Assembly: GCA_035651955.1 (NCBI GenBank) | Contig: DASRES010000008.1 | Location: 1-64,000, forward strand | Reading direction: 5' to 3' | Length of the DNA: 64,000 bases | DNA from: Acidimicrobiia bacterium | GTDB lineage: Bacteria > Actinomycetota > Acidimicrobiia > IMCC26256 > JAMXLJ01 | Shown: piece by piece, positions 1-64,000 of the stretch | How positions within the stretch are numbered: the first letter of the stretch is position 1 | Layout of the letters: every line of letters starts with the position of its first letter | Notes under the pieces: generated by a model | The model's input: only the letters and a program-made list of their open reading frames with translations | Told to the model about the DNA's origin: nothing | The model's database searches: none | Program-made: the position numbers and the translations under genes

Positions 1-1322
1 GCGAGCTTCTGCACCTGCGCCGCGTTCAGCGCGAAGTACTGCTCCATCGACTGCAGCAGCGGCAGCTCGCTCGGGCCCCAGCCGGTCGTGACCGAGGTCG
101 GTCCGGTCGTGCCCGGCGGCGGGTTGACGGGCTGCGGTCCCGGCTTGCCGCTCGCGCCGGTGACGAACGCGAGGCCGGAGACGGCCTTGTGCTGCACCTG
201 GTCGAGCGGCCCGCCGATCCGGTTCTGCACCGTCGTCAGCCACGGCGCCTCGGTCGCCGTGTAACCGGTCGTCACCTCCTGGCCCGTGGCCCAGACGTCG
301 TTGCCGAGCGGCTGGCTGCCCGCGTCGCATGCGTGCCGCAGGCAGGGCAGCCCGAACCCGTCCTCGATCGTGCGCAACAGCGAGTAGTGGCTGTACGGGA
401 CGGCCGTGTGCGCGCCGGGGGTGCCGACGAGCGGCGAGAGGACCACCGTCGCGATGTGACCGCCCTGCGCGTTGCCGCAACAGCCGCGGGCGTCGGTGAC
501 GTCGGACTCGTCGAAGGTGATGAACAGCGCCCCGTGGTCCTGGTACTCGGGCGAGCTCAGGATCTGGGGCACGTTCTGCGAGAGCCAGGTGTCCGCGGTG
601 CTCAGGCTGCACGACGTCCCGCGGTCGTGCGCGTCGTCGCACGTGTTCGGGACGATCAGCGCGTAGTTCGGCAGCGCCTGGGCGGCCAGGTCGGTCGCGA
701 AGTCGGTGTACGGGACGTCGTGAGCGACGCAGCGCGCGGGCGTCGTCGTGATGTCGGTGCCCACGACGTCCTGGTAGTACACGAACGGGTTGTGCCGGGT
801 CGCGTAGCCGACGAGGTAGGTGTCCTTCGCGCCGACGACGTTCGGGTGCGTGCACGGAGCCGGCATCGACTCCAGGTAGGCCTTCCACGTGTGGCCGGTC
901 AGCTCCATCTGGTCGCCGATGTTCGTGTCGTCGGGCGGCGTGTAGATGCAGCTCGAGTACGCGACGGTCAGGCAGTCGAGCTTGGTGTTCGCGTTCGCGG
1001 CGTTGCCGCTCGTCATCGCGATGTAGTTCGTCAGGCTGAAGTGGTCGACGCCGTACATCTGGTCGAGCGTGACGCCCTGGCTCATGAGGCCGGAGAGGTA
1101 CGGCGCGAGCTGCGGCGTCACCTCTTCCGCGCTGTAGTTCTCGAGCACGATCGTGAAGACGTGCTTGAGCGCCGGCACGGGCGTCGTCGTGGCGGCCGCC
1201 GGGCGCGCCGGCGCGGTCGCGCGCGCCGGTGCGGCGCCCGCGGCGGGCGTGGCGAGGACGAACGTCGCGACGGCGAGCGCCGCGACGGCGAGGGCGCGGG
1301 AAGCAGTGGCAGGTCGGCGCAT
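1..1322 (-). CDS. Secreted phosphoesterase (PF04185 type), 3' end beyond window
   Basis: This reads as an exported member of the phospholipase C / acid phosphatase-like phosphoesterase family. The start is the ATG at 1320-1322 (minus). An N-terminal Arg-containing segment is followed by a hydrophobic, Ala-rich Sec-type signal peptide, then a Pro/Ala/Thr linker. Family landmarks visible in order are VLENYSAEE, DHFSLTNYIAMTSG, TWKAYLESM, ATRHNPFVYYQD, an FITFDESD segment (metal-binding Asp/Glu) and a PYSHYSLLRTIEDGFGL block near the C-terminus. The last visible codons run off the left edge, so the C-terminus is unknown. It is a clear paralogue of the protein at 35916-37067, which shares the same blocks. 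It is divergent from a LysR gene, with a palindromic operator in between, so LysR control is plausible. The substrate cannot be told from sequence. Confidence 0.85.
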   Translation of the reverse strand, partial: MRRPATASRALAVAALAVATFVLATPAAGAAPARATAPARPAAATTTPVPALKHVFTIVLENYSAEEVTPQLAPYLSGLMSQGVTLDQMYGVDHFSLTNYIAMTSGNAANANTKLDCLTVAYSSCIYTPPDDTNIGDQMELTGHTWKAYLESMPAPCTHPNVVGAKDTYLVGYATRHNPFVYYQDVVGTDITTTPARCVAHDVPYTDFATDLAAQALPNYALIVPNTCDDAHDRGTSCSLSTADTWLSQNVPQILSSPEYQDHGALFITFDESDVTDARGCCGNAQGGHIATVVLSPLVGTPGAHTAVPYSHYSLLRTIEDGFGLPCLRHACDAGSQPLGNDVWATGQEVTTGYTATEAPWLTTVQNRIGGPLDQVQHKAVSGLAFVTGASGKPGPQPVNPPPGTTGPTSVTTGWGPSELPLLQSMEQYFALNAAQVQKL

Positions 1323-1372
1323 GGCGCCACGTTGACCGGGCCGGTGCGGCGTGTCCAATGCCGATCCCGCGT

Positions 1373-1401
1373 CCGATCCATGCGGCACGCGCATGGATCG
1401 G
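1373..1401. promoter_or_regulatory. LysR-type operator (T-N11-A), 11-bp inverted repeat
   Basis: Arms CCGATCCATGC (1373-1383) and GCATGGATCGG (1391-1401) are perfect inverted repeats around a 7-nt centre. Inside them T1381 and A1393 are 11 nt apart, the T-N11-A signature of LysR-type boxes. The site lies in the 96-bp gap between the divergent phosphoesterase and LysR genes, just before a TACCGT -10-like element (1404-1409) and the LysR ATG (1419). Autoregulation plus control of the phosphoesterase is inferred. Confidence 0.75.
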
Positions 1402-1418
1402 CCTACCGTGGCGGCCCC

Positions 1419-2294
1419 ATGAACCTGCAGCAGCTGCGGTACCTCGTCGCCCTCGCGGATCGCGGGACGATGACCGCGGCCGCGGCGGAGCTGCACGTCT
1501 CGCAGCCCGCGCTGTCACGCGCGATCCGGGACCTCGAGCGCGAGCTCGGCGCCACGCTGTTCGAACGGGCCGGTCGCACCGTCGTGGCGACCGCCGACGC
1601 GGACGCGGTGCTGGAGCATGCGCGCGTCGTGGTCGAGCGCGTCGACGCGATCCGAGCGAGCGCGCGCACGGTCGCGGGACCGCCGCTCTCCCTGTGCACG
1701 ACGTCGAGTCTCGAGCTCCTGCTCACGCGCGACGTCATGCCGACCTACGTGCGTCGCGTCGATCACGCCGTCCGTATGGTCCGTGCCGACGGCACCGCCG
1801 CGATCGAGGACCGCGTCGTCGCGGGCGACGCGGAGATCGGCTTCACCGACCGGCGCCCCGCCGGCGCGCTCACCGTCACGCCGTTCGTCGAGGAGGACGT
1901 GGTCCTCGTGTCGCCGCCCGGCGTCGACCTTCCGGACCCCGTCTCGCTCGACGCGCTCGACGGCATGCGCCTGATCCTGCCGGCGCCGGGGTCGTCACGA
2001 CGCCGTGAGTACGCCGACTTCTTCGCGTCCCTCGGCGTGCGTCCCGTCGTCGCGCTCGAGACCGACGAGCGGTCGTCGTGGACGACCGCCGTGCTCGCCA
2101 ACGTGGGGTCGGTCCTGTGGTTCGCCGACAACGCGGAGGACGCCGCGCGGCAGGGCGCGGTCGCGCGGCGGTTCAGACCGGCGATGAGTCGCACGCTGTC
2201 GTTCGTGCATCGCGACGGCGAGCTGTCGGGCGCGGGCGCCTCGTTCCTCGACGTCGTCCGCGAGCTCGCGACGGTGACGCCGGCGTCGCGGTGA
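1419..2294 (+). CDS. LysR-family transcriptional regulator
   Basis: A 291-residue LysR-type regulator, normal length for the family. The start at 1419 opens directly into the winged helix-turn-helix (MNLQQLRYLVALADRGTMTA, then ELHVSQPALSRAIRDLE, residues about 1-60). The effector-binding type 2 periplasmic-fold domain follows (about 90-285). The open frame extends far upstream but that part has no homology-like composition and overlaps the operator. A TACCGT element 9 nt upstream suggests a leaderless message. It is transcribed divergently from the exported phosphoesterase, the classical LysR arrangement, so that gene is the likely target. The effector is unknown. Confidence 0.93.
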   Translation: MNLQQLRYLVALADRGTMTAAAAELHVSQPALSRAIRDLERELGATLFERAGRTVVATADADAVLEHARVVVERVDAIRASARTVAGPPLSLCTTSSLELLLTRDVMPTYVRRVDHAVRMVRADGTAAIEDRVVAGDAEIGFTDRRPAGALTVTPFVEEDVVLVSPPGVDLPDPVSLDALDGMRLILPAPGSSRRREYADFFASLGVRPVVALETDERSSWTTAVLANVGSVLWFADNAEDAARQGAVARRFRPAMSRTLSFVHRDGELSGAGASFLDVVRELATVTPASR

Positions 2295-2326
2295 GCGCGG
2301 CATCCGGGTCGTCGCGCCGCACGTGA

Positions 2327-2332
2327 CAAGAT
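2327..2332 (+). promoter_or_regulatory. -10 element (CAAGAT), leaderless start
   Basis: CAAGAT lies 7 nt upstream of the ATG at 2340, with no Shine-Dalgarno sequence between. This spacing predicts transcription starting at or next to the start codon. Confidence 0.45.
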
Positions 2333-2339
2333 CCCTCGC

Positions 2340-3260
2340 ATGACCGAGTCCTCCCGGCGCGTCGGCACGCGCCCTGCGCCGAGCGACCGCGTCGCCCCCG
2401 TCCGCGTGACCTTCGACGGTGTGGGCGGCATCGCGCTCGCGGGGGACCGGCGCGGACCGTCCGACGCGCCGCCCGTCGTCTTCCTCCACGGCGGCGGTCA
2501 GACGCGCCACTCGTGGGGTGGCACCGCGTCCGCGGTCGCGGAGCGCGGCTGGCAGGCGATCACGCTCGACGCGCGCGGGCACGGCGAGACGGAGTGGCCG
2601 CCGAACGGCGACTACCGGCTGTCGAGCTTCGCGGGCGACGTCGAGCGCGTGCTCGAGACGCTCGACCGTCCGGCGGTGCTCATCGGTGCCTCACTCGGTG
2701 GCCTCACGTCGATCCTGCTCGTCGGCGAGCGCGCGCCGCGCAACGTCGACGGCGTCGTGCTCGTCGACATCGTCCCCGACATGGAGCCGGCGGGCGCCGA
2801 CCGCATCCAGCAGTTCATGGCTCGCAACGCGCGCACCGGGTTCGCGTCGCTGGAGGAGGCGGCCGACGCCATCGCCGAGTACAACCCGCACCGTCCGCGC
2901 CCGAAGGACCTCTCGGGGCTCGAGAAGAACCTGCGGATGCGCGACGGCCGCTGGTACTGGCACTGGGATCCGCGCTTCATCGGCGGGACCGCCGACTTCC
3001 CGCCGTCCGAGATCCACGACGTCCCACGGCTCGAAGCCGCGGTCGACGCGATCCTCGGGCGGGGGCTCCCGATGATGCTCGTGCGCGGACGCGTCAGCGA
3101 CCTCGTGAGCGAGCAGAAGGCGGCCGCGTTCCTCGCCCGCTTCCCGACCGTCGAGTTCACGGACGTGTCGGGCGCGGGGCACATGGTCGCGGGCGACCGC
3201 AACGACGCGTTCACGGTCGCGGTCGTCGACTTCCTGAGCCGTCACCACCCCGCGCGCTAG
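2340..3260 (+). CDS. Alpha/beta hydrolase
   Basis: A 306-residue single-domain alpha/beta-hydrolase. The oxyanion-loop HGGG motif is at about residues 50-53 (VVFLHGGGQTRHSW). The nucleophile elbow GASLGG places Ser118, and the catalytic His sits in GAGHMVAGD near the C-terminus. The acidic member is probably an Asp in the strand preceding SDLVSEQKAA. An N-terminal stretch of about 20 residues precedes the fold. No signal peptide is present, so it is cytoplasmic. It follows LysR by 45 bp but has its own -10-like CAAGAT. Substrate unknown: epoxide-hydrolase-like, lactonase or esterase are all possible. Confidence 0.9.
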   Translation: MTESSRRVGTRPAPSDRVAPVRVTFDGVGGIALAGDRRGPSDAPPVVFLHGGGQTRHSWGGTASAVAERGWQAITLDARGHGETEWPPNGDYRLSSFAGDVERVLETLDRPAVLIGASLGGLTSILLVGERAPRNVDGVVLVDIVPDMEPAGADRIQQFMARNARTGFASLEEAADAIAEYNPHRPRPKDLSGLEKNLRMRDGRWYWHWDPRFIGGTADFPPSEIHDVPRLEAAVDAILGRGLPMMLVRGRVSDLVSEQKAAAFLARFPTVEFTDVSGAGHMVAGDRNDAFTVAVVDFLSRHHPAR

Positions 3261-3268
3261 CCGCGGCG

Positions 3269-4694
3269 CTACCCGAGCGGGGGCCACACCGGCGCGGTGG
3301 GCCACGGTCGCGCCTGCTCGACCTGCGCGGCGACCCGCAGGAGCAGGTCTTCACGCCCGTATGCCGCGGCGAGCTGCACGCCGAGCGGCAGCCCGTCGGC
3401 GTCGACGCCGGCCGGCAGCGAGACCGCGGGCTGCCCCGTCGCGTTGCAGAAGCTCGTCAGCGACGCGTACGGCGCGGCGTTGCGGTACATCGCGTCGATG
3501 TCGGTCGTGTCGAGCACACCGAGGCGCGGGACGGGGACGGGCATGGTCGGCGTCACCAGCAGGTCGTAGCGTTCGAAGAACGGGCCCAGCGCGTGCCCCG
3601 CGTCCTCGAGCGCCTGCAGCCCGCGCACGACCTCGCGTCCGGACGTCGCGCACGCGACGTCGTAGAGGACGCGCGTGAACGGCTCGATGTCGTCCTCGCG
3701 CAGCTCGCGCCCGAGCTGCGCGAGGCGGGCGTCGATCTCGGCCGCCATCGGCACCGCCATGACCGTCGTCATGACGAGCCGCAGCGCGTCCACCGGATAC
3801 GGCGGCGTCGCCTCCTCGACCTCGTGGCCGAGCGACTCGAGCAGCTTGGCGGTCTCGGTGGCGGCCGCCGCGCATGCCTCGTGCGCGGGCGTGCCGTTCG
3901 GCAAGACCGTGCTCAGCGCGACACGGCACGCCCCCGCGGGCGCGCCGACCTCCTCGACGTACGGGCGCGCCGGCGGTGGCGTCACGTACGGGTCGCCGAT
4001 CGCGGGGCCCGTCCCGATGTCGAGGAGCAGCGCGCTGTCGCGGACGCTGCGCGCGAGAACGTGGTTGACCGCGACCGGATACGCGAACGCGGTGCGGCGC
4101 GGCGCGTTCGGGGTGCGCGCCCGTGTCGGCTTGAGCCCGACGAGACCGCATGCCGACGCCGGGATGCGGATCGAGCCGCCGCCGTCGTTGCCGTGCGCGA
4201 CCGGCACCATCCCCGACGCAACGGCGGCCGCGCTCCCGCCCGACGACCCACCGGCCGAGTGCGACAACCGGTAGGGGTTCCGCGTGGGACCGTGCAGGAC
4301 GGGTTCGGTCGACGCGTTGCGGCCCCACTCGGGCGCGTTCGTCGTCCCGACGACGACGAGCCCGGCCGCCCGGTAGCGCGCCACGACCGCGGAGTCCTCC
4401 CGCGCGACGACGTCGGCTTGCAGGCGCGAGCCGCCGGTCGAGCGCATGCCCGCGACGTCGGCGCCGAGGTCCTTCACCGCGAAGGGCACGCCGCCGAGCA
4501 CCCCGGGCGGGGGGACCGTCGGCCACCTCGGCGAGCGCGGCCTCGATGCGCTGTTCCGTGACGGCGTTGATCACGGGGTTGCGCGCTTCGATGCGCGCGA
4601 CCGCGGCCTCCACGACCTCGCGCGCCGACACGTCTCCCGCGCGGATCGCGGCCGCGATGCCGGTCGCGTCGTCGCCGTCGAACAGGTCGTCCAT
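3269..4694 (-). pseudogene. Amidase-signature enzyme, interrupted by a frameshift
   Basis: Amidase-signature (AS) family hydrolase of about 474 residues once the frame is repaired. The N-terminus starts at the ATG at 4692-4694 (MDDLFDGDDATGIAAAIRAG) in one frame and runs to about 4510. The rest (LGGVPFAVKDLGADVAG onward) continues in another frame to the stop at 3269. The shift falls in a six-G run at 4509-4514; removing one G gives a continuous DGPPPGVLGGVPFAVKD. All catalytic residues survive in the downstream part: Lys in FAVKD, cis-Ser in AGGSSGGSAAAV and the nucleophilic Ser in GNDGGGSIRIPA. Either a true pseudogene or a homopolymer sequencing error; the intact catalytic core makes an error at least as likely. 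A TAAGGT element lies 8 nt before the start. Confidence 0.85.
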
Positions 4695-4702
4695 GGACGC
4701 GG

Positions 4703-4708
4703 ACCTTA
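4703..4708 (-). promoter_or_regulatory. -10 element (TAAGGT) of the amidase
   Basis: Read on the minus strand, TAAGGT is followed by exactly 8 nt and then the ATG at 4694. No ribosome-binding site is present, so a leaderless message is predicted. Confidence 0.45.
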
Positions 4709-4785
4709 CCGTCGCCCGCGCTCATGGCTCATTGAGACGTGAGTACCGCCGATCGACGGATTTCGCTCAACGAGCAATCGATCGG

Positions 4786-6636
4786 TCAGCGCAGCGGGAG
4801 GCCGACGAGCGCGCCGATGCCGGCCAGGCCGACGAGCACCCAGGCCGCGTAGTCGCCGATGTGCCCGGAGTGCACGCCCCTGAGCACGCGCAGCGGCGGA
4901 CCGAACGCGCGTCCGACCAGCGCGACGGGCTGCGGTGCGCGCTCGTGGTACAGACCGGCGAACGCGAACACGACCGCGAGCAGCGCGGACACCGTGCCGA
5001 GCACGACGGACGACGCCGTCCACGACACGTCCGGGAGGTGGTGCACGACGGTCGCGGGCGCGGCGGTCAGCGTCTGCGCGATGTACCCGTTCCGGTCGAC
5101 GAACCGCTGGGCCGCGTTCCCGAACGCCGAGTACCAGCGCGGGACGACGCCGAGCACGAACGACCCCGCGAGCAGGCCGACGATCGCGAGCATCATCGTC
5201 GGGGGGTGCCGGGGGATGGTCGTGCTGACGTCGCGCTCCTCGTCGCCGCGTGTCGCCGGCTGTCCCTGACCGTGCGGGCGCGGTCCCGCGGCGAAGTAGA
5301 TCCGCAAGCCCGCGCGGATCACCGCGCCGCCCGTCACCGCCGACACGATCACGAACAGCGCCGGCCCCCACGGGTACCCCGCCTTCGCGACCGCCTCCTC
5401 GGCGACGCCTTTCCCGATCGCGGTCGCGAACGGTGGCAGCCCCGCGAGCGCGAGCCCCGCGAGGAGGAACAGCACACCGGTCAGCCGGTCGTCCTTCCCG
5501 CGGCCGTAGAGCTCCCACTCGTCGACGGACCCGTAGCGGTTCAGCGCGAGACCGGCAAGCAGGAAGAGCGCGGCCTTCACCCCTGCGTGACCGGCGACGT
5601 ACAGTGCCGCGCCCGCGGTGCCCTCGGCCGTCAACGTCGCGACCGCGACGAGGAACAGGCCGACGTGCGCGATCGTCGAGTACGCGAGCAGGCGCTTCAC
5701 GTGTCGCTGGCAGAAGCACATCGTCGCCGCGACCACCGCGGTGACGAGCCCGATGACGACGAACGCACGCCGGATGTCGTCACCCGGCAGCGTGCCGCCG
5801 AACACGATCCAGTAGACGCGCGCGAAGCCGTACAGCCCGAGCTCGACCATCACCCCCGAGAACAGGACGCACACGGAGCTCGGCGCGACGGCGTGCGCGT
5901 CCGCGAGCCAGAAGTGGAACGGCACGACCGCGGCCTTCACCAGGAAGCCGCACGAGACGAGCACGAAGCCGCCGACGATCAGCGCATCGGGCTGTTGATG
6001 GTCGAGCGCGTGCCCGAGCTGCGCGAGCCCGAGCTGACCGGTGCGCGAGTACAGGACGGCGACGCCGGCCAGCGACAGGTACGCGCCGAGCGAGTTGATG
6101 ATCCCGAAGTTGAGCGCACCCTGCACGGAGGTCCGGTCCTCGATCTTCAGGCCCGTCAGCGCGTACGCGACTGCGCCCATCAGCTCGAAGAACACGAACA
6201 TGTCGAACAGGTCGCCGCTGAACGCGAACCCCTGCATCCCGGCCAGGAAGAGCAACATCAACGCCTGGTAGTGCGCGCCTGCGGACTCGAAGTAGCGCCA
6301 GCTGTAGAGGAGCGCGGCGGCCATGAGCGCGGCGGTGACCAGCGCGAGCCCGGCGTTGAGGGGATCGGCGACGAGCACGACACCGACGCTGAAGCCGTGC
6401 CTGGGCTGCCAGCCGCCGGCCCACGCCACGACGCGGTTCGCGGTCGTGCTCGCCAAGGCGGCACCGTCGATGCCGGCGACGCCGAGCGCGGCGGCGACCG
6501 CGAGCGCGTCGCTCGTCCACCGCGGCATCGCGCGGCCGGCGATCAGCACGCACGCGATCACGATCGGGACGGTGATCGCGATCGGCAGCAGGTGCGCGGC
6601 GGTGGCGTCGAAGCGCACCGGCGCGACGGCCAACAC
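4786..6636 (-). CDS. mrpD: Mrp/Mbh antiporter large subunit (MrpD-like)
   Basis: A 616-residue, strongly hydrophobic proton-channel subunit of the NuoL/M/N-MrpA/D family. The central part carries the family's conserved features: DMFVFFELMGAVAYALTG with the membrane Glu, and VKAAVVPFHFWLADAHAVAP with the Lys and His used for proton transfer. About 13-14 membrane helices are apparent. The C-terminal segment has extra helices after a charged cytoplasmic loop (about residues 455-480). GTG start at 6636, one base after the stop of the MrpC gene. It is the last gene of a seven-gene operon and the only large antiporter subunit in it. Expected role: cation/proton exchange across the cytoplasmic membrane. 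Confidence 0.9.
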   Translation of the reverse strand: MLAVAPVRFDATAAHLLPIAITVPIVIACVLIAGRAMPRWTSDALAVAAALGVAGIDGAALASTTANRVVAWAGGWQPRHGFSVGVVLVADPLNAGLALVTAALMAAALLYSWRYFESAGAHYQALMLLFLAGMQGFAFSGDLFDMFVFFELMGAVAYALTGLKIEDRTSVQGALNFGIINSLGAYLSLAGVAVLYSRTGQLGLAQLGHALDHQQPDALIVGGFVLVSCGFLVKAAVVPFHFWLADAHAVAPSSVCVLFSGVMVELGLYGFARVYWIVFGGTLPGDDIRRAFVVIGLVTAVVAATMCFCQRHVKRLLAYSTIAHVGLFLVAVATLTAEGTAGAALYVAGHAGVKAALFLLAGLALNRYGSVDEWELYGRGKDDRLTGVLFLLAGLALAGLPPFATAIGKGVAEEAVAKAGYPWGPALFVIVSAVTGGAVIRAGLRIYFAAGPRPHGQGQPATRGDEERDVSTTIPRHPPTMMLAIVGLLAGSFVLGVVPRWYSAFGNAAQRFVDRNGYIAQTLTAAPATVVHHLPDVSWTASSVVLGTVSALLAVVFAFAGLYHERAPQPVALVGRAFGPPLRVLRGVHSGHIGDYAAWVLVGLAGIGALVGLPLR

Positions 6637-6637
6637 G

Positions 6638-6985
6638 TCAGCCCTCGAGGGAGACGAGCTCGTCGGGGTCGACCGTCCCGTGGCGCTTGGCGATCTGCAC
6701 CGCGATCGCGAGCAGCAACGCGGTGACCGTCGCGCCGACGACGATGTCGGTGAGCGTCATCGCCTGCACGACGGGGTCGACGACGGGCGTCGAGGTCGGC
6801 AGCGTCGAGCCGAACACCGGAGCGACCGCGCCCTTCTGATAGCCGACCGAGAGCAGCAGGACGTAGGTCCCGGACTGGCAGACCGACAGCGACACGACCG
6901 CGTGCACCAGGTCGCGGCTGCGCACGATCCCGTACACGCCGACGAGGAGCAGCCAGCCGGCGACGAAGTAGGCGTAGTACGTCAT
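6638..6985 (-). CDS. mrpC: Antiporter subunit MrpC (NuoK-like)
   Basis: A 115-residue membrane protein with three predicted helices, the NuoK/MrpC fold. VSLSVCQSGTYVLLLSVGY and the DPVVQAMTLTDIVVGATVTALLL block near the end are typical of MnhC/MrpC; the latter matches the conserved PLPQALVLTAIVI segment of the family. The start chosen is the ATG at 6985 (MTYYAYFVAGWLLL), because a longer open frame upstream overlaps the MnhB gene. It sits between MnhB (8 bp gap) and MrpD (1 bp gap), so all three are surely co-transcribed. Confidence 0.88.
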   Translation of the reverse strand: MTYYAYFVAGWLLLVGVYGIVRSRDLVHAVVSLSVCQSGTYVLLLSVGYQKGAVAPVFGSTLPTSTPVVDPVVQAMTLTDIVVGATVTALLLAIAVQIAKRHGTVDPDELVSLEG

Positions 6986-6995
6986 CGGATGTCCG

Positions 6996-7736
6996 TCACC
7001 CGCTCTCGTTCGGGCGGATGGCGAGCTCCTGGCGGAGGAACTGCGCGAGCAGCACCACCGTGCCGCACGCGACCTCGATGCCGACCGCGATGCTGAGCAA
7101 CGGCACGCTCCCGGCGGAGAAGAGCTGGCCGAACGTCCCGTTGGGAAGAAGGTTGGCCAGGAACGCGCCGCCCACCGCGATGCCGGCGAGCCCGAGTCCG
7201 GCGAAGGCCGCGGCGCCGAACGCCTCGCCGGCCTCGTAGACGGGCTCGGGCGTGACGCGCCGGAGCGCCGGGTAGCGACCGCCGACGTACAGGAGGTGCG
7301 CGCCCGTCGCGAGGACGACGCCGCCCTGGAAGCCGCCTCCCGGCGTGATCGCACCGTGGAGCACGACGTCGAGCCCGACGATCATCGTCACCGCGAGGAC
7401 GAGGTACGCCGCGAGCCGCGTCGAGTCGAGCACGCGCCCCGTCGCCGGCCCCTCTTCCTCGTGCTCGTGCTCACCCGGACGCAGGAGCACCGCGACACCG
7501 ACGACGGAGCCGAGCATGATCGTCTCCTCGCCGAACGTGTCGATGCCGCGCTGGTCGAAGTTCACCGCCGAGACCACGTTCGCGGTGCCGTGCTGCACCG
7601 CGGCGGGGACCGCGTAGTCGCGGTACGGATGGTGCTTCCCGCCGAACGCGGGCATGTCGAGGAAGACCAGGACGAGCATCGCCGCGACGCACCCGCCCCC
7701 GATGATGAACAGCACCATGCGCGTGAGCCGCGTCAC
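6996..7736 (-). CDS. mrpB: Fused MbhE-like + MnhB antiporter subunit
   Basis: A 246-residue membrane protein. Residues about 1-90 (one N-terminal helix, then NVVSAVNFDQRGIDTFGEET and a second helix) resemble the MbhE / MrpA C-terminal segment, with its characteristic D-RG-DT-GE pattern. Residues about 110-240 are a canonical MnhB domain: VGLDVVLHGAITPGGGFQGG followed by several helices. The two modules are separated by a charged loop rich in Glu/His. GTG start at 7736. The fusion of an E-type and a B-type module is the form expected in an Mbh/Mbs-ordered antiporter cluster. It lies 4 bp after the DUF4040 gene. Confidence 0.88.
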   Translation of the reverse strand: MTRLTRMVLFIIGGGCVAAMLVLVFLDMPAFGGKHHPYRDYAVPAAVQHGTANVVSAVNFDQRGIDTFGEETIMLGSVVGVAVLLRPGEHEHEEEGPATGRVLDSTRLAAYLVLAVTMIVGLDVVLHGAITPGGGFQGGVVLATGAHLLYVGGRYPALRRVTPEPVYEAGEAFGAAAFAGLGLAGIAVGGAFLANLLPNGTFGQLFSAGSVPLLSIAVGIEVACGTVVLLAQFLRQELAIRPNESG

Positions 7737-7740
7737 CGGG

Positions 7741-7980
7741 TCACCGCGTCGCCCGGATCTTCCGGATCGCGAGCATCACCATCAACGGGACGATCGCAGC
7801 GCCGACCCCGAGCTGCGAGAGCGCGACGTCGGGCGCCTGCAACGCGACGAACAGCACCGTGAGGACGATCCCGAGCACCGACAGCGTGACCGCCTGTCGC
7901 TCCGGGTCGTTCGTCATGACGACCGCCGTCCCCGCGACGAGGACGAGCGTCAATGCGATCGCGACGACGACCTCACTCAT
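7741..7980 (-). CDS. DUF4040 / MrpA C-terminal-type (MbhD-like) subunit
   Basis: A 79-residue membrane protein with three predicted helices. VTLSVLGIVLTVLFVALQAPDVALSQLGVGAAIVPL carries the family's conserved APDVA-(T/S)-x-x-VG-A pattern seen in MbhD and in the C-terminal part of MrpA. The ATG at 7980 overlaps the stop of the MnhG gene by 4 bases (ATGA), implying translational coupling. The long N-terminal channel domain of MrpA is absent; no such gene is present elsewhere in the window. Confidence 0.85.
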   Translation of the reverse strand: MSEVVVAIALTLVLVAGTAVVMTNDPERQAVTLSVLGIVLTVLFVALQAPDVALSQLGVGAAIVPLMVMLAIRKIRATR

Positions 7981-8285
7981 CGTGGAGCCTCGCGTTCGAT
8001 CAGGCCCTCGCGCTGCGCGGCGACCCGGCCCGTCGCGGCGGCGAGCGCGGGCCCTGCGAGCGCGAGGAGGAAGACGATGAACAGGATCTGCGCGGTCTCG
8101 AGCCCCCAACCGTTCTCGACCGCGAGGGCGAGCCCGACGAGCGGACCGCCGAGCGACGTGATCGGCGTGAGGAAGTGGATCCGGTTGACGACGTTCTTCA
8201 TGCTCAACGCGGCGCACGCCGACGCGACGGTCACCGCGACACCCGCGACGAGCAACGCACGCGAGACGACGTAGCCGGCCGACAC
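7977..8285 (-). CDS. mrpG: Antiporter subunit MnhG/MrpG
   Basis: A 102-residue three-helix protein of the MnhG/PhaG family. MKNVVNRIHFLTPITSLGGPLVGLAL corresponds to the conserved 'R-H-x3-ttt-G' region of the family. GTG start at 8285, 7 bp downstream of the MrpF stop. It overlaps the DUF4040 gene by ATGA. Small structural subunit of the antiporter complex. Confidence 0.88.
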   Translation of the reverse strand: MSAGYVVSRALLVAGVAVTVASACAALSMKNVVNRIHFLTPITSLGGPLVGLALAVENGWGLETAQILFIVFLLALAGPALAAATGRVAAQREGLIEREAPR

Positions 8286-8292
8286 CGGGACC

Positions 8293-8550
8293 TCAGCTCG
8301 ACCGCGGGCCGAGCAGCCGCGTGAACACGAGCGTGCCCGCGAACGACAGCAGCACGAGCACGAGCGGGACGACGAGGTACGACGACTGGCTCGCGGCCTG
8401 CGCCATGACGAGGAGCGTGATCGTGGCGACCGACCCGGCCAGCTCGAGCCCGACGAGCCGGTCGATCGAGCTTCCCCGCGCGCCGAGCATCAGCGCGGGA
8501 GCGAGCGCGCCTGCGAGGAGGGCGACGGCCGCCCACGACCATGCATTCAT
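8293..8550 (-). CDS. mrpF: Antiporter subunit MrpF
   Basis: An 85-residue, three-helix membrane protein. GSSIDRLVGLELAGSVATITLLV matches the conserved 'DR-l-al-l-s' segment of MrpF/PhaF. The ATG start at 8550 is embedded at the end of a 23-bp tandem repeat array that fills the gap to MrpE. Normal length for the family. Confidence 0.85.
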   Translation of the reverse strand: MNAWSWAAVALLAGALAPALMLGARGSSIDRLVGLELAGSVATITLLVMAQAASQSSYLVVPLVLVLLSFAGTLVFTRLLGPRSS

Positions 8551-8640
8551 GGCGGTGTGACCGCGGCCGTCATGGCGGTGTGACCGCGGCCGTCATCGCC
8601 GTGTCACCGCGGCCGTCATCGCCGTGTCGCCGCGCCGGTC
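8549..8640. repeat. 23-bp tandem repeat, four copies, at the mrpE-mrpF junction
   Basis: Four head-to-tail 23-bp units: 8549-8571, 8572-8594, 8595-8617 and 8618-8640. The first two are identical (ATGGCGGTGTGACCGCGGCCGTC); the other two differ at a few positions. On the coding (minus) strand each unit boundary carries an ATGA, so the array looks like an amplified stop/start junction between mrpE and mrpF. It separates the two genes by 88 bp, while all other gaps in the operon are 8 bp or less. Confidence 0.85.
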
Positions 8641-9118
8641 ATCGCGAGACCACCTTGGCGATCGACGGCGCGCCTTCGACGAGCGTGTGGACGAGGAGCT
8701 TCCCGTCGTCGGGTCGCGCGTCGACGACGAAGGAGCCCGGCGTCGACGTGACGCACAACGTCGAGAGCGCGCGGTGGGCCGCCGCACGCGCGTCGTCGCC
8801 GCGGTCGCCGATGGGGACCGGGCGGATGTCACCGGGCTCGCGCCGGCGCCCGTGTGCGAGCTGCGCCAGCGCGAGCCCGAAGATGCGGGCCGTGTCGGCG
8901 ACGATCGCGACCGGCAGCGCGACGAGCCATCGCGCCCAGCCGGGCGACGGCGCCCAGCTGCCTCCGCTCACGACACGCGCACCGAGCGTCGCGACGGCCG
9001 CGAGGACCGCGCACGCGGACGCGACGGCGAGCTCCGGAGTGCTGACCGACGACAGCGTGAGCACCCACACTCCGAGCAGGAGTGCCGACCAGACGACGAC
9101 CTCGGTCACGCGCCTCAC
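8639..9118 (-). CDS. mrpE: Antiporter subunit MrpE
   Basis: A 159-residue protein with two or more N-terminal membrane helices (ALLLGVWVLTLSSVSTPELAVASACAVLAAVATLG), then a third helical segment at about residues 60-85 and a cytoplasmic MnhE-type C-terminal domain. That domain contains RALSTLCVTSTPGSFVVDARPDDGKLLVH, matching the family's 'tltPGT-V-v--d--l-VH' block. The start is GTG 9118 (alternative GTG 9109); the open frame continues further upstream without support. First gene of the antiporter operon. Confidence 0.85.
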   Translation of the reverse strand: MRRVTEVVVWSALLLGVWVLTLSSVSTPELAVASACAVLAAVATLGARVVSGGSWAPSPGWARWLVALPVAIVADTARIFGLALAQLAHGRRREPGDIRPVPIGDRGDDARAAAHRALSTLCVTSTPGSFVVDARPDDGKLLVHTLVEGAPSIAKVVSR

Positions 9119-9186
9119 GCGGCGCCGGACGTACCCCGTGCGCGCGGAGCCGAAACCAGCGTCGGGCGCGCAGGTCGCGGGGAACG

Positions 9187-9768
9187 ATGTGCACCGTGGA
9201 GGACACGACGCCGTTGGCCGAGCACCGAGGCGTCGTCCGCGGGATCCTGCGCGACGTGCGCGCGCTCCCGCCTGCCGACGACCGTTCGACGGGCGACGAG
9301 CTGCGCACGCGACGCGCCGTCCTGCGCCGTCTGCGGATCGCGTTCGTGTCGCACGCGACCGCCGCCGAACGCCATGTCTGGCGCGCCGCACGCGCGCGCT
9401 TCCCGGAGGAGTCGGACGCGATCGACGACGCCCTCGCGCGGAAGCTCGGCGCGGAGCGGAGCATGGTGAAGCTGCAGTGGTTCGGCGACCGGGACACGCT
9501 CCGGAACCCGTGCGTCGCCGACCTCGTCGAGTGCATCGACCACTACCTCGCGAACGAGGAGCGGGTCGCGAGCCGTCTCCGCGACGCGATGACGCCCACG
9601 GAGCGCGACGCGCTCGCCCGGCGCATCGCGCGCGACCTCCGGTGGGCGCCGACGCGTCCGCATCCCGACCTGCCGTCCGCGCCGAAGCTCTCGGTCGTGC
9701 TCGCGCCCGTCGTCGCGATGGTCGACCGCGCGCGCGACGTGCTGGACAGTGTCGAGACCGGGCCCTGA
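9187..9768 (+). CDS. Hemerythrin-like (HHE domain) protein
   Basis: A 193-residue soluble helical protein. The central part shows the spacing of HHE cation-binding domains: a first helix with FVSHATAAERHVWRAAR (His and Glu ligands), then LVECIDHYLANEERV (His and Glu ligands). Iron or oxygen binding is therefore likely but not certain, as the other expected His ligands are less obvious. ATG at 9187; a longer frame upstream overlaps the mrpE promoter region. Divergent from the antiporter operon. The C-terminus (about 165-193) is a hydrophobic/basic helix. Confidence 0.7.
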   Translation: MCTVEDTTPLAEHRGVVRGILRDVRALPPADDRSTGDELRTRRAVLRRLRIAFVSHATAAERHVWRAARARFPEESDAIDDALARKLGAERSMVKLQWFGDRDTLRNPCVADLVECIDHYLANEERVASRLRDAMTPTERDALARRIARDLRWAPTRPHPDLPSAPKLSVVLAPVVAMVDRARDVLDSVETGP

Positions 9769-9804
9769 TGCTCCCGACCCGGCGGGCTCAGCGTCTCCGC
9801 TCTT

Positions 9805-9857
9805 GGCGCCTGCGGCGCCGGGCCGCTCGGCCACGCTTCCGCTCGCCTCCGCTCGCT
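9805..9857. repeat. Intergenic hairpin plus copy of a dispersed GC-rich repeat
   Basis: Between two convergent genes. GGCGCC-TGC-GGCGCC (9805-9819) forms a small perfect hairpin. Read on the minus strand, 9857 to about 9821 contains GGAGGCGAGCGGAAGCGTGG followed by CCGAGCGGCC. This matches, with one indel and few substitutions, the in-frame insert in the SDR gene near 58202-58240. It therefore looks like one copy of a dispersed repeat family, perhaps also acting as terminator here. Confidence 0.55.
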
Positions 9858-11071
9858 CAACCGTGGAACGCGGTACCTTCGGAGCGTGCGAGCGCGACGA
9901 GGTTGCCGAGCGCGATGTTCACGTCGACGAGATGCAGGCCCCACGTCGGACCGAGCGTCTGCGTGACGACCGGCCGCGTGTCGTTCGGGTTCGGCGTCGG
10001 CGTGATCTGCAGCCACGTCGCGCCGTTGGCCGTCTCGCAGCTCGCGGTGTAGCGGTCGGGGTACGAGACCCACGGCGTCGGCGCGCTCGGGACCGGACCG
10101 GACACCGTGCCGATGAGCCCGGGGAAGCGCGTCGTCGTGAAGTAGGGGAGCAGCGAGCCGGATCCGCCCGACGGTGAGGCCGGGTTGACGCACAGGACCT
10201 GCAACCCGCTCGCCGACCCGCCGCCGGCGCGCGGGCCGGAACGCGCGCGGCCGAACAGCGAGTTCGGCGGAGGCGGCGAGAGGAAGCTCGAGTACGCGAT
10301 CACGCAGCCCGTCTGGGTCTGCGTGCGGCACGCGGGCACGTGCTGGAAGTCGCCGCCGACGTCGCGACCCACGGGCACCGTGACGTTGCCGCCGAGCAGC
10401 ATCGCGGAGACGAGCAGGCGCCGTTCGGACGGGTTGGGGTCGATCTCAGACTTCACGAGCTGGATCAGCACGGCCGACCCCTGCGAGTGGCCGATGAGGA
10501 CGACCCCGCGGCCGTGGTTGTCGTGCGCGAGGTAGTCGCGCCACGCGGTGAGGACGTCCTGGTACCCGCTCCCGAGCGAGAGCCGCGCGCCGGTCGTCGT
10601 GGTCGCGCCCGACGTGGTCGTCGTCGTCGACGTGCGGGACCCGGTCGCCGACTGGATCGCGGCGAGCGTCGCCTGCCGGTACATCGGCGCGTACACCTGG
10701 CAGACCTGCGAGAAGCGCGACGCCTGGTTCAGCGCGATCGCCTTCTCCTCGGGGTCGACGTCCAGGTTCGCGACCGGCGTCGGTTGGTCGCTCACCGTCG
10801 GGTACACGTAGAAGCAGTCGATGGGCGGGTTGCTCGCCGGTGTCGGGTGCTCGACGCGCGTCGCGCCGTCCGCGGCGACGACCGTGGTCGTCTCGTCGCT
10901 GTCGCACGGGTTGCCGGCGAGGCCCGGCCGGCACAGCCACACGACCGACGACGCGCGCGCGTTGCCGGCCGTCGTCGAGGTGCTCTTCGTGCCGGACTTG
11001 GACGATCCCGAGCACGCGGCCGTCGCGAGTGCGACCGCGCACGCCACCGCGATCGCCCAGCGCCCGCGCAC
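9857..11071 (-). CDS. DUF3089 lipoprotein, alpha/beta-hydrolase-like
   Basis: A 404-residue exported protein. The N-terminal signal ends in a lipoprotein-type ALATAAC (Cys20), followed by a Ser/Thr linker. The mature part carries DCFYVYPTVSDQPTPVANLD and a nucleophile elbow GHSQGSAV, both typical of DUF3089 proteins, which belong to the alpha/beta-hydrolase fold. A Thr-rich stretch (about residues 146-163) interrupts the domain just before the nucleophile region. A C-terminal His in WGLHLVDVNIALG fits the family. GTG start. It lies 4 bp downstream of the aldo/keto reductase gene, so the two are probably co-transcribed. Substrate unknown. Confidence 0.87.
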   Translation of the reverse strand: MRGRWAIAVACAVALATAACSGSSKSGTKSTSTTAGNARASSVVWLCRPGLAGNPCDSDETTTVVAADGATRVEHPTPASNPPIDCFYVYPTVSDQPTPVANLDVDPEEKAIALNQASRFSQVCQVYAPMYRQATLAAIQSATGSRTSTTTTTSGATTTTGARLSLGSGYQDVLTAWRDYLAHDNHGRGVVLIGHSQGSAVLIQLVKSEIDPNPSERRLLVSAMLLGGNVTVPVGRDVGGDFQHVPACRTQTQTGCVIAYSSFLSPPPPNSLFGRARSGPRAGGGSASGLQVLCVNPASPSGGSGSLLPYFTTTRFPGLIGTVSGPVPSAPTPWVSYPDRYTASCETANGATWLQITPTPNPNDTRPVVTQTLGPTWGLHLVDVNIALGNLVALARSEGTAFHG

Positions 11072-11075
11072 CGAG

Positions 11076-12053
11076 CTAGTGCCCCAGTACGGGGTGCGGC
11101 ACGTAGGGCGCCTCGAGACGCTTCATCTCGTCGGCGTCGAGCGGGAGTCGCTCGGCCGCGAGCGCGTCCTCGAGATGGGACAGCTTCGTCGCGCCGACGA
11201 TCGGCGCCGTCACGCCGGGCCGGTGCAGCAGCCACGCGAGCGCGAGCTGGGCGGGTGGCACCCCCCGCTCGGCGGCGAGCTCGGCGACGCGTTCGACGAC
11301 GTCGAAGTCGGTCGGCTGGTTGTAGAGGTAGTCGGTGAACGCGTCCGTGTTGGACCGTGTCGTCCGCCGTTCGCCCTCCCGGCTGCGGTTGCCCGCGAGG
11401 ACGCCGCGTGCGAGCGGGCTCCACGGGATGACGCCGATGCCCTGGTCGATGCACAGCGGGATCATCTCCCGCTCCTCCTCGCGGTAGACGAGGTTGTAGT
11501 GGTTCTGCATCGACACGAACCTCGTGAAGCCTTCACGTTCGGCGGCGTGCTGCATCTTGGCGAACTGCCACGCGTACATGCTGCTCGCACCGATGTACCG
11601 CGCCTTGCCCGCGCGCACGACGTCGTGCAGCGCGCCCATCGTCTCCTCGACGGGCGTGTGCACGTCGAAGCGGTGGATCTGGTACAGGTCGACGTAGTCG
11701 AGGTCGAGTCGCCGCAGCGACGCGTCGATCGCGGACAGGATGTGCTTGCGCGACAGGCCGCCGCCGTTCGGTCCCGGCGTGACGGGCATGAACACCTTCG
11801 TCGCGATCACCGCCTCGTCACGCGACAGGTACTTGCGGACGAGCTTCCCGGTGGCGACCTCGCTCGCGCCGTTCGAGTACGCGTTCGCGGTGTCGAAGAA
11901 GTAGATGCCTCCCTCGACGGCGCGGCGAACGATCGGATCGGCGGCGTCCTCGTCGAGCACCCAGGGCCGGTCGCTGTCGTTGCCGAAGCTCATCATCCCG
12001 AGGCACACACGCGAGACGCGCATGCCCGTCGTGCCCAGGTTCACCGAGTCCAT
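11076..12053 (-). CDS. Aldo/keto reductase
   Basis: A 325-residue (beta/alpha)8 NADPH-dependent oxidoreductase. The catalytic tetrad is visible: Asp and Tyr in FFDTANAYSNG, Lys in ATKVFMP and His in YQIHRFD. The cofactor-binding end has IPWSPLARGVLAG and the C-terminal TAPIVGATKLSHLEDAL. Closest in type to the YajO / IolS-like group. The ATG at 12053 is chosen because the reading begins MDSVNLGTTGMRVSRVCLG, the normal N-terminus, and because TAGCGT lies exactly 8 nt upstream. Divergent from the SNF2 operon. Confidence 0.92.
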   Translation of the reverse strand: MDSVNLGTTGMRVSRVCLGMMSFGNDSDRPWVLDEDAADPIVRRAVEGGIYFFDTANAYSNGASEVATGKLVRKYLSRDEAVIATKVFMPVTPGPNGGGLSRKHILSAIDASLRRLDLDYVDLYQIHRFDVHTPVEETMGALHDVVRAGKARYIGASSMYAWQFAKMQHAAEREGFTRFVSMQNHYNLVYREEEREMIPLCIDQGIGVIPWSPLARGVLAGNRSREGERRTTRSNTDAFTDYLYNQPTDFDVVERVAELAAERGVPPAQLALAWLLHRPGVTAPIVGATKLSHLEDALAAERLPLDADEMKRLEAPYVPHPVLGH

Positions 12054-12061
12054 GGGCGGCC

Positions 12062-12067
12062 ACGCTA
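12062..12067 (-). promoter_or_regulatory. -10 element (TAGCGT) of the aldo/keto reductase
   Basis: On the minus strand TAGCGT is followed by 8 nt and the ATG at 12053; a leaderless start is predicted. Confidence 0.45.
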
Positions 12068-12086
12068 GCCATCGGCGGCTCGGTGG

Positions 12087-12092
12087 TACCCT
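12087..12092 (+). promoter_or_regulatory. Candidate -10 (TACCCT) for the SNF2 operon
   Basis: TACCCT on the plus strand would start transcription near 12099-12100, just before a series of hairpins, leaving a leader of about 190 nt ahead of the SNF2 gene. It is back-to-back with the divergent reductase promoter. Confidence 0.3.
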
Positions 12093-12097
12093 GGGAG

Positions 12098-12292
12098 CCG
12101 TCTCCCGCTGCCGGCCGCGTTGCGCGGCGCCTGCAGCGGGGTACGGCCCTGGTCGGGCCGGCAACCGGGGAGCGCCCTTCCCCGGATGCGCAGCGTGACG
12201 CCGTCGCGCGACGAGAAGCACGTCGAGGCGACACGTCGAGACGGCACGGCGACGTCCGCGGACCCACGCATCGACACGACGAGACGGAACGC
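12098..12292 (+). ncRNA. Structured 5' leader of the SNF2-SWIM operon (candidate cis-regulatory RNA)
   Basis: Gene-free stretch between divergent starts with three consecutive stem-loops. Hairpin 1: CCCGCTGC (12104-12111) with GCAGCGGG (12133-12140), enclosing GCCGCG-TTG-CGCGGC (12114-12128). Hairpin 2: GGCCC-TGGTC-GGGCC (12145-12159). Hairpin 3: CCGGGG (12165-12170) with CCCCGG (12180-12185). A CCGGCAACC segment (12158-12166) sits between hairpins 2 and 3; this string recalls the core of SAM-I/SAM-IV riboswitches, but the remaining consensus is not convincing. The function is unknown. Confidence 0.35.
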
Positions 12293-15028
12293 ATGACCGT
12301 CACCACGGACCCGGCGTCGTCGCCGGCGGCACCGATCACGGTGCGAATCATCGGAGGTCGCCTCCATCTGTGCGCGCCCGCGCGCGAGCTGCTGACCGAC
12401 GGGGCGGCGGGCGCGCCGGTCGAGGCCGCCGGGATGCGGATCGTCCCCGTCCTGCTCGACGACGGAACCGTCGGGCGATGGTGCGGCGCGCCCGTCGTCG
12501 GGGCGTTGCGCTTCGTCGACTGGGTGTCGCGCCGGCAGGCACCCGTGGACGTCACGGTCACCGCGGTTGCCGCGCTCGTCGTCGAGGCGGCCGAGCTCAC
12601 GACCCGTGGTGAGCTGACGCCCGATCTCGCGACCGACACGTCCGCCCGCGAGTGGACGTGGCGCCCGGCGCCGGGTGTCGAGTCCGCCGGTGAGATCGGG
12701 AAGGTGTGGTTCCGCGCGACCGAGGCCGTCGACGACGGGGACCCCGACGAGGTCCTCGCCGGCTGGTTCGACAGCATCGTGGGCGAGCTCGCGACCGCGC
12801 GGCTCGGCGCGCCGCCGTTGCCGCCGTCCGCCTCCGAGACGAAGGTGCACCGCTGGGCCGACCAGGTCGCGGCGCGCGCGGCCGCGAGCGCGCGCCTGCG
12901 GTTCCACGTCGCCGAGCCGGACGACCTGGACGGTCACTTCCTCCTGATCGCGCGGCTCGAGTCGCTCGCCGATCCGTCGGTGGTCCTGCCCGCGTTCGCC
13001 ACCGACACCGCCGACGCGCTCGGGACTACCCCTCACGACGCCGCCATGCTCGTCGCGCGCGAGTGGGGTCTGGCGCGCCGCGCGTGGTCGCAGCTGCCCG
13101 TCGACCCGACGGACACGGTCGTGCTCGACCCCGGTCAGGTCGCGGATCTCCTCGAAGAGGGCGTCACCGCGCTCGACGCCGTCGGCATCGCCGTCCACCT
13201 CCCGTCGTCGCTCCTGCCGCAGACGCGACTCGTCCGCCGGGTGGTGATCAGCGGCGGCTCTGCCGGTCTCGACGCGAAGACGCTCGCGTTGACCGGTGAG
13301 GTGCTCGTCGACGGCGAGCCGCTGACGGCCGAGGAGCTGACCGCGCTGGCGCGGGCACGCGGCGAGCTCGTCGCCGTGCGCGGCCGCTGGTTGCGCATCG
13401 ACGAGCAGACGCGCGCCGCGACGCTCGCGTTCGCGAAGCGCGTCGCGGAGGGCGACCCGTCGACGTCGGACGTGCTCGAGATCGCGGCGACGGCCGACGA
13501 GGTCGATGCCGCGCACGTCACCGGATGGGTCGCCCGCGCGCTGAGCGGCGACTTCCGGCCGACCGCGGCCGAGCGCGTCGACCCGCCCGCGAGCTTCACG
13601 GCGACGCTGCGCCACTACCAGCTCGACGGTCTGGCGTGGCTCGCGTGGTTGGAGGAGAACGAGCTCGGCGGGATCCTCGCCGACGACATGGGCCTCGGGA
13701 AGACCGCCCAGGCACTCGCCGTGATCGCGCACGACCTCGCATCCGGTGATCCGCCGCCGACGCCGACACTCGTCGTGGCACCCACCTCGGTCGCGTCGAA
13801 CTGGATGCGCGAGGCCGCTCGCTTCACGCCTGAGCTGCGTGTCGTCCTGCACCACGGATCCGGACGCGAGGATCCGGCCGCGTACGTCGGCACCGTGGAC
13901 GTCGTCGTCACGAGCTACGGCGTGATGCGGCGCGACGACGCGCTGCGCGCCATCCAGTGGCACCGTGTGGTGCTCGACGAGGCGCAGGCGATCAAGAACC
14001 CGACCACCGCGACGACGCGCGCCGCGCGCAAGCTGAACGGCCGGCATCGTCTCGTGGTGACCGGAACGCCCGTCGAGAACCACCTCGGCGAGCTGTGGAG
14101 CCTCATGTCGTTCGCGAACCCCGGGCTGCTGGGTTCGCAGTCCGCCTTCAAGGACCGCTACGGCGATCCGCGCGACACCGACGCGCTCGCTGCGCTCCGG
14201 CGGCGCATCGCGCCGTTCGTGCTGCGCAGGCACAAGACCGACCCGGGCATCGCGGACGAGCTGCCCGAGCGGATCGTGGTGCGCGACGACTGCAGCCTCA
14301 CACGTGAGCAGACGGGCCTGTACCAGGCGGTCGTGAACGACATGCGCGCGGACGTCGCCGACGCGACGGGCATGGCGCGTCGTGGTCGGGTGCTCGCGGG
14401 CATCACGAAGCTGAAGCAGATCTGCAACCACCCGGCGACGATCGCGGACGGCGATGCCGACGGCGCGCTCGCGGGGCGATCCGGCAAGCTCGACCGTCTC
14501 GTCGCGCTGGTCGACGAGATCGTCGACGAGGGTGAGGCGGTCGTCGTGTTCAGCCAGTACGCGACGTTCCTGCGGCGCGTCGCGGAGCACCTGCGCGAGA
14601 CGCTCGGCGTCGGGGTGGAGAGCCTCGACGGGAAGATGAGCCGCAAGGCGCGCGATGCCGCGCTCGCGCGGTTCGCGGAGCCGGACGGGCCGCCGGTGCT
14701 GTGCGTCTCGTTGAAGGCCGGCGGCACGGGCCTCAACCTCGTGCGCGCGAACCACGCGATCCACTTCGACCGGTGGTGGAACCCGGCGGTCGAGGACCAG
14801 GCATCGGACCGCGTGTGGCGGATCGGCCAGACCCGCGGTGTCGTGGTGCACACGTTGGTCTGCCCGGGCACGTTGGAGGAGCGCATCGCCGACCTGCTCG
14901 AGCAGAAGCGCACACTCGCGGAGACGGTGGTCGCCTCGTCGCCGGAGAAGATGATCAGCGAGCTCGACGACGCCGCGCTGGCCGCGCTCGTCGAGCTCGA
15001 CACCGAACGGGCACGGGAGATGGCGTGA
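12293..15028 (+). CDS. SNF2-family DEAD/DEAH-like ATPase
   Basis: A 911-residue Swi2/Snf2 ATPase. Residues about 1-430 form a poorly conserved N-terminal region (SNF2-associated domain type). The helicase core follows: motif I ILADDMGLGKTAQALAVI, Ia VVAPTSVASNW, motif II VVLDEAQAIKN (DEAQ box), motif III VVTGTPVENHLGELWSLMSF, then the second RecA lobe with VVFSQYATFL, VSLKAGGTGLNL and motif VI SDRVWRIGQTRGV. The ATG at 12293 is chosen because the upstream in-frame extension has no protein-like character and overlaps the structured leader. It is followed 13 bp later by a SWIM zinc-finger gene, a recurrent bacterial pairing. DNA-translocating role in repair or transcription recycling is likely. 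Confidence 0.92.
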   Translation: MTVTTDPASSPAAPITVRIIGGRLHLCAPARELLTDGAAGAPVEAAGMRIVPVLLDDGTVGRWCGAPVVGALRFVDWVSRRQAPVDVTVTAVAALVVEAAELTTRGELTPDLATDTSAREWTWRPAPGVESAGEIGKVWFRATEAVDDGDPDEVLAGWFDSIVGELATARLGAPPLPPSASETKVHRWADQVAARAAASARLRFHVAEPDDLDGHFLLIARLESLADPSVVLPAFATDTADALGTTPHDAAMLVAREWGLARRAWSQLPVDPTDTVVLDPGQVADLLEEGVTALDAVGIAVHLPSSLLPQTRLVRRVVISGGSAGLDAKTLALTGEVLVDGEPLTAEELTALARARGELVAVRGRWLRIDEQTRAATLAFAKRVAEGDPSTSDVLEIAATADEVDAAHVTGWVARALSGDFRPTAAERVDPPASFTATLRHYQLDGLAWLAWLEENELGGILADDMGLGKTAQALAVIAHDLASGDPPPTPTLVVAPTSVASNWMREAARFTPELRVVLHHGSGREDPAAYVGTVDVVVTSYGVMRRDDALRAIQWHRVVLDEAQAIKNPTTATTRAARKLNGRHRLVVTGTPVENHLGELWSLMSFANPGLLGSQSAFKDRYGDPRDTDALAALRRRIAPFVLRRHKTDPGIADELPERIVVRDDCSLTREQTGLYQAVVNDMRADVADATGMARRGRVLAGITKLKQICNHPATIADGDADGALAGRSGKLDRLVALVDEIVDEGEAVVVFSQYATFLRRVAEHLRETLGVGVESLDGKMSRKARDAALARFAEPDGPPVLCVSLKAGGTGLNLVRANHAIHFDRWWNPAVEDQASDRVWRIGQTRGVVVHTLVCPGTLEERIADLLEQKRTLAETVVASSPEKMISELDDAALAALVELDTERAREMA

Positions 15029-15041
15029 CCGGAGGAAGCGC

Positions 15042-15842
15042 GTGACAGAAGGACTGACGACGGAGCGGGCGAGCGTCGAGAACCCGTTCGCGGGGGTCAC
15101 CCCCGATCCGCTCGACGGCGGACCTCGCGCACCACGCCGGCGCCGACGTGCGCGTGGTCGCGCGCAAGAGCAGCCGGCCGAGGGGACGGGGACGGTCGAC
15201 GCGCCGAACGCGCCCGACACCCCGCCCGGGCCGCGCAAGCGCCGCCGGCGGGGGAGTGGGCGCATCAAGCAGCGGGCGGCATCACCGGACGGCGACACCG
15301 CGGACGGCGCGTCCCGGGGCGGCGACCCCGCGGCGCGCGCGCTCTCGCAGTCGCTGCAGGAGGCGGTCCTGCGGCACAGCACGAGCGCGGTGCTCAACCG
15401 CGGCCGTGGCTACGTGAAGCGCAAGCGTGTGTCCGAGGTCCGCGTGACGGCGGGGACGGTTCGGGCCCGTGTCCTCGGCTCGGCCGATCGGCGTTACCAC
15501 GTGGAGCTCTCGGTGCGCGACCGTCCCGCGCCGCCGGTCGTGCGCAAGGTCCGGTGGACCTGCGACTGCCCGTATGCCGCGGAGCATCGCCGCGGCACGT
15601 GCAAGCACGTCGTCGCGGTCGCGATCGTCGCCGCGCAGAAGCTCGCGTCGAACGAGTCGATGCGACGTCGGTGGTTCGGGCAGCCCGCCGGGAACGCGGC
15701 CGAGGCCGACGCCGCCGAGATCGACGCGCTCGCGGCGCGCCTCACTGCCGCGTTCACCGCGGAGCCCGCGCCCGTCGCGGACGTGCTCGACCGCGCGCTC
15801 TCGATCGCGCCGCCGCCGTTCGAGATCCCGCTGCGCGCATGA
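15042..15842 (+). CDS. SWIM zinc-finger protein
   Basis: A 266-residue protein with a basic, Arg/Pro-rich, disordered N-terminal third (residues about 25-85). The second half has a SWIM domain: WTCDCPYAAEHRRGTCKH gives the C-x-C...C-x-H zinc ligands. Start GTG 15042 is preceded by a good GGAGGAAG ribosome-binding site, one of the few Shine-Dalgarno starts in the window. Immediately downstream of the SNF2 ATPase and 7 bp before the CoA-transferase. Probable partner of the SNF2 protein in nucleic-acid binding. Confidence 0.88.
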   Translation: MTEGLTTERASVENPFAGVTPDPLDGGPRAPRRRRRARGRAQEQPAEGTGTVDAPNAPDTPPGPRKRRRRGSGRIKQRAASPDGDTADGASRGGDPAARALSQSLQEAVLRHSTSAVLNRGRGYVKRKRVSEVRVTAGTVRARVLGSADRRYHVELSVRDRPAPPVVRKVRWTCDCPYAAEHRRGTCKHVVAVAIVAAQKLASNESMRRRWFGQPAGNAAEADAAEIDALAARLTAAFTAEPAPVADVLDRALSIAPPPFEIPLRA

Positions 15843-15849
15843 GGATGTC

Positions 15850-16938
15850 GTGACGGCCCTGCTCGACGGCATGCGGGTGCTGGACTTCTCGGTCTGGCGC
15901 CCGATGCCGCACGCGACGCAGGTGCTCGCCGACCTCGGTGCCGAGGTCCTCAAGGTCGAGCCGCCGGGTGGCGACCCGATGCGCGCGTACCCGGAGCTGT
16001 TCGCCGCGATCGCGCGCGGCAAGCGCAGCGTGCAGCTCGACCTGCGAACCGACGCGGGGCGCCGGCGCGCACTGGAGCTCGCCCGCGACGCGGACGTCGT
16101 CTGCGAGGCGTGGCGCCCGGGTGTCGCGGCTCGCCTCGGCGTCGACTACGACGCCGTCGCCGCGGTCAACCCGTCGGTCGTCTACTGCTCGCTGACCGGC
16201 TACGGGCAGACGGGCCCATGGGTCGACGTTCCCGGCCACGACGTGAACTACCAGGCGCTCGCCGGCGCGCTGCTCCCTCCGCCGGCCGGTGCGCCCCGCC
16301 CGCTCGTCCCGCGCCTGCCGGCCGCCGATCTCGAGGGCGGCACGATGTGCGCGGTGCTCATCTGCGCGGCGTGGGCCCGGCGCTGCACGACGGGCGAGGG
16401 CGAGCGCATCGACGTCGCGATGGCGGACGTCCTCGCGTGGTGGGTCGGCACGCGCAGCGGCACCGCGCACGTCGACGCCGAAGGGCCGACGCGCGGCTCG
16501 CCGGGCTACGGCGTGTTCGAGACACGCGACCACGGCTGGGTCGCGCTCGGCGTGCTCGCCGAGGAGCGCCTGTGGCGGTCGATCTGCGCGGCGTTGGAGC
16601 TCGACGACCTCGCCGACACGACGTTCGCCGACCGGCTGCGCAGCGTCGAGGAGGTCAACGATCGCGTCGCGGACGCGATCGCGTCACTGTCGCGCGACGA
16701 GGTACTCGAGCGGCTGCACGCGTACGGTGCACCGGCGTCACCGGTGCTGACGCCGGAGGACGCCGCCGCGCACGAGCAGCTCGTCGCGCGCGACGCCTAC
16801 GTGTACGTCTCGGCCGCCGGTGCTCGGGTCCCGCAGCTCCCCGCGCACCTCACGTGCCACCCGCGCGCGTCGCGGACGGACGTCCCGCCCGTCGACGACG
16901 ACGCGCCGGGCTTCAGCCCGCGCTCTCGCGGACGCTGA
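15850..16938 (+). CDS. Class III (CaiB/BaiF-type) CoA-transferase
   Basis: A 362-residue CoA-transferase that moves CoA between carboxylic acids. The N-terminus LLDGMRVLDFSVWRPMPHATQVLADLGAEVLKVEPPGGDP is the standard family opening. SLTGYGQTGPWVDVPGHDVNYQALAGAL and the PAADLEGGTMCAVL block (with the expected catalytic Asp) follow, and SPGYGVFETRDHGWVALGV begins the second half. It is slightly shorter than typical 390-430 residue members. GTG start at 15850 (an ATG at 15871 is an alternative). Last gene of the SNF2-SWIM run; a functional link with these is not evident. Its 3' end overlaps the convergent MOSC gene by 26 bp. Confidence 0.9.
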   Translation: MTALLDGMRVLDFSVWRPMPHATQVLADLGAEVLKVEPPGGDPMRAYPELFAAIARGKRSVQLDLRTDAGRRRALELARDADVVCEAWRPGVAARLGVDYDAVAAVNPSVVYCSLTGYGQTGPWVDVPGHDVNYQALAGALLPPPAGAPRPLVPRLPAADLEGGTMCAVLICAAWARRCTTGEGERIDVAMADVLAWWVGTRSGTAHVDAEGPTRGSPGYGVFETRDHGWVALGVLAEERLWRSICAALELDDLADTTFADRLRSVEEVNDRVADAIASLSRDEVLERLHAYGAPASPVLTPEDAAAHEQLVARDAYVYVSAAGARVPQLPAHLTCHPRASRTDVPPVDDDAPGFSPRSRGR

Positions 16939-17644
16939 TCCCGTCGCCGACGCGGACGGTTCCCGGGCGCGTCACCAGCGCGCCGATCGCGATGCAGCCG
17001 TCGCGCTCGCGATTGATCGTCTTCAGCACGTCGAGGTCGCGCTCGACGCCACCGGGCTGCGGGCGCGTCGTCACGACGCAGCGGGCGAGCCGCTTCCCCA
17101 CGGACAGCACGGTGTCGCCGATCTCGACGTCCGATCCGACGAGGCCGTCCTCACCCTCGCCGTCGAGGAGCACGTTGGCGCGGAACCGCCGCCGGTCCCA
17201 CGTCCCGATCGAGCCCGTCGAGACGAGCGACACGCGTGTGCGCGACGAGTCGTGGAAGGGGCCGCCCTTGCCGGCACCGGTGAACGGGAGCCAGTCGCTC
17301 GTCGTCTCGTGCTCGAAGTCGATCGGGTTCTCGTAGCGGCGGAGCGCCACCTCGTCGACGGATCGCAGCGCGACGCGCCGCCCGAGCCATCGCGACAGGT
17401 CGTCGTCGGTGCGCGCGTCCGAGCCGTCCGGCAGCGTGATCGCGGCGGTGCCGTCGTCGCGCAGGCGCGCCGCCGCGAACAGCATCTCGGGCACGCGCCG
17501 GGCCGTGAGCCCGTAACCCGTGTCGACGTCGAAGATCGCGAAGCCGCGGTCGCCCGTCAGCCCGTCCGTCGTCACCGTGATCTCGTCGACCCGCTCGCCG
17601 CCGAGCGACTTCACGGGATACCGCCACAGCTCCAGCACCTGCAC
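16913..17644 (-). CDS. MOSC-domain protein
   Basis: A 243-residue protein with an N-terminal MOSC_N beta-barrel (VLELWRYPVKSLGGERVDEI, then DGLTGDRGFAIFDVDTGYGLTARR) and a C-terminal MOSC domain. The conserved Cys expected to hold molybdenum cofactor or sulfur is in LARCVVTTRPQPGG (about residue 195). This family includes mARC-type and YiiM-like molybdoenzymes that reduce N-hydroxylated compounds or carry sulfur. GTG start. Divergent from the monooxygenase at 17691 with a 46-bp gap. Confidence 0.9.
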   Translation of the reverse strand: MQVLELWRYPVKSLGGERVDEITVTTDGLTGDRGFAIFDVDTGYGLTARRVPEMLFAAARLRDDGTAAITLPDGSDARTDDDLSRWLGRRVALRSVDEVALRRYENPIDFEHETTSDWLPFTGAGKGGPFHDSSRTRVSLVSTGSIGTWDRRRFRANVLLDGEGEDGLVGSDVEIGDTVLSVGKRLARCVVTTRPQPGGVERDLDVLKTINRERDGCIAIGALVTRPGTVRVGDGISVRESAG

Positions 17645-17690
17645 GCCGCGTCACGCTACGCCGGTAACCTCGTCCCGCGCCCGACCCCAC

Positions 17691-19643
17691 ATGACCACGG
17701 AGCGATGCGACGTGCCGATCTCGCAGCCGGTCGACCCGATCCCCGACGACGACGCCGCGATCCGCGCCGCGCTCGAGGACGCGTACCTCCCTGGTCTCCT
17801 CGCCGCGCTCGCGTACACGACCGGCGACCTGACGCTGCTGCGCGACGAGCTGCGTCCGGACGCGACGCAGATGCAGCATCCACAGGCGGGCATGTCGGAC
17901 GCCGCGCAGGCCGAGGCGCGCGACCTCGCGTTCGACGCGTTGACGCGCTTGCGCGACTCCGGGAACCGCCCGGCACCGCCACCCTCCACCGAGGACCTCC
18001 GGCGCATGATGGCGTTCATCGCGGGCGACGACGCCGTGAACGACGACTACCTGCCACTGCTCCGCGAGGAGCTCGGCGCGGGTGACGACCTGCGCGCGCC
18101 GCAGTGGGACAAGGCGACGCTCGCACCCGACCGCGACTTCAGCGTCGCGATCGTCGGCGCGGGGATGTCGGGTCTGCTCGCCGCGTTCCGCCTGCAGCAG
18201 GCGGGCGTGCCATTCGTGATCTTCGAGAAGAACGCCGAGGTCGGCGGGACGTGGTGGGAGAACCGGTACCCGGGGTGCCGCGTCGACGTCCCGAACCACC
18301 TCTACAGCTACTCGTTCGCGCAGAAGGAGGACTGGCCGCAACGGTTCAGCCCGCAGGCCGTCCTGCTCGACTACTTCCGGCAGTGCGCGGACGACTTCGG
18401 CGTGCGCGAGCACATCCGGTTCGAGACCGAGGTGTCGTCCGCGCAGTACGACGACGAGCGTGCGACATGGACGTTGCAGGTCCGCACGAAGGACGGACGC
18501 GAGGAGTCGTTCGAGGCGAACGCGATCGTCAGCGCCGTCGGCCAGCTGAACCGCCCGCGCCTCCCCGACATCCCGGGCATGCACACGTTCGCCGGGCCGT
18601 CGTTCCACTCCGCGGTCTGGGACGACACCGTCGAGCTCGCCGGCAAGCGCGTCGGCGTCGTCGGCTCGGCCGCGAGCGCGGTGCAGCTGCTCCCCGTCGT
18701 CGCCGAGCAGGCTGCGCACCTGTCGATCTTCCAGCGCACGCCGAACTGGTTCCTCCCGATCCCCGACTACCACGACGACGTCCCGACCGGGATGCGGTGG
18801 CTCTTCCGTCACGTCCCCGCGTACAGCGAGTGGTACCGGTTCTGCCTGTTCTGGCGGATGGCCGAAGGGCTCGTCCCCGCCGCGCGCGTCGATCCCGAGT
18901 GGCAGTCCGAGGACGGGCGGACGGTGAGCGCGCTCAACGAGATGCTGCGCGCGTTCCTGACCATGTACCTCGAGGCAGAGTTCGCGTCCGCGCCCGACCT
19001 CGTCGAGAAGGTGGTGCCGCAATACCCGCCGCTCGCGAAGCGCATCCTCATGGACAACGGCTCGTGGGCGCGAACGCTCACCCGCGAGAACGTGGACCTC
19101 GTGACCGAGCCGATCGCGCGCATCGACGAGCGCGGGATCGTCACCGCCGACGGCTGCCGGCACGACGTCGACGTGATCGTCTACGCGACGGGGTTCGAGG
19201 CGTCGCACTTCCTCACGCCGATGAAGCTCACCGGTCGCGGTGGTGTCGACCTGCACGAGCAGTGGGACCCGAACGCGGGCGCGTACCTCGGGATCACGGT
19301 TCCGGGCTTCCCGAACCTGTTCTGCCTCTACGGGCCCAACACGAACATCGTCGCGAACGGCAGCATCATCTTCTTCTCGGAGTGCGAGGTGCACTACGTG
19401 CTCGAGTGCCTCCGCCTGCTGTTCGAGCGCGACGCGCGCGCGCTCGACTGCCGCCGCGACGTCTACGACGCGTTCGAGGACGAGGTGGACGCCGGCAACC
19501 GGGCGATGGCGTGGGGCGTGTCGAGCGTCAACAGCTGGTACAAGAACGAGACGGGCCGGGTCACCCAGAACTGGCCGTTCTCGCTGTTGGAGTACTGGCA
19601 GCGCACGCGCGAGGCGAACCCGGCCGACTACGAGCTCCTGTAG
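17691..19643 (+). CDS. Flavin monooxygenase, Baeyer-Villiger type
   Basis: A 650-residue class B flavoprotein monooxygenase. An N-terminal helical extension (about 1-145) precedes the FAD Rossmann motif VAIVGAGMSG (residues 152-161) and GGTWWENRYPGCRVDVPNHLY. The type I Baeyer-Villiger fingerprint F-x-G-x3-H-x3-W-D is present at residues 300-311 (FAGPSFHSAVWD). The second (NADPH) nucleotide site is degenerate at GVVGSAASAVQ, and IVYATGFEAS is the usual ATG loop. ATG at 17691. Converts ketones to esters or lactones with O2 and NADPH; likely steroid, terpenoid or cyclic-ketone catabolism, but the substrate is not predictable. Confidence 0.92.
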   Translation: MTTERCDVPISQPVDPIPDDDAAIRAALEDAYLPGLLAALAYTTGDLTLLRDELRPDATQMQHPQAGMSDAAQAEARDLAFDALTRLRDSGNRPAPPPSTEDLRRMMAFIAGDDAVNDDYLPLLREELGAGDDLRAPQWDKATLAPDRDFSVAIVGAGMSGLLAAFRLQQAGVPFVIFEKNAEVGGTWWENRYPGCRVDVPNHLYSYSFAQKEDWPQRFSPQAVLLDYFRQCADDFGVREHIRFETEVSSAQYDDERATWTLQVRTKDGREESFEANAIVSAVGQLNRPRLPDIPGMHTFAGPSFHSAVWDDTVELAGKRVGVVGSAASAVQLLPVVAEQAAHLSIFQRTPNWFLPIPDYHDDVPTGMRWLFRHVPAYSEWYRFCLFWRMAEGLVPAARVDPEWQSEDGRTVSALNEMLRAFLTMYLEAEFASAPDLVEKVVPQYPPLAKRILMDNGSWARTLTRENVDLVTEPIARIDERGIVTADGCRHDVDVIVYATGFEASHFLTPMKLTGRGGVDLHEQWDPNAGAYLGITVPGFPNLFCLYGPNTNIVANGSIIFFSECEVHYVLECLRLLFERDARALDCRRDVYDAFEDEVDAGNRAMAWGVSSVNSWYKNETGRVTQNWPFSLLEYWQRTREANPADYELL

Positions 19644-19652
19644 CGGTTCTGT

Positions 19653-19687
19653 GAAGCGTCAACCACACGATGGGTGGTTGACGCTTC
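19653..19687. terminator. Bidirectional hairpin terminator (14-bp perfect stem)
   Basis: GAAGCGTCAACCAC (19653-19666), 7-nt loop, GTGGTTGACGCTTC (19674-19687): a perfect 14-bp stem between the convergent monooxygenase and SDR genes. A degenerate copy of the same element occurs at 29552-29582, so the sequence itself is a dispersed repeat. Confidence 0.75.
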
Positions 19688-19701
19688 CCAAAACGATGGG
19701 G

Positions 19702-20487
19702 TCAGTGCATGATCTCGCCCGCGTTGACGAGCAGCGTCTGGCCGGTGACGCCGGCCGAGCGCGGCGACGCGAAGAAGACGATCGTCTCCGCGACCTCACC
19801 ATCGGTCGCCATGCGACGCAACGGCATGTGCGACGTCAGCTCGGTGAGCACGACGTCCTCGTCGACGCCACGGCCCTGCGCGGTCATCCGCACGAACGTC
19901 TCGACCGGGGGACCCCACATCCACCCCGGCGCGATCTCGTTCACCCGCACGCCGTCGCCACCGACCTCCTGCGCGAGATGGCGCATCGCGCCCGTGAGCG
20001 CGGACTTGGACGCCGCGTAGCCCATCTGCGGCGCGGCCTGCGGCGGGTGGTGCTGCGTCTGCGAGCTGACCATGACGACGGCCCCGCGTGTCTTGCGCAG
20101 CTCCGGCAGCGCGGCCCGTGTCATCTGCAACGAGCCGAACAGGTTGACGTCGAACGTCGCGCGCCAGTCGGAGAAGTCGCCGGCAGCCTCCAGGCCGCCG
20201 AACAGCGTGTCCAGTGCCGCGCAGTTCACGAGCGCGTCGACGCTGCCGAAGCGTGAGACCGCGGTCTCGACCAGGCGACGGCAGTCGTCCTCGTTCGTGA
20301 TGTCCGTGACCGCGTACGCGACGCGCCCGCCTGACGCGTCGACGTCCTTCGCGACGCTCTCCAGGGTCGACTCGGTGCGCGCGCCCAGCACCACGTTGGC
20401 GCCCTCGCGGTACGCGACCAGCGCCGTCTCGCGCCCGAGGCCTGGGCCGACGCCCGAGATGATCAGCGTCCTGCCGTCGAGGTCCAC
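19702..20487 (-). CDS. Short-chain dehydrogenase/reductase
   Basis: A 261-residue classical SDR. The NAD(P) site is SGVGPGLGRETAL (the first Gly of TGxxxGxG occupied normally but with Val/Pro inserted residues), NCAA replaces NNAG, the catalytic Ser is in VVMVSSQTQHHPP and Tyr/Lys in YAASKSALTGAM. The C-terminus ASPRSAGVTGQTLLVNAGEIM is standard. GTG start at 20487; 19 bp downstream of the nucleosidase gene, so the pair may form one transcript. Substrate unknown. Confidence 0.9.
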   Translation of the reverse strand: MDLDGRTLIISGVGPGLGRETALVAYREGANVVLGARTESTLESVAKDVDASGGRVAYAVTDITNEDDCRRLVETAVSRFGSVDALVNCAALDTLFGGLEAAGDFSDWRATFDVNLFGSLQMTRAALPELRKTRGAVVMVSSQTQHHPPQAAPQMGYAASKSALTGAMRHLAQEVGGDGVRVNEIAPGWMWGPPVETFVRMTAQGRGVDEDVVLTELTSHMPLRRMATDGEVAETIVFFASPRSAGVTGQTLLVNAGEIMH

Positions 20488-20506
20488 CTCGTCCTCCTGT
20501 CGAGCG

Positions 20507-21199
20507 TCACACCGCGGCCAACGCGCGGATCGCGGCGTCGGCCGCCGCGTTCGTCGCCGTGTTCATGTCGCGCGCGAGCCGCGCGAGGTCGCGCACCCGT
20601 GAGGGCTTCGCCGCGACGAACTTCGCGACGGCGCCGAGGTTCGGGGAGCCGTCGGGACCGGCCAGGCCGAACACGGCGTCGTCGACCATGCCGTCGCGCG
20701 GCCGGTCGCTGATGGCGCGGATGACGGACCACGAGCATCCGCGCCGTTCGCACACGGCCGCGACCGCGGACGCCTCCATGTCGAGCGCGACGACGCCGCG
20801 CGCGACGTGGTCGGCGATCACCGCGTCGTCGACGATGAGACCGTCGGTCGTCAGCAGGGCCCCGCCGACGTCGACACCGCCCAGCGGCGCCGGTCGGTAC
20901 TCCGTGCCGCTCGTGTGGTCGACGACGCGCTCGGGGACGACGACGTCGCCGATCTCGAGGTCCGGGCCGACGCCGCCCGCGATCCCGACGACGAGCGCGA
21001 GGTCGACGTCCGTCGTGTCGAGCACCCGCTCGGTCGCGTCGGCCGCGGCGCGCACGCCGATCCCGATGAGGACCGCGACGACCTCGACGTCGCCCGCGCG
21101 ACCCACGTGCACCTCGCCGTCGCGCTGCAGCGACAGCTTCCGCACGAGCGGCTTGAGCTCGGGCTTCATCGGCGCGAGGAGCGCGACACGCGACGGCAC
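20507..21199 (-). CDS. Nucleoside phosphorylase / nucleosidase family protein
   Basis: A 230-residue protein of the PNP/UDP phosphorylase superfamily, close in length to MTA/SAH nucleosidases. LALVVGIAGGVGPDLEIGDVVVPERVVDHT is the phosphate/ribose-site region. VALDMEASAVAAVCERRG carries the conserved Met-Glu that binds ribose, and RAISDRP holds the catalytic Asp. GTG start at 21199. It may cleave methylthioadenosine, adenosylhomocysteine or futalosine-type nucleosides; the purine pocket is not diagnostic enough to choose. Confidence 0.87.
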   Translation of the reverse strand: MPSRVALLAPMKPELKPLVRKLSLQRDGEVHVGRAGDVEVVAVLIGIGVRAAADATERVLDTTDVDLALVVGIAGGVGPDLEIGDVVVPERVVDHTSGTEYRPAPLGGVDVGGALLTTDGLIVDDAVIADHVARGVVALDMEASAVAAVCERRGCSWSVIRAISDRPRDGMVDDAVFGLAGPDGSPNLGAVAKFVAAKPSRVRDLARLARDMNTATNAAADAAIRALAAV

Positions 21200-21261
21200 G
21201 TGCGGACCGTACCTGAAGGCGGTCCACGCCGTCGCCGCGCACGCGTGGCAGGCTCCGCCCG

Positions 21262-22572
21262 ATGGAGCGAATCACACGACGGACGTTCATCTCCGGCGCG
21301 GCTGCGCTCGCCGGCGCCGCGCTGCTGCCCGCGTGCGGGAGCAACGGATCGTCGAAGGCGGCGTCGCGATCGCGCCCGCAACGTCTGCCGCACCCGTCCG
21401 ACGCGCCGTTCGACACCGTGGTGCTCCTGATGATGGAGAACCGCTCCTTCGACCACCTCGTCGGCGGGATGCCCGGAGTCGACGGCAAGCAGGCCGGTCT
21501 CGAGTACCCGGACCTGCACGGCACACCCCAACCGACGTGGGAGCTCGCACCCGACTGGCAGGGCTGGGGCTTCGCCGACCCCGCGCACGACTGGCCGTCG
21601 GTCGCGCGCCAGTACGACGGCGGTCGCTGCGACGGGTTCCTGCGCACGCAGACGACCGGCGACCACTATCCCATCGGCTACTACAAGCCCGGCGACCTGC
21701 CCGTCGTGCACGCGCTGGCGCGCGACAACCTCCTGCTCGACCGCTACTTCTGCTCGCTCATGGGCCCGACCTGGCCGAACCGCTTCTACATGCACTCCGC
21801 GGCGACGGACATCGACGCGACCGGCTTCTACCCGTACCCGCAGGACCCGACTGCGCTGCCGCCACCCGGCGTGGAGCGGCCGTCGAAGCTCGACCTCGCG
21901 ATCTGGGACCGCGTGCGCGACAAGGGTCTGAGCGGTGGCTACTACTTCTTCAGCGAGCCGATGACCGGCCTGTACGAGAGCCGCCGTTACGACGACATCA
22001 GTCACCACTACGACCAGTTCAAGGCGGACGCCGCCGCCGGCCGGCTGCCGAACGTCACCTTCGTCGACCCCGACTTCGGGACCGTCGCGGAGCTCGAGGG
22101 CACGTCGAACGACATGCACCCCCACGGCAGCGTGCTCGTCGGCGACGCGTTCGTCGGCGAGGTCTACGACACCCTCCGGGCGAGCCCGCAGTGGGACCGG
22201 ATGGTGTTCGTGGTGACGTTCGACGAGCACGGAGGGTTCTACGACCACGTCCCGCCGCCCAACGTGCGTGACGACAACGTCAACCCCAACCCCGGTCCGC
22301 ATCCGGACTACGCCCGGCTCGGGTTCCGCGTCCCGTGCATCGTCATGAGCCCGTTCGCACCCGCGCGGGTGGAGCACGCGGGGCCGTACGAGCACTGCTC
22401 GATCCTGCGCATGATCGAGTGGCGTTGGGGCCTCGAGCCGATGCACGCCCGTGACCGCTTCGCCCGCAACCTCGCCGAGGTGCTCGACTTCTCGCACCGG
22501 CGCCGCCCGTCCGAGGTTCCGCGCGAGGTACCGCCGCCGACGACGCCGCGACCCGCCGGTTCGCCGCTCTGA
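21262..22572 (+). CDS. Tat-exported lipoprotein phospholipase C-type phosphoesterase
   Basis: A 436-residue member of the bacterial phospholipase C / acid phosphatase phosphoesterase family (PF04185). The N-terminus has a twin-arginine motif (TRRTFI, residues 5-10), a hydrophobic run and a lipobox LPAC (Cys25), so it is probably a Tat-exported lipoprotein. Metal and catalytic motifs include MMENRSFDHLVG at the N-terminal active site, MGPTWPNRFYMHS, DMHPHGS and FVVTFDEHGGFYDHVPPP. ATG at 21262 with a CAGGCT element 7 nt upstream. Hydrolyses phosphodiesters such as phosphatidylcholine; divergent from the nucleosidase gene. Confidence 0.93.
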   Translation: MERITRRTFISGAAALAGAALLPACGSNGSSKAASRSRPQRLPHPSDAPFDTVVLLMMENRSFDHLVGGMPGVDGKQAGLEYPDLHGTPQPTWELAPDWQGWGFADPAHDWPSVARQYDGGRCDGFLRTQTTGDHYPIGYYKPGDLPVVHALARDNLLLDRYFCSLMGPTWPNRFYMHSAATDIDATGFYPYPQDPTALPPPGVERPSKLDLAIWDRVRDKGLSGGYYFFSEPMTGLYESRRYDDISHHYDQFKADAAAGRLPNVTFVDPDFGTVAELEGTSNDMHPHGSVLVGDAFVGEVYDTLRASPQWDRMVFVVTFDEHGGFYDHVPPPNVRDDNVNPNPGPHPDYARLGFRVPCIVMSPFAPARVEHAGPYEHCSILRMIEWRWGLEPMHARDRFARNLAEVLDFSHRRRPSEVPREVPPPTTPRPAGSPL

Positions 22573-22586
22573 GTGGCCGAACGGCC

Positions 22587-22607
22587 GTCAGAAATACCCC
22601 TTCCGCG
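22587..22607. promoter_or_regulatory. Conserved intergenic motif, copy 1
   Basis: GTCAGAAATACCCCTTCCGC and following base. The same pattern (GAA, ACCC core, TTC, then CGCG) recurs at 50997-51018 and 52061-52080, both upstream of secreted metallophosphoesterase genes. Here it lies about 90-110 bp before the gene at 22695. Candidate regulator site; no known regulator assigned. Confidence 0.35.
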
Positions 22608-22694
22608 ATCGAGCCGGGCGAAAGACAGGTTCACGAACCCCCCGCTGGGTAGGGTCCGCGGCGGGGGTGAGGCCGTCTTCGGAGGGGCGCGCCA

Positions 22695-23018
22695 ATGCAG
22701 GGCTACACCGTCACGATCGAAGCCGCGTGCCCGCCGGGGTTCGTGACCCGCTCACGGGCCGCGCGACTCGCCGACGAGCTCGCCCAGTACGGGGCGAGCG
22801 CGGACCGTGGCCGCGACGGGCGGCTCCAGGTGACCCTCCCGGTCGGCGAGGCGCAGGCCGTCGGGCACGCCTTCGTGCTAGCCGTCGCCCGGTTCGGCGA
22901 GGCGGCGGCGTTCGCCGGGTTCGGATCCCTGCCCATCGACCGCATCGAGGTCGTCCGCACCGCCGAGGAGTCCGCCGACCAGGGCGCGCTGACGCGCGCG
23001 GCCGCGGGGTCGCGGTGA
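22695..23018 (+). CDS. Small hypothetical protein
   Basis: A 107-residue soluble protein with no recognised family. Its pattern suggests a compact alpha/beta fold: YTVTIEAACPPGF, then a helix (SRAARLADELAQYGASADR), a strand (GRLQVTLPV) and a helix (GHAFVLAVARFGEAA). The ATG at 22695 follows a GGAGGGG purine run at 22680. Its stop overlaps the GTG of the next gene (GTGA), indicating co-translation with a two-helix membrane protein. Function unknown. Confidence 0.7.
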   Translation: MQGYTVTIEAACPPGFVTRSRAARLADELAQYGASADRGRDGRLQVTLPVGEAQAVGHAFVLAVARFGEAAAFAGFGSLPIDRIEVVRTAEESADQGALTRAAAGSR

Positions 23019-23536
23019 GCGACGCGGACCGTGCTCCGACCGTGCGCCGCATGTGCACGCCCGGCGCGGCGGCGTTCGGCGAGTTCTTCGGGATGATCCT
23101 GTGCAGCGCGGCGACCGTGTACGCGGTCTGGTCGACGGTGATCGCGTTCGCGGGCGGCCGGCTGCCCCTGACCGAGGTCCACCTGTCGGGGGGTGTGGGC
23201 CTCGGCTTCGCATGGATCTTCGTGGCCGACCCGCTGATCATGTCGCTCGCGCTCGCGGTGACGTACGTGCTCACCGTCCCGATCGGCTTCTGGTGCGCGT
23301 TCCGGTACCGGCGCGCGCTGCAACGAAGCGTGACGCAGCGCGTCCCGGTGGTCGACCTCACCGAACCCGAGCCCCACCGGGTCGCGGCCGGCGACGGCGC
23401 GCCTGCCGCGGAGCGCACGGGCGCACCCGTGCTCGCGCGGCCTCGCCCCGACGGCACCCGTCCCCGCGGCGAACCGACGCGGCGGACGCAGCCGGCGAAC
23501 CGGCACCGGGAGCTCGTCGGGCCCGACACGCCCTGA
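23015..23536 (+). CDS. Hypothetical two-helix membrane protein
   Basis: A 173-residue protein starting at GTG 23015, overlapping the previous stop by 4 bases. Two membrane segments are visible: FFGMILCSAATVYAVWSTVI (about 26-50) and LIMSLALAVTYVLTVPIGFW (about 73-95). The C-terminal half (about 105-173) is a hydrophilic, Pro/Arg-rich tail, likely cytoplasmic. No family is recognised. The longer upstream frame overlaps the phospholipase gene and is not real. Confidence 0.7.
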   Translation: MSDADRAPTVRRMCTPGAAAFGEFFGMILCSAATVYAVWSTVIAFAGGRLPLTEVHLSGGVGLGFAWIFVADPLIMSLALAVTYVLTVPIGFWCAFRYRRALQRSVTQRVPVVDLTEPEPHRVAAGDGAPAAERTGAPVLARPRPDGTRPRGEPTRRTQPANRHRELVGPDTP

Positions 23537-23569
23537 CCCCCCTCGCGGGTCTGCCATCATCCCCGGTCG

Positions 23570-24904
23570 ATGAGCGCCGGGGAGCCGTTCGAACCGCTCG
23601 ACCACGAGGACGCGCGCATCCTCGCGCTCGAGTCGGCGACGATCGTCGGTCACACCTGCAAGGTCGGGATCGTCGAGCGCGTGCCCGGTGTCGACCCGCT
23701 GACCGCGCTGCGCGCCGAGATGGCGCGTCGCATCGCCCGCGTCCCGCGATGCTGCCAGTGCGTGCGCGCGCAGGATGGAGCCGCGGGCACCTGGTGCTGG
23801 GCGGACGACGGGCGCTTCGACATCGACGAGCACGTGTGTGCCGCGCCCGTCACCGGCACCGTCGATCGCGCCGGGCTGCTCGCGGTCGCCGGGCGACTCA
23901 TGGCGCGCCGGCTCGACCGCGACCGCCCCCTCTGGTCCATCGACGTCGTCCCCCATCTCGACGACGACACCTGGGCGTTCGTCTGGCGCGTCCACCACTG
24001 CATGGCCGACGGCATGACGTTGATGCGCTGGGCGGACGAGCTGCTGTGGGACGCGCCGGCCGACGCGACCACGGCTTCGACGTCGCAGGCCGAGCACGAG
24101 GCCACCGAGCGCGCCGTTGCCCGCGCCCGTTGGCGGCACCTCGCCGAGCTGGCCGAGATCGCCGAGCTGGCCGAGCACGCGCCCGGCGCACTCGCGCGCG
24201 AGCTCAGGCCGGTCGAGGCGCACTCGCCGTTCGCCGGTGCGGTCGGCACCACACGCGAGCTCGCGTGCGCCCGCTGCGCGCTGGACGACCTGCGCGCGAT
24301 CGGTCACGCGGTCGGCGACGGCGTGACCGTGAACGACGTGCTGCTGACGGCGGTCGGAGGCGCGATCCGTCGATGGGCCGAGGACCGCGGTGTCCACCTC
24401 CCGGTCGTGCGGATCAAGGTCCCGGTGAGCATGCACGTGTCCGGCGCGGCCGACGACCTCGGCAACCGCGACTCGTTCATGTTCGTCGACGTGCCGTTGT
24501 CGCACGACGATCCCGTCGCCCGCCTCCGCACCGTCCACGCCGAGACCCGTCGACGCAAGCGTCACGAGGACGCGCGGGTGATCGACGCGCTCGAACGCGT
24601 CGCGCCGCTCTCCCGCGCGGTGACGCGCGTGACGATGAGCCCGCACGAGTTCATGGTGAACGTGTCCAACGTCCCCGGCCCGCGCACGCCGCGCTCGGTC
24701 CTCGGCGGTGCAGTGCGTGAGCTGTACTCGTTCGCGGAGGTCGCGCCCCACCACGCGCTGCGTGTCTCGGCGGTCTCGCTCGCGGGGACGATGTTCGTCG
24801 GTCTGAACACCGATCCTGCGGTCGTGCCCGACGTCGTCTCGCTGGCCGACGGCATCGAGGCGTCGACCGCAGAGCTGCTCGACGCGGTGGGCGCGCGGCC
24901 CTAG
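23570..24904 (+). CDS. WS/DGAT-family acyltransferase
   Basis: A 444-residue wax ester synthase / diacylglycerol acyltransferase-type protein. The condensation-like active-site motif HHCMADG (HHxxxDG, residues 142-148) is intact. Other landmarks are DRDRPLWSIDVVPHL upstream of it, VNDVLLTAVGGAIRRW, and the C-terminal NVSNVPGPRTP with a later SLAGTMFVGLNTD. It esterifies acyl-CoA onto long-chain alcohols or diacylglycerol at the membrane or lipid droplet, a storage-lipid role common in actinobacteria. ATG at 23570 with CATCAT 9 nt upstream. Its stop overlaps the stop of the convergent DUF3054 gene by 4 bases. Confidence 0.9.
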   Translation: MSAGEPFEPLDHEDARILALESATIVGHTCKVGIVERVPGVDPLTALRAEMARRIARVPRCCQCVRAQDGAAGTWCWADDGRFDIDEHVCAAPVTGTVDRAGLLAVAGRLMARRLDRDRPLWSIDVVPHLDDDTWAFVWRVHHCMADGMTLMRWADELLWDAPADATTASTSQAEHEATERAVARARWRHLAELAEIAELAEHAPGALARELRPVEAHSPFAGAVGTTRELACARCALDDLRAIGHAVGDGVTVNDVLLTAVGGAIRRWAEDRGVHLPVVRIKVPVSMHVSGAADDLGNRDSFMFVDVPLSHDDPVARLRTVHAETRRRKRHEDARVIDALERVAPLSRAVTRVTMSPHEFMVNVSNVPGPRTPRSVLGGAVRELYSFAEVAPHHALRVSAVSLAGTMFVGLNTDPAVVPDVVSLADGIEASTAELLDAVGARP

Positions 24905-25290
24905 CTCCGTGTCGCGCTTGCCGCGCTGATCCGGCGGACGCCGACGACGACCGCGCGCCACCCGAACGTGAACAGCCCGGTGAACACGTAGACCACGATC
25001 GGGAACGCGCCGACGACCGTGCGGTCCGTCAGCGCGACCCGGAGGAGCAGGCCGAGGCCGACGCCCGCGGCCCACGTCACGGCGAGCCGGACCCACGGCC
25101 GCGAGCGCCTCGTGTAGACGCGCGTCAGGAGCGCGACAGCGAACCAGCCTGCGAGGAACGGCCACACGACCTCGAAGAACCACCACGCGCCCGCGTGGAG
25201 ACCGTGGCTCTCCCGCCCGAGCAGGACGAACAGCGCGAGGCAGACTGCGTCTGCACCGACAGCGAGCCAGCCATGAGGCCACGAACGCAC
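24901..25290 (-). CDS. DUF3054 membrane protein
   Basis: A 129-residue membrane protein with four predicted helices: WLAVGADAVCLALFVLLG, WWFFEVVWPFLAGWFAVALL, LAVTWAAGVGLGLLLRVAL and FPIVVYVFTGLFTFGWRAVV. DAVCLALFVLLGRESHG and the TFGWRA end match the DUF3054 pattern. GTG start at 25290 (VRSWPHGWLAVG); a longer frame upstream overlaps the hydrolase at 25352. Function unknown. Confidence 0.8.
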   Translation of the reverse strand: MRSWPHGWLAVGADAVCLALFVLLGRESHGLHAGAWWFFEVVWPFLAGWFAVALLTRVYTRRSRPWVRLAVTWAAGVGLGLLLRVALTDRTVVGAFPIVVYVFTGLFTFGWRAVVVGVRRISAASATRS

Positions 25291-25351
25291 GGGCCCAGTC
25301 TCGCGGAGCGGCCGTCGCACGAGGCCGCGGGCTGAGAGAGGATGTCGGGCC

Positions 25352-26107
25352 GTGGAGCGCTTCTCGTCCTTCGACGGCACCGGCATCGCGTACGAGATGA
25401 CCGGTGCCGGCTCGCCGGTCGTCCTCCTGCACGGCTTCGCCGCCGACCACCGCGCCAACTGGGTCGCGCCCGGGGTCGTGGACGCGCTGGTCGCCGCGGG
25501 GCGACTCGTCGTGGCGCCCGACGCGCGCGGGCACGGCCAGTCGGACAAGCCCCACGACCCGGCCGCGTACGCCGACGGCGCCATGGTCCGCGACGTGCGC
25601 GCGCTGCTCGACCACCTCGGGTTCGACGCCGTCGACCTCGTCGGGTACTCGATGGGTTCGCTCGTGTCGATGTCCGTGACGCCGACCGAGCCGCGCGTGC
25701 GCGCGTTGGTCCTCGGTGGCGTGGGCGGCCGCGCCGCGGGCCGCGCGCCGATGAACCGCGCGCGGGTCGCCGACGCGCTCCTCGCCGACGACGTCCGCGG
25801 GTTCGACGCCGCGAGCCGCGCGTTCCGGCGCTTCGCCGAGCGCACGGGCGCGGACCGGCGCGCGCTCGCGGCGCTGCAACGCGCGCGGCACACGGAGCCG
25901 GTCGCGGACCTCGCCGACATCAGCGTCCCGACGCTGGTCGTCACCGGCGACGCGGACGTTCTCGTCGGGCCGCCTGCCGCGCTCGCCGCGCGCATCCCCG
26001 GCGCGCGGGCGCAGGTCGTCTCCGGCGATCACCTCACCGCGGTGTTCGACCCTGCGTTCCGCGGCGCGATCGTCGAGTTCCTCGCGACCTACGGCGTCAG
26101 CGCGTGA
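25352..26107 (+). CDS. Alpha/beta hydrolase
   Basis: A 251-residue compact alpha/beta-hydrolase. VVLLHGFAADHRANW is the oxyanion region, DARGHGQSDKP the usual strand-4 loop, GYSMGS the nucleophile elbow (Ser about 106), VTGDADVLVG the acid and GDHLTAVFD the His. No lid domain of any size is apparent. GTG start at 25352, with GAGGAT 8 nt upstream. The 3' end overlaps the convergent cyclase gene by 11 bases. Substrate unknown. Confidence 0.9.
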   Translation: MERFSSFDGTGIAYEMTGAGSPVVLLHGFAADHRANWVAPGVVDALVAAGRLVVAPDARGHGQSDKPHDPAAYADGAMVRDVRALLDHLGFDAVDLVGYSMGSLVSMSVTPTEPRVRALVLGGVGGRAAGRAPMNRARVADALLADDVRGFDAASRAFRRFAERTGADRRALAALQRARHTEPVADLADISVPTLVVTGDADVLVGPPAALAARIPGARAQVVSGDHLTAVFDPAFRGAIVEFLATYGVSA

Positions 26108-26621
26108 GCTCGGCCGCGTAGCAACGCCACCGCCCGGGTACGCCGCGCAGCTCGTGCATGCCTCGGTCGACGAACACGATCCCCGCGGCGGGGACGAGCT
26201 CCTTCACGGTTCGCGAGACGAGCACCTCGCCCGGCCGAGCGAGCATGCAGATCCGCTCGCCGATGTGGACGTTGAGCCCGGTCACGTCGCCCGGCTCGAC
26301 CTCGACCTCGCCGACGTGCACGCCGCCGCGCACCTCGACGCCGAGCTCGGGCACCGCGTCGCGCACCGTGATGGCCCAGCGGACGCCCTGGGCGGGCAGG
26401 TCGAACCGCGCGAGGAACCCGTCGCCGAGCTCCTTCACCTCGTGGCCGCCGAAGTGGGGGAGCGTCGCGTGCACGATCCCGCGCAGGCGGCCGAGCAGCG
26501 CGAGCCACGCCCGGTCGCCGAGCTCCGCGCAGTGACGGGTCGAGTCGACGACGTCGAGGAAGACGACCGTCGCGAGCACCTCGTGAACGCTGTCCCGGAC
26601 CTGTCGCGGTCGAGTACGCAC
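26097..26621 (-). CDS. Class III adenylate/guanylate cyclase catalytic domain protein
   Basis: A 174-residue protein that is essentially one class III nucleotidyl cyclase homology domain. VVFLDVVDST supplies the first metal-binding Asp (D23), HEVKELGDGFLARFD supplies the Lys of purine recognition and the second metal Asp, and LNVHIGERI supplies the transition-state Asn and Arg. All key residues therefore look intact. GTG 26621 is the chosen start; the frame stays open much further upstream but that part overlaps the oppositely oriented DUF2795 gene. No membrane or sensor domain is attached, so it resembles soluble small cyclases of actinobacteria. Likely makes cAMP, perhaps as a dimer. Confidence 0.85.
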   Translation of the reverse strand: MRTRPRQVRDSVHEVLATVVFLDVVDSTRHCAELGDRAWLALLGRLRGIVHATLPHFGGHEVKELGDGFLARFDLPAQGVRWAITVRDAVPELGVEVRGGVHVGEVEVEPGDVTGLNVHIGERICMLARPGEVLVSRTVKELVPAAGIVFVDRGMHELRGVPGRWRCYAAELTR

Positions 26622-26756
26622 CTCGCGCTCCCACCGTCTTGTCTCACCATACGCGTCCGCGTCACCGCGAGGAGCGCGGAGATCGGGGATGGGGAACCGG
26701 TGTCCGGTCGCGCCCGCCGGGGGGTACAACGAGGCGGGACGGTCGAGGAGGTGGGC

Positions 26757-27419
26757 GTGGAGCGAGGCAGCGTCCAGCACGGGGCCCGGGTCGACGAGGA
26801 GATGGCGGAGGAGGTCGCGCCGCTGACCCACGGCGCGCCGCTCGAGTCGCGGGCGCGCGAGGACCTGGAGGCCGAGCCGCCGGGCGACGGCGAGCCGACC
26901 CCCGACGCGCTCGTCGGGTCTGGTGACGCGGGCGGCCCCGGCCTCTCGCACGACGACGTCGAGCTGCGCTCGGAGATCGCGCGGCATCTGCGGCCGCACG
27001 CCTTCCCGGCGACGCGCGACGCGCTCGTCGTGGTCGCCGAGCAGGAAGGCGCGTCGGACGCGGTCGTCGCGCTCCTCGGAACGCTGCCCGGCGGCGTCGA
27101 GTTCGCTCAGGTGAGCGACGTGTGGCGCGCGCTCGGCGGCGAGGTCGAGCACCGCGAGGAGCGCGACGAGCGCGGCGAGCGTGGGGAGCGCGACGAGGCG
27201 GCGGCGGAGGAGGAAGAGGAGATCCTCGTCGTCGAGCCGGTGATCATCGAGGAGATCGCGGTCGAGGAGGTCGCCGTCGAGGCGATCGAGCCGCCGACGC
27301 GCGCGGACGAGGAGGACCTCGCCGCGCAACCGGGGTGCAACCCGGCCGCGATCCTGCTGAACGTCGCGCTCGATGCCGGCGACACGGTCGCGCGAGTGCT
27401 GCGCCGCGTCATGCCGTAG
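26757..27419 (+). CDS. DUF2795-domain protein with acidic C-terminal region
   Basis: A 220-residue protein. Residues about 75-130 form a DUF2795 domain (LRPHAFPATRDALVVVAEQE, then ALLGTLPGGVEFAQVSDVWRALG). It is flanked by disordered acidic stretches; after the domain there is a charged Glu/Arg segment and the run EEEEEILVVEPVIIEEIAVE, ending in a hydrophobic helix AAILLNVALDAGDTVARVLR. The start GTG 26757 is taken because GAGGAGG lies about 5 nt before it; GTG 26751 is possible. It is divergent from the cyclase. Function unknown; DUF2795 proteins are common small actinobacterial proteins. Confidence 0.75.
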   Translation: MERGSVQHGARVDEEMAEEVAPLTHGAPLESRAREDLEAEPPGDGEPTPDALVGSGDAGGPGLSHDDVELRSEIARHLRPHAFPATRDALVVVAEQEGASDAVVALLGTLPGGVEFAQVSDVWRALGGEVEHREERDERGERGERDEAAAEEEEEILVVEPVIIEEIAVEEVAVEAIEPPTRADEEDLAAQPGCNPAAILLNVALDAGDTVARVLRRVMP

Positions 27420-27422
27420 CCG

Positions 27423-28730
27423 CTACAGCGAGTTGTTCGCGACCTCGTGGTCGATCAGCTCGGCGAAGCGCGCCTTCGCGGCGGCGACGCGCGGGGGCAG
27501 GTGCTCGCTCGGGAACAGACCCTCCGACGGCTGGTAACCCTTCAGCACCTGCCGGGCCACGGTGATCTTGTGCACCTCGGTCGGCCCGTCCGCGATCCCC
27601 ATCACCGGCGCCATCGTCCACATGCCGATGAGCGGCATCTCGTTCGACACGCCGAGCGACCCGTGCACGTGCATCGCGCGGAACACGATGTCCTTGAGCA
27701 CCTTCGCCGTCGCGACCTTCACCGCCGCGATCTCCTTGCGCGCCTTGTGGCCACCGACCTGGTCGATCAGCCACGCCGCGTGCAGCACCATCAGACGGAA
27801 CTGGTGCAGCTCGATCCACGAGTCCGCGACGTACTCCTGCACCATCTCCTTCGACGCGAGCACCGAACCCTGCGTGTGTCGTGACAGGGCGCGCTCGCAC
27901 ATCATGTCGATCGCCTTCTGGCACACGCCGACCGTCCGCATCGCGTGGTGGATGCGACCCCCGCCGAGACGCGTCTGCGCGATCACGAACGCCTGTCCGG
28001 GCCCGCCGAGCACGTTCTCGGCGGGAACGCGCACGTTCTCGTAGCGCACGTACGCGTGCGAGCCGTCGCCCGCGCGCTCACCACCGATCCCGACGTTGCG
28101 GATGATGTTGATCCCTGGCGTGTCGGTCGGCACGAGGAGCATCGACGCGCCCTGGTAGATCGGGACGTCCGGGTCGGTGACCGCCATGACGATCGCGAAG
28201 CTCGCGTACCGCAGGTTCGAGGAGAACCACTTCTCGCCGTTGATGACCCACTCGTCGCCGTCGCGCTCGGCGCGGCACGTGAAGACGTTCGGGTCGGACC
28301 CGCCCTGGGGCTCGGTCATCGAGAAGCACGACACGATCTCGCCGTCGAGCAGCGGCTGCAGGTACTTCGCCTTCTGCTCGTCGGTGCCGTAGTGGGCGAG
28401 GATCTCCGCGTTGCCCGAGTCGGGTGCCTGGCAGCCGAACGTCGACGGTCCCCACGTCGAGCGACCGAGGATCTCGTTGATCAGCGCGAGCTTGAGCTGG
28501 CCGTACCCGAGCCCGCCGAGGTCGGGCCCGAGATGGCAGGCCCACAGGCCCTGGGCCTTCACCTGCTCCTGCAGCGGCTTGATCACCTCGCGGTGGACGG
28601 GGTGCGACTTGTCGTACACGAGGTGATGGTCGAACGCGAGGTCGATCGGCTCGACCTCGTTCTTCACGAACTCACGGATCCAGTCGAGCTTCTCCTCGAA
28701 CTCGGGCTCCGTCGAGAAGTCCCACGTCAT
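27423..28730 (-). CDS. Acyl-CoA dehydrogenase
   Basis: A 435-residue flavoprotein dehydrogenase. The N-terminal helical domain (VEPIDLAFDHHLVYDKSHPV), the FAD/acyl site CFSMTEPQGGSDPNVFTCRAERDGDEWVINGEKWF in the middle (TEP and the Asn-Gly-Glu-Lys-Trp signature) and the C-terminal helices with MHVHGSLGVSNEMPL are all present. ATG at 28730 with a GGGGGAC purine stretch before it; overlaps the nitroreductase gene by ATGA. Catalyses alpha,beta-desaturation of an acyl-CoA; the long N-terminus and IADGPTEVHKITVAR ending resemble the ACAD10/11-like subgroup. Confidence 0.93.
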   Translation of the reverse strand: MTWDFSTEPEFEEKLDWIREFVKNEVEPIDLAFDHHLVYDKSHPVHREVIKPLQEQVKAQGLWACHLGPDLGGLGYGQLKLALINEILGRSTWGPSTFGCQAPDSGNAEILAHYGTDEQKAKYLQPLLDGEIVSCFSMTEPQGGSDPNVFTCRAERDGDEWVINGEKWFSSNLRYASFAIVMAVTDPDVPIYQGASMLLVPTDTPGINIIRNVGIGGERAGDGSHAYVRYENVRVPAENVLGGPGQAFVIAQTRLGGGRIHHAMRTVGVCQKAIDMMCERALSRHTQGSVLASKEMVQEYVADSWIELHQFRLMVLHAAWLIDQVGGHKARKEIAAVKVATAKVLKDIVFRAMHVHGSLGVSNEMPLIGMWTMAPVMGIADGPTEVHKITVARQVLKGYQPSEGLFPSEHLPPRVAAAKARFAELIDHEVANNSL

Positions 28731-29485
28731 CGTCGTCCCCCTGTCGTCGTGTGGTCGTTCGTGTTCGCGTTCGGTGGTCCCGCCGACGTGTGGCGCGTGC
28801 CGGGCGGGTCGACCGCCCAACGCGGCGCGTCTCCCCAACGGTCGCCGAACACCAGCTCGCCGAGCGGGCGCCGGCGCACGGGTCCGTGCGCGCCCTCCGG
28901 CTTGCCGAGCGTGATGGTGGCCGCCATGTGCACACCGTCCGGCACGCGGAGGAGCGCGCGCAACTGCGGCTCGACGAGCGCGTGCCAGCCGGTGAGCACG
29001 CCGCCGTACCCGAGCGCGCGCGCCGCGAGGAGCAGGTTCTGGCACGCGGGGTAGATCGACGCGCCCTCGAACGAGCTCGCCTCTCGGTAGCGGACGAGAC
29101 ACGGGAGGACGAGCACGGGTGCGTCGGCGAAGTGCTCGACGTAGTGCTCCATGCTCCGCGCCATGCGCGCTTTCGGCGACGTCGGCTCGGCGCCCGAGCC
29201 GCGGTCGTAGCCGTCGGCCGCGCGCTTGGCCGACCACGCGCGCCTGCCGGCGTCGCCGATGAGGCGCTTCGCCTCGCGGGCGTTGGGCCCGTCGGTCAGC
29301 ACGAGGAACCGGAAGGGCTGGCGGTTCGAGCCGCTCGGCGCGCGCGTCGCTGCGAACAGGATGTCGCGCAGGTCGTCCGGCGGGATCGGGTCGTCCCGGT
29401 ACCGGCGGATCGCCCGTGTCGTGCACAGCCCCGCGAGCAGGCCGACCGAATCCTCGTGGAGCGGGCGGTCGGCGAGGTCCGTCAC
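28727..29485 (-). CDS. Nitroreductase-family protein
   Basis: A 252-residue FMN-dependent nitroreductase fold protein. CTTRAIRRYRDDPIPPDDL and ATRAPSGSNRQPFRFLVL are the standard N-terminal FMN-binding elements, and GYGGVLTGWHALVEPQLRALLRVPDG the second. ALGKPEGAHG-like TITLGKPEGAHGPVRRRPL ends the domain. The last about 25 residues are a Pro/Thr/His-rich tail. GTG start at 29485; the frame continues to 29566 but that would cover the promoter. Co-translated with the acyl-CoA dehydrogenase (ATGA). Could act as a redox partner or on nitro/enone substrates. Confidence 0.87.
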   Translation of the reverse strand: MTDLADRPLHEDSVGLLAGLCTTRAIRRYRDDPIPPDDLRDILFAATRAPSGSNRQPFRFLVLTDGPNAREAKRLIGDAGRRAWSAKRAADGYDRGSGAEPTSPKARMARSMEHYVEHFADAPVLVLPCLVRYREASSFEGASIYPACQNLLLAARALGYGGVLTGWHALVEPQLRALLRVPDGVHMAATITLGKPEGAHGPVRRRPLGELVFGDRWGDAPRWAVDPPGTRHTSAGPPNANTNDHTTTGGRR

Positions 29486-29551
29486 GGCGTGATCATCGCA
29501 CGGCGGTGCCGAACCTGACACCTGCGTCACGTCCACCGCGGCGCTTCGGCA

Positions 29552-29582
29552 AAGCCTCAGCCACACGATGGGGTTGACGCTT
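29552..29582. repeat. Degenerate copy of the 19653-19687 palindrome
   Basis: AAGCCTCAGCC (29552-29562), 9-nt loop, GGTTGACGCTT (29572-29582): an 11-bp stem with two mismatches. The right half CCACACGATGGGGTTGACGC is the same as at 19664-19685 apart from a 2-nt gap. It lies here between two divergent starts, so it is not acting as a conventional terminator. Confidence 0.6.
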
Positions 29583-29603
29583 CAGAGAACGGCGGGCGCA
29601 GTC

Positions 29604-29619
29604 GATAATGACCGTTATC
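29604..29619. promoter_or_regulatory. TetR operator overlapping the -10 (GATAA-N6-TTATC)
   Basis: GATAATGACCGTTATC is an inverted repeat with 5-bp arms, an AT-rich island in a very GC-rich region. It coincides with a -10 hexamer (GATAAT, 29604-29609) positioned 10 nt before the ATG at 29620. A regulator bound here would block its own promoter. Confidence 0.6.
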
Positions 29620-30213
29620 ATGGGACCGATGGCGATCGTGGACACCGGGACGACGCGTGAGCGGCTCGTCGCCGCGGCGATCGAGGTGTTCGTCGAGCAG
29701 GGCTACGAGCAGGCGCGCGTGCAGGACATCGCGCGCGCCGCGGGGCTGACGACCGGCGCCATCTACGCCAACTACCGCGGGAAGAGCGAGCTGCTCCTCG
29801 ACGCGATGACGGCGCGCGCGGATGCCGAGATGGACGCGCTGCTCCACGACGCCGGCGAGCACGAGACCCGCGAGCTCCTCGGCGTGCTCGGCGACCGGCT
29901 CGTCCAACGTCGCGGCCGGACCGCGCTCCTGCTCGACGCGATTGCCGCGTCACGCCGCGACCCACAGCTGGCCGAGTCGTTGCGCGAGCGCCTCGCGGAC
30001 CGCGAGGAGCTCGTCGCGACGCTGATCGCGCAGGGCAAGCGCGACGGCACCGTCGACGACGACGTCGACACCGCCACGTTCGCGCGGTTCTGCGTGATGC
30101 TGTCGCTCGGCGCCGTCGCGATGCGCGCGCTCGAGGCCGAGCCGCCCCCGCTCGACGACTGGCACTCGCTGATCACGCGCCTCCTCGACGCGTGTGGACC
30201 GGAGAACCGATGA
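29620..30213 (+). CDS. TetR/AcrR-family regulator
   Basis: A 197-residue TetR regulator. The DNA-binding domain is clear: RERLVAAAIEVFVEQGYEQA, then VQDIARAAGLTTGAIYANYRGKSELLLDAM (residues about 15-65). The rest is the all-helical ligand domain. Start choices are ATG 29608, 29620 and 29629; 29620 is preferred because it sits 10 nt after the GATAAT -10 and leaves the palindrome intact upstream. Its stop overlaps the ATG of the diiron gene (ATGATG), so both are translated together and the regulator probably controls that operon. Confidence 0.9.
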   Translation: MGPMAIVDTGTTRERLVAAAIEVFVEQGYEQARVQDIARAAGLTTGAIYANYRGKSELLLDAMTARADAEMDALLHDAGEHETRELLGVLGDRLVQRRGRTALLLDAIAASRRDPQLAESLRERLADREELVATLIAQGKRDGTVDDDVDTATFARFCVMLSLGAVAMRALEAEPPPLDDWHSLITRLLDACGPENR

Positions 30214-31301
30214 TGAACGAGCAGCTCGACACGATCCACTCGGTGCGCGCGACGTTCGACACGTTGTTCACGTGGGACTACGAGCAGAGCCGTCCCGCGC
30301 TCGTGAAGCTCTACGAGAAGGCGAAGACGTCGCAGTGGAACGCGTCGACCGATCTCGACTGGTCGGTCGACGTCGACCCGGAGAAGGTCGGCCAGGAGCT
30401 CGGGGGCGGGAACGCGACGATGCGGTTCAAGGCGCTGGCCGAGGTGGACGGATCGCCCGTCCGTCACTTCGGTGACGCGGACTGGACCCGGGTCTCGGTG
30501 GAGCTGCAGAACTCGTTGCTCTCGCAGTTCATGCACGGGGAGCAGGGCGCGCTGCTGTGCACCGCTCGCATCGTCGAGACGGTGCCGTGGATCGACGCGA
30601 AGTACTACGCGGCGACGCAGGTGATGGACGAGGCGCGCCACGTCGAGGTGTTCGCGCGGTACCTCGACGAGAAGCTCGGTCACCAGTACGGGATCAACCC
30701 GAACCTCGAGGGCATCCTCGACGAGATCCTCGCCGACCCGCGCTGGGACATCGCGTACCTCGGCATGCAGATCATGGTCGAGGGCCTCGCGCTCGCGGCG
30801 TTCGGGCTGATGCACCAGATGACGAGCGAGCCGCTGCTGAAGCGGATGCTGCGCTACGTGATGAGCGACGAGGCCCGTCACGTCGCGTTCGGCGTCCTGT
30901 CGTTGCAGGAGTACTACCGCGGGCTGTCCGACCGTGAGCTGCGGGAGCGGCAGGAGTTCGCGTTCGAGGTCGCGCGCCGTCTGCAGCGCCGGTTCATGCA
31001 CACGGAGATGTGGGAGCGGCTCGGTGTCGACGCCGAGGCGCTGTACCGCGCGATGGACCAGACGCGGCCCGCCGCACAACAGATGTTCCAGCAGATGCTG
31101 TTCTCGAAGATCGTGCCGAACTGCAAGAAGCTCGGGCTGCTCGACGCGTCGGGTGGCTGGCTGCGCGAGCGGTTCACGGAGATCGGTGTCATCCAGTTCG
31201 AGGACTGGGCCGACACCGGCGAGGAGTACGCCGTGCTCGACGAGGTCGCGCGCGACCGCGACGCTGCCACGGCGCGCGACCGCGACGCGGCGACGGCATA
31301 G
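30210..31301 (+). CDS. Ferritin-like diiron-carboxylate protein
   Basis: A 363-residue helical protein with a complete diiron ligand set: Glu111 (HGEQGAL), Glu141/His144 (MDEARHVEVF), Glu191 (MVEGLALAAFG) and Glu221/His224 (SDEARHVAFG), the E, ExxH, E, ExxH pattern of ferritin-like oxygenases and R2-like proteins. An aromatic-rich region of about 100 residues precedes it. GGAGAA lies 6 nt before the ATG at 30210. The extreme C-terminus contains a direct duplication (DRDAATAR twice). Probably an O2-activating oxygenase or oxidase; N-oxygenase, desaturase or R2-like oxidase roles are all open. Under TetR control by position. Confidence 0.85.
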   Translation: MMNEQLDTIHSVRATFDTLFTWDYEQSRPALVKLYEKAKTSQWNASTDLDWSVDVDPEKVGQELGGGNATMRFKALAEVDGSPVRHFGDADWTRVSVELQNSLLSQFMHGEQGALLCTARIVETVPWIDAKYYAATQVMDEARHVEVFARYLDEKLGHQYGINPNLEGILDEILADPRWDIAYLGMQIMVEGLALAAFGLMHQMTSEPLLKRMLRYVMSDEARHVAFGVLSLQEYYRGLSDRELRERQEFAFEVARRLQRRFMHTEMWERLGVDAEALYRAMDQTRPAAQQMFQQMLFSKIVPNCKKLGLLDASGGWLRERFTEIGVIQFEDWADTGEEYAVLDEVARDRDAATARDRDAATA

Positions 31302-31313
31302 GAGGCGGGCCCG

Positions 31314-31394
31314 GTGGACGCGCTCTCGACGTTCTTCGTCGTCCTGATCCTGCTGCTCTCCGCCGTGACGCTCGTCGTCGGGCTGCGGAGCTGA
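31314..31394 (+). CDS. 26-residue single-pass membrane peptide
   Basis: A very short frame, GTG 31314 to TGA 31394: a four-residue N-terminus, a 20-residue hydrophobic helix (FFVVLILLLSAVTLVVG) and a basic LRS end. GGAGG at 31301-31305 lies 8 nt before the GTG, a strong ribosome-binding site in a region where such sites are uncommon, and the gene starts 12 bp after the diiron protein stop. Likely a genuine small membrane protein of the TetR-diiron operon, perhaps anchoring or assisting the oxygenase; function is unknown. Confidence 0.55.
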   Translation: MDALSTFFVVLILLLSAVTLVVGLRS

Positions 31395-31403
31395 TCGCCC
31401 GCG

Positions 31404-31595
31404 TCAGGCGGTGCGCGCCTCGAGCGCCTCGAGGCGCTCGGCCAACTCGGCGATCACGACGGCGAGCTCACCCGTCAGCTCCGTGACGATCGTGAGGACG
31501 ATCGCGGTCAGCTCGGCGACGTCCTCCTCGGTCGCCTTGCGGTGACCGCGGTGCAGCGCGTCGTGCAGGCGTTCCCGGATGTGGTGTTCCTCCAT
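31404..31595 (-). CDS. Small coiled-coil protein
   Basis: A 63-residue hydrophilic protein. Apart from a His/Arg-rich start (MEEHHIRERLHDALHRGHRK), heptad-like spacing of Leu, Ile and Val in VAELTAIVLTIVTELTGELAVVIAELAERLEALEA suggests one long coiled coil. ATG at 31595. Convergent with the micropeptide. No family recognised; might be an oligomerising scaffold. Confidence 0.55.
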   Translation of the reverse strand: MEEHHIRERLHDALHRGHRKATEEDVAELTAIVLTIVTELTGELAVVIAELAERLEALEARTA

Positions 31596-31694
31596 GGCGT
31601 GGGAGCCTAGGCCGTCGCGCGTTGTGACGACCTTTGGGACGTGAGCGGGACAGGGGACCGTCCGTCTCCCAGAGTTCGGAGGGAACGGGATCCG

Positions 31695-32597
31695 GTGGAC
31701 GTCGCAGTGACCGTCGTGTCACCCGAGCGGGTGCGCTCGTGGACGGCCGAGGCGCGCGCGTACGAGGCGGCCGGGTTCGGTGCGCTCTACGTCCCCGACC
31801 ACGTCGGCCTCGTCGACCCGTTCGCCGCACTCGGTGCCGCGGCGGCCGTCGCCGAGCGCATGCGCGTCGGCACGTACGTCCTCAACGTCGCGTTCTGGAA
31901 CCCGCTGCTCCTCGCCCGCGCGGCGTCGACTGTCGCGGCCATCTCCGCGGGCGGCTTCGACCTCGGACTCGGCGCGGGTCACGCACAGGTCGAGTTCGAA
32001 CAGGCGGGCCTGCGCTATCCGCCCGCCGGTGAACGCGTGGACCGGCTCGCCGCGACCGTCGACGTCGTCGCCCGGCTGCTCGACGGTCAAACCGTCGACG
32101 ACGAGCGCTTCGCGCTGCGCGGCGCGTCGCTCGGTCGGGTCGCGACGCCCGCGCGGATCGTCGTCGGCGGGAACGGCGACCGTGTGCTGCGCGTCGCGGG
32201 GGAGCGCGCGGGTGCGGTCGGGCTCGTCGGCGTGACGTCGGGAACCGGGCAGGTCCACACGAACCTCTCGCACTGGACGTGGGGTGGGCTCGCGGACCGG
32301 ATCGCGCTCGTCGAGCGCGCGGCCGCCGCGGCCGGGCGCGTGACGCCCGTCGCGCGCACGGTTCTGGTGCAGCGCGTCGTCGTGACCGACGACCGTCGCG
32401 CAACAGCACGCGAGCTCGCAGAGCTCACCGGCACGCCGGCCGACGCCCACCTCGACAGCCCGTTCGTGCTCCTGGGCACGGAGCACGAGATTCTCGACCA
32501 GCTGCACCGCCTCCGCGACGAAGCCGCGATCGACACCGTGACGGTGTTCGACCGCGACGCCGGCACGATCGCGCCGCTGCTCCCGTCGCTCGCGTGA
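31695..32597 (+). CDS. Luciferase-like (LLM) F420-type oxidoreductase
   Basis: A 300-residue TIM-barrel flavin/F420-dependent oxidoreductase. DVAVTVVSPERVRSWTAEAR, AAGFGALYVPDHVGLVDPFAALGAAAA and MRVGTYVLNVAFWNPLLLARAASTVAAISAGGFDLGLGAGHAQVEF follow the LLM family layout, then a second half with FTVGGNGDR-like IVVGGNGDRVLRVAGERA. GTG 31695 is preferred over 31641 because GGAGGGA lies about 10 nt upstream. Likely uses coenzyme F420, in keeping with the second LLM gene and the Ddn-type protein nearby. Substrate unknown. Confidence 0.88.
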   Translation: MDVAVTVVSPERVRSWTAEARAYEAAGFGALYVPDHVGLVDPFAALGAAAAVAERMRVGTYVLNVAFWNPLLLARAASTVAAISAGGFDLGLGAGHAQVEFEQAGLRYPPAGERVDRLAATVDVVARLLDGQTVDDERFALRGASLGRVATPARIVVGGNGDRVLRVAGERAGAVGLVGVTSGTGQVHTNLSHWTWGGLADRIALVERAAAAAGRVTPVARTVLVQRVVVTDDRRATARELAELTGTPADAHLDSPFVLLGTEHEILDQLHRLRDEAAIDTVTVFDRDAGTIAPLLPSLA

Positions 32598-32646
32598 CGG
32601 CCGCGCTGAGGCTTCGACCATCCACGGTCGGTGGGAGGCGCGTCGG

Positions 32647-32652
32647 TAGCAT
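32647..32652 (+). promoter_or_regulatory. -10 element (TAGCAT) of the kinase gene
   Basis: TAGCAT followed by 8 nt and GTG 32661, without a ribosome-binding site; leaderless start predicted. Confidence 0.5.
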
Positions 32653-32660
32653 TCCGGCCC

Positions 32661-33506
32661 GTGGGAATGACGCTCGGGCGGCGTTACGAGCTGCGGGCGC
32701 CGTTGGGTACGGGGTCCATGGCGCAGGTCGTCGAGGCGCACGACGTCGTGCTCGACCGCGACGTCGCGATCAAGCTGCTGCGGACCGAGAGCGCGGACGC
32801 CGAGGGGATCGCGCGCTTCGTGAGGGAGGCGCGCGTCGCCGCGAGCCTGAGTCACCCGAACGTCGTGCGCATCTTCGACGCCGGCGAGGAGGGGGGCCGG
32901 CTCTACCTCGTCATGGAGCTCGTCCGCGGCCCGAACCTCGCGTACGTGCTCAAGCGGGTCGGGCCGTTGAGCGTGCGGCAGGCCGTCGCGCTGACCGACC
33001 AGGTGCTCGGCGCGCTCGCCGCCGCGCACGAGCGCGGGCTCGTCCACCGCGACGTGAAGCCGGGCAACATCCTCTTCGCCGACGACCGCACCGTGAAGCT
33101 CGCCGACTTCGGGCTCGCCAAGACCGTGCAGGACCCGTCGTCGGCCGTCACCCGTCCCGGTCAGGTCGTCGGCACGCCGATGTACCTCGCGCCCGAGCGC
33201 TCGGAGGGCCGTCTCGCGTCGCCGGCGTCCGACCTCTACTCGGTCGGCATCGTCCTGTTCGAGATGCTCGCGGGCAAGCCGCCGTTCACGGGCCGGAGCC
33301 TGCTCGAGCTCGCGATGGCGCACCAGCAGGCCCCCGTCCCACCGATCCCGCGCACCGACGTCCCCGAGGCCGTCGAGGCGCTGATGCTGCACGCGCTCGC
33401 GTGCGACCCGGACGCACGCCCGTCGAGCGCACGCGCCATGCAGGACGCGCTGCGTCGCGCGACCCGTCCCGGGGTCGCGCCCCGTCTCGCCGCCGCGGGG
33501 TCGTAA
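32661..33506 (+). CDS. Soluble Ser/Thr protein kinase
   Basis: A 281-residue Hanks-type kinase with only the catalytic domain. The Gly loop is LGTGSMAQVVEAHD (residues about 15-28), Lys38 in VAIKLL, Glu56 in FVREAR, catalytic HRDVKPGN (Asp131), DFG at 149-151, and GTPMYLAPERSEGRLASPASDLYSVGIVLFEML for the activation segment. No membrane helix, PASTA or other sensor domain, unlike PknB-type kinases, so it is cytoplasmic. GTG 32661 (or ATG 32667). A long-loop terminator follows. Target proteins unknown. Confidence 0.92.
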   Translation: MGMTLGRRYELRAPLGTGSMAQVVEAHDVVLDRDVAIKLLRTESADAEGIARFVREARVAASLSHPNVVRIFDAGEEGGRLYLVMELVRGPNLAYVLKRVGPLSVRQAVALTDQVLGALAAAHERGLVHRDVKPGNILFADDRTVKLADFGLAKTVQDPSSAVTRPGQVVGTPMYLAPERSEGRLASPASDLYSVGIVLFEMLAGKPPFTGRSLLELAMAHQQAPVPPIPRTDVPEAVEALMLHALACDPDARPSSARAMQDALRRATRPGVAPRLAAAGS

Positions 33507-33516
33507 CTCCCCCGAC

Positions 33517-33565
33517 GTCCATGCGTCGCTGGACGTCGTCAGACGACGACGAACGACGCATGGAC
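33517..33565 (+). terminator. Stem-loop after the kinase gene
   Basis: GTCCATGCGTCG (33517-33528) pairs perfectly with CGACGCATGGAC (33554-33565); the 25-nt loop itself contains GTCGTC-AGAC-GACGAC. No U tract, as is common in high-GC actinobacteria. Confidence 0.6.
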
Positions 33566-33600
33566 GCAACGGCCGCTGGCCCGGGCGCGCTGCGCGCGGC

Positions 33601-33606
33601 TATGAC
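33601..33606 (+). promoter_or_regulatory. -10 element (TATGAC)
   Basis: TATGAC ends 6 nt before ATG 33613; leaderless start predicted. Confidence 0.4.
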
Positions 33607-33612
33607 CTTTCG

Positions 33613-34602
33613 ATGCTCCTGATGCGGTTCGCGATGCGGACGGCCGGGGGAGACGGCGCGACGCGCGCCGCGCTCTACCGGGCCGCGCTCGAGATGGCCG
33701 AGTGGGGCGAGCACAACGGGTGCATGTCGCTCGTCGTCTCGCAGCACCACGCCGCCGACGACGGGTACCTTCCGTCGCCGCTCGTGCTCGCGTCGGGCAT
33801 GGCCGCGGTGACCGAGACGACGCCGATCATGGTCGCCGCCCTGCTCGTCCTCTTCTACGAGCCCGTCAAGCTCGCGGAGGACATGGCGGTGCTCGACCTG
33901 ATGAGCAACGGCCGCGTCTCGTACACGATCGGGCTCGGCTACCGGGACGAGGAGTTCGAGCAGTTCGGTGTGGACAAGTCGCGACGCGCGCGGCTCGTCG
34001 AGGAGAGGATCGCGATCCTGCGCGCGGCGTGGACGGGCGAGCCGTTCGAGCACGACGGCCGGCGCGTCCGCGTCACGCCGGCGCCGCTCCAACCCGGCGG
34101 TCCGATGCTGATGGGCGGGGGCGGGACGCCGGGGGCGGCGCGCCGCGCGGCGCGTCTCGGCATGGCGTTCCTCGCCGACACGACCGACGACACGCTCGCG
34201 CAGGAGTACGAGGCCGAGGCGGCACGCGTCGGCGTCACCCCGGTCGGCTGCATGATCCCGCCGCCCGACTCGTCCACGTTCTTCGTCGCCGACGACCCCG
34301 ACCGCGCGTGGCACGAGCTCGGCCCGTACATGCTGAACGACGCGCGCGCGTACGCGGAGTGGAACCGCGGCCGCACGGGCATCGCGATGGTGACGTCCGC
34401 GTCCACGGTCGACGAGCTGCGCGCGGGCACCGCGTTCCGCGTGATCACGCCCGACGAGGCAGTCGCCACCATCCGGCGCGAGGGCGTGCTCCAGCTGCAG
34501 CCGCTCGTCGGCGGGTTGCCGCCCGATCTCGCCTGGCCCCACCTCGAGCTCGCGGCACGCGCGGTGGCGCGTGCAGGAGCCGCGACGGCGCCACCGGGGT
34601 AG
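33613..34602 (+). CDS. Luciferase-like (LLM) flavin oxidoreductase
   Basis: A 329-residue LLM-family protein, distinct from the one at 31695. MRFAMRTAGGDGATRAALYRAALEMAEWGEHNGCMSLVVSQHHAADDGYLPSPLVLASGMAAVT is the usual barrel start with a His-His pair. LDLMSNGRVSYTIGLGYRDEEFEQFG then RRARLVEERIAILRAAWTGEPFEHDGRRVRVTPAPLQP match flavin-dependent monooxygenases of this superfamily (the cited stretches are interrupted in the protein by other residues). ATG at 33613. Substrate unknown; adjacent DUF445 and phosphoesterase genes give no clue. Confidence 0.85.
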   Translation: MLLMRFAMRTAGGDGATRAALYRAALEMAEWGEHNGCMSLVVSQHHAADDGYLPSPLVLASGMAAVTETTPIMVAALLVLFYEPVKLAEDMAVLDLMSNGRVSYTIGLGYRDEEFEQFGVDKSRRARLVEERIAILRAAWTGEPFEHDGRRVRVTPAPLQPGGPMLMGGGGTPGAARRAARLGMAFLADTTDDTLAQEYEAEAARVGVTPVGCMIPPPDSSTFFVADDPDRAWHELGPYMLNDARAYAEWNRGRTGIAMVTSASTVDELRAGTAFRVITPDEAVATIRREGVLQLQPLVGGLPPDLAWPHLELAARAVARAGAATAPPG

Positions 34603-34605
34603 ACC
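34600..34605 (+). promoter_or_regulatory. -10 element (TAGACC) overlapping the upstream stop
   Basis: TAGACC includes the TAG stop of the preceding gene and is followed by 8 nt and GTG 34614; a compact leaderless promoter. Confidence 0.4.
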
Positions 34606-34613
34606 TTCGGGCA

Positions 34614-35879
34614 GTGAGCACCCCGGCGCCGCCCGCCGTCAGCTCGGAACCCGCGCGCCGTCACCGGCTGACGGTCACGAAGCGACGCGCGACCGCGCTG
34701 CTCGCCGGGGTCACGGTCGTGTTCCTCGTGGTGACGGCCCGGGGCGGCCACTCGACCTGGGCCGGCTACGTGCAGGCGGCCGCGGAGGCGTCCATGGTCG
34801 GCGGTCTCGCGGACTGGTTCGCGGTGACCGCGCTGTTCCGCCGGCCGCTCGGCCTGCCGATCCCGCACACCGCGATCGTCGTCGAGCGCAAGGACCAGTT
34901 CGCGGAGACGCTGGGCGACTTCATCCGGGAGAGCTTCCTGTCGCCTGACGCGCTGCTCGAACGGGTGCGGGCCGCGAACGTCGTCGACCGTCTCGCCACG
35001 TGGATGACGCAGCCCGCGAACGCGCAGCGCCTCGCCGGTGACGTCGCCGACGCCGCGACGACCGTCGTCGACCTGCTCCGCGACGACGACGTGCACACGA
35101 CGATCGAGGACCTCGTCCGCCGCCAGGTCGACGCGGTGCCGCTCGCGCCGATCGCCGGCCGCGCGCTGCGGCTCTTCACCGAGGACGGGCGTCACGAGAA
35201 GGCCCTCGACGCCGCGCTCCGGTCGCTCGACGCGTTCCTCGACGAGCACCGCGCCGACCTGCGGTCGCGGTTCCTCGCGCAGGCGCCGTGGTGGCTGCCG
35301 ATGTCGATCGAGGAGCGGATCTTCGACCGCCTGCTCGACGGCGCGCGCGACGCGCTGCACGAGATGGTCGGCGACCACGACAGCGCGCTCCGCCGGTACT
35401 TCGACACGCGTCTCGTGTCGTTCGCGGCCGAGCTCGAGACGTCGCCCTCGCTCCGCGCGCGCGGCGAGCAGCTCAAGTCGGACGTGCTCGCGCACCCGCA
35501 ACTGCGCGAGTGGGTCGCGTCCGCGTGGTCGGACGCCAAGGAACGACTGCGCGCGCAGGCAGCCGATCCGGGCTCCGAGCTGCGAGCGCGGACGGCTGCA
35601 CTGATCGCCGCTGCCGGCGCGCGCATGCGCGACGACCCGACCGTCGCCGGCGCGATCGACGACGCGACGGAGTCCGCCGTCCGCTACGTCGCGACCCACT
35701 TCGACGCCGAGATCCGCGGGCTCGTGACCGGCACGATCGCGCGCTGGGACGCCGACGAGACCGCCCGCCGGCTGGAGCTGCTGCTGGGCCCCGACCTCCA
35801 GTACATCCGCATCAACGGCACGGTCGTCGGCGCGCTCGCGGGTCTCGCGTTGCACGCGATCGCCGTCGCGCTCGGATGA
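34614..35879 (+). CDS. DUF445 family membrane-associated protein
   Basis: A 421-residue protein with one N-terminal membrane helix (ATALLAGVTVVFLVVTARGG) and one at the C-terminus (GTVVGALAGLALHAIAVAL). The diagnostic DUF445 block GGLADWFAVTALFRRPLGLP with IPHTAIVVERKDQFAETLGDF follows the first helix. The centre is long, amphipathic helices. GTG 34614. Family function is unknown; proteins of this kind appear to be envelope-associated. Confidence 0.88.
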   Translation: MSTPAPPAVSSEPARRHRLTVTKRRATALLAGVTVVFLVVTARGGHSTWAGYVQAAAEASMVGGLADWFAVTALFRRPLGLPIPHTAIVVERKDQFAETLGDFIRESFLSPDALLERVRAANVVDRLATWMTQPANAQRLAGDVADAATTVVDLLRDDDVHTTIEDLVRRQVDAVPLAPIAGRALRLFTEDGRHEKALDAALRSLDAFLDEHRADLRSRFLAQAPWWLPMSIEERIFDRLLDGARDALHEMVGDHDSALRRYFDTRLVSFAAELETSPSLRARGEQLKSDVLAHPQLREWVASAWSDAKERLRAQAADPGSELRARTAALIAAAGARMRDDPTVAGAIDDATESAVRYVATHFDAEIRGLVTGTIARWDADETARRLELLLGPDLQYIRINGTVVGALAGLALHAIAVALG

Positions 35880-35903
35880 CGGGGCGCGTCGAGAGCGCCG
35901 CGC

Positions 35904-35909
35904 TACGTT
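35904..35909 (+). promoter_or_regulatory. -10 element (TACGTT)
   Basis: TACGTT ends 6 nt before ATG 35916; leaderless start predicted for the secreted phosphoesterase. Confidence 0.45.
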
Positions 35910-35915
35910 GCGCCC

Positions 35916-37067
35916 ATGCGTGCTCGCCTGCTGTGTGCCGCCGTCGCGGTCGCGCTCGTCGCGGCCGCGTGCTCGTCGGGTTCGTCGGGCTCGTCGAAGA
36001 AGTCGTCATCCGGGTCGCCGTCGTCGACGACGACGACCGCGAAGGCCTCCGGTGCCGCGACGCCGACGATCGGTCACGTCTTCGTCATCAACCTCGAGAA
36101 CAAGAGCTACGACCAGACCTGGGGGCCCGGCTCGAAGGCGCACTACCTGAACACGACGCTGCGCGCCAAGGGCGAGCTGCTGACGAACTACTACGGGATC
36201 GGTCACGCGAGCCTCGACAACTACATCGCGCAGATCAGCGGCCAGTCACCGAACCCGAGCACACAGGCCGACTGCACGACCTACACCGAGTTCGCACAGA
36301 CCGGAGTCGGCGCGGACGGTCAGGCGCTCGGCAAGGGCTGCGTGTACCCCGCGTCCGTGAAGACGATCGCGGACCAGCTCGTCGCCGCCGGGAAGACGTG
36401 GAAGGGCTACATGGAGGACATGGGCAACTCGTCCACCGAGCCCAAGACGTGCCGCCACCCGGCGATCGGCAGCACCGACCACACGATCCGCCCGACCGCG
36501 GGTGACCAGTACGCGACGCGTCACAACCCGTTCGTGTACTTCCACTCGATCATCGACTCCCCGGCGTGCAACCAGAACGACGTCCCGCTCGACCGGCTCC
36601 CCGGCGACCTCGCGTCCGTGGCGACGACGCCGAACCTCGTGTTCATCACGCCGAACGTCTGCAACGACGGGCACGACTCGCCCTGCGCCGACGGCCAGCC
36701 CGGCGGTCTCGTGTCCGCCGACCGGTTCCTGAGCCAGTGGGTCCCGAGGATCCTCGCCTCGCCCGCCTACCAGCACGACGGGCTGCTCGTCGTCACGTTC
36801 GACGAGGCGGAGACGTCGGACTCCACCGCGTGCTGCAACACGCCCCCGTCACCGAACACGAGCCAGCCCGGCGGCGACGGTCCCGGCGGCGGGCGGATCG
36901 GCGCGCTGCTCGTGTCGTCCGCGGTCGAGCCCGGGTCGACGAACGGCACGCCGTACAACCACTACGCGCTCTTGTGCAGCATCGAGAACGTCTTCGGCCT
37001 CGACCACCTCGGCTTCGCCGGCGCGCCGGGGCTCCAGTGCTTCGGCAAGGACGTCTACAACCGCTGA
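35916..37067 (+). CDS. Secreted lipoprotein phosphoesterase (acid phosphatase-like)
   Basis: A 383-residue exported phosphoesterase. The signal ends ALVAAACSSGS (Cys19, lipoprotein type) followed by a Gly/Ser/Thr linker. The catalytic domain has GHVFVINLENKSYDQTWGP, GHASLDNYIAQISGQ, KTWKGYMEDM, RHNPFVYFHSI, LVVTFDEAE and PYNHYALLCSIENVFGL. These line up with the truncated protein at 1-1322, so the two are paralogues about 35 kb apart. Several Cys residues (ACCNTPP, for example) suggest disulfides in the exported domain. Expected role: phosphomonoester or -diester hydrolysis outside the cell. Confidence 0.88.
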   Translation: MRARLLCAAVAVALVAAACSSGSSGSSKKSSSGSPSSTTTTAKASGAATPTIGHVFVINLENKSYDQTWGPGSKAHYLNTTLRAKGELLTNYYGIGHASLDNYIAQISGQSPNPSTQADCTTYTEFAQTGVGADGQALGKGCVYPASVKTIADQLVAAGKTWKGYMEDMGNSSTEPKTCRHPAIGSTDHTIRPTAGDQYATRHNPFVYFHSIIDSPACNQNDVPLDRLPGDLASVATTPNLVFITPNVCNDGHDSPCADGQPGGLVSADRFLSQWVPRILASPAYQHDGLLVVTFDEAETSDSTACCNTPPSPNTSQPGGDGPGGGRIGALLVSSAVEPGSTNGTPYNHYALLCSIENVFGLDHLGFAGAPGLQCFGKDVYNR

Positions 37068-37077
37068 ACGCGGTCAG

Positions 37078-37105
37078 CTCCTACGCGACGGACGCGCCGT
37101 AGGAG
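37078..37105. terminator. Hairpin overlapping the 3' end of the COQ4-like gene
   Basis: CTCCTACG (37078-37085) pairs with CGTAGGAG (37098-37105). It lies between convergent genes and inside the last codons of the minus-strand gene, so it could serve both as terminators. No U tract. Confidence 0.5.
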
Positions 37106-38253
37106 TCGTACGCGCGGCCGGCCGCCTCGGCGGCGGCGCGTCCTTGCCCGAGTTGGAAGGGCGAGATGCCGCCGCGCTCCCACGGCGACACGGAGCCGGC
37201 TCCGATCGCGGCCGCCGACTTGGGCAGCACGCCGAAGTCCGCGCGTACGGCGTCGATGGGTCGGGACGCGTGCGCGAACCAGTCGATCGTGAGCAGGTCC
37301 GTGTCCGCGCACCGCCCGTGCGCGTCGAGGTAGGTCCCGACCATGGCCCCGCGGTACATCGCGTCGGCCAGCCGCGTGGCCATGCGCCGGGCGTCGCGCG
37401 ACAGGTGACCGCGGTCGTACTCGAACAGGTTGGCGGCGTCGTGGAGGTATCCGGTCTCGAACAGGCCGAGCACCATCGCGAGCAACGAGAACGCACGCGG
37501 GTCGTCGTTGGCGCGCGCGATGAAGCCGAACACCTCGATCTCGCACTCGACGGTCGACCCGTAGTCGGCGAGGACGTGCACCCAGTCGTGCTGCGCGAGC
37601 GTCGGCGGTGCGCTCTGCGGAAGACCCGGGAACGTGAACCCGCGCGCCCGGTAGAACTTCCACACCTCGTGCCCGAGCGAGCCCGCGGGGCAGTCCTCGA
37701 GATCGGCCCAGCGCCGCGCGAGGGCGGCGTCGTCGCACGCGAATTGCCACGCGTCCTCGAGGGCGTCGGACGCGTGCAGGTGGTCCGGAGGCGTCGCGAG
37801 CAGGTGCTCGAAGTAACCCGAGCGCCGGAAGTCCATGAGCGCGAGACCGAGCGAGCCGCGTGCGACGTCGCGCGCGACGCGTTGCATGTCGTCGCACACA
37901 CCCAGCCATGCTGCGTACTGCTCGACGCGCTCGCTGACCTCGCGCGGGAGCGGGACGAGCAGCAGCTCGGCGAGCAGGATCGTCTGGAAGATCCGCGTGC
38001 GGAACCGGTGGTCGCGGCGTGCGAGGCCTTCGGCGAGCTCGCGCGGGCCGACGGGCGTGGCCGTCGCGACGTCCACCGCACGGCCGGTCATCGACTCCGT
38101 CAACGCGTCGATCACCGCGCGCTGGACGTCCGTGAGCGGGTGACCGGTCGCGAGCGCGCCGTTGTACCCACCGACGATCAGGCGGACCTCGTCGTCGTCG
38201 GGCGGGTCGAGCCGGGGTGCATCGGGGAACGGGACCGGGGCGATCGTCTCCAT
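37081..38253 (-). CDS. COQ4-like protein (HDxxHx11E zinc motif)
   Basis: A 390-residue soluble protein. The central QHDWVHVLADYGSTVECEIE (residues 221-240) contains His222, Asp223, His226 and Glu238, i.e. HDxxH-x11-E, the metal-ligand signature of COQ4 (PF05019), followed by FGFIARANDDPRAFSLLAMVL as in that family. COQ4 decarboxylates/hydroxylates a ubiquinone precursor in mitochondria. Residues about 1-150 are unlike COQ4. Actinobacteria make menaquinone, so the job here is probably on another substrate; the family tie is inferred from the motif only. ATG at 38253, divergent from a small membrane protein with just 21 bp between starts. Confidence 0.65.
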   Translation of the reverse strand: METIAPVPFPDAPRLDPPDDDEVRLIVGGYNGALATGHPLTDVQRAVIDALTESMTGRAVDVATATPVGPRELAEGLARRDHRFRTRIFQTILLAELLLVPLPREVSERVEQYAAWLGVCDDMQRVARDVARGSLGLALMDFRRSGYFEHLLATPPDHLHASDALEDAWQFACDDAALARRWADLEDCPAGSLGHEVWKFYRARGFTFPGLPQSAPPTLAQHDWVHVLADYGSTVECEIEVFGFIARANDDPRAFSLLAMVLGLFETGYLHDAANLFEYDRGHLSRDARRMATRLADAMYRGAMVGTYLDAHGRCADTDLLTIDWFAHASRPIDAVRADFGVLPKSAAAIGAGSVSPWERGGISPFQLGQGRAAAEAAGRAYDSYGASVA

Positions 38254-38260
38254 GCCCACG

Positions 38261-38266
38261 TAGTGT
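38261..38266 (+). promoter_or_regulatory. -10 element (TAGTGT)
   Basis: TAGTGT, 8 nt, then GTG 38275. Sits in the 21-bp gap between two divergent starts. Confidence 0.45.
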
Positions 38267-38274
38267 TCCGCATC

Positions 38275-38580
38275 GTGGGTTGCGGGTGCCTGCTCGTTCT
38301 CGCGGCGTGGATCTCGCCGCGTCTCGCGATCTTCCTCGTCTGGCTGTTCACGAGCAGGATGAGCGTGGCCTTCGACCGCTTCTGGATCGCGGCCGTCGGG
38401 TTCTTCTTCCTGCCCTGGACGACGCTCGCGTGGGCCGCTGCGTACGCGCCCGGTCACGGCGTGCGCGGCTTCGGCTGGATCCTCGTGGTCGTCGCGCTGA
38501 TCGTGGACCTCAGCACACACGCGGGGAGCGCCGAGGCTCGACGGGCGCGCCGGGCCCGGCGCCGCGGCGCGCGCAGCTGA
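38275..38580 (+). CDS. Small hypothetical membrane protein
   Basis: A 101-residue protein with three predicted helices: CLLVLAAWISPRLAIFLVWLF, FWIAAVGFFFLPWTTLAWAAAYA and GFGWILVVVALIVDLSTHA, ending in a very basic ARRARRARRRGARS tail. GTG 38275. No family is certain. Its 3' end overlaps the convergent PfkB gene by 71 bases. Confidence 0.7.
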   Translation: MGCGCLLVLAAWISPRLAIFLVWLFTSRMSVAFDRFWIAAVGFFFLPWTTLAWAAAYAPGHGVRGFGWILVVVALIVDLSTHAGSAEARRARRARRRGARS

Positions 38581-39469
38581 GCGCGGCGAGCTCGTTCGCG
38601 GCGTCGAGCGCGGCCGCCAGTTGCGCGTCGCCGAGCATCGCGAGCCCGCCGGCACGCAGCGCACCGCGCGCCGCGAGCGCCTGCAGCAGCCCCGCCGTGA
38701 ACGCGTCACCCGCACCGACGGTGTCGACGACCGTCACGGTCGGCGCGCGTCGCTCGACGACGCGCGCACCGTCCCGCGAGCGCGCGACGGCGCCCGCGGG
38801 GCCACGCGTGACGACGACCAGCTCGACGCCGGCCTCGAGCCAGCGCGCGGCGACCTCGAGCGGGTCGGTCCTGGGCCAGAGCATCGCGAGGTCCTCGTCG
38901 CTCGCCTTGACGAGGTGCGCGTGACGCACGAGCGCGTCGACGCGATCGGGGTCGGCGGTCGTCTCGCGGACGTTCGGGTCGAACGAGACGACGGCACGGC
39001 CGTGTGCCCGGACACGCGCGAGCCACGCGGCCAGCACGTCGCGGCCGGGACCGAGCGCGACGGCCAGCGACCCGGTGTGGACGACCGTGGCCGCGAGGCC
39101 GGCGACATCGGGCAGCTCGTCCGCGCGCCACCGGTAGTCGGCCGCGCCGTCGACGTGGAGCGAGTAGCGCGGCACCCCGGACACGTCGCTGGTCACGACC
39201 GCGACGGAGCACGGCTCGTCGACGTCCACGCATGCCGACACGTCGACGCCCGACGCGACGAGATGCGCACGCAGCCACGGGCCGAAGCCGTGACGCGAGA
39301 TGCGCGCCGCGAGCGCGGTCGGGATGCCGAGCCCGGCGGCGGCGACCGCGACGTTCGCGGGGCTGCCACCGGGATGCGCGCGCACCGCGAGCGGCGTGGA
39401 CGCGACGTCCAAACCGTCGACCACGAGGTCGACGACGACCTCTCCGACGACGAGCAGGCTGTCGGTCAC
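38510..39469 (-). CDS. PfkB-family carbohydrate kinase
   Basis: A 319-residue ribokinase/fructokinase-type sugar kinase. HPGGSPANVAVAAAGLGIPTAL is the first signature and VTVVDTVGAGDAFTAGLLQAL the second with the catalytic Asp of GAGD. NVRETTADPDRVDALVRHAHLVKASDEDLAML is the expected middle. GTG 39469, which overlaps the stop of the flavodoxin gene upstream (GTGA type). Phosphorylates a sugar or sugar-like alcohol; substrate not decidable. C-terminus overlaps the opposite gene. Confidence 0.9.
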   Translation of the reverse strand: MTDSLLVVGEVVVDLVVDGLDVASTPLAVRAHPGGSPANVAVAAAGLGIPTALAARISRHGFGPWLRAHLVASGVDVSACVDVDEPCSVAVVTSDVSGVPRYSLHVDGAADYRWRADELPDVAGLAATVVHTGSLAVALGPGRDVLAAWLARVRAHGRAVVSFDPNVRETTADPDRVDALVRHAHLVKASDEDLAMLWPRTDPLEVAARWLEAGVELVVVTRGPAGAVARSRDGARVVERRAPTVTVVDTVGAGDAFTAGLLQALAARGALRAGGLAMLGDAQLAAALDAANELAALSCARRGAGPGAPVEPRRSPRVC

Positions 39470-39930
39470 GGCGCCGCTTCGAGCGCGAGCGTCGCGGCGA
39501 GCGCGCCGCCGAGCTCCTCGCACGCGGCGAGGTCGTCGCGCCCCGGTTCACCGACGACGCTCACGGGCTCCTGGACGCGCCGCCACGCGAGACCGGTCGT
39601 CACGACCTCGATCGCGCGCAGCGCGCCGGTCGTGTCGCTGTTGCCGTGCACGTACACGCCGTAGGGACGGCGTCGCGTCGCGTCGAGGCACGGGTAGTAC
39701 ACCTGATCGAAGAAGTGCTTGAGCGCGCCCGACATGTACCCGAGGTTCGCGGGCGTCCCGAGCACGTAGCCGTCCGCGGCGAGCACGTCCACCGCGGTCG
39801 CGCTCAGCGCGGGACGGAAGACGACGTCGACGCCCTCGACGAGGTCGGTCGTCGCGCCGGCGCGCACTGCCTCGAACATCGCGTGCATCGCCGGCGACGG
39901 GGTGTGGTGGACGACGAGCAACGTCGGCAT
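39466..39930 (-). CDS. Flavodoxin-like NAD(P)H-dependent oxidoreductase
   Basis: A 154-residue flavodoxin-fold protein. The phosphate loop is HHTPSPAMHAMFEAV, and VLGTPANLGYMSGALKHFFDQVYYP is the conserved FMN-binding 'GTP-Y-g---p-K-F-D' block of NAD(P)H-dependent FMN reductase-like proteins. KTPYGVYVHGNSD-like RPYGVYVHGNSDTTGALRAIE follows. ATG 39930. Overlaps the PfkB start, so co-translated. Confidence 0.87.
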   Translation of the reverse strand: MPTLLVVHHTPSPAMHAMFEAVRAGATTDLVEGVDVVFRPALSATAVDVLAADGYVLGTPANLGYMSGALKHFFDQVYYPCLDATRRRPYGVYVHGNSDTTGALRAIEVVTTGLAWRRVQEPVSVVGEPGRDDLAACEELGGALAATLALEAAP

Positions 39931-39948
39931 GGCGGGACAGTGTCGCGG

Positions 39949-40419
39949 TCAGTGCCCTCCGTGCGAACCGGTTGTCGTCGTCGTCGCCTCGGTGGTCGAC
40001 GTCGTCGGGGGAACCGTGGTCGTCGTCGACGACGGCGCTGCGGTCGCCGACGTCGTGGTCGTGGTCGGCGCCGTTGCCGCGGTCGCGTTCGGGGCGGAGC
40101 CGAGCCGGGCGAGGACGGCCGCGAGCCACCCGAGGTCGGGTGACGGCGAACGCGTCGTGGTCGCGCGACGGGAGAGCGCGACGGTCGGCGGTGTCGGTGG
40201 CGCGGTCGTCACCGTCTCACCGAGGACCTGGACGCCGATCGTGGTCGTCGACGCGTCGTCGTGTGTCGTGACGCGGGCGGACTCGTGATCACCGCTCGCG
40301 GGGTGCAGGACCGCGAACGTCGCCGCGCCCACGAACAGGACCGCCGCGACCACCGCGGCGACGAGCAGTTGGTCGTCGTTGGTTCGCGCGCGACGCCAGC
40401 GCCGGTGCAGTCGCACCAC
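39949..40419 (-). CDS. Membrane-anchored Thr/Ser-rich protein
   Basis: A 156-residue protein. A basic N-terminus (RLHRRWRRARTND) and one hydrophobic helix (LLVAAVVAAVLFVGAATFAVL) look like a type II signal anchor. The remainder is low-complexity Thr/Ser/Pro/Ala, with long Thr runs near the end and a C-terminal GSHGGH. Not a recognised family; probably a surface-exposed, possibly glycosylated, stalk. GTG start. Confidence 0.65.
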   Translation of the reverse strand: MVRLHRRWRRARTNDDQLLVAAVVAAVLFVGAATFAVLHPASGDHESARVTTHDDASTTTIGVQVLGETVTTAPPTPPTVALSRRATTTRSPSPDLGWLAAVLARLGSAPNATAATAPTTTTTSATAAPSSTTTTVPPTTSTTEATTTTTGSHGGH

Positions 40420-40478
40420 CGTTGCCCACCCCTTCCCCGCGCCCGCACCATGAGACCACCGCGGCGCGCGCGGAACAA

Positions 40479-40509
40479 GGATCCCCTTCCGGCGCTACCC
40501 CCGGGATCC
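40479..40509 (-). terminator. Hairpin at the 3' end of the CocE/NonD gene
   Basis: GGATCCC (40479-40485) with GGGATCC (40503-40509), straddling the stop codon of the minus-strand gene. Seven-bp stem and 17-nt loop, so only a weak terminator candidate. Confidence 0.35.
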
Positions 40510-42168
40510 CACGTCGCGCGCGACGACGGGCACGTGGAGCGCGCTGTCGAAGCGGCCGCCGGTGTGCACGACGCACGTGCCGCGCGGGCTGCGCTCGTAG
40601 CCGGCGGGGAACTGCCCGAGGAGCGGGTTGCGCGGGAAGAACCACCGGCCGCGCACGTCGAGCCGCAACTGCTCACCCGCGCGGAACAGCGTCGCCGACG
40701 GCGCGAGCGCGACGTCGACCGCGACGATCTCGCCGCGACGCAACGGCTCGGCACGCTCGCACGCGTGCCACGGCCGTCCCGGCCGCGACCGGTCGGGATC
40801 GACGGCGCGCAGCGACGCCTTCACCATCCCGTGCGTGACGAGGTCGCGATCGAAGCCGTACGAGCCCTCGAAGCCGACGGGTCGTCCGCCGCGGAGCTTG
40901 CGCACACCGACGAACAGGAAGACGTCGCGCGCGTCGCGGACCTCGACGTGCAGGCGAGCGGACATCGGGCCCGTCAGCTCGGTGTCCTCGGTGAGCGTCC
41001 AGACGAAGCGCAGCGAGCCGTGACGCGTCGCGAACGACGCCGACGAGATTGCACCGACCGGCGTAGGGCGGAGCGTGCCCGTCGCGGCATCGAGCGCGAG
41101 CGCGGTCCAGCGCGTGCCCGGGAGCGGCCATGCGTCCTCGCCGCGCACGCCGGCGACGGTGCGCGCGTCCTCGCGCACCTCGACGCGGACGCGCGGGACC
41201 CGCTCCATCCCGTTGACCTCGCCCTTCAGGAAGTGACCGAAGAAGCGGTCCTGGAAGGCCAGCGCCTCGGGCGAGTAGTAGATCGCCCACTTCGGTCCCC
41301 GGTGGGTGTACAGCCACTTGTCAGTCGAGCCGATGCGTTCGAACCCCTCGAACGTCCCGCTGCTGTGCAGGCAGTGGTCCGAGAAGCTGCCGCACACGAG
41401 CGCGGGGACCTCGACGCGCTCGACGTCGCGCACGCGCGCACGCCACCACTCGTCGAAGAGCGGGCGGTGTCGTTGCTGCGCGCGCAGGTCGACGGGGCTC
41501 CGGCGTTGCAGCCGGAGCAGCGCGGTCCACATGATGACGAACCCGTCCTCGCGCACGCCGCCGCGCCGCGCGAAGTCGTGGTACGCGTCGACGAAGCCCT
41601 CCCACGGGCAGATCGCCGCGAGGTGCGGCGGGCGGCGCGACGCCGCGCCCCACTGCGAGATCGCGAGGTACGAGACGCCGTTCAGCCCGACCTTGCCGGT
41701 CGACCACGGCTGTCCCGCCGCCCACTCGATCAGGTCGTGGTAGTCGTCGGCCTCCTGCTCGGAGAGGAGCTCGCCCACGCCGTCGGAGCGACCCCACCCG
41801 CGCAGGTCGCCGTTCACGACGACGTAGCCACGCGGCACCCAGTACCCCGGGTCGGGTGCCTCCCAGCCCGCCCACGCCGAGACCGTGAAGGGGACGCTCT
41901 GCGGGAGCAACCGGAACTGCCGCGGGATCGCGTATCGGGCGCCGCGCCGCCGCGGGAGCCGGTCCTTGCCGTACGGGTGCGCGCACATGAGGACCGGGAA
42001 CCGACCGTCGCGGGCCGGGCGGAAGACGTTGACGCGCAGGATCGTGCCGTCGCGCACGCGGACCTCGACGTCGTGCTCGACCACGACGCCGTCGGGCGGT
42101 GCCGTGATCGTGACGAGCGGTCGGACCGCGCGCGCAACGCGGCGCGCGGCATGCAGGAGCGCACCCAT
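40495..42168 (-). CDS. CocE/NonD-family hydrolase (X-Pro peptidase-like)
   Basis: A 557-residue serine hydrolase. Residues about 25-330 are the alpha/beta-hydrolase domain of the PF02129 type: VVEHDVEVRVRDGTILRVNVFRPA, the strand-turn GYVVVNGDLRGWGRSDG and the nucleophile elbow VGLNGVSYLA (Ser). From about 340 onward a jelly-roll PepX C-terminal domain is expected. The acid and His are probably in CGSFSDHCLHSSGTFEGF, where a D-H-x-L-H segment is visible. No signal peptide, so cytoplasmic. Acts on esters, amides or Pro-peptides in relatives. Confidence 0.88.
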   Translation of the reverse strand: MGALLHAARRVARAVRPLVTITAPPDGVVVEHDVEVRVRDGTILRVNVFRPARDGRFPVLMCAHPYGKDRLPRRRGARYAIPRQFRLLPQSVPFTVSAWAGWEAPDPGYWVPRGYVVVNGDLRGWGRSDGVGELLSEQEADDYHDLIEWAAGQPWSTGKVGLNGVSYLAISQWGAASRRPPHLAAICPWEGFVDAYHDFARRGGVREDGFVIMWTALLRLQRRSPVDLRAQQRHRPLFDEWWRARVRDVERVEVPALVCGSFSDHCLHSSGTFEGFERIGSTDKWLYTHRGPKWAIYYSPEALAFQDRFFGHFLKGEVNGMERVPRVRVEVREDARTVAGVRGEDAWPLPGTRWTALALDAATGTLRPTPVGAISSASFATRHGSLRFVWTLTEDTELTGPMSARLHVEVRDARDVFLFVGVRKLRGGRPVGFEGSYGFDRDLVTHGMVKASLRAVDPDRSRPGRPWHACERAEPLRRGEIVAVDVALAPSATLFRAGEQLRLDVRGRWFFPRNPLLGQFPAGYERSPRGTCVVHTGGRFDSALHVPVVARDVGSRG

Positions 42169-42188
42169 GCGGTCCGTCTAGCACGTCA

Positions 42189-42223
42189 CGAGGTGGGGCC
42201 CCAGGGGGATGGGCCCCACCTCG
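42189..42223 (-). terminator. Strong hairpin terminator (13-bp perfect stem)
   Basis: CGAGGTGGGGCCC (42189-42201), 9-nt loop, GGGCCCCACCTCG (42211-42223). It lies downstream of the Ig-like secreted gene (stop at 42247, minus strand) and separates that locus from the CocE/NonD gene. Confidence 0.8.
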
Positions 42224-42246
42224 CGACGGCCTCCCGGCGCGATCGG

Positions 42247-43692
42247 TTACTTGGAGACGGTTGCCGTCGCCTGCGAGTAGACCGGACCGGACTGCGTTGC
42301 CGCGGTCAGGTTGTCGGTCCACGGGAAGAACGAGGTCTGGCCATCGAACGTGAAGCTCGCGGTCGACGTGGCGGGCCCGGTGGCGCTGATCGTCAACGTG
42401 ACCGACGAGCCGGACGTCGGCGCCGTGAACGTGCCGCCGTTCGTCGTGACCTTCACCGTGCGGCCGGTGCCGACGTCGGTCACGGTGTTGCCGTACGTGT
42501 CCGTGACGCTGACCGTCGCGCTGAACAGACCATTGTTGTTGACGTGGGTCGCGCTGCACGTGAAGAGGCACGGGTTCGACAGCGTCCCGTTGGTCGACGC
42601 GTTCGTCCAGGCGAGCTTCGCGGCCGTCGTCGTCAGCACCGTGAACGTGGTCGTCCCGGACTTCGTGCCGTTCGAGACCGTCAGCGTCGTGCTGCCGGCA
42701 TCGGTCAGCGTGATCGACGCGCTGGCTTGGGCGTTCGAGTCGAACGAGAGCCGGCTCGTCCCGCTGCTGCAGCTCTTGTTGGCGGGGTAGGTCGGCGCGT
42801 TGCCGCCCGGGCTGCTCGACGGACCCGAGAACGTCACGCACCCGTTCGTCGACGTCCACCCGCTGGCCGGGTTGCCGTACGCGTCGAGCGCGGCGACCGT
42901 CACGGTGAACGCCTGGCCGGCCGTCTGTGAGCCCGGGTTCGTCAGGGTGAAGTGGTCCAGGCCGGCGCCGCTCACGGCGACGCTGTCGCTCCCCGTCGCG
43001 CTCGTCGTGACGGTGTCGTTCACCGTGACGGTCATCGTCCCCGCCGTCGCGAGCGTGACGTTGGAGAACGTGTGCACACCGTTGTCGGATGCCGTGAACG
43101 TGTAGTCGGAGGGCAGCGTCGCCTGGGCGTCGCTGCTCGAGAAGTGGACGGTCCCGCGGTAGGTCGTGAGCGTCGCGTTCGACGCGTTGCGCGCGGTGAC
43201 GGTCACGTTGAAGCCGCTGCCGGCGGTCGCCGACGACGGTGCGCTGACCGAGAAGTGGTCGACGCCCGCGACGGTGACGGCCGCGCTCTTCGCACTCTCG
43301 GCGCCCGTCCAGCTCCCGCTGTGAGGTGTGACCGTGTAGCGCCACGAGCCCGACGGCACGTTCGTCTCCGTGCAGCTCGTCGTCGTGAGGGTGCCCGAGC
43401 ACGACGCGCCGACCGTGCGGGGCACGTTCGTCGTGGCGTCGTACGACTTGACGACGTAGCCGCCGACGGGCGATCCGCCGACCTTCACCGTGCTCCACGA
43501 GACGGTGACCGATGTGCCGGAGGCCGACGCGCTCGGTGTCGGACCCGACGGCATCGTGGTGGCCTTCCCCCACGCGGTCGTGCTCGCGCCGTGCGCCTGC
43601 CACGCCGCGTACGCGACCGTGTCGAGCGACGCGGCCGCGAGCACGGCGATGACCGTCGCGACGAGGAGCTGCTGCACCCGCCGGGCGTTCAC
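42247..43692 (-). CDS. Secreted Ig-like repeat protein of a SipW-like locus
   Basis: A 481-residue exported protein. The N-terminus (VQQLLVATVIAVLAAASLDTVAYAAWQAHG) is a signal/anchor segment with the AAW ending seen in SipW-type signal peptides. Mature part: an FN3-like module (about 45-142), then Ig-like/Big-type modules starting VDHFSVSAPSSATAGSGFNV (about 144), GLDHFTLTNPGSQTAGQAFTV (about 245) and KLAWTNASTNGTLSNPCLF (about 360), all very Ser/Thr/Val-rich. GTG 43692 overlaps the stop of the upstream gene (GTGA). Looks like an adhesin or structural surface protein. Confidence 0.75.
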   Translation of the reverse strand: MNARRVQQLLVATVIAVLAAASLDTVAYAAWQAHGASTTAWGKATTMPSGPTPSASASGTSVTVSWSTVKVGGSPVGGYVVKSYDATTNVPRTVGASCSGTLTTTSCTETNVPSGSWRYTVTPHSGSWTGAESAKSAAVTVAGVDHFSVSAPSSATAGSGFNVTVTARNASNATLTTYRGTVHFSSSDAQATLPSDYTFTASDNGVHTFSNVTLATAGTMTVTVNDTVTTSATGSDSVAVSGAGLDHFTLTNPGSQTAGQAFTVTVAALDAYGNPASGWTSTNGCVTFSGPSSSPGGNAPTYPANKSCSSGTSRLSFDSNAQASASITLTDAGSTTLTVSNGTKSGTTTFTVLTTTAAKLAWTNASTNGTLSNPCLFTCSATHVNNNGLFSATVSVTDTYGNTVTDVGTGRTVKVTTNGGTFTAPTSGSSVTLTISATGPATSTASFTFDGQTSFFPWTDNLTAATQSGPVYSQATATVSK

Positions 43693-44168
43693 GCCTTCGC
43701 CGCCTGAGCCGAGAGCGTCAGCGGGAACGTGGCGTCCTGGCACGCGTCGGGTGCGGTCCGCGCCATGCGCACGGTCACGCCGATCGAGTCCGAGCCGCGC
43801 GCGGGCACGACGAGCGCGCCCGAGAAGCCCGACGTCGCGAGGTTCGTCGCGAGGCAGCGCGGCGACGCGTCGTGCACGGTCACGGCGACCGTGGTCACGC
43901 GCAGGGGGATCGCGTTGGGGTTGTCGACACGCACCGCGAGCGTGCGGGTCGCGCTCGGATAGAGCCCGTCCACCTCACCGCGCAGGCTGAACGGGTGCGG
44001 TGTGGCGTCGTCCGTGTGGACCGTCGGCGCGTTCGACGCGCCGTGGGTGCCCGCCATCGCGTCCTGCCGGCGCGTGCGCGCGTGGCTGACCACGAGCACC
44101 ACGAGGACGGCGATCACGGCGACCGTGACGACCGTGGCGGTGATCCTGGTCGGTCTCGAGCGGTGCAT
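43689..44168 (-). CDS. Membrane-anchored paralogue of the 44274 secreted protein
   Basis: A 159-residue protein. N-terminal basic residues and a hydrophobic helix (ITATVVTVAVIAVLVVLVVSH) act as an anchor. The exported domain contains LYPSATRTLAVRVDNPNAIPLRV, VVPARGSDSIGVTV and APDACQDATFPLTLSAQA, matching in order LYPSGSADVAVTINNPNPYPVTV, VVPANGNVTKVF and VDACQGQTFTIPVSISG in the protein at 44274-44738. Two Cys are conserved between them (one in each of the C-x and DACQ positions), suggesting a disulfide. The gene overlaps the Ig-like gene. No known family name. Confidence 0.7.
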   Translation of the reverse strand: MHRSRPTRITATVVTVAVIAVLVVLVVSHARTRRQDAMAGTHGASNAPTVHTDDATPHPFSLRGEVDGLYPSATRTLAVRVDNPNAIPLRVTTVAVTVHDASPRCLATNLATSGFSGALVVPARGSDSIGVTVRMARTAPDACQDATFPLTLSAQAAKA

Positions 44169-44231
44169 GGGCTGCGGGGCTCCGGATGATCGAAGGTCGG
44201 GCGGGCGGGCGGACTGTGGGAGGAGTGACGG

Positions 44232-44265
44232 CGGCCCGGAGCGCGGGGGAACGCGCTCCGGGCCG
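44232..44265 (-). terminator. Strong hairpin terminator (14-bp perfect stem)
   Basis: CGGCCCGGAGCGCG (44232-44245), 6-nt loop, CGCGCTCCGGGCCG (44252-44265), beginning 9 nt after the stop of the 44274 gene on the minus strand. It may give partial readthrough into the two downstream genes of the locus. Confidence 0.8.
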
Positions 44266-44273
44266 TCGGGGTG

Positions 44274-44738
44274 CTAGCTGCTGGCGCCGCTGATGCTCAC
44301 CGGGATGGTGAACGTCTGGCCCTGGCAGGCGTCGACCGAGGCGTTGCTCATCGACGCCGCGTTCGCGAAGACCTTCGTGACGTTGCCGTTCGCCGGGACG
44401 ACGATCGACAGGCCCGTCTGGTTCGTGAACGTGACGCCGTTGCTGGCGTCGCACGTCGTGTTGCCCGACGTGATGGCGCCGTTGCCCGTGACCGACGAGA
44501 CGGTGACGGGGTACGGGTTGGGGTTGTTGATCGTGACCGCGACGTCCGCCGAACCGCTCGGGTAGAGCAGGTTCACGACCGACGCCGACGCGTCCGACGT
44601 GGTGAGTGCCTTCGCGGTCCCGGCCTTGGCCGAGCCGCTGCCGGTGCCGCCGGCGGTCCAGGCCGCCCACGCGAGCCCGATGCCGGCGAACGTGACGAGC
44701 GCGACCCCGAGGGCCGCGAGCTTCTTCCAATGGCGCAA
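44274..44738 (-). CDS. Secreted protein with SipW-like signal (TasA/pilin-like size)
   Basis: A 154-residue exported protein. A basic LRHWKKLAALGVALVTFAGIG precedes the hydrophobic LAWAAWTAGGTG, resembling SipW-dependent signals (helix then AAWT...G). The mature domain is about 115 residues, beta-rich by pattern, with Asn-Pro-Asn-Pro and DACQGQTFTIPVSISG near the end. AAGGAG lies just before TTG 44738, so that start is preferred; an upstream GTG at 44768 is an alternative. First gene of a three-gene locus with an own strong terminator, suggesting highly expressed product. May form surface fibres; no signal peptidase gene is seen in the window. Confidence 0.72.
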   Translation of the reverse strand: MRHWKKLAALGVALVTFAGIGLAWAAWTAGGTGSGSAKAGTAKALTTSDASASVVNLLYPSGSADVAVTINNPNPYPVTVSSVTGNGAITSGNTTCDASNGVTFTNQTGLSIVVPANGNVTKVFANAASMSNASVDACQGQTFTIPVSISGASS

Positions 44739-45037
44739 CGTTGTCTCCTTGGAGCTCGAGGTGAACACGACAGGGCGTCGGTTTCGCCTCTCGCTCCCCG
44801 CCGGCCAAGGCGACCAGTTGCAGCCGGTGGTTCACAGCGTCGCCCGCGCCGCCCGGGTGGCCACCCGGGGACGACGTGCGACCACTATCCGCGCGACAGA
44901 GCCGTCGGACAATGGGCCGCCCGCCTCATTCGTGCGGCGTGCGCCCGCCGGCCGTCGAGGAATGTGCGGACGAAGTCGGGCCGTGCGCGGATGCGGGGGA
45001 CGGCCCGGCCCGAGGGAGCCGACGAAAATATCTCCCC
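44739..45037. other. Divergent intergenic region, about 300 bp
   Basis: Lies between the secreted-protein locus (minus) and the amidohydrolase operon (plus). The AAGGAG of the first and a GAAAAT -10-like hexamer (45024-45029, 8 nt before ATG 45038) of the second are the only elements I can name. Open frames running through it have no protein-like character. Nothing else recognised. Confidence 0.5.
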
Positions 45038-46483
45038 ATGACCCAGACGACGAGCCGTGCTGCGACCGTGCGGGCCGCGCTGGACCACCCGGTCGTCGAC
45101 GCCGACGGCCACTTCGTCGAGATCGGGCCGCTGCTCGACGACGAGCTGCTCACCTATCTGGAGGAGGCGGGGGGTGCCGGCTTGCGCGACCGCTACGTCG
45201 CGAGCGGCGCCGCGCCGACCGACACCGCGTCGAACCTCGCCGACCGGGCGGATCCCTCCGTCCGCGCGCAGTGGCGCGCCATGCCCTCGTGGTGGGGATG
45301 GCCGACCCACGACGCGCGCGACCGCGCGACCGCGCACCTGCCCGCGCTGCTGTACGAGCGGCTCGACGAGCTCGGCATCGACTTCACGATCCTCTACCCG
45401 TCGACGAGCCTGGCGTTCTTCGAGGTGACCGACGAGGAGCTGTCGTCCGCGCTGTGCCGTGCCGTCAACCGCTACCACGCGCGCGTGTTCTCGCCGTACC
45501 AGGACCGGTGCACCGTCGGCGCGCTCGTCCCGATGAACACGCCCGCGCAGGCGGTCGAGGAGCTGTGCTACGCGGTCGGTGAGCTCGGCTTCAAGTCCGT
45601 GCTCATCGCCGGGTACGCGCGCCGTCCCGTCGGGCGTGACGGTTACCGGCTCGACATGTTCGGGCTCGACAGCGAGCACGACTACGACCCGTTCTGGGCC
45701 GCGTGCGTCGAGCTCGGTGTCGCGCCCGTCGCGCACAGCGCGCTGCAGCACCATCGTGTGACGCGCTCGATCTCGAACTACGTGTTCAACCACGTCAACG
45801 GGCTCGCGGCCGCGCACGAGTCACTGTGCAAGTCCCTGTTCCTCGCCGGTGTGACCCGACGGTTCCCGGCGCTCAACATCGGCTTCCTCGAAGGTGGTGT
45901 GGCGTGGGCGTGCGCGCTGTACGCGGGCCTCGTCGGCCACTGGGAGAAGCGCAACCGCGACGCGATCGGCGGTCTCGATCCGGACCGGCTCGACGTCGAC
46001 GCGCTCATGGGGTGGTTCGCGGAGTACGGCGACGACACCGTCCGGGGTCAGCTCGACCGGTTGCGCGCGTTCTACGCCCGGCCGGCGGCGCGGCCCGCCG
46101 TGCTGGACGAGTTCGAGGCGTGCGGCATCACCGAGGAGCACGAGCTGCGCGACCTGTTCGTCGACAACTTCTACTTCGGGTGCGAGGCCGACGACCCGCT
46201 CGTCACCTGGGCCTTCCGGGAGGACGTCAACCCGCTCGGCGCGCGGATGCGGCCGGTCCTCGGATCGGACATCTCGCACTGGGACGTGCCCGACATGACG
46301 GAGCCGGTGCCGGAGGCCTACGAGCTCGTCGAGCGCGGGTTGCTCGACGCGCGTGCGTTCCGGGAGCTCGTGTTCGAGAACGCGGTCCGGCTGCACACGC
46401 GGACGAATCCGGCGTTCTTCGACGGGACCGCGTGCGAGGGCGCGGTCCGCGCGCTGCAGCCCGAGGTGCGCGGTGACCGGTGA
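45038..46483 (+). CDS. Amidohydrolase-family (PF04909) metal-dependent hydrolase
   Basis: A 481-residue TIM-barrel hydrolase or decarboxylase of the amidohydrolase 2 type. VVDADGHFVEIG gives the N-terminal metal motif (D-x-D-x-H in place of the usual D-x-H-x-H). GIDFTILYPSTSLAFF, VGALVPMNTPAQAVEELCYAVGELGFKSVLIAG and FLEGGVAW are the barrel core, and LGSDISHWDVPDM supplies the C-terminal Asp. Longer than typical 280-400 residue members because of an insertion at about residues 255-370. GAAAAT 8 nt upstream supports ATG 45038. First of three overlapping genes. Confidence 0.88.
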   Translation: MTQTTSRAATVRAALDHPVVDADGHFVEIGPLLDDELLTYLEEAGGAGLRDRYVASGAAPTDTASNLADRADPSVRAQWRAMPSWWGWPTHDARDRATAHLPALLYERLDELGIDFTILYPSTSLAFFEVTDEELSSALCRAVNRYHARVFSPYQDRCTVGALVPMNTPAQAVEELCYAVGELGFKSVLIAGYARRPVGRDGYRLDMFGLDSEHDYDPFWAACVELGVAPVAHSALQHHRVTRSISNYVFNHVNGLAAAHESLCKSLFLAGVTRRFPALNIGFLEGGVAWACALYAGLVGHWEKRNRDAIGGLDPDRLDVDALMGWFAEYGDDTVRGQLDRLRAFYARPAARPAVLDEFEACGITEEHELRDLFVDNFYFGCEADDPLVTWAFREDVNPLGARMRPVLGSDISHWDVPDMTEPVPEAYELVERGLLDARAFRELVFENAVRLHTRTNPAFFDGTACEGAVRALQPEVRGDR

Positions 46484-47432
46484 CGCCGCCAAGACGCGGG
46501 CCCGGCCGCTGCGCTCGGTGCTGTTCGTAGCCGGCGACCGGCGCGACGGCATCGAGCACGCGCTCGCGTCGGGCGCCGACTCGATCGTGATCGACCTCGA
46601 GGAGCCGCGCACGCCGTTCCCCGAGCGTGCGCGTGATGCGGCCCGCGCGGTCGTACGGGAGGTCCTCGACGGGCTGCCTCCCGCCGGCACGCGGACGCCG
46701 CTCGTGTTCGCGCGCGTGCAACCGCCGCCGACCGGACAGACGTTGAAGGACCTCCGTGCCGTCATGGGCCGGTCGCTCACCGGGGTGCTCGTGCCGAAGG
46801 TCCACGGTCCCGCCGACGTGCACGGGATCGATGCGCTGCTGACGTGCACGGAGGCGGATCTCGGTCTCGTCCCGGGGTCGACCGCGGTGTACCCGATCCT
46901 GGAGACTGCCGACGCGATCCGCAACGCGTACGACATCGCGGTCGCGTCGCCGCGCGTCGCGTACATGGGCGGCGCGGTCTCGCGCTTCGGCGACATCCAC
47001 CAGGCGCTCGGCTACCGGTGGACGGCCGAGGGTCGCGAGACGCTGTTCCTGCGGTCGAAGGTGCTCGTCGATGCGCGCGCGGCCGGGATCCGCTACCCGA
47101 TCAGCGGCATGTGGGGCGGTGCGCGCGACGACCTCGACGGCCTCCGCGCGTGGGCGGAGCAGCTCCGTGATCTCGGCTACTACGGGATGATGCTCGGCGA
47201 CCCGATGCACGTCCCGCTCGTGCACGAGGTGTTCACGCCGTCGCGCGAGGACGTCGCGTACTGGCAGGACCTCGACCGTCTCGCGCGCGAAGCCGAGCGC
47301 GACGGGACGACGGTGACGTACGGCGACCCGAACCAGGGCGAGGGGCACGTCGTGCACATCGCGCACGTCGGATCCGCGCGCGTGAACCTCGAGTGGGCGC
47401 GCGCGTTGGGGATCGAGGAGACGAAGCAGTGA
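46473..47432 (+). CDS. CitE-like aldolase/lyase (HpcH/HpaI family)
   Basis: A 319-residue TIM-barrel protein of the citrate-lyase-beta / malyl-CoA lyase type. SVLFVAGDRRDGIEHALASGADSIVIDLEEP opens the barrel (metal Asp/Glu), VPKVHGPADV and YPILETADAIRNAYDIA contain the expected catalytic elements (Glu of ILET). GTG 46473, overlapping the amidohydrolase stop by 11 bases. Splits or makes C-C bonds of hydroxyacyl-CoA or oxo acids. The three overlapping genes suggest a dedicated catabolic step. Confidence 0.88.
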   Translation: MTGDAAKTRARPLRSVLFVAGDRRDGIEHALASGADSIVIDLEEPRTPFPERARDAARAVVREVLDGLPPAGTRTPLVFARVQPPPTGQTLKDLRAVMGRSLTGVLVPKVHGPADVHGIDALLTCTEADLGLVPGSTAVYPILETADAIRNAYDIAVASPRVAYMGGAVSRFGDIHQALGYRWTAEGRETLFLRSKVLVDARAAGIRYPISGMWGGARDDLDGLRAWAEQLRDLGYYGMMLGDPMHVPLVHEVFTPSREDVAYWQDLDRLAREAERDGTTVTYGDPNQGEGHVVHIAHVGSARVNLEWARALGIEETKQ

Positions 47433-48286
47433 CGAGACGCGTCGCGTTCGTGACCGGCGCGAGCCGCGGGATCGGCAAGGCGTGCGCGGTCTGGCTCGCC
47501 AAGGCTGGGTTCGACGTCGCGGTCACGGCGCGCACGGTCCGTGAGGGTGAGGCACGCGAGCACTCGTCGACCGTGGCCAAGAGCGACACGCGCCCACTGC
47601 CCGGCAGCCTCGACTCGACGGCGGCGCTCGTGCGCGGCGAGGGACGTGACGCGCTGGCGCTGCCCGCGGACCTCCTCGACCGGGCGTCGCTCGGCGCCGC
47701 CGTCGCGACCGTGCTCGAGCGGTGGGGTCGCGTCGACGTCCTCGTCAACAACGGGCGCTACATCGGGCCGGGCCACATGGACCGGTTCCTCGACACGCCG
47801 ATCGAGCTCCTCGACAAGCACCTCGAGGCGAACGTCATGGCGCCCCTCGTGCTCGCGCGGCTCGTCCTCCCCCAGATGGTGGAGCGCGGGAGCGGGCTGG
47901 TCGCCGACGTCACGTCGAGCGTCGCGTGGATCGACCCGCCCGCGGCGGCGGGCGAGGGCGGTTGGGGGCTCGGGTACGCGATGTCGAAGGCCGCGATCCA
48001 CCGCTTCGCCGGTGTGCTGCACCGCGAGCTCGCGGGCACCGGCGTCGTCGCGGTCAACGTCGACCCCGGGTTCGTCGCGACCGAGCGCATGGCGATCGAC
48101 ATGGGGGAGTACGGCTTCGACGCGAGCGCGGCCGCGCCACCCGATGCTGTGGGCGCCGCGGTCGCCTGGCTCGCGACCGCACCCGAGGCCGCGGCGCTCG
48201 ACGGTCAGACGGTGCGCGCGCAGGAGCTCACGTGGGAGCACGGTCTGCTCCCCGGCTGGACCGGTCCCGTGCCGAACCCTGCGTAG
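47429..48286 (+). CDS. Short-chain dehydrogenase/reductase
   Basis: A 285-residue SDR. VAFVTGASRGIGKACAVWLAKAGFDVAVTAR is the NAD(P) fold, VLVNNGRYIGPG departs from the usual NNAG, the catalytic Ser is in VADVTSSVAWID, and Tyr/Lys lie in YAMSKAAIHRFA. An insertion after the first strand (TVREGEAREHSSTVAKSDTR) lengthens the cofactor loop. GTG 47429 overlaps the CitE stop (GTGA). Third gene of the operon and likely acts on the same pathway. Confidence 0.88.
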   Translation: MTRRVAFVTGASRGIGKACAVWLAKAGFDVAVTARTVREGEAREHSSTVAKSDTRPLPGSLDSTAALVRGEGRDALALPADLLDRASLGAAVATVLERWGRVDVLVNNGRYIGPGHMDRFLDTPIELLDKHLEANVMAPLVLARLVLPQMVERGSGLVADVTSSVAWIDPPAAAGEGGWGLGYAMSKAAIHRFAGVLHRELAGTGVVAVNVDPGFVATERMAIDMGEYGFDASAAAPPDAVGAAVAWLATAPEAAALDGQTVRAQELTWEHGLLPGWTGPVPNPA

Positions 48287-48290
48287 CGAC

Positions 48291-48333
48291 CTTGTGTGGT
48301 TCGGCCCGGTGACACCCGGCCGAACCACACAAG
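48291..48333. terminator. Bidirectional hairpin terminator (16-bp perfect stem)
   Basis: CTTGTGTGGTTCGGCC (48291-48306), 11-nt loop, GGCCGAACCACACAAG (48318-48333). It sits between the convergent SDR operon and the metallophosphoesterase gene, 5 and 7 bp from their stops. Confidence 0.85.
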
Positions 48334-48339
48334 CAGCGG

Positions 48340-50889
48340 CTACAGCCCGATGTGCTGGGTCGCGAACGCGACGTCGTCGAACACGACGTCGTACGTGCGG
48401 CCCGTCTGCACCTCGCCGATCTGCAGTTGCCCGACCGCGGCTGTGCCGAGGTTCGCCGTCGTCGACGACAGCGAGTCGACGTGGACGTCGTCGAGCCACG
48501 CGTCGATCGTGCTCGACGTGCCGTTCACGCGCATGTGCAGCTCGAGTGCGTGCCAGCCCGGTGACACGGCGGTCGTGCTCGTCGTCGTGGTGGCCGCGAC
48601 GTCGTTGCGCAGACCCAGAGTCCCGGACGTGCTGACGAACAGGTATCCGAGCGAGTTGCCCGATGCGTCACGGAACCGCAGCAGGTTCACCTGGCTCGAC
48701 GAGCTCGGGATGTCGAAGTAGATGCGCGCGTACGCGTCCGTGTAGGTCGACGACAGCGTCTTCTTCGCGTACGTCGCACCGTTCGTCGTGTTGCCCTCGG
48801 CCGCCTTCGTCCCCGAGTGGACGGTCGTGCCCTCGACGGTCAGGCCGGACGACGACGTCCACGCCGAGAGGTTCCCCGACTCGAACCCGTCACTGAAGAT
48901 CGGGACCACGGAGCTCGGCGTCGTCACCGGCGCTGCGGCGGTGAACCCCGACGCGTTGCTGGCCCCGTCACGCGCCCGCACCGAGTAGGTGTAGGTCGTG
49001 GACGGTGAGGCGGTCGTGTCGGTGAACGACGTCGACGTGCCGCCGACCGACCCGACGATCGTCCCGTTGCGCGCCACGTCGTACGCGGTCACGCCCACGT
49101 TGTCGGTGGAGGCGGACCAGGAGACGTTCACGGACGTCGGCGACGCCGCGCTCGCGGTCACGGCCGACGGTGCGGACGGCGCGGTCGTGTCGACGGTCCA
49201 CGTGTACGTCGCGGGCGTCGGGTCCGTACCGCCGCTGTTCGACGCCGCGACCGTGAACGTGTGCGTCCCCTGGGCGAGGCCTGAGTAGCTGACCGGGCTC
49301 GTGCACGCGGTCGCGGCGCCTCCGTCGAGCTTGCACGTGAACGTCGCCGGCGTCGCGGTCGCGTGGAACGTGAACGACGCGCTCGTCGCGTTCGTCTGCA
49401 ACGCGGGCGCGGCGTCGATCACCGTGTTCGGCGCGGTGCTGGAGAAGTCGTAGGTCTGCACGTCGAACGTCCGGCCGAGCGAGTCCGTCGGCGTGACCGT
49501 GATCGACGTGCCGTTCACCGTCACCTTCAGGAAGTGGAACACCTGGCTGGTCGACGTCGGGGCGACGGCCGACCCGCACTTCGAGCCCTTGCTCGACGAG
49601 TACGACCAGCCGATCGCGTACGCGTCGTAGGCGTGGCACGTCCCCATCGGCTCGAGCGTGCCGCCTCCGCCGCCGGTCACGTACGTGACGGGGGCGCCGG
49701 GCGCGCTCGGGACGTTGCGCTCGTAGACGTGCGCGTGACCGTTGAACCAGAGGTTCACGCCGTATTGGGTGAGCAGCCCCTCGAGGTTGCTCGGTCCCTG
49801 CAGGAACGTGTCCGAGGGCTGGGTGTTGTTGTCGGAGTACACCGGGTAGTGCGAGAAGGCGACCTTCAGCCCGGTCGGGTGCGCCTGCAGGTCGCTCAGC
49901 AGCCACTGGTACTCCGGTGTCCCGGGGGCGAAGTGCGCTGCCGCGTCGTTCGCGTACGGCGACGCGGTCCCGGGGTTCGTGTCACCCCACGCGGAGTCGA
50001 GCATGTAGAAGCGGACGTTCCCCGCGTCGAACGCGTACCACGCGCTCGTGTAGTTCACCGACGTCGTGCCGTTGATGCAGCAGTACGTGTCGCCGGTGTA
50101 GCGACCGTTCGACGACGCGACCGCGACGTCCTGCGGCCAGTTGACGAGGTCGGTGTGCGCGCCCGCGTTCGTCGTGAGGCCGTGGTTGCCGGCCGTCGGG
50201 AAGATCGGGATCGACGTGCCGGGGACGGTCCAGAACGTCGGGCCGTAGATCGCGCTCGTGTCGGCACCGGTCTGGTGGAGGTCCCCGTAGTTCTGCTGGT
50301 TGCCGTTCGGGTACCCGTTGTCGCCGACCGTGGCGACGAACCGCGCGCCGCTCGTGCGCACCTGCGACAGCAGGTTCGCCTGATCGGGGTTGTTGCCGTT
50401 CGCGTCGACCTGGCCCCAGTCGCCCATCACGTCGAACGAGAACGACTCGGTCGAGCCGGGTTGCACGTTGGCCTCGAACTGCAGCGACGGCGCCGTGCCG
50501 AGCAGGTCGGTCGAGCCGAGGTACACGCGGTAGCAGAAGGGTCCGACGTTCGGCAGCGTCAGCGGCGCCTTCCACTGGTACGAGGTCGCGGCCGCGACGA
50601 CGACGGTCTGCTTCGTCGCGGTCTGGGTGTTCGACAGCGTGCAGGTCCCGCTGCCGGTGTCGAACGGGCCCCACTTCACCGAGCCGACCGTGCCGGACTG
50701 GTCGGTGCCCCAGTTGACGAGCACGTGCAGCCCGACGGCGTCGGTGAGGTACGGCGCGCGCGTCAGGTGACTGCTGAACGTGGCCGGGTCCGGCGCCGGC
50801 GGGGGTGACCACGGGGAGAGGCACCCCGACAGGACGAGCGCGAGCGCGCCGAGCAGCGCGCTCGAGACGAGGATCCGCCGACTGGACAT
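48340..50889 (-). CDS. Lipoprotein purple-acid-phosphatase-like metallophosphoesterase with FN3
   Basis: An 849-residue exported protein. Lipobox LSGC (Cys23). An N-terminal Ig-like domain (TRAPYLTDAVGLHVLVNWG) precedes the metallophosphoesterase core: DVMGDWGQVD, TVGDNGYPNG, TAGNHGLTTN, FSHYPVYSDN and FNGHAHVYERN give all metal ligands of the purple acid phosphatase fold. From about residue 515 there are beta-sandwich modules (an Ig-like VDTTAPSAPSAVTASA FN3 at about 600-690) and a C-terminal laminin-like module (GFESGNLSAWTSSSGL to the end). The first 500 residues are paralogous to the protein at 52198-54354. Function: extracellular phosphate-ester hydrolysis; the extra domains suggest polymer or surface binding. 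Confidence 0.92.
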   Translation of the reverse strand: MSSRRILVSSALLGALALVLSGCLSPWSPPPAPDPATFSSHLTRAPYLTDAVGLHVLVNWGTDQSGTVGSVKWGPFDTGSGTCTLSNTQTATKQTVVVAAATSYQWKAPLTLPNVGPFCYRVYLGSTDLLGTAPSLQFEANVQPGSTESFSFDVMGDWGQVDANGNNPDQANLLSQVRTSGARFVATVGDNGYPNGNQQNYGDLHQTGADTSAIYGPTFWTVPGTSIPIFPTAGNHGLTTNAGAHTDLVNWPQDVAVASSNGRYTGDTYCCINGTTSVNYTSAWYAFDAGNVRFYMLDSAWGDTNPGTASPYANDAAAHFAPGTPEYQWLLSDLQAHPTGLKVAFSHYPVYSDNNTQPSDTFLQGPSNLEGLLTQYGVNLWFNGHAHVYERNVPSAPGAPVTYVTGGGGGTLEPMGTCHAYDAYAIGWSYSSSKGSKCGSAVAPTSTSQVFHFLKVTVNGTSITVTPTDSLGRTFDVQTYDFSSTAPNTVIDAAPALQTNATSASFTFHATATPATFTCKLDGGAATACTSPVSYSGLAQGTHTFTVAASNSGGTDPTPATYTWTVDTTAPSAPSAVTASAASPTSVNVSWSASTDNVGVTAYDVARNGTIVGSVGGTSTSFTDTTASPSTTYTYSVRARDGASNASGFTAAAPVTTPSSVVPIFSDGFESGNLSAWTSSSGLTVEGTTVHSGTKAAEGNTTNGATYAKKTLSSTYTDAYARIYFDIPSSSSQVNLLRFRDASGNSLGYLFVSTSGTLGLRNDVAATTTTSTTAVSPGWHALELHMRVNGTSSTIDAWLDDVHVDSLSSTTANLGTAAVGQLQIGEVQTGRTYDVVFDDVAFATQHIGL

Positions 50890-51091
50890 GTGTACCGCCG
50901 TTTCGCGTCAGGTCTCCGCCACGCGTGATCCCTGCCCCCCCGACGCGGGACCCCGCCCACGAGCGAGCGTACGGACGCGCCCGCGCAGGCGGGATCGTCA
51001 GAAGTACCCCTCTTCGCGGCAACGTGTTGCCGCCCGCGTACGACGCGCTGCAGGCCGGTCACGTCGCGCGCGAATGCGCGGCGTTGGGCCC
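50890..51091. promoter_or_regulatory. Upstream region with conserved motifs, copies 2 and CCGTTTCGCG
   Basis: Between the metallophosphoesterase start (50889, minus) and the thioesterase stop. GTCAGAAGTACCCCTCTTCG begins at 50997 (copy 2 of the motif at 22587), with GAAG-N7-CTTC symmetry. CCGTTTCGCG at 50898-50907 recurs identically at 52070-52079 upstream of the paralogous gene. A run of C residues and GC-rich segments otherwise; no gene seen. Confidence 0.4.
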
Positions 51092-51490
51092 TTACTGCAA
51101 GACGGCCTGCGTCTGGGTGACGAGCGCGACGAGCCGGCCCTGCCCGTCGCGGAGCTCCGTCTGCACGACGATGGTCGTTCGCCCGACGTGCACGGGCTTC
51201 GCCGTGCCGGAGACCGTCCCGTCGCGCACCGCGCGGAAGAAGTTCGTCTTCGACTCGATGGTCGACGTCGTCGCGCCGGCGGGCAGGTTCAGGAACGCGC
51301 ACACGGCGCCGAGGCTGTCGGCGAGTGTCATCAACGCGCCGCCGTGGAGCACGCCCGCCGTCGTGCAGCGCTCGGCGGCCCAGTCCAATTCGCCCCTGAC
51401 CTCGCCCGGTGTGGTGGTCAGGAGGCGCACGCCGCACGTCTGGGCGAACGGCATCAGGGCAAGCAGCGCGTCCGGTTCGTGGTCGGCCAT
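51092..51490 (-). CDS. PaaI-type hotdog thioesterase
   Basis: A 132-residue hotdog-fold acyl-CoA thioesterase. GVLHGGALMTLADSLGAVCAF is the signature (HGG with the following Asp), TSTIESKTNFFRAV and VHVGRTTIVVQTELRDGQGRLVALVTQTQAVL complete the fold. ATG at 51490 is preferred over the longer frame to 51538, which overlaps the neighbouring membrane protein promoter. Hydrolyses acyl-CoA; likely linked to fatty/aromatic acid metabolism. Confidence 0.9.
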   Translation of the reverse strand: MADHEPDALLALMPFAQTCGVRLLTTTPGEVRGELDWAAERCTTAGVLHGGALMTLADSLGAVCAFLNLPAGATTSTIESKTNFFRAVRDGTVSGTAKPVHVGRTTIVVQTELRDGQGRLVALVTQTQAVLQ

Positions 51491-51584
51491 GCGGGCAGCG
51501 TCGCGGCCGCGGGGGCTACCCGTCCACGCCATGCCCATCCCCGGTGCGCGCGTCCGGCGCGCGGGCTGGCCACTGTCCCGCGAC

Positions 51585-51590
51585 TAGAAA
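51585..51590 (+). promoter_or_regulatory. -10 element (TAGAAA)
   Basis: TAGAAA, 8 nt, then ATG 51599; leaderless start predicted. The last T of the consensus is A here. Confidence 0.35.
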
Positions 51591-51598
51591 CGTTCGCG

Positions 51599-52051
51599 AT
51601 GTTCGTCACGAGCCACGTCCTCGCGGGCGCGATCGTCGGCACGACCTGTCGGCGCAGCCCCGCCGCCGCGTTCGCGCTCGGCGTCGCGTCGCACGTCGCG
51701 ATGGACCTCACCCCGCACTGGGGTGATCCGGAGATCACGCACGAGCGGTTCCTCGTGATCGCGAAGCGCGACGGGCTGCTCGGGCTCGGCGCCCTGTCGG
51801 CCGCGCTCGTCGCGGGCGTCCCGCCCCGGCGGGCGCTGGCGGCCGCCATCTTCGGCGCGGTGCTCCTCGACCTCGACAAGCCGGGCCGCCACTTCCTCGG
51901 GCGGAGCCCGCTGCCCCGGGCCGTCGACCGGTTCCACACCGCGATCCAGCGGGAGGCGCCCGACCGCCTCGGCCTGGAGATGCTCTACGGCGCCGTCCTG
52001 GCGGCCGCGGCGACGGCCGTCCTCGCCCGCCGCCGTCACGCCGCGGCCTGA
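51599..52051 (+). CDS. Membrane-associated hydrolase-like protein (YdjM/DUF457 style)
   Basis: A 150-residue membrane protein. HVLAGAIVGTTCRRSPAAAFALGVASHVAMDLTPHWG has the His and the SHVAMDLxPHWG pattern of membrane-bound metal-dependent hydrolases of the YdjM-like group, with two further helices (LLGLGALSAALVAGVPP; AAAIFGAVLLDLD) and a C-terminal helix. ATG 51599. It sits between the thioesterase (divergent) and the secreted metallophosphoesterase. Family assignment is from motifs only. Confidence 0.65.
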   Translation: MFVTSHVLAGAIVGTTCRRSPAAAFALGVASHVAMDLTPHWGDPEITHERFLVIAKRDGLLGLGALSAALVAGVPPRRALAAAIFGAVLLDLDKPGRHFLGRSPLPRAVDRFHTAIQREAPDRLGLEMLYGAVLAAAATAVLARRRHAAA

Positions 52052-52060
52052 CGCTCCGGG

Positions 52061-52080
52061 GAGAAACACCCGTTTCGCGG
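52061..52080. promoter_or_regulatory. Conserved intergenic motif, copy 3
   Basis: GAGAAACACCCGTTTCGCGG, with GAAAC-N4-GTTTC symmetry. It resembles copies at 22587 and 50997. It lies about 120-140 bp before the secreted phosphatase start at 52198 and shares CCGTTTCGCG with the site upstream of the paralogue. Confidence 0.4.
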
Positions 52081-52197
52081 CGCGCGCCCTGTTCCGCGGT
52101 GATCAGGGGACCCTAACGTGGCGCCGGCAGGTGGTCCCGGGCCGTGGCGCGCGACATCGGGGTCGGCGAGGGCACGACCGGGGACGGGGGCACGAGG

Positions 52198-54354
52198 GTG
52201 AGGCAGGGATCGAGCCCGGCGCGCAGCCGGCGGGCGCTGGGTGTGGTCGTCGCGACGACGACGTTCGTCGCGCTCCTGGGCCTGGCCGCCGCCCCGGCGT
52301 CCGCTGCCGGGCCGCGCCTGCTGCGCACGCCGTACCTGACGGACGCGTCTGCGTCGTCGATGCTCGTCAACTTCGCGACGGACACGCAGTCGCCCGCGCC
52401 GGTCGTGACGTACGGGACCGCGCGCGGGTCGTGCGGCACGTCCACGGTGACGGCCACCGGCAAGAGCATCACGGTCGGCACGGCGACCGCGTACCAGTGG
52501 GGGGCGCGCATCAACGGGCTGACCCCGGACACCGCGTACTGCTACCGCGTGCTGCAAGGGACGACCGACCTTCTCGCCGGTGCGGCACCGACGTTCCGCA
52601 CCGCGGCGGGTGCAGGCTCGGCGTTCTCGTTCGCGGTGATCGGCGACTGGGGTGCCGGCACGCCCGACGAGGCGAAGGTGTTCACGCAGATCGCGGCGAG
52701 CAATCCGAACTTCGTCGTGACGGTCGGCGACAACGCGTACAACGACGGCTCGCAGACCGACTACGGCGACGTCGACGGCGGCAACGTCTTCACGCCCGAC
52801 TACTGGGGCAAGATCGGCGCGACGACCCCGGGCTTCCCCGCGTTCGGGAACCACGGCTTCACGAACGGCAACGTGCACCTCGACGACTGGCCCGTCGACT
52901 CCGTGGTCGCGTCGTCGGGTGGCCGGTTCGGGCCGATGACGTACTGCTGCCTCACGCAGATGGCCGGGTCGAGGACGTACTCGGACGGTTGGTACGCGTT
53001 CGACTGGGGCAGCGCGCGCTTCTACGTGCTGCAGGCGGCGTGGGCCGACGGCACCGGTGGCTACCAGAGCGACTTCGAGGGCCACTGGTCGAACGGGATG
53101 CCCGGCTGCGGACCGTGCGGCGCGGAGATGCAGTGGCTGCAGCAGGACCTCGCGGCGCACGCCGACACGCCGATCAAGTTCGCGTTCTTCCACTACCCGC
53201 TCTACAGCGACAGCAGCCACGAGACGAGCGACCAGTTCCTCGAGGGGCAGAACGGTCTCGAGGGCGTGCTCGCGCGCGCGGGCGTGAACATCGTGTTCAA
53301 CGGGCACGCGCACTTCTACGAGCGCAACAAGCCGATGATCCCCGGTTCGCCGATGGTCAGCTACGTCACGGGCGGCGGTGGCGCCACGCCCGAGCCGCTC
53401 GACATGTGCAGCTCGTACGACGCGTTCGGCATCGGCAGCGGTGGCCGCACGTGCCCCTCCGGCAACACCACCTCGGCGTCCGTGTTCCACTTCCTCAAGG
53501 TCGACGTCGACAGCACGGGGATCACGGTCACGCCGATCGACGAGAACGGCACGCGCTTCGACGTGCAGCACTACGCCGTCAACGGCTCGCCGCCCCCGAC
53601 GACGACCTCGACCACGAGCAGCACGTCGACCAGCACGACGACCACGACCGCGCCTCCGGCCGGCGGCGCCTTGAGCGGCTGGACGCTCGACGGCTGGGGT
53701 GGCCTGCACGCCTTCGGGACGTCGGCCTCGGCCGTCACGATCACGAACGCGCCGTACTGGCCGGGGTGGGACATCGCGCGCGGCGTCGCGTTCTCGGGCC
53801 GCGGGTGGGGTGTCGTCGCCGACGGCTGGGGCGGCCTGCACACGTTCCTCGCCGGCGCCGGCAGCGCGCCCGTCATCACGTCGAACGCGTACTGGCGCGC
53901 GTGGGACATCGTCCGCGGCGTCGCGTTGATGCCCGACGGCTCCGGCGGCTTCGTGCTCGACGGCTGGGGTGGGCTGCACCCGTTCTCGATCGGTTCGGGG
54001 AAGGCGCCGACCGCGACCGGCGTGCCGTACTGGCCCGGGTGGGACATCGCGCGGGGCATCACGATCGACCCCTCCGGGAGGTTCGGCTACGTGATCGACG
54101 GGTGGGGTGGTCTCCACCCGTTCCGGATCGGGTCGTCGACGGTCGACCCGCCGCAGGTGACGGGCGCGCCGTACTGGCCGGGGTGGGACATCGCGCGCGG
54201 CGTCGCGCTCGCGCCCGACGGCACGAGCGGTGCGACCGTCGACGGCTGGGGCGGGCTCCACGCGTTCGCGGTCGGCTCGGGTGCACCGCCCGCGGCGCCG
54301 AGCGCGCCGTACTGGCCGGGGTGGGACATCGCGCGCGGCGTCGCGCTCCGCTGA
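52198..54354 (+). CDS. Secreted metallophosphoesterase with five DGWGGLH repeats
   Basis: A 718-residue exported protein. The start GTG 52198 gives a Sec-type signal peptide (RSRRALGVVVATTTFVALLG, cleavage after APASAA); GTG 52144 would add 18 residues. An Ig-like domain (RLLRTPYLTDASASSMLVNF) precedes the purple-acid-phosphatase core: AVIGDWGAGT, TVGDNAYNDG, FGNHGFTN, FFHYPLYSDS, FNGHAHFYERN. A Thr/Ser-rich linker follows (about 466-490), then five tandem repeats of 44-48 residues (about 498-718) each with DGWGGLHxF and PYWPGWDIARGV. These probably form a beta-rich, propeller-like binding domain. The catalytic half is a paralogue of the 48340-50889 protein. Confidence 0.9.
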   Translation: MRQGSSPARSRRALGVVVATTTFVALLGLAAAPASAAGPRLLRTPYLTDASASSMLVNFATDTQSPAPVVTYGTARGSCGTSTVTATGKSITVGTATAYQWGARINGLTPDTAYCYRVLQGTTDLLAGAAPTFRTAAGAGSAFSFAVIGDWGAGTPDEAKVFTQIAASNPNFVVTVGDNAYNDGSQTDYGDVDGGNVFTPDYWGKIGATTPGFPAFGNHGFTNGNVHLDDWPVDSVVASSGGRFGPMTYCCLTQMAGSRTYSDGWYAFDWGSARFYVLQAAWADGTGGYQSDFEGHWSNGMPGCGPCGAEMQWLQQDLAAHADTPIKFAFFHYPLYSDSSHETSDQFLEGQNGLEGVLARAGVNIVFNGHAHFYERNKPMIPGSPMVSYVTGGGGATPEPLDMCSSYDAFGIGSGGRTCPSGNTTSASVFHFLKVDVDSTGITVTPIDENGTRFDVQHYAVNGSPPPTTTSTTSSTSTSTTTTTAPPAGGALSGWTLDGWGGLHAFGTSASAVTITNAPYWPGWDIARGVAFSGRGWGVVADGWGGLHTFLAGAGSAPVITSNAYWRAWDIVRGVALMPDGSGGFVLDGWGGLHPFSIGSGKAPTATGVPYWPGWDIARGITIDPSGRFGYVIDGWGGLHPFRIGSSTVDPPQVTGAPYWPGWDIARGVALAPDGTSGATVDGWGGLHAFAVGSGAPPAAPSAPYWPGWDIARGVALR
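53689..54351 (+). repeat. Five tandem ~135-bp coding repeats (DGWGGLH)
   Basis: Repeat starts at codons for DGWGGLH: LDGWGGLHAF, ADGWGGLHTF, LDGWGGLHPF, IDGWGGLHPF and VDGWGGLHAF, each followed by PYWPGWDIARGV (the second reads AYWRAWDIVRGV). Repeat length is 44-48 residues. The fifth ends at the stop codon. Confidence 0.9.
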
Positions 54355-54430
54355 CGCGGCCCGTCAAAGTTCGCGCAATCGTTCACACCGGAGTCACGTT
54401 CGGAACACCTCCGCGCGCTAGACCGGTGCG

Positions 54431-54685
54431 GTGCTCGTGTTCCCGCTGCGACCCGTGCCGCCGCCGCGTCCGGAGGACGGTGTGACGGTCGTGCAGGCGC
54501 GCTCCGGGGACCACGGCACCGTGCTCGTGATCGGGCCGACCGCGCACATCGCGATGAGCTGCGGCGTCTGCGGCCGCGTGTTGACGACGGGCGTCGTGCC
54601 CGGCCAGCTCCACGCGATGGTCCTGCGCTGCAACGGGTGTGGCTCGTTCAACCATCCCGAGGCCGTGCCCGGCGTCGACGACTGA
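54431..54685 (+). CDS. Small zinc-ribbon protein
   Basis: An 84-residue protein. Two Cys pairs, SCGVCGRV and RCNGCGSF, give a CxxC-x(about 21)-CxxC zinc ribbon (residues about 44-72). The N-terminus is Pro-rich. GTG 54431. No regulatory family is named; could be nucleic-acid or partner binding. Convergent with the phosphatase gene at 54693 (8 bp gap). Confidence 0.7.
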   Translation: MLVFPLRPVPPPRPEDGVTVVQARSGDHGTVLVIGPTAHIAMSCGVCGRVLTTGVVPGQLHAMVLRCNGCGSFNHPEAVPGVDD

Positions 54686-54692
54686 CGCGCGA

Positions 54693-55445
54693 TCAGGCCA
54701 GCAACCTCGCGCGCAGCGACGCGAGCTCGCGCGCGTCGAGCCCGTGCCGGGTCACGTACGCGGTGACGGAGCCGTGCGCGGTGGTGATCCCCGCGAGCAC
54801 GTCGCGCATCACGTGGGCCTCCGCGGTGAGCAGCGCGGGGTCGACGTTCCCCGCCTCGTTGCCCGCCGCGCCTCGGGACCGTTGACGCGCCAGCAGCTCG
54901 TCGAGGTGCTCGGCGGTCGTCGCGTAGTCGAGCGCGATCACGTCGTCGTCGACGCCGAGCACGCCGAGGAGGAGCGCCGCGACGAGGCCGGTACGGTCCT
55001 TGCCGGCCGCGCAGTGGAAGACGACGGGCTGGTTGACCGGGTCGGCGACGACCCGCAGAACCCCGACGAACCGATCCGCGAAGCGCTCGAGCATCATCCC
55101 GTAGAGCTCCGCCATCGGGCGCGACACGGGGTCGGGCTCGCCGTCGCCCGGCCGGCGACGCGTCTCGTCCACGATCGGCAGGTGGTGCACGGCGACGCCG
55201 CGACCGGCGAGCGGTGCGGGGCCGTACGTCGCGACCTCGTTCGCGGCGCGCAGGTCCACCACGGTGACGAGACCGAGCCCGTCGACCAGGCGCGCGACGT
55301 CGGCATCGCTCAGGTGCGAGAGCGAGTCGCTGCGGAAGACGCGTCCCGAGCGCACGGTGCGCCCGTCGACCGTCGGATAGCCGCCGAGATCGCGGAAGTT
55401 CGCGGGCCCGTCGAGCGCGATGCGTCGCGGTCCGAGGGTCGTCAT
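54693..55445 (-). CDS. Protein tyrosine phosphatase-like (IphP type)
   Basis: A 250-residue phosphatase of the Tyr/dual-specificity superfamily. GPANFRDLGGYPTVDGRTVRSGRVFRSDSL is the N-terminal IphP/Y_phosphatase3 signature; the P-loop is HCAAGKDRTG (Cys-x5-Arg, about residue 150) and DLRAANEVATYGPAPLAGRGV the general-acid region. ATG 55445 chosen because the downstream open frame to 55496 adds an Arg/Trp-rich run of no clear function. Dephosphorylates phospho-Tyr or phosphoinositide-like substrates. Confidence 0.9.
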   Translation of the reverse strand: MTTLGPRRIALDGPANFRDLGGYPTVDGRTVRSGRVFRSDSLSHLSDADVARLVDGLGLVTVVDLRAANEVATYGPAPLAGRGVAVHHLPIVDETRRRPGDGEPDPVSRPMAELYGMMLERFADRFVGVLRVVADPVNQPVVFHCAAGKDRTGLVAALLLGVLGVDDDVIALDYATTAEHLDELLARQRSRGAAGNEAGNVDPALLTAEAHVMRDVLAGITTAHGSVTAYVTRHGLDARELASLRARLLA

Positions 55446-55460
55446 GCGGTCATGGTCGCG

Positions 55461-55466
55461 TACGAT
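55461..55466 (+). promoter_or_regulatory. -10 element (TACGAT)
   Basis: TACGAT, 8 nt, ATG 55475: a near-ideal leaderless promoter. Confidence 0.5.
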
Positions 55467-55474
55467 GCCGCGCC

Positions 55475-55972
55475 ATGTCCGACAGCGAGCAGACACGCCC
55501 GGAGGGCCAGGCCAACGAGGCGTTCGTCGAGCCGTCGCGCGACGAGATCCCCGGCATCAGCCGGCAGCACGTCGCCGCGATGGAGTCGTCCGACGCCGAC
55601 GAGATCTGGGTCCTCGCGGGCATGCACCACGTCGTGCTCCGGACGATCGGGCGCAAGAGCGGCAACGAGCACAAGGTCGCGCTCCCGTTCTGGATGGACC
55701 CGGAGGGCAACCGTGTGGTGGTCGCCTCGTTCTCCGGCGCGCCGAAGCACCCCGCGTGGTACCTCAACCTGACGGACCGCGAGAAGAACCCCGAGGTCCT
55801 CGTGCGCGTGCAGGGCGGCGCGTTCTGGGCCGACGCGCAGGTGCTCGAGGGCGAGGACTACGAGCGGACGTGGGCCGGGCTGACCGCCGACCGCGCGTAC
55901 TACAACGACTACCAGACGCGCACCGACCGCCGGATCCCGCTCGTGCGTCTCGTCGAGCTGCGTCCCGCGTGA
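55475..55972 (+). CDS. Deazaflavin (F420)-dependent nitroreductase-type protein
   Basis: A 165-residue Ddn/split-barrel protein. GMHHVVLRTIGRKSGNEHKVALPFWMDPEGNRVVVASFSGAPKHPAWYLNLTDREKNPEV matches the deazaflavin-dependent nitroreductase family, with the basic RKSG loop that binds F420 phosphate (read in pieces: TIGRKSGNEHKVALPFW; SGAPKHPAWYLNL). ATG 55475. Agrees with the luciferase-like proteins in indicating F420 use in this genome. Substrate unknown. Confidence 0.88.
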   Translation: MSDSEQTRPEGQANEAFVEPSRDEIPGISRQHVAAMESSDADEIWVLAGMHHVVLRTIGRKSGNEHKVALPFWMDPEGNRVVVASFSGAPKHPAWYLNLTDREKNPEVLVRVQGGAFWADAQVLEGEDYERTWAGLTADRAYYNDYQTRTDRRIPLVRLVELRPA

Positions 55973-55991
55973 CGCGACCGCCGTGCCGGCG

Positions 55992-56681
55992 TCAGCCGGC
56001 GAAGCGTGCACCGTCGAACGTGTCGACGGTGGTGAACTCGGCGACGGGCGCGCGCGCCAGCCGCTTCGGCTCGGCGACCGGGTACCCGAGCGCGAGCACC
56101 GCGGCGATCGCGAGCTCGTCGGGCACGCGCAGGAGCTGCTTCATCTCGGGCTCACGACGGATCGGCATCGTCGTCATCACGCCGCGGAGCCCTTCCTCGC
56201 GCGCCGCGAGGAGCACGCTCCACGCGAACGGGTAGACCGACGCGCCGCCCGCGAACGTGTACCTGTCGAAGCCGCGGTCGACCGCTGCGAGCGCGCGCAG
56301 GTCGGCCAGGAGCGCGAGCAGGACGGGAACCTCGTCGAGATGCTCGGCGAACCCGCCCGGCCCGCTCGACGCGGCGTCGCGGATCGCGGGCGCATCCGCG
56401 AGCGCGGCCTGCTCGGCGGCGGTGTCGGTGACGGGCGCCCACGGTGTCAGGCCGCGCGAGCGCATCGCGAGGTAGTCGTACCAACCGTCGAGGTACAGGT
56501 CGCGCACCGCACGCCGGATCGCGCCGTCACGCAGCACGACCACGCGCCAGCCCTGCCGGTTCCCACCGCTCGGCGCGAACCGCGCGTTGTCGAGGACGCG
56601 GAAGAGCACGTCGTCGGGGACCGGCTCGGGGCGAAACTCGCGGATCGCGCCCGTCGTCCGCAGCGCGTCGACCAGGTTCAC
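55992..56681 (-). CDS. Nitroreductase-family protein
   Basis: A 229-residue FMN nitroreductase-fold protein. ALRTTGAIREFRPEPVPDDVLFRVLDNARFAPSGGNRQGWRVVVLRDG opens with the FMN-binding Arg and Ser/Asn. ARGGASVYPFAWSVLLAAREEGLRGVMTTMPI-like segment contains the second flavin site. GTG start. It follows the quinone reductase gene by 10 bp, so one transcript. Different from the nitroreductase at 28727. Confidence 0.87.
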   Translation of the reverse strand: MNLVDALRTTGAIREFRPEPVPDDVLFRVLDNARFAPSGGNRQGWRVVVLRDGAIRRAVRDLYLDGWYDYLAMRSRGLTPWAPVTDTAAEQAALADAPAIRDAASSGPGGFAEHLDEVPVLLALLADLRALAAVDRGFDRYTFAGGASVYPFAWSVLLAAREEGLRGVMTTMPIRREPEMKQLLRVPDELAIAAVLALGYPVAEPKRLARAPVAEFTTVDTFDGARFAG

Positions 56682-56691
56682 GTCGTCCTCC

Positions 56692-57726
56692 TCACGGCGT
56701 CACGTGCACGACGCTCTTGCCGATCGTCTTCCTCGACTCGAGGTCCTCCAGCGCGGACGGGATCTCGTCGAAGCCGACGACGCGGCCGACGCGCGGCGCG
56801 ATCGCGCCCGCGTCGAGCAGCGCGACGAGCGCGTCGTGGGTCTCCTGCCCGACGTCGCGCCCGAACGCGTTGAACCCGGCGGCGCGCGCCGCAGGGTAGG
56901 GGTCGTCGTTCCAGCTCATCATGGCGCCGACGACCGAGAAGTTGCCCTTGCTGATGGCGCGGGGTGGGAGGCCGGCCTCGCCACCCGCCTGCCCGCCCGA
57001 GAAGCCCGCCGCCAGGTAGCGCCCTTCGCGCGCGATGCAGCGGAACGACCCGAGCGCGACGTCGCCGCCGACGAGATCGCAGATGACGTCGGCGCCGCGC
57101 CCTTCCGTCGCCTCGAGCACGACGGCCGCGAAGTCCTCGGTGCGGTAGTCGATCACGACGTCGGCACCGAGCGCCCGGCAGTACGCGGTCTTCTCGGGGC
57201 CGCCCGCGGTCGCGAACACGCGTGCGCCTGCGGCGACGCCGAGCTGCACCGCGGCCGAGCCGACACCGCCCGCACCCGAGTGGACGAGCAGCGTCTCGCC
57301 GTTGCGGAGCCCGGCGCGCCGGTGCAGCGCGAGGTGCGCGGTGTGGAACGCGATCATGAACGCAGCCGCGTGGTCGTCGTCGAGCGCGTCGGGCGCGTCG
57401 AACGTCATCGCGACCGGCGCGACGGCCTGCTGCGCGTACGCCCCGTGCCCGCCGGTCGGTACCGCGACGACGCGCCGGCCGATCCACGAGTCGGCGCCCG
57501 GGCCCGCGGCGTCGACGACCCCCGTCATCTCCATGCCCAGCGCGAACGGGAGGGGCGGCGCGATCGTCGGGTAGATGCCGCGGCACATGTCGGTGTCGTT
57601 GAGGTTGAGCGCGGTCCGGCTGACCGCGACCCGGACCTCGCCCGGGCCCGGCACCGGGGGATCGACGTCGTCGAGCCGCAGCGCGGCCGTCGGCGGGCCG
57701 TATCGGTGGACTCGCCACTGCTTCAC
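56692..57726 (-). CDS. Zinc-type quinone oxidoreductase (MDR family)
   Basis: A 344-residue medium-chain dehydrogenase/reductase of the NADPH:quinone-oxidoreductase group. GTALNLNDTDMCRGIY-like N-terminus lacks catalytic zinc ligands; the NADP fold is LVHSGAGGVGSAAVQLGVAAGARVFATAGG, followed by DVVIDYRTEDFAAVV and VICDLVGGDV. The start GTG 57726 is close after a TGACAAC element. Longer frames upstream overlap the SDR promoter. Reduces quinones, enones or similar. Confidence 0.9.
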   Translation of the reverse strand: MKQWRVHRYGPPTAALRLDDVDPPVPGPGEVRVAVSRTALNLNDTDMCRGIYPTIAPPLPFALGMEMTGVVDAAGPGADSWIGRRVVAVPTGGHGAYAQQAVAPVAMTFDAPDALDDDHAAAFMIAFHTAHLALHRRAGLRNGETLLVHSGAGGVGSAAVQLGVAAGARVFATAGGPEKTAYCRALGADVVIDYRTEDFAAVVLEATEGRGADVICDLVGGDVALGSFRCIAREGRYLAAGFSGGQAGGEAGLPPRAISKGNFSVVGAMMSWNDDPYPAARAAGFNAFGRDVGQETHDALVALLDAGAIAPRVGRVVGFDEIPSALEDLESRKTIGKSVVHVTP

Positions 57727-57763
57727 CGCGGACACGTTGTCACACACGCCGGCGGGCGAGTGG

Positions 57764-57769
57764 TAGACG
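57764..57769 (+). promoter_or_regulatory. -10 element (TAGACG) of the SDR
   Basis: TAGACG, 5 nt, GTG 57775; leaderless start predicted. Confidence 0.35.
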
Positions 57770-57774
57770 GAAGC

Positions 57775-58647
57775 GTGGACACGACGGGAACGAGCCTCGA
57801 CGACCTCACGCTGCGCGACCGCGTCGCGATCGTGACGGGCGCCGGACGCGGCATCGGCGCCGAGATCGCCGTCACGTTCGCGGCCGCGGGCGCGGACACT
57901 GCCCTCGTCGCCCGCTCCGCCGACCAGCTCGACGACGTCGCCGAGCGTGTCCGCGCGCACGGGCGCCGCGCGCTGGTGCTGCCCGGCGACGTGAACGACC
58001 TCGCGTTCCTGGCCGCGATCGTCGCTCGTACGGTCGCGGAGCTGGGCGGTGTCGACGTGGTCGTCAACAACGCGGGCGGTTCGGTGTCGCACCGGTTCCT
58101 CGACACACGGGTCGAACAGCTCGAGGCGTCGTTCCACTTCAACGTCTCGGTCCCGTTCGAGCTCACGCGCCTCGCCGTTCCTCAGATGCTGACAGCGGGT
58201 CGGAGGCGAGGCGGAGGCGTGGCCGGAGGCCGGGACGCCGGAGCCGAGGCGACCAATGGACGTGGAGGCTGCGTCGTCAACATCGGGTCGGTCGCGGGGG
58301 TGAAGGCCGCCCGCGGGTCGCTGGTGCACTCGACGACGAAGGCTGCGCTGGCGCAGCTCACGCGCGTGATGGCCGCCGACCTCGCGCCACGCGTACGCGT
58401 CAACGCGGTGCTGCCGGGCGCGGTCGAGACCGACGCGCTGCGGGGGTTCCTCGAGCGGATGGATCCGTCGGTGCGTGAGCACATGCGCGACCGCACGCCG
58501 ATGCGACGCAACGGCACGCCGCGTGACATCGCGGCCGCGGTGCTGTTCCTGGCGTCGCCTGCGGCGAGCTGGATCACGGGCAAGCTGCTCGAGGTGGACG
58601 GCGCCGCGGGCGACGACCTCGTCCCGAAGGCCATCCCGGACTACTGA
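57775..58647 (+). CDS. SDR with Gly/Arg insert and His in place of catalytic Tyr
   Basis: A 290-residue short-chain dehydrogenase/reductase. VAIVTGAGRGIGAEIAVTFAAAGADTALVARSA is the cofactor fold, VVVNNAGGSVSHRFLD the NNAG motif, VNIGSVAG gives the catalytic Ser172. The Tyr of the Y-x3-K motif is replaced: SLVHSTTKAALAQL reads His185 and Lys189 (codon CAC at 58327-58329). A 25-residue insert (141-165: GRRRGGGVAGG, RDAGAEATNGRG and flanks) lies between a surface helix and the Ser strand, encoded by 58195-58269, which resembles a dispersed intergenic repeat at about 9821-9857. Family length without the insert is normal. It may be catalytically altered or inactive. Confidence 0.88.
   Translation: MDTTGTSLDDLTLRDRVAIVTGAGRGIGAEIAVTFAAAGADTALVARSADQLDDVAERVRAHGRRALVLPGDVNDLAFLAAIVARTVAELGGVDVVVNNAGGSVSHRFLDTRVEQLEASFHFNVSVPFELTRLAVPQMLTAGRRRGGGVAGGRDAGAEATNGRGGCVVNIGSVAGVKAARGSLVHSTTKAALAQLTRVMAADLAPRVRVNAVLPGAVETDALRGFLERMDPSVREHMRDRTPMRRNGTPRDIAAAVLFLASPAASWITGKLLEVDGAAGDDLVPKAIPDY
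58195..58269 (+). repeat. In-frame insert resembling a dispersed intergenic repeat
   Basis: 75-bp purine-rich in-frame segment inside the SDR gene. CGGAGGCGAGGCGGAGGCGT at about 58201-58220, followed by GGCCGGAGGCCGGGACGCCG, matches the minus-strand reading of 9857-9821 (CGGAGGCGAGCGGAAGCGTG, GCCGAGCGGCC) with one 1-nt gap and few substitutions. The match suggests a repeat that inserted without breaking the frame. Confidence 0.55.
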
Positions 58648-58685
58648 GCGTGGTCCCGGTCGCGGGCCCGAGGCAGACTGACGGC

Positions 58686-59603
58686 GTGCACCTGCCGAGC
58701 TTGTGGGTGACGTGGCGGGCGGCCGCGGTCGTGGCCGTCACCCTGGCTGCGCTCGGCGTCGTCGCGCGGCGCCGCGGCGGGGAGGGTCGCGTCGCGACGT
58801 TCGTCGCCGCGTTCGCGTCGGAGGCCGCCGTGGTCTTCGCGCTGTTCGCGATGTGGCAGCTCGCCGCGACGTTGTCGATCACGCGCGTGACGGGCGCGAT
58901 CGCGCACGCGCGCACGGTGTGGCACATCGAGCGTTGGTTGCACCTGCCGAGCGAGGTCACCGTGCAGTCGTGGTTCCTCCCGCACCCGACGCTCGTCCGG
59001 CTGGCCAACCTCTACTACGCGTCGTTGCACTTCCCCGTGACCATCGCGTTCCTCGTCTGGGTGTTCGTGCGCCGTCGGGACCGGTATCCGCGCGTCCGCA
59101 ACGCGCTCGCGGTCGCGACCGGTGCGTGCCTGCTCGTGCAGATGATCCCGGTGGCACCGCCGCGCATGCTCGACGGGCTGGGCTTCGTCGACACCGCGCT
59201 GCGCTACGGGCAGTCGGTCTACGGCTCGACGGGGCGGGGGATCGCCGACCAGCTCTCGGCGATGCCGTCCGTCCACGTCGCGTGGGCGGTGCTGGTCGCC
59301 GTCGGCGTGTGCGCCCTGACGCGCAGCCGGTGGCGGTGGCTGGCCGTCGTGCACGCCGCGTTGACCGTGCTCGTCGTCGTCGTCACCGCCAACCACTTCT
59401 GGCTCGACGGCATCGTCGCCGTCGCCCTGCTCGGGCTCGGCTGGCTCGTGGCGACGGCGATCGACCGCGTACCGGCGCGACGCCCGTCCCTGGCCCTCGC
59501 GGTGCAGAGCGGCCCGGAGCCGGGTACGAACTCCCTGACGCCAGTGTCAGTCGGGGGACGTGCCGTGGGCGAGCAACCGGAGAGAACCGATGTCCCTGCG
59601 TGA
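58686..59603 (+). CDS. PAP2-family membrane phosphatase/phospholipid-type protein
   Basis: A 305-residue membrane protein with about six helices. The active-site motifs of the PAP2 / inositolphosphoryl-transferase-like family are present: SAMPSVHVAWAVLVAVGV and VVVVTANHFWLDGIVAV, after a first PxR-type MIPVAPPRML segment. GTG 58686 has CAGACT 7-8 nt upstream; a GTG at 58650 would add 12 residues. Its 3' end overlaps the acyl-CoA synthetase start. Likely acts on phospholipid or isoprenoid phosphates in the membrane. Confidence 0.85.
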   Translation: MHLPSLWVTWRAAAVVAVTLAALGVVARRRGGEGRVATFVAAFASEAAVVFALFAMWQLAATLSITRVTGAIAHARTVWHIERWLHLPSEVTVQSWFLPHPTLVRLANLYYASLHFPVTIAFLVWVFVRRRDRYPRVRNALAVATGACLLVQMIPVAPPRMLDGLGFVDTALRYGQSVYGSTGRGIADQLSAMPSVHVAWAVLVAVGVCALTRSRWRWLAVVHAALTVLVVVVTANHFWLDGIVAVALLGLGWLVATAIDRVPARRPSLALAVQSGPEPGTNSLTPVSVGGRAVGEQPERTDVPA

Positions 59604-61092
59604 GCGGGTCACGCTGGCGCGCGCCCGCGACGTCACGACCGGAACGCTGCTCGAGCGTCTCACGCGACTGAACGACGGCAGCCGTCTCGTGACGGAGGAC
59701 GGCGCGGACGGGATGGTGCTGACGTACCGCGACGCCGCGGACGTCGTCGCCCGCTGGGCGGGCGGCATTGCCGCGCGCGCGGGTCGGGGCGCGCGCGTCG
59801 TCATCGCGACGCCGAACGGCTACGCGCTGTTCCTGCTGTGCCTCGCGGCCGGGCGCGCGGGATGCGTGGCCGTGCCCGTCAACCCGAAGATGCGCGCCGA
59901 CGAGGTCGACCACGTCGTCGCCGACTCGCAGGCCGCGCTGGTCGTCCGCTCACCCGCGGAGGTCGACGGCGCCGCGCCGATGCCGGCTGCACCGGTCGAT
60001 CCCGGCGACGTCGCCGCGCTCTTCTACACGTCGGGCACGACGGGCAAGCCGAAGGGCGCGCAGCTGTCGCACCGCGCGCTCGTCGGCCAGGCGATCAAGG
60101 GCGTGCTCTACCCGTCGTGGCTCCACCGCGACGAGATGGTGACCGGGATGCCGGTCGCGCACATCGCCGGGTTCTCGATGCTCGTCATGCAGGCATGTCT
60201 CGGCGTGCCCGTCTACCTGTTGCGCAAGTTCCGTCCCGACGTCGCGCTCGACGCGATCGAGCAGCGACGGGCGACGATGTTCGTCGGCGTCCCCGCGATG
60301 TACCGCATGATGCTCGAGGCCGGTGCGCCGGCGCGCGACCTGCGCTCGGTGCGGCTGTGGGGGTCGGGCGCCGACGCGATGCCCGTCGACCTGGCCCGGC
60401 GGTTCCAGCGCATGGGCGCGACCGTCACGTTGCCGATGCTGCACGCGTCGCTCGGGACCGCCGCCTTCTTCGACGGCTACGGGATGGTCGAGCTCGGCGG
60501 AGGCGTCGCGCTGAAGGTCTCGCCGCCGGGGATCCCGCTGCGCACGCCGCCCCTCGTCGGTGTCCCGATGCCGGGCGTCAAGATGAAGGTCGTCGACGAG
60601 CAGGGTGTCGAGCTCCCGCGCGGCACCGTCGGCGAGCTCGCGGTGCGCGCGCCGGCTGTCATGCGCGGGTACCACGGTCGCGGCGCGCCCGACGACGCGT
60701 TCACCCCAGACGGCTGGCTCCGCACGGGTGACCTCGCGCGCCGAACCAGGCTCGGGATGGTCGAGTTCGCGGGGCGCAAGAAGGACGTCATCAAGCACGG
60801 CGGGTACTCGGTGTTCGCCGTCGAGGTGGAGCACACGCTCCAGCAGCACGACGCGGTGTCCGAGGCCGCGGTGGTCGGGCTCCCCGACGTGCGCAAGGGC
60901 GAGGTGCCGGCCGCGGCCGTGGTGCTGCGCCAGGGCTGCAGCGTGAGCGGCGACGAGCTCGCGCACTGGGCGCACGAGCACATGGCGGACTACAAGGCGC
61001 CGCAGCGCGTCCTCGTCGTCGACGAGCTGCCCCGGACGGGGACGGAGAAGGTCCAGAAGGCCGAGGTCAAGAAGCTGTTCGGGGTGTCGTGA
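59590..61092 (+). CDS. Acyl-CoA synthetase (AMP-forming)
   Basis: A 500-residue ANL-superfamily ligase. LFYTSGTTGKPKGAQLSHRAL is the P-loop, PVAHIAGFSMLVMQACLGVPVYLL the second motif, GYGMVELGGGVALKV the adenylate signature, GWLRTGDLARRTRLGMVEFAGRKKDVIKHGG the hinge, and PRTGTEKVQKAEVKK holds the catalytic Lys. A GAGAG ribosome-binding site precedes ATG 59590. Activates a carboxylic or fatty acid with ATP and CoA. The PAP2 gene upstream overlaps its start by 14 bases. Convergent with ApbE (26-base overlap). Confidence 0.92.
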   Translation: MSLRERVTLARARDVTTGTLLERLTRLNDGSRLVTEDGADGMVLTYRDAADVVARWAGGIAARAGRGARVVIATPNGYALFLLCLAAGRAGCVAVPVNPKMRADEVDHVVADSQAALVVRSPAEVDGAAPMPAAPVDPGDVAALFYTSGTTGKPKGAQLSHRALVGQAIKGVLYPSWLHRDEMVTGMPVAHIAGFSMLVMQACLGVPVYLLRKFRPDVALDAIEQRRATMFVGVPAMYRMMLEAGAPARDLRSVRLWGSGADAMPVDLARRFQRMGATVTLPMLHASLGTAAFFDGYGMVELGGGVALKVSPPGIPLRTPPLVGVPMPGVKMKVVDEQGVELPRGTVGELAVRAPAVMRGYHGRGAPDDAFTPDGWLRTGDLARRTRLGMVEFAGRKKDVIKHGGYSVFAVEVEHTLQQHDAVSEAAVVGLPDVRKGEVPAAAVVLRQGCSVSGDELAHWAHEHMADYKAPQRVLVVDELPRTGTEKVQKAEVKKLFGVS

Positions 61093-61858
61093 AGCGCGCG
61101 AAGCCCGGCGTGCTCAGGACGCGCGCGTCGTTCGTGATCGCCATCGCCTCGTAGCCGCCGCGCCGCGCGATCCATTCGAGCCCGGCCCGGCCCATCACCA
61201 TCACGGCGGTCGCGTACGCGTCGGCGAGCGCGAGATCCGGCCCGACGACCGTGGCGGACGCGAGCGCGGTCGCGGGGTGTCCGGTGCGCGGATCGAGGAC
61301 GTGGTCGCCACGTTCGTACCGTCCCGACGTCGCGACCGCGAGGTCGTACGCGTCCACGACGGCCGCGACCTTGTCGCGCTCCCACGGGTGCTGGATCCCG
61401 ACGCGCCACGGGGTGGCTTCATCACGCGGGCGGCGCGTCAGCACGTCGCCGCCCGCGTTGATGCAGAAGTCGTGCGCACCCGCGCGTTCGAGCAGTTCGC
61501 CGGCGCGCTGGACCGCCCATCCCTTCACGATCCCGGACGGGTCGAGCGGCGCGCGCCCGGGCGCGGGCGGCGCGTCCGGGTGCGCGCCGGCGCGCACGTC
61601 GAACGCTCCGCCCGTCTCCTCGCGGACGCGGTCGGAGAGCGCGAGCACGGTCCGGACCTCGTCGCTCGCGTTGTGCCGCGCGAGCGCACCGTGCCCGAGC
61701 CGCACGATCTCGGAGTCGTCCCGCCACGTGCTGAACAGCAGGTCCACACGGTCGAACCACGCGTACACGTCGTCGAGGGCGCGCTCGTCGACCGCGTGGT
61801 CCGCGTCCCGCACGTCGACCGAGACGACCGTGCCCCAGCACGGCTCGGCCCGCTGCAC
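61067..61858 (-). CDS. apbE: FAD:protein FMN transferase
   Basis: A 263-residue ApbE-family flavin transferase. Conserved parts: WGTVVSVDVRDADHAV at the start, GIVKGWAVQRAGELL, FCINAGGDVLTR, and the metal site ALADAYATAVMVMG (Asp and Thr near the C-terminus). GTG 61858. It attaches FMN to Ser/Thr in a D-x2-(S/T)-G-A-(T/S) motif of a partner, and the gene immediately upstream (2-bp gap) encodes exactly such a substrate. Shorter than the 330-350 residue secreted ApbE: no signal or lipobox is visible, so it may act in the cytoplasm or lack an N-terminal leader. Confidence 0.9.
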   Translation of the reverse strand: MQRAEPCWGTVVSVDVRDADHAVDERALDDVYAWFDRVDLLFSTWRDDSEIVRLGHGALARHNASDEVRTVLALSDRVREETGGAFDVRAGAHPDAPPAPGRAPLDPSGIVKGWAVQRAGELLERAGAHDFCINAGGDVLTRRPRDEATPWRVGIQHPWERDKVAAVVDAYDLAVATSGRYERGDHVLDPRTGHPATALASATVVGPDLALADAYATAVMVMGRAGLEWIARRGGYEAMAITNDARVLSTPGFARFTTPRTAS

Positions 61859-61860
61859 GG

Positions 61861-62364
61861 TCAGGAGTTGACGCCGGCGGCCTGGAGCGCGGCCTGCAGC
61901 GACTGCGCGTAGCCCTCGCTCGTGTACGTCGCGCCCGACACGACGTCGATGTTCGCGCTCTGGGCCTGCAACGCCTCGTCCCGGAGCTCGGGGCCGGCGA
62001 AGTCGCTGATGCGCGCCGAGCGGGGACGGTCACCGGGGAGCTGCAGCGCCTTGACGTCGACGAGACGGCCGTTCGCCACGGTGACGCGCACCTGCACGTC
62101 GCCGTATTGCGTCGAGACGGTGGGCCCGTCCACCTCGCGACGCGCCGACGGTGCGGTCGTCGTCGTCGAGGGCTGCGACGACGTGTCGCCCGACGACCCG
62201 GCCGGCGCGGTCGTGCCCGTGGTGGGCGGCGCCGCGGCCGCGGGCGGGTTCGTGGCCGGGGCCGCGTGCGCGACGCGTGTCGGCGTGGCCGGCGACGTGT
62301 GGAAGCTCAGCAGCAGGGCCAACCCCGCGGCGGTGGCGACGAGAACGGGAACGACGCGGCGCAT
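61861..62364 (-). CDS. Secreted FMN_bind-domain protein (ApbE target)
   Basis: A 167-residue exported protein. A short signal (MRRVVPVLVATAAGLALLLS) and a long Pro/Thr/Ser-rich spacer (about 30-80) precede one FMN_bind domain. The DVVSGATYTS motif (residues 140-149) presents Thr146 for covalent flavinylation by ApbE. ATG 62364. Sits between the ferric-reductase-like gene and apbE, all on the minus strand with gaps of 17 and 2 bp: a compact extracytoplasmic electron-transfer unit. Confidence 0.88.
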   Translation of the reverse strand: MRRVVPVLVATAAGLALLLSFHTSPATPTRVAHAAPATNPPAAAAPPTTGTTAPAGSSGDTSSQPSTTTTAPSARREVDGPTVSTQYGDVQVRVTVANGRLVDVKALQLPGDRPRSARISDFAGPELRDEALQAQSANIDVVSGATYTSEGYAQSLQAALQAAGVNS

Positions 62365-62381
62365 CGGGTGTCCTCGCTCCT

Positions 62382-63773
62382 TCAGTACTCGAACCGCTCG
62401 AAGTGGATCTGCGTGCGCGGCACGCCGAGCCGGTGCAGGCGGCGGCACACCGCGTCGACCAGGCCGGGCGGCCCGCACACGAAGCAGTCGCGCTCACGGA
62501 TGTCCGGCACGAGCGCGCGGAGGGCCGGGACGCCGAGGCGGTCCGTGTCGTCGTCGCCGATCTCCTCGCCGGTCAGCGCGTGCAGCGTGATGCCGCGTTC
62601 GATCCCGAGGTCCGTCAGCTCGTCGCGGAAGACGAGGTCCCTCGGGGTCGCGACCCGGTAGAGCAGGGTCAGGTCGCCGGGCGCGGCCGGCATCGTCTCG
62701 AGCAGGGCGCGCAGCGGTGTGATGCCGATGCCACCCGCGATGAGCACCGCGCGGCGCCGCGTGCGGCGCTCGTCGGTGAACGCGCCGTACGGTCCTTCGG
62801 CGAAGACGCGGGTTCCCCGGCGGACGTGTTGGAGCGCGCGTGTCTGCTCGCCCGCCTCCTTGACGGTGATGCGGAGTCGGTTCCGCCCGACCGGGGCGGA
62901 CAGCGAGAACGGTCGCGCCCTCCACATCCCGCCCGGCGCGAGGAACCGCCAGACGAAGAACTGGCCGGGTCGGGCGTGGATCTCCTCGAGACGGCGACCC
63001 GTCATCGCGATCGACACGACGCCCGGGCCCTCGCGGCGCACGTCCGCGACGCGCAGCCGATGGCGGGCGTTGAACGCGACCGGTACACCGACCCTCCAGA
63101 CGGCGACCGCGCCGAGCGTGACGACGAACAGCGCGACCCACCATGCGCGCGCGACGGCGTCACCGCTGAAGTCGCTGCCGACCGCCAGCTGGTGGGCGAA
63201 CCCGAGCGCGACGGCGACGTACGCGTACAGGTGCGTCGCGTACCACGTCTCGCGTCGCAGCTCTCGACGCGCGACGCGGACGGACGTCGCGCCGACTGCG
63301 AGGAGCAGGACGAGCGCGACGAACGCCATCAACACGTCCGGGTAGTGGCGGATGAAGTCCATCGTCTGGCCCGCGAGCGACTCGCGGTTCGCCTCCGCGT
63401 ACCCGATCGTGATGAACACGGTGTGCGCCACGAGGAGCCACACGGTCGTGAACCCCACCCAGCGGTGCCACACCGCGAGCCGGTCGAAGCCGAGGAAGCG
63501 CTCGAGCCACGGCACCCGCGCCATGAGCAGCACGCCGACGAGGAGCGCGTACGCGCCGAGGAGGCCGGTGACCTGACCGACGGCGGTCGCGACGGCACCG
63601 GGTCCGGACGCGCTCGCGAGCTCCCCGTGTCGCAGCCAGAGCGCGATCGCGAGCAGGCCGTTCGCGACGACCGCGACGGCGACGATCCAGGCTCGGTCGG
63701 CCCGCGCGCGCCGGACCGCGCCGGCCCGCGGCCCGGTGGGGATGGTCGGGCTCGCCGTGGTCGTCGCCGTCAT
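62382..63773 (-). CDS. Ferric-reductase-like transmembrane oxidoreductase
   Basis: A 463-residue protein. Residues about 20-230 hold six helices of a ferric-reductase-like b-type heme domain: LAVWHRWVGFTTVWLLVAHTVF and ATHLYAYVAVALGFAHQLAVG carry the heme-ligand His pairs. The C-terminal half is a ferredoxin-NADP reductase module: ARPFSLSAPVGRN (FAD), GGIGITPLRALLE (NAD(P)) and CFVCGPPGLVDAV. ATG 63773. Electrons would flow from NAD(P)H through FAD and heme to the outside, probably onto the flavinylated FMN_bind protein. Confidence 0.92.
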   Translation of the reverse strand: MTATTTASPTIPTGPRAGAVRRARADRAWIVAVAVVANGLLAIALWLRHGELASASGPGAVATAVGQVTGLLGAYALLVGVLLMARVPWLERFLGFDRLAVWHRWVGFTTVWLLVAHTVFITIGYAEANRESLAGQTMDFIRHYPDVLMAFVALVLLLAVGATSVRVARRELRRETWYATHLYAYVAVALGFAHQLAVGSDFSGDAVARAWWVALFVVTLGAVAVWRVGVPVAFNARHRLRVADVRREGPGVVSIAMTGRRLEEIHARPGQFFVWRFLAPGGMWRARPFSLSAPVGRNRLRITVKEAGEQTRALQHVRRGTRVFAEGPYGAFTDERRTRRRAVLIAGGIGITPLRALLETMPAAPGDLTLLYRVATPRDLVFRDELTDLGIERGITLHALTGEEIGDDDTDRLGVPALRALVPDIRERDCFVCGPPGLVDAVCRRLHRLGVPRTQIHFERFEY

Positions 63774-63981
63774 CTCGCTCGAGCTCCGTCGGGTCCCGGG
63801 TGTGCCGCGCCGGGGCACTGATGGTGGCGGCCGGTCCTGAGAGGGGCCTGAGACGGGGCCCGGAGTTGACCGCTCGTTGACGTCCACCCTCGGGAGGTTT
63901 GCCGCATATAGACAAGAAGTGACCGATTCGGTAGCTTTGCGGGCCACGCTGGGGGGTAGCGAGCGCACGCAGGGAGGCCAG
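63774..63981. other. Divergent promoter region with AT-rich island
   Basis: Gap between the ferric-reductase gene (minus) and the gene starting at 63982. Contains TTGACC (about 63867) and TTGACG (about 63878), an AT-rich TATAGACAAGAAG (about 63907-63919) and ACCGATTCGGT (about 63922-63932, an 11-nt palindrome with one central base). These could be -35/-10 elements of both genes; I cannot assign them with confidence. Confidence 0.35.
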
Positions 63982-64000
63982 GTGGAGCAACTGATCACGG
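63982..64000 (+). CDS. Start of a gene cut by the right edge
   Basis: GTG 63982 (GTGGAGCAACTGATCACGG) preceded by a GGGAGG ribosome-binding site about 6 nt upstream. Only six codons are visible, so no function can be given. Confidence 0.4.

Follow-up and report, generated by a model that had tools for sequence, protein, structure and literature searches.

The window, i.e. the whole stretch of 64,000 nucleotides that was analysed, is part of a 4.1 Mb draft genome of 92 contigs. The closest named sequences that match it come from Acidimicrobiia and other actinobacterial MAGs. On the forward strand a TetR gene, a ferritin-like diiron gene and a 26-codon hydrophobic frame follow each other in this order. 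The ATG of the diiron gene at 30210 overlaps the TetR stop at 30211-30213 (ATGA). The diiron gene ends with TAG at 31299-31301, and from there it is 12 nucleotides to the GTG of the short frame. The original prediction placed all three in one operon. The pair formed by the first two genes is real, and they match the Pfam families TetR_N and AurF. The features are:

29604-29619, no strand: palindrome GATAATGACCGTTATC, proposed TetR operator, overlapping the promoter region, with 0 mismatches to GATAAN6TTATC
29629-30213, forward strand: TetR-family regulator (Pfam TetR_N, 3.8e-13); a start at 29620 is also possible
30210-31301, forward strand: ferritin-like diiron protein of the R2 fold, 363 residues, a probable oxygenase (Pfam AurF, ligands, fold)
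31248-31295, forward strand: 24-bp tandem duplication (copies 92% identical), giving a longer C-terminus of the diiron protein (ARDRDAAT twice)
31301-31305, forward strand: GGAGG Shine-Dalgarno sequence, read from the sequence, 8 nucleotides 5' of the GTG
31314-31394, forward strand: 26-codon frame of a putative single-span membrane peptide, lineage-specific (G or C in 26/26 third codon positions, KD 3.17, codon score)

The TetR regulator and its palindrome

The regulator matches the TetR_N helix-turn-helix domain at 49.4 bits (cutoff 24, 3.8e-13). Its frame contains ATG codons at 29608, 29620 and 29629; because the first of these falls within the conserved palindrome at 29604-29619, translation probably starts at 29629. 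The regulator shares the TetR fold with FadR of the Bacillus type, which responds to acyl-CoA or lipids, but its score against the NCBIfam FadR model, 43.3 bits, is far under the equivalog cutoff of 200.

The diiron loci of relatives, 114 rows in total, were de-duplicated by their last 90 nucleotides to 103 distinct loci, 102 besides the window. TetR adjoins the diiron gene in 34 of these 102; among the 15 closest it does so in 13. In the other 68 the criterion used finds no TetR next to the enzyme. Among the 34 TetR-linked loci, from which the locus of the window itself (L031, in a truncated row with 3 operator mismatches, against 0 in the window) is left out, GATAAN6TTATC precedes the TetR gene exactly in 14, with at most one mismatch in 27 and with at most two in 31. 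In shuffled regions the corresponding frequencies are 0, 0.24% and 4.1%. For 66 of the 68 loci without TetR there was enough upstream sequence for the same count, and the 400 nucleotides before the enzyme contain no exact site (0/66) and a site with one mismatch in two cases. Within this genome the site at 29604-29619 is unique, both at 0 and at up to one mismatch.

The palindrome ends 9 nucleotides upstream of the probable TetR start, in the promoter region, which is a usual place for a repressor site. The promoter-like match in the window is modest (9/12), and a leaderless TetR mRNA is possible. Judged by its position and conservation, the palindrome is proposed as the operator of the TetR regulator, which suggests an autoregulated operon.

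A second palindrome-like site, of the type GATAAT, 4 nucleotides, GTTATG, was observed in four relatives (L163, L164, L165 and L166). There it precedes a gene for a SnoaL-like small protein and/or an alpha/beta-hydrolase-like gene, both named by eye.

The diiron enzyme and its neighbours

The metal ligands claimed for the ferritin-like protein, E/ExxH/E/ExxH, form a complete set: E111, E141 and H144 (E141xxH144), E191, and E221 and H224 (E221xxH224) are invariant in 42 sequences. Together with matches to the four-helix core fold, they give the protein the features of a ferritin-like diiron carboxylate protein with a predicted metal site. Pfam AurF (PF11583) recognises it barely above the gathering cutoff (31.9 against 29.6 bits). 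Its AlphaFold model (pLDDT 83.8, pTM 0.83) finds its best Foldseek matches in R2lox (E 1.4e-4). The VIA-align Z values are 22.1 for RNR R2, 21.9 for R2lox and 20.9 for AurF, so that the three folds are too close to be told apart by much. The enzyme is a probable oxygenase. Relatives are common, being found in 57 of 61 near genomes and, at 1e-30, in 38 of 296 genomes across the phylum. Literature searches brought up no paper on this family.

R2lox shares with the enzyme both the fold (Z 21.9 for 7qbp, 21.8 for 7qbk) and the E/ExxH/E/ExxH ligand pattern. However, the positions of the Val-Tyr crosslink of R2lox correspond to Ala114 and Met186 in a weak alignment to 7qbk (25.4 bits), and the best score against the R2lox NCBIfam model is 42.4 bits, with a cutoff of 194. 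V72 and Y162, of which mutants are named in PDB titles, are the crosslink residues. Given these crosslink positions and the family score, we rejected filing the enzyme as R2lox.

The other comparison is with the arylamine N-oxygenases AurF and CmlI (PF11583). AurF has an extra histidine ligand. Its structure (2jcd) matches the enzyme with a Z of 20.9 and 3.5 Å over 288 residues, but the identity is 13%, and some orthologues of the enzyme adjoin acyl-CoA genes, unlike the arylamine pathway of AurF and CmlI.

At four loci (L037, L119, L120 and L122) the gene after the enzyme reads, by eye, as an acyl-CoA ligase. At L119 Pfam identifies behind the enzyme an AMP-binding ligase, then an SDR, and then a MaoC/MFE-2 hydratase. 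In the present genome and its genus-mate, the enzyme gene is not followed by these ligase, SDR and MaoC genes. In the window, the opposite strand carries a nitroreductase-family gene and an acyl-CoA dehydrogenase gene upstream. A Rhodococcus protein that is 46% identical to the enzyme is followed by the ferredoxin gene fdxA, which makes FdxA a possible electron donor. Further, GkR2loxI is reported to be an alkane monooxygenase (PMC10867098), which may serve as no more than a lead to the substrate of the enzyme. The palindrome, the metal ligands, the R2-like fold and the ligase/SDR/MaoC genes of some relatives together suggest that the TetR-diiron pair is an autoregulated lipid-oxidation operon.

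The short frame behind the enzyme gene

The short frame starts with GTG at 31314, stops with TGA at 31392-31394 and encodes the 26 residues VDALSTFFVVLILLLSAVTLVVGLRS. A strong GGAGG site had been predicted before it, and this is found at 31301-31305. All 26 third codon positions are G or C. With one hydrophobic segment, a ribosome-binding site and coding composition, the peptide has the features of small single-span membrane proteins, and it matches no Pfam or NCBIfam family.

The background was taken from 394 kb of the same genome with 270 gene ends, and 81 small frames start at most 60 nucleotides from one of these; genes were called by our own GC3 rule and no gene finder. Seven of these frames, among them the peptide frame, have a Shine-Dalgarno match, and the peptide frame overlaps no called gene. 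It ranks first of the 81 by hydrophobicity (15-residue KD 3.17), and neither 100,000 Markov sequences nor 20,000 shuffled versions of the region contained a frame of KD at least 3.0; these comparisons concern a frame that was picked after being seen. Its synonymous codon score, which disregards the choice of amino acids, is 10.6. Of the real-gene windows (n = 1903) 27% score this high, of the antisense windows (n = 1903) 0.95%, and of the windows in other frames (n = 3806) 1.05%. Composition and ribosome-binding site thus agree with the original prediction of a small gene below ordinary gene-calling size behind the diiron gene: the frame is probably coding and its product translated.

It is unlikely that the frame arose by chance in the short gap between two convergent genes and stays untranslated. 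A scan of both strands for short frames with KD at least 2.5, a Shine-Dalgarno match and GC3 at least 0.8 returned two, the peptide frame and an equally hydrophobic one at 53571-53645 on the reverse strand. The latter lies antisense within the gene at 52144-54354 on the forward strand and is probably a spurious shadow. Such frames can therefore arise without function, and the missing conservation described below also fits a chance origin. Against it stand the first rank without gene overlap, the absence of such frames from the 100,000 simulated sequences and a codon score that about 1% of non-coding frames reach. A type I toxin-like peptide was considered as a reading of the short frame.

The DNA similarity between the window and its genus-mate (G001) stops at 31295, at the end of the diiron gene. 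Beyond this point the window has a 63-residue gene, a kinase-like gene and a DUF445-like gene, whose order is reversed in the genus-mate. The peptide therefore lies at a junction that differs within the genus, as seen from one genus-mate. The ARDRDAAT-type duplication of the tail is absent from the other diiron tails displayed. No terminator-like site was found between the enzyme gene and the peptide frame.

The 63-residue gene (31404-31595, reverse strand) is convergent and encodes a helical small protein with no Pfam family above cutoff. Its relatives are 78-79% identical in the genus-mate and 62% in G020, and there are five matches in G037. Further on, 31641-35879 holds a kinase-like frame flanked by a luciferase-like monooxygenase and a second similar frame, as well as the DUF445-like gene (the kinase-like, second similar and DUF445-like frames named by eye), in a gene order unlike that of the genus-mate. 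We rejected a tie between the peptide and the 63-residue gene, since no similar frame lies beside the relatives of this gene in G001, G020 and G037; the G020 copy has a 57-residue frame (KD 2.51) on the other strand, unlike the peptide and with no Shine-Dalgarno match. That the peptide is an antisense shadow of the acidic tail of the 63-residue protein was also rejected, since the proteins of the relatives stop at nearly the same residue, and the antisense codon score is low.

We scanned frames of 15-60 residues starting from 40 nucleotides before to 250 nucleotides after the enzyme stop. A comparable frame (KD at least 2.0, start at most 250 nucleotides from the stop) is found in 0 of the 102 other distinct diiron loci, where the two best frames reach KD 1.97 and 1.96. 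Hence it is missing from all 15 closest loci (73.5-84% identity), from all 34 with an adjacent TetR, from the one genus-mate examined (enzyme 82% identical) and from the two diiron paralogues of the same genome. Neither of these paralogues (L034 and L036, on G000 contigs C70 and C87; 67% and 60% identity) adjoins a TetR gene by the adjacency criterion applied. In 58 genomes of the order, tblastn at E up to 0.05 returned the copy in the window alone, and a similarity search in 61 relatives returned the peptide itself and two weak matches (E 0.23 and 0.34) within long frames. The positional scan carries the weight of the absence, because tblastn with 26 residues is insensitive (the self match has 37 bits).

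The original prediction linked the peptide to the enzyme, which it might recruit to the membrane or modulate, and proposed a look downstream of orthologous diiron genes. There the frame is not conserved, which is the outcome it had named as speaking against the link, and a role of the peptide with the enzyme gains no support from the comparison. In these relatives the enzyme evidently exists without the peptide, given that the frame is absent behind it. Membrane recruitment as a general mechanism was rejected for the same reason, and the frame does not accompany the orthologous enzymes as a conserved accessory subunit would.

A lineage-specific accessory, which anchors or modulates the enzyme at the membrane near its lipid substrate and electron donor, is quite unlikely. 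The position 12 nucleotides behind the enzyme gene, the GGAGG of its own, the lack of a terminator-like site between the two and the coding-like codons are in its favour. So is the fact that known enzyme subunits include small single-span peptides, for example CydX (PMC4325964). Against it is the absence of the frame from all the other loci, including those of the genus-mate and the paralogues. Hardly likely, too, is that a new-born micropeptide was captured by the TetR-controlled diiron operon in one lineage of Acidimicrobiia and tethers an otherwise soluble enzyme to the membrane. A remnant of a larger membrane gene brought to the breakpoint is very improbable: the peptide does sit at the end of synteny with the genus-mate, but it matches no Pfam or NCBIfam family, the matches to long frames are weak (E 0.23-0.34), and start, Shine-Dalgarno sequence and stop are all complete.

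The operon and known small membrane proteins

The account that we consider likely is a TetR-diiron operon that is conserved and, at its 3' end, carries an orphan peptide specific to this lineage. From sequence comparison, the peptide is best read as an orphan among small membrane proteins that is probably translated, and not as a conserved partner of the enzyme. The operon itself is ordinary and conserved.

In this account, the genes of the TetR repressor and the R2-fold diiron oxygenase would make up a translationally coupled operon that is conserved in Acidimicrobiia. Most likely the repressor sits on the palindrome that overlaps its promoter until a hydrophobic or CoA-linked ligand releases it, and the oxygenase would then be produced in the presence of a lipid or acyl-CoA-like substrate. 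In this lineage, a rearrangement just 3' of the oxygenase gene may have left, or let arise, the 26-codon frame and the ribosome-binding site before it. The frame is probably transcribed together with the operon and translated into a single-span membrane peptide, with a predicted N-out, C-in topology given Asp2 and Arg25.

An orphan peptide with a clean gene-like signature and no conservation illustrates where guilt by operon has its limits. The more lasting result is a widespread R2-fold diiron clade in which the TetR palindrome is conserved; this makes the ligand and substrate class of the clade testable.

Small single-span membrane proteins are a recognised and under-annotated class. They are easily missed by annotation (PMC7549839, PMC4325964, PMC10903887), and they include YohP (27 residues) and CydX (37 residues) of E. 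coli (PMC7549839, PMC4325964). While YohP and CydX have been studied experimentally, the present peptide is predicted from its sequence and is not conserved. The likeness is one of size and hydrophobicity: the peptide falls in the same size class as YohP and CydX and, like them, has one predicted hydrophobic helix (PMC7549839, PMC4325964, PMC10903887).

What the first reader, a model, noticed from the sequence alone, without database searches (positions are those of the whole stretch)
42247..44738. Three-gene secreted locus with SipW-like N-termini: possible undescribed surface fibre/adhesin system
A small secreted protein (44274) with a SipW-type signal, its membrane-anchored paralogue (43689) sharing LYPS/NPN/DACQ blocks and two Cys, and a 481-residue Ig-like protein with a similar AAW N-terminus. 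The layout recalls a subunit, an anchor/assembly factor and a tip or adhesin protein. A strong terminator after the first gene would make the small protein the most abundant, as expected for a fibre subunit. None matches a named family to my knowledge.
Basis: partly seen in the sequence, partly recalled or inferred. Interest (0 to 1): 0.62.

Follow-up and report, generated by a model that had tools for sequence, protein, structure and literature searches.

The report
Putative actinobacterial three-gene surface-fibre operon
Three neighbouring genes make secreted proteins that recur together across the actinobacteria, share no curated family name, and look like the repeating unit, the cell anchor and the adhesive end of a surface fibre, although no fibre has yet been seen.

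Summary
A (44274-44738, small, secreted), B (43689-44168, membrane-anchored) and C (42247-43692, FN3/Ig-like) form a minus-strand operon. A and B are paralogues (hhalign 98%, E=5e-14). Related genes were found in 67 named loci across Actinomycetota; among 68 loci, all three genes stay together in 27, A with C in 43, A with B in 45. No Pfam or NCBIfam family covers A. A and C carry an aromatic residue at the SipW-type site (89% and 95% of members; B 25%, other secreted proteins 21%). A strong hairpin follows the first A gene in 51 of 80 loci (10% in controls, p=9e-20), and B and C overlap by exactly 4 nt in 18 of 20: dosage logic for a major subunit and two minor partners. A's mature N-terminus is conserved with strict two-residue periodicity yet disordered in the model, as expected of a donor strand. 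C has a similar segment but no A domain; B the reverse. Best model: a polar chain B-A-A...-C joined by strand complementation, working like TasA/TapA but not a TasA relative. A dedicated SipW is not supported: its presence does not track A, and this genome's SipW belongs to a CalY cluster elsewhere. Polymerisation is inferred, not shown.

The parts
44274..44738 (-). Gene A (154 aa): small secreted protein, SipW-type site LAWA|AWT, one Ig-like domain of the shared A/B type; proposed fibre subunit
44619..44663 (-). First 15 residues of mature A (AWTAGGTGSGSAKAG): proposed donor strand; even positions W/G/G/G/A/A conserved, odd positions polar
44229..44268 (-). GC hairpin (14-pair core stem) directly after the A stop codon; proposed partial terminator or 3' end stabiliser
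   Evidence: conservation of placement
43689..44168 (-). Gene B (159 aa): N-terminal membrane anchor plus one A-type domain, no SipW-type site; proposed base/anchor
43689..43692 (-). GTGA: 4-nt overlap of B stop and C start (translational coupling)
42247..43692 (-). Gene C (481 aa): SipW-type site VAYA|AWQ, FN3 domain, then Ig-like repeats; proposed tip adhesin
42180..42231 (-). Long inverted repeat after the C stop, terminator-like, separating the trio from the S15 peptidase gene

Best explanation
The locus encodes a secreted surface-fibre system of Actinomycetota that works like TasA/TapA but is built from a different, unnamed Ig-like domain. Proposed working: A, B and C leave by Sec. A is made in excess because a hairpin follows its gene, while B and C are translationally coupled and scarce. 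After signal-peptide removal the first residues of mature A form an extended strand that completes the incomplete beta-sandwich of the next A. B has the acceptor domain but no donor segment and is fixed in membrane or wall, so it holds the base. C has a donor-like segment but no A-type acceptor domain, so it fills the free groove at the far end and displays its FN3/Ig repeats. Shown here: genes, paralogy, conserved trio, hairpin, coupling, site chemistry, periodic N-terminus. Inferred: cleavage, export, polymerisation, polarity, adhesion.
For: Conserved module: of 68 loci, 43 have A and C, 45 have A and B, 27 all three; exact A-B-C order also in the same-genus genome G001 and in G030, G120, G129, G356. 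A/B homology. First-A hairpin 64% vs 10% in operon-internal controls, p=9e-20, 30 of 40 lineage groups; B 6%, later A 8%. B-C 4-nt overlap 18/20, A-B 2/50. Mature N-terminus of A: in columns +1 to +12 every odd column is more polar (0.55-0.92) than every even one (0.08-0.43); 1 in 924 by chance ordering. AlphaFold2 of A: Ig-like domain, mean pLDDT 81, first 15 mature residues below 50 although conserved. B relatives with LPTTG (L018) or LPFTG (L059/L090) plus TM tails; sortases present in those genomes. C: FN3 domain (titin FN3 E=4.5e-12); relatives match Big_13 and a Ca-stabilised adhesin repeat. In TasA the first mature residues (28-38) are the donor strand, and TapA's N-terminus resembles that strand (PMC9674648; PMC10151520).
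Against: No multimer could be modelled and no fibre, proteomic or mutant data exist. Foldseek finds no PDB match at E<=0.001 for A and TasA is not among the 50 listed. B is lacking by profile in 23 of 68 loci and C in 25, so not every copy has the full set (some diverged C are missed). The donor pattern is weaker in C than in A. The A family is patchy: 11 of 100 relatives, 20 of 396 phylum genomes.
Confidence: 0.5

Rival explanations
1. A and C are not released: the aromatic (and, in A, Trp at P2) site blocks signal peptidase I, so all three proteins stay as membrane-anchored Ig-like surface proteins that form a non-polymeric adhesin complex.
For: W at P2 and aromatic P2' both hamper LepB on TasA (PMC10269814); several A-positive genomes, among them the nearly complete G030 and G453, have no SipW-type match.
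Against: The Ala-x-Ala site before the aromatic is itself almost invariant, which an uncleaved anchor would not need; the periodic conserved N-terminus and the excess-A operon signals are not explained.
Confidence: 0.2
2. A is a soluble, secreted matrix or wall protein, B a receptor for it and C an adhesin; the proteins bind one another but do not polymerise.
For: Secreted Ig-like domains often work as monomers; the AlphaFold2 monomer of A is a confident domain on its own.
Against: Does not predict the strictly alternating, conserved but disordered N-terminus, nor its weaker counterpart in C.
Confidence: 0.2
3. The module is an accessory of type IV pili (minor surface components that ride on or leave by the pilus system).
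For: Type IV pilus genes adjoin the module in the same-genus genome G001 (L021) and in five Amycolatopsis loci.
Against: Pilus genes recur in only these two lineages; prepilin-like neighbours in 5 of 68 loci; none beside the window trio; A has a Sec-type A-x-A site, no prepilin motif.
Confidence: 0.07
4. A true TasA/CalY fibre with a dedicated SipW peptidase.
For: Same site chemistry; a SipW-type peptidase is in the genome.
Against: A does not match PF12389 or any curated family; SipW presence does not track A (over cut-off in 4 of about 14 well-matched A-positive genomes vs 100 of 396); this genome's SipW follows a CalY 3' end on contig C9.
Confidence: 0.03

Closest known systems
TasA-TapA-SipW system of Bacillus subtilis
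   Same: Small secreted beta-sandwich protein with the same unusual signal-peptidase site; extended N-terminal strand; a partner with a similar N-terminal strand; operon of subunit and accessory proteins
   Different: Unrelated by profile (no PF12389 match), no linked SipW, conserved Cys pair in A and B, paralogous anchor B, FN3/Ig adhesin C; Actinomycetota instead of Bacillota
CalY-TasA-CapP system of Bacillus cereus (PMC13082335)
   Same: Tripartite, sortase-independent extracellular filament system
   Different: Different protein families; CapP is a chaperone-like wall protein, not an FN3/Ig adhesin
Chaperone-usher pili
   Same: Division of labour between donor-only, acceptor-only and two-sided subunits (proposed here)
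   Different: No chaperone or usher; not a Gram-negative outer membrane system; polarity proposed is reversed; no homology shown
Sortase-assembled pili of actinobacteria
   Same: LPxTG-type end on two B relatives; sortases in the genomes
   Different: A and C have no LPxTG tail; B in the window is held by an N-terminal membrane segment
CalY-SipW cluster of the same genome (G000 C45/C9)
   Same: SipW-type sites on secreted beta-rich proteins
   Different: Other family (PF12389), own peptidase fused to an NHL propeller, other place in the genome

Membership tests
TasA/CalY (PF12389) | Match to the family profile | tested here: not met
   No Pfam match for A, B or C above cut-off; none of 44 A relatives matches; the one PF12389 match in the genome is on C45
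TasA/CalY (PF12389) | SipW-type cleavage site with aromatic P2' | tested here: met
   LAWA|AWT and VAYA|AWQ; 108/122 A and 39/41 C relatives
TasA/CalY (PF12389) | Linked or dedicated SipW peptidase | tested here: not met
   None beside the trio; no association across 100 relatives and 396 phylum genomes
TasA/CalY (PF12389) | TasA fold | tested here: inconclusive
   Ig-like model, no PDB match at E<=0.001, TasA not in the 50 rows listed
Donor-strand fibres | Extended N-terminal strand outside the own domain | tested here: inconclusive
   Conserved, periodic, disordered in the monomer model; consistent with the feature but indirect
Donor-strand fibres | Strand inserted into the next subunit | not testable with these tools
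   No multimer modelling; needs cryo-EM
Sortase-assembled pili | LPxTG sorting signal on the major subunit | tested here: not met
   0 of 122 A, 0 of 41 C; one of 40 B in the count plus L018
Type IV pilins | Prepilin leader G-F-T-L-x-E | tested here: not met
   A begins with a Sec signal and A-x-A site

The most novel reading that the evidence does not exclude
An undescribed class of donor-strand fibre, widespread in Actinomycetota and unrelated in sequence to TasA, with a built-in division of labour: acceptor-only wall or membrane anchor (B), two-sided subunit (A, often a second A), donor-only adhesin (C), needing neither a dedicated SipW nor sortase for polymerisation.
Probability: 0.4. Interest if true: 0.82.

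Novelty: new variant of a known kind. Interest (0 to 1): 0.62.

Why it matters
Many soil and aquatic actinobacteria (Amycolatopsis, Arthrobacter, Actinoplanes relatives, Acidimicrobiia) carry this module, yet its core protein has no curated family and my literature searches found no description. If it builds fibres, it would be a second, apparently independent TasA-like strand-linked fibre in Gram-positive-type bacteria, and a ready handle on biofilm and attachment in a phylum where these are poorly known. It also raises a testable question: which signal peptidase cuts SipW-type sites in bacteria that lack SipW.

Tried and rejected
Dedicated SipW: searched TIGR02228 in own genome, 100 relatives and 396 phylum genomes; no association, so rejected as a requirement. 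A first control for the aromatic site (7/121) was scored more strictly than the test set; it was repeated and only those numbers are used. Classical terminators and sigma-70 promoters: none found in the region. Profiles against PDB sequences: best is a weak match (E=0.007) to a fimbrial assembly chaperone, not used as evidence. The C model beyond residue 200 is unreliable. Type IV pilus association considered: two lineages only.

Full report
Check of the observation. The three minus-strand genes are present as described: A 44274-44738 (154 aa), B 43689-44168 (159 aa), C 42247-43692 (481 aa). The window lies in a 4.1 Mb, 92-contig genome; the relative G053 in the same order has a 6,969-base contig of the same length as a record titled 'Acidimicrobiia bacterium', so the organism is probably of that class. 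None of the three reaches a Pfam or NCBIfam cut-off.

Paralogy. A finds B in its own genome at E=2.9e-7. Profiles of the two families align over 91 columns with 98.2% probability and E=5.2e-14. The shared domain runs from the LYPG block through NPN to the DACQG block, with two Cys.

Conservation. Single-sequence and profile searches found A in 11 of 100 relatives and 20 of 396 phylum genomes. A scan of named genomes gave 67 loci in Amycolatopsis, Arthrobacter, Paenarthrobacter, Pseudarthrobacter, Actinoplanes and other Micromonosporaceae, Actinomycetospora, Phycicoccus, Pedococcus, Geodermatophilus, Lentzea, Conexibacter, and many uncultured actinobacteria. With profiles for A, B and C, 43 of 68 loci (window included) hold A and C, 45 A and B, 27 all three; common orders are A-B-C, A-C and A-B-A-C. 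These are lower bounds: the Amycolatopsis loci counted as lacking C hold a short C-like gene (L089 5423-5860). The trio in exact order is in the same-genus genome G001 (L021) and in G030 (L018), G120 (L060), G129 (L059) and G356 (L067).

Signal sites. A reads GLAWA|AWTAGG and C reads VAYA|AWQAHG. TasA reads TWA|AF (own knowledge), and both the aromatic P2' and the Trp at P2 were reported to hinder E. coli LepB (PMC10269814). Among relatives A-x-[AGS]-X-[WFY] is found in 108/122 A, 39/41 C and 10/40 B; a strict form occurs in 26/121 other secreted or membrane proteins of the same loci. So A and C, but not B, carry the feature.

SipW. The genome has one SipW-type peptidase over the TIGR02228 cut-off, on contig C9. 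The bases just before it encode the end of a CalY-like protein, and the start of a CalY/TasA protein (PF12389) runs off the end of contig C45; a second CalY-like gene follows. That cluster is therefore separate from the trio; that C45 and C9 join is my inference. Across the phylum 100 of 396 genomes are over the cut-off; among about 14 well-matched A-positive genomes G000, G107, G272 and G356 are, G073 is just below, and others such as G453 are not. Among relatives G030, complete by estimate, has none. A dedicated SipW is not a property of this module.

Operon signals. Directly after the A stop lies a GC hairpin with a 14-pair core (RNA z = -3.6), with no T run. In 80 loci, the first A gene is followed within 90 nt by a stem of at least 8 GC pairs in 51 (64%), against 19 of 199 operon-internal neighbours (10%; p=9e-20), 6% after B and 8% after later A genes; the stems differ widely in sequence. 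Counting related genera once, 30 of 40 groups have it; the p-value itself treats related loci as independent. B and C overlap by exactly 4 nt in 18 of 20 loci, A and B in 2 of 50. After C the window has a long terminator-like repeat (z = -4.7). Read together: much A, little but matched B and C. That is inference from sequence; no expression was measured.

Structure. AlphaFold2 on 44 A sequences gives an Ig-like seven-strand domain (mean pLDDT 81) with the first 15 mature residues below 50. Yet that segment is strongly conserved: W at 0, G at +4, +6, +8, A at +10, +12, with polar residues between; every odd column from +1 to +11 is more polar than every even one from +2 to +12. A conserved, amphipathic strand that finds no place in its own domain is what a donor strand looks like. 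In TasA fibres the first mature residues are exactly that (PMC9674648), and TapA gives its N-terminus to TasA (PMC10151520). Foldseek gave no PDB match at E<=0.001 for A. C has a confident FN3 domain after a disordered N-terminus, then repeats; relatives match Big_13 and a Ca-stabilised adhesin repeat.

Mechanism. A has donor segment and domain; B has domain, an anchor and no donor segment; C has a donor-like segment (weaker periodicity), no A domain and Ig repeats. The simplest arrangement is a polar chain with B at the cell, A along the shaft and C at the end. B's role as anchor is supported by its N-terminal membrane segment in the window and by LPTTG and LPFTG tails on its relatives in G030 and G129, whose genomes have sortases. 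My probabilities: conserved secreted operon 0.97, A the major product 0.7, polymer 0.5, donor-strand linkage 0.4-0.45.

Comparison with the known. It works like TasA/TapA (proposed) but is not a member: PF12389 is not matched and no SipW is linked. It is not a sortase pilus (A and C lack sorting signals) nor a type IV pilin. Eight literature searches found no description in the held library; subscription papers are mostly missing there, so this is weak evidence of absence.

Noticed in passing
G000 contig C9, L150:231-2291: The SipW-type peptidase is fused to an NHL beta-propeller, with a SipW-like site (AFGMF) between the two parts, so the enzyme may cut its own propeller loose.
   Followed up: partly
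G000 contigs C45:1-303 and C9:2-271, 2441-2992: A CalY/TasA-type gene appears split between two contig ends beside SipW, with a second CalY-like gene after it: a classical CalY-SipW cluster in the same genome.
   Followed up: partly
L149:1040-4416 (G167): A CalY-SipW cluster that also holds an Ig-like protein with a SipW-type AFW site, recalling C beside true CalY-like proteins.
   Followed up: no
L021:1-5783 and L089, L093, L098, L116, L125: Type IV pilus genes (prepilins, PilT-like ATPase) adjoin the A module in the same-genus genome and in five Amycolatopsis species.
   Followed up: partly
window 35916-37067, 48340-50889, 52144-54354: Three secreted-looking phosphatase-type proteins (PF04185; metallophosphatase with fn3; purple acid phosphatase type) within about 18 kb around the trio.
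   Followed up: no
Arthrobacter-group and Amycolatopsis loci (e.g. L094, L100, L089): Many loci have two A-type genes around B (A-B-A-C); the first is usually the one followed by the hairpin, suggesting a major and a minor subunit.
   Followed up: partly
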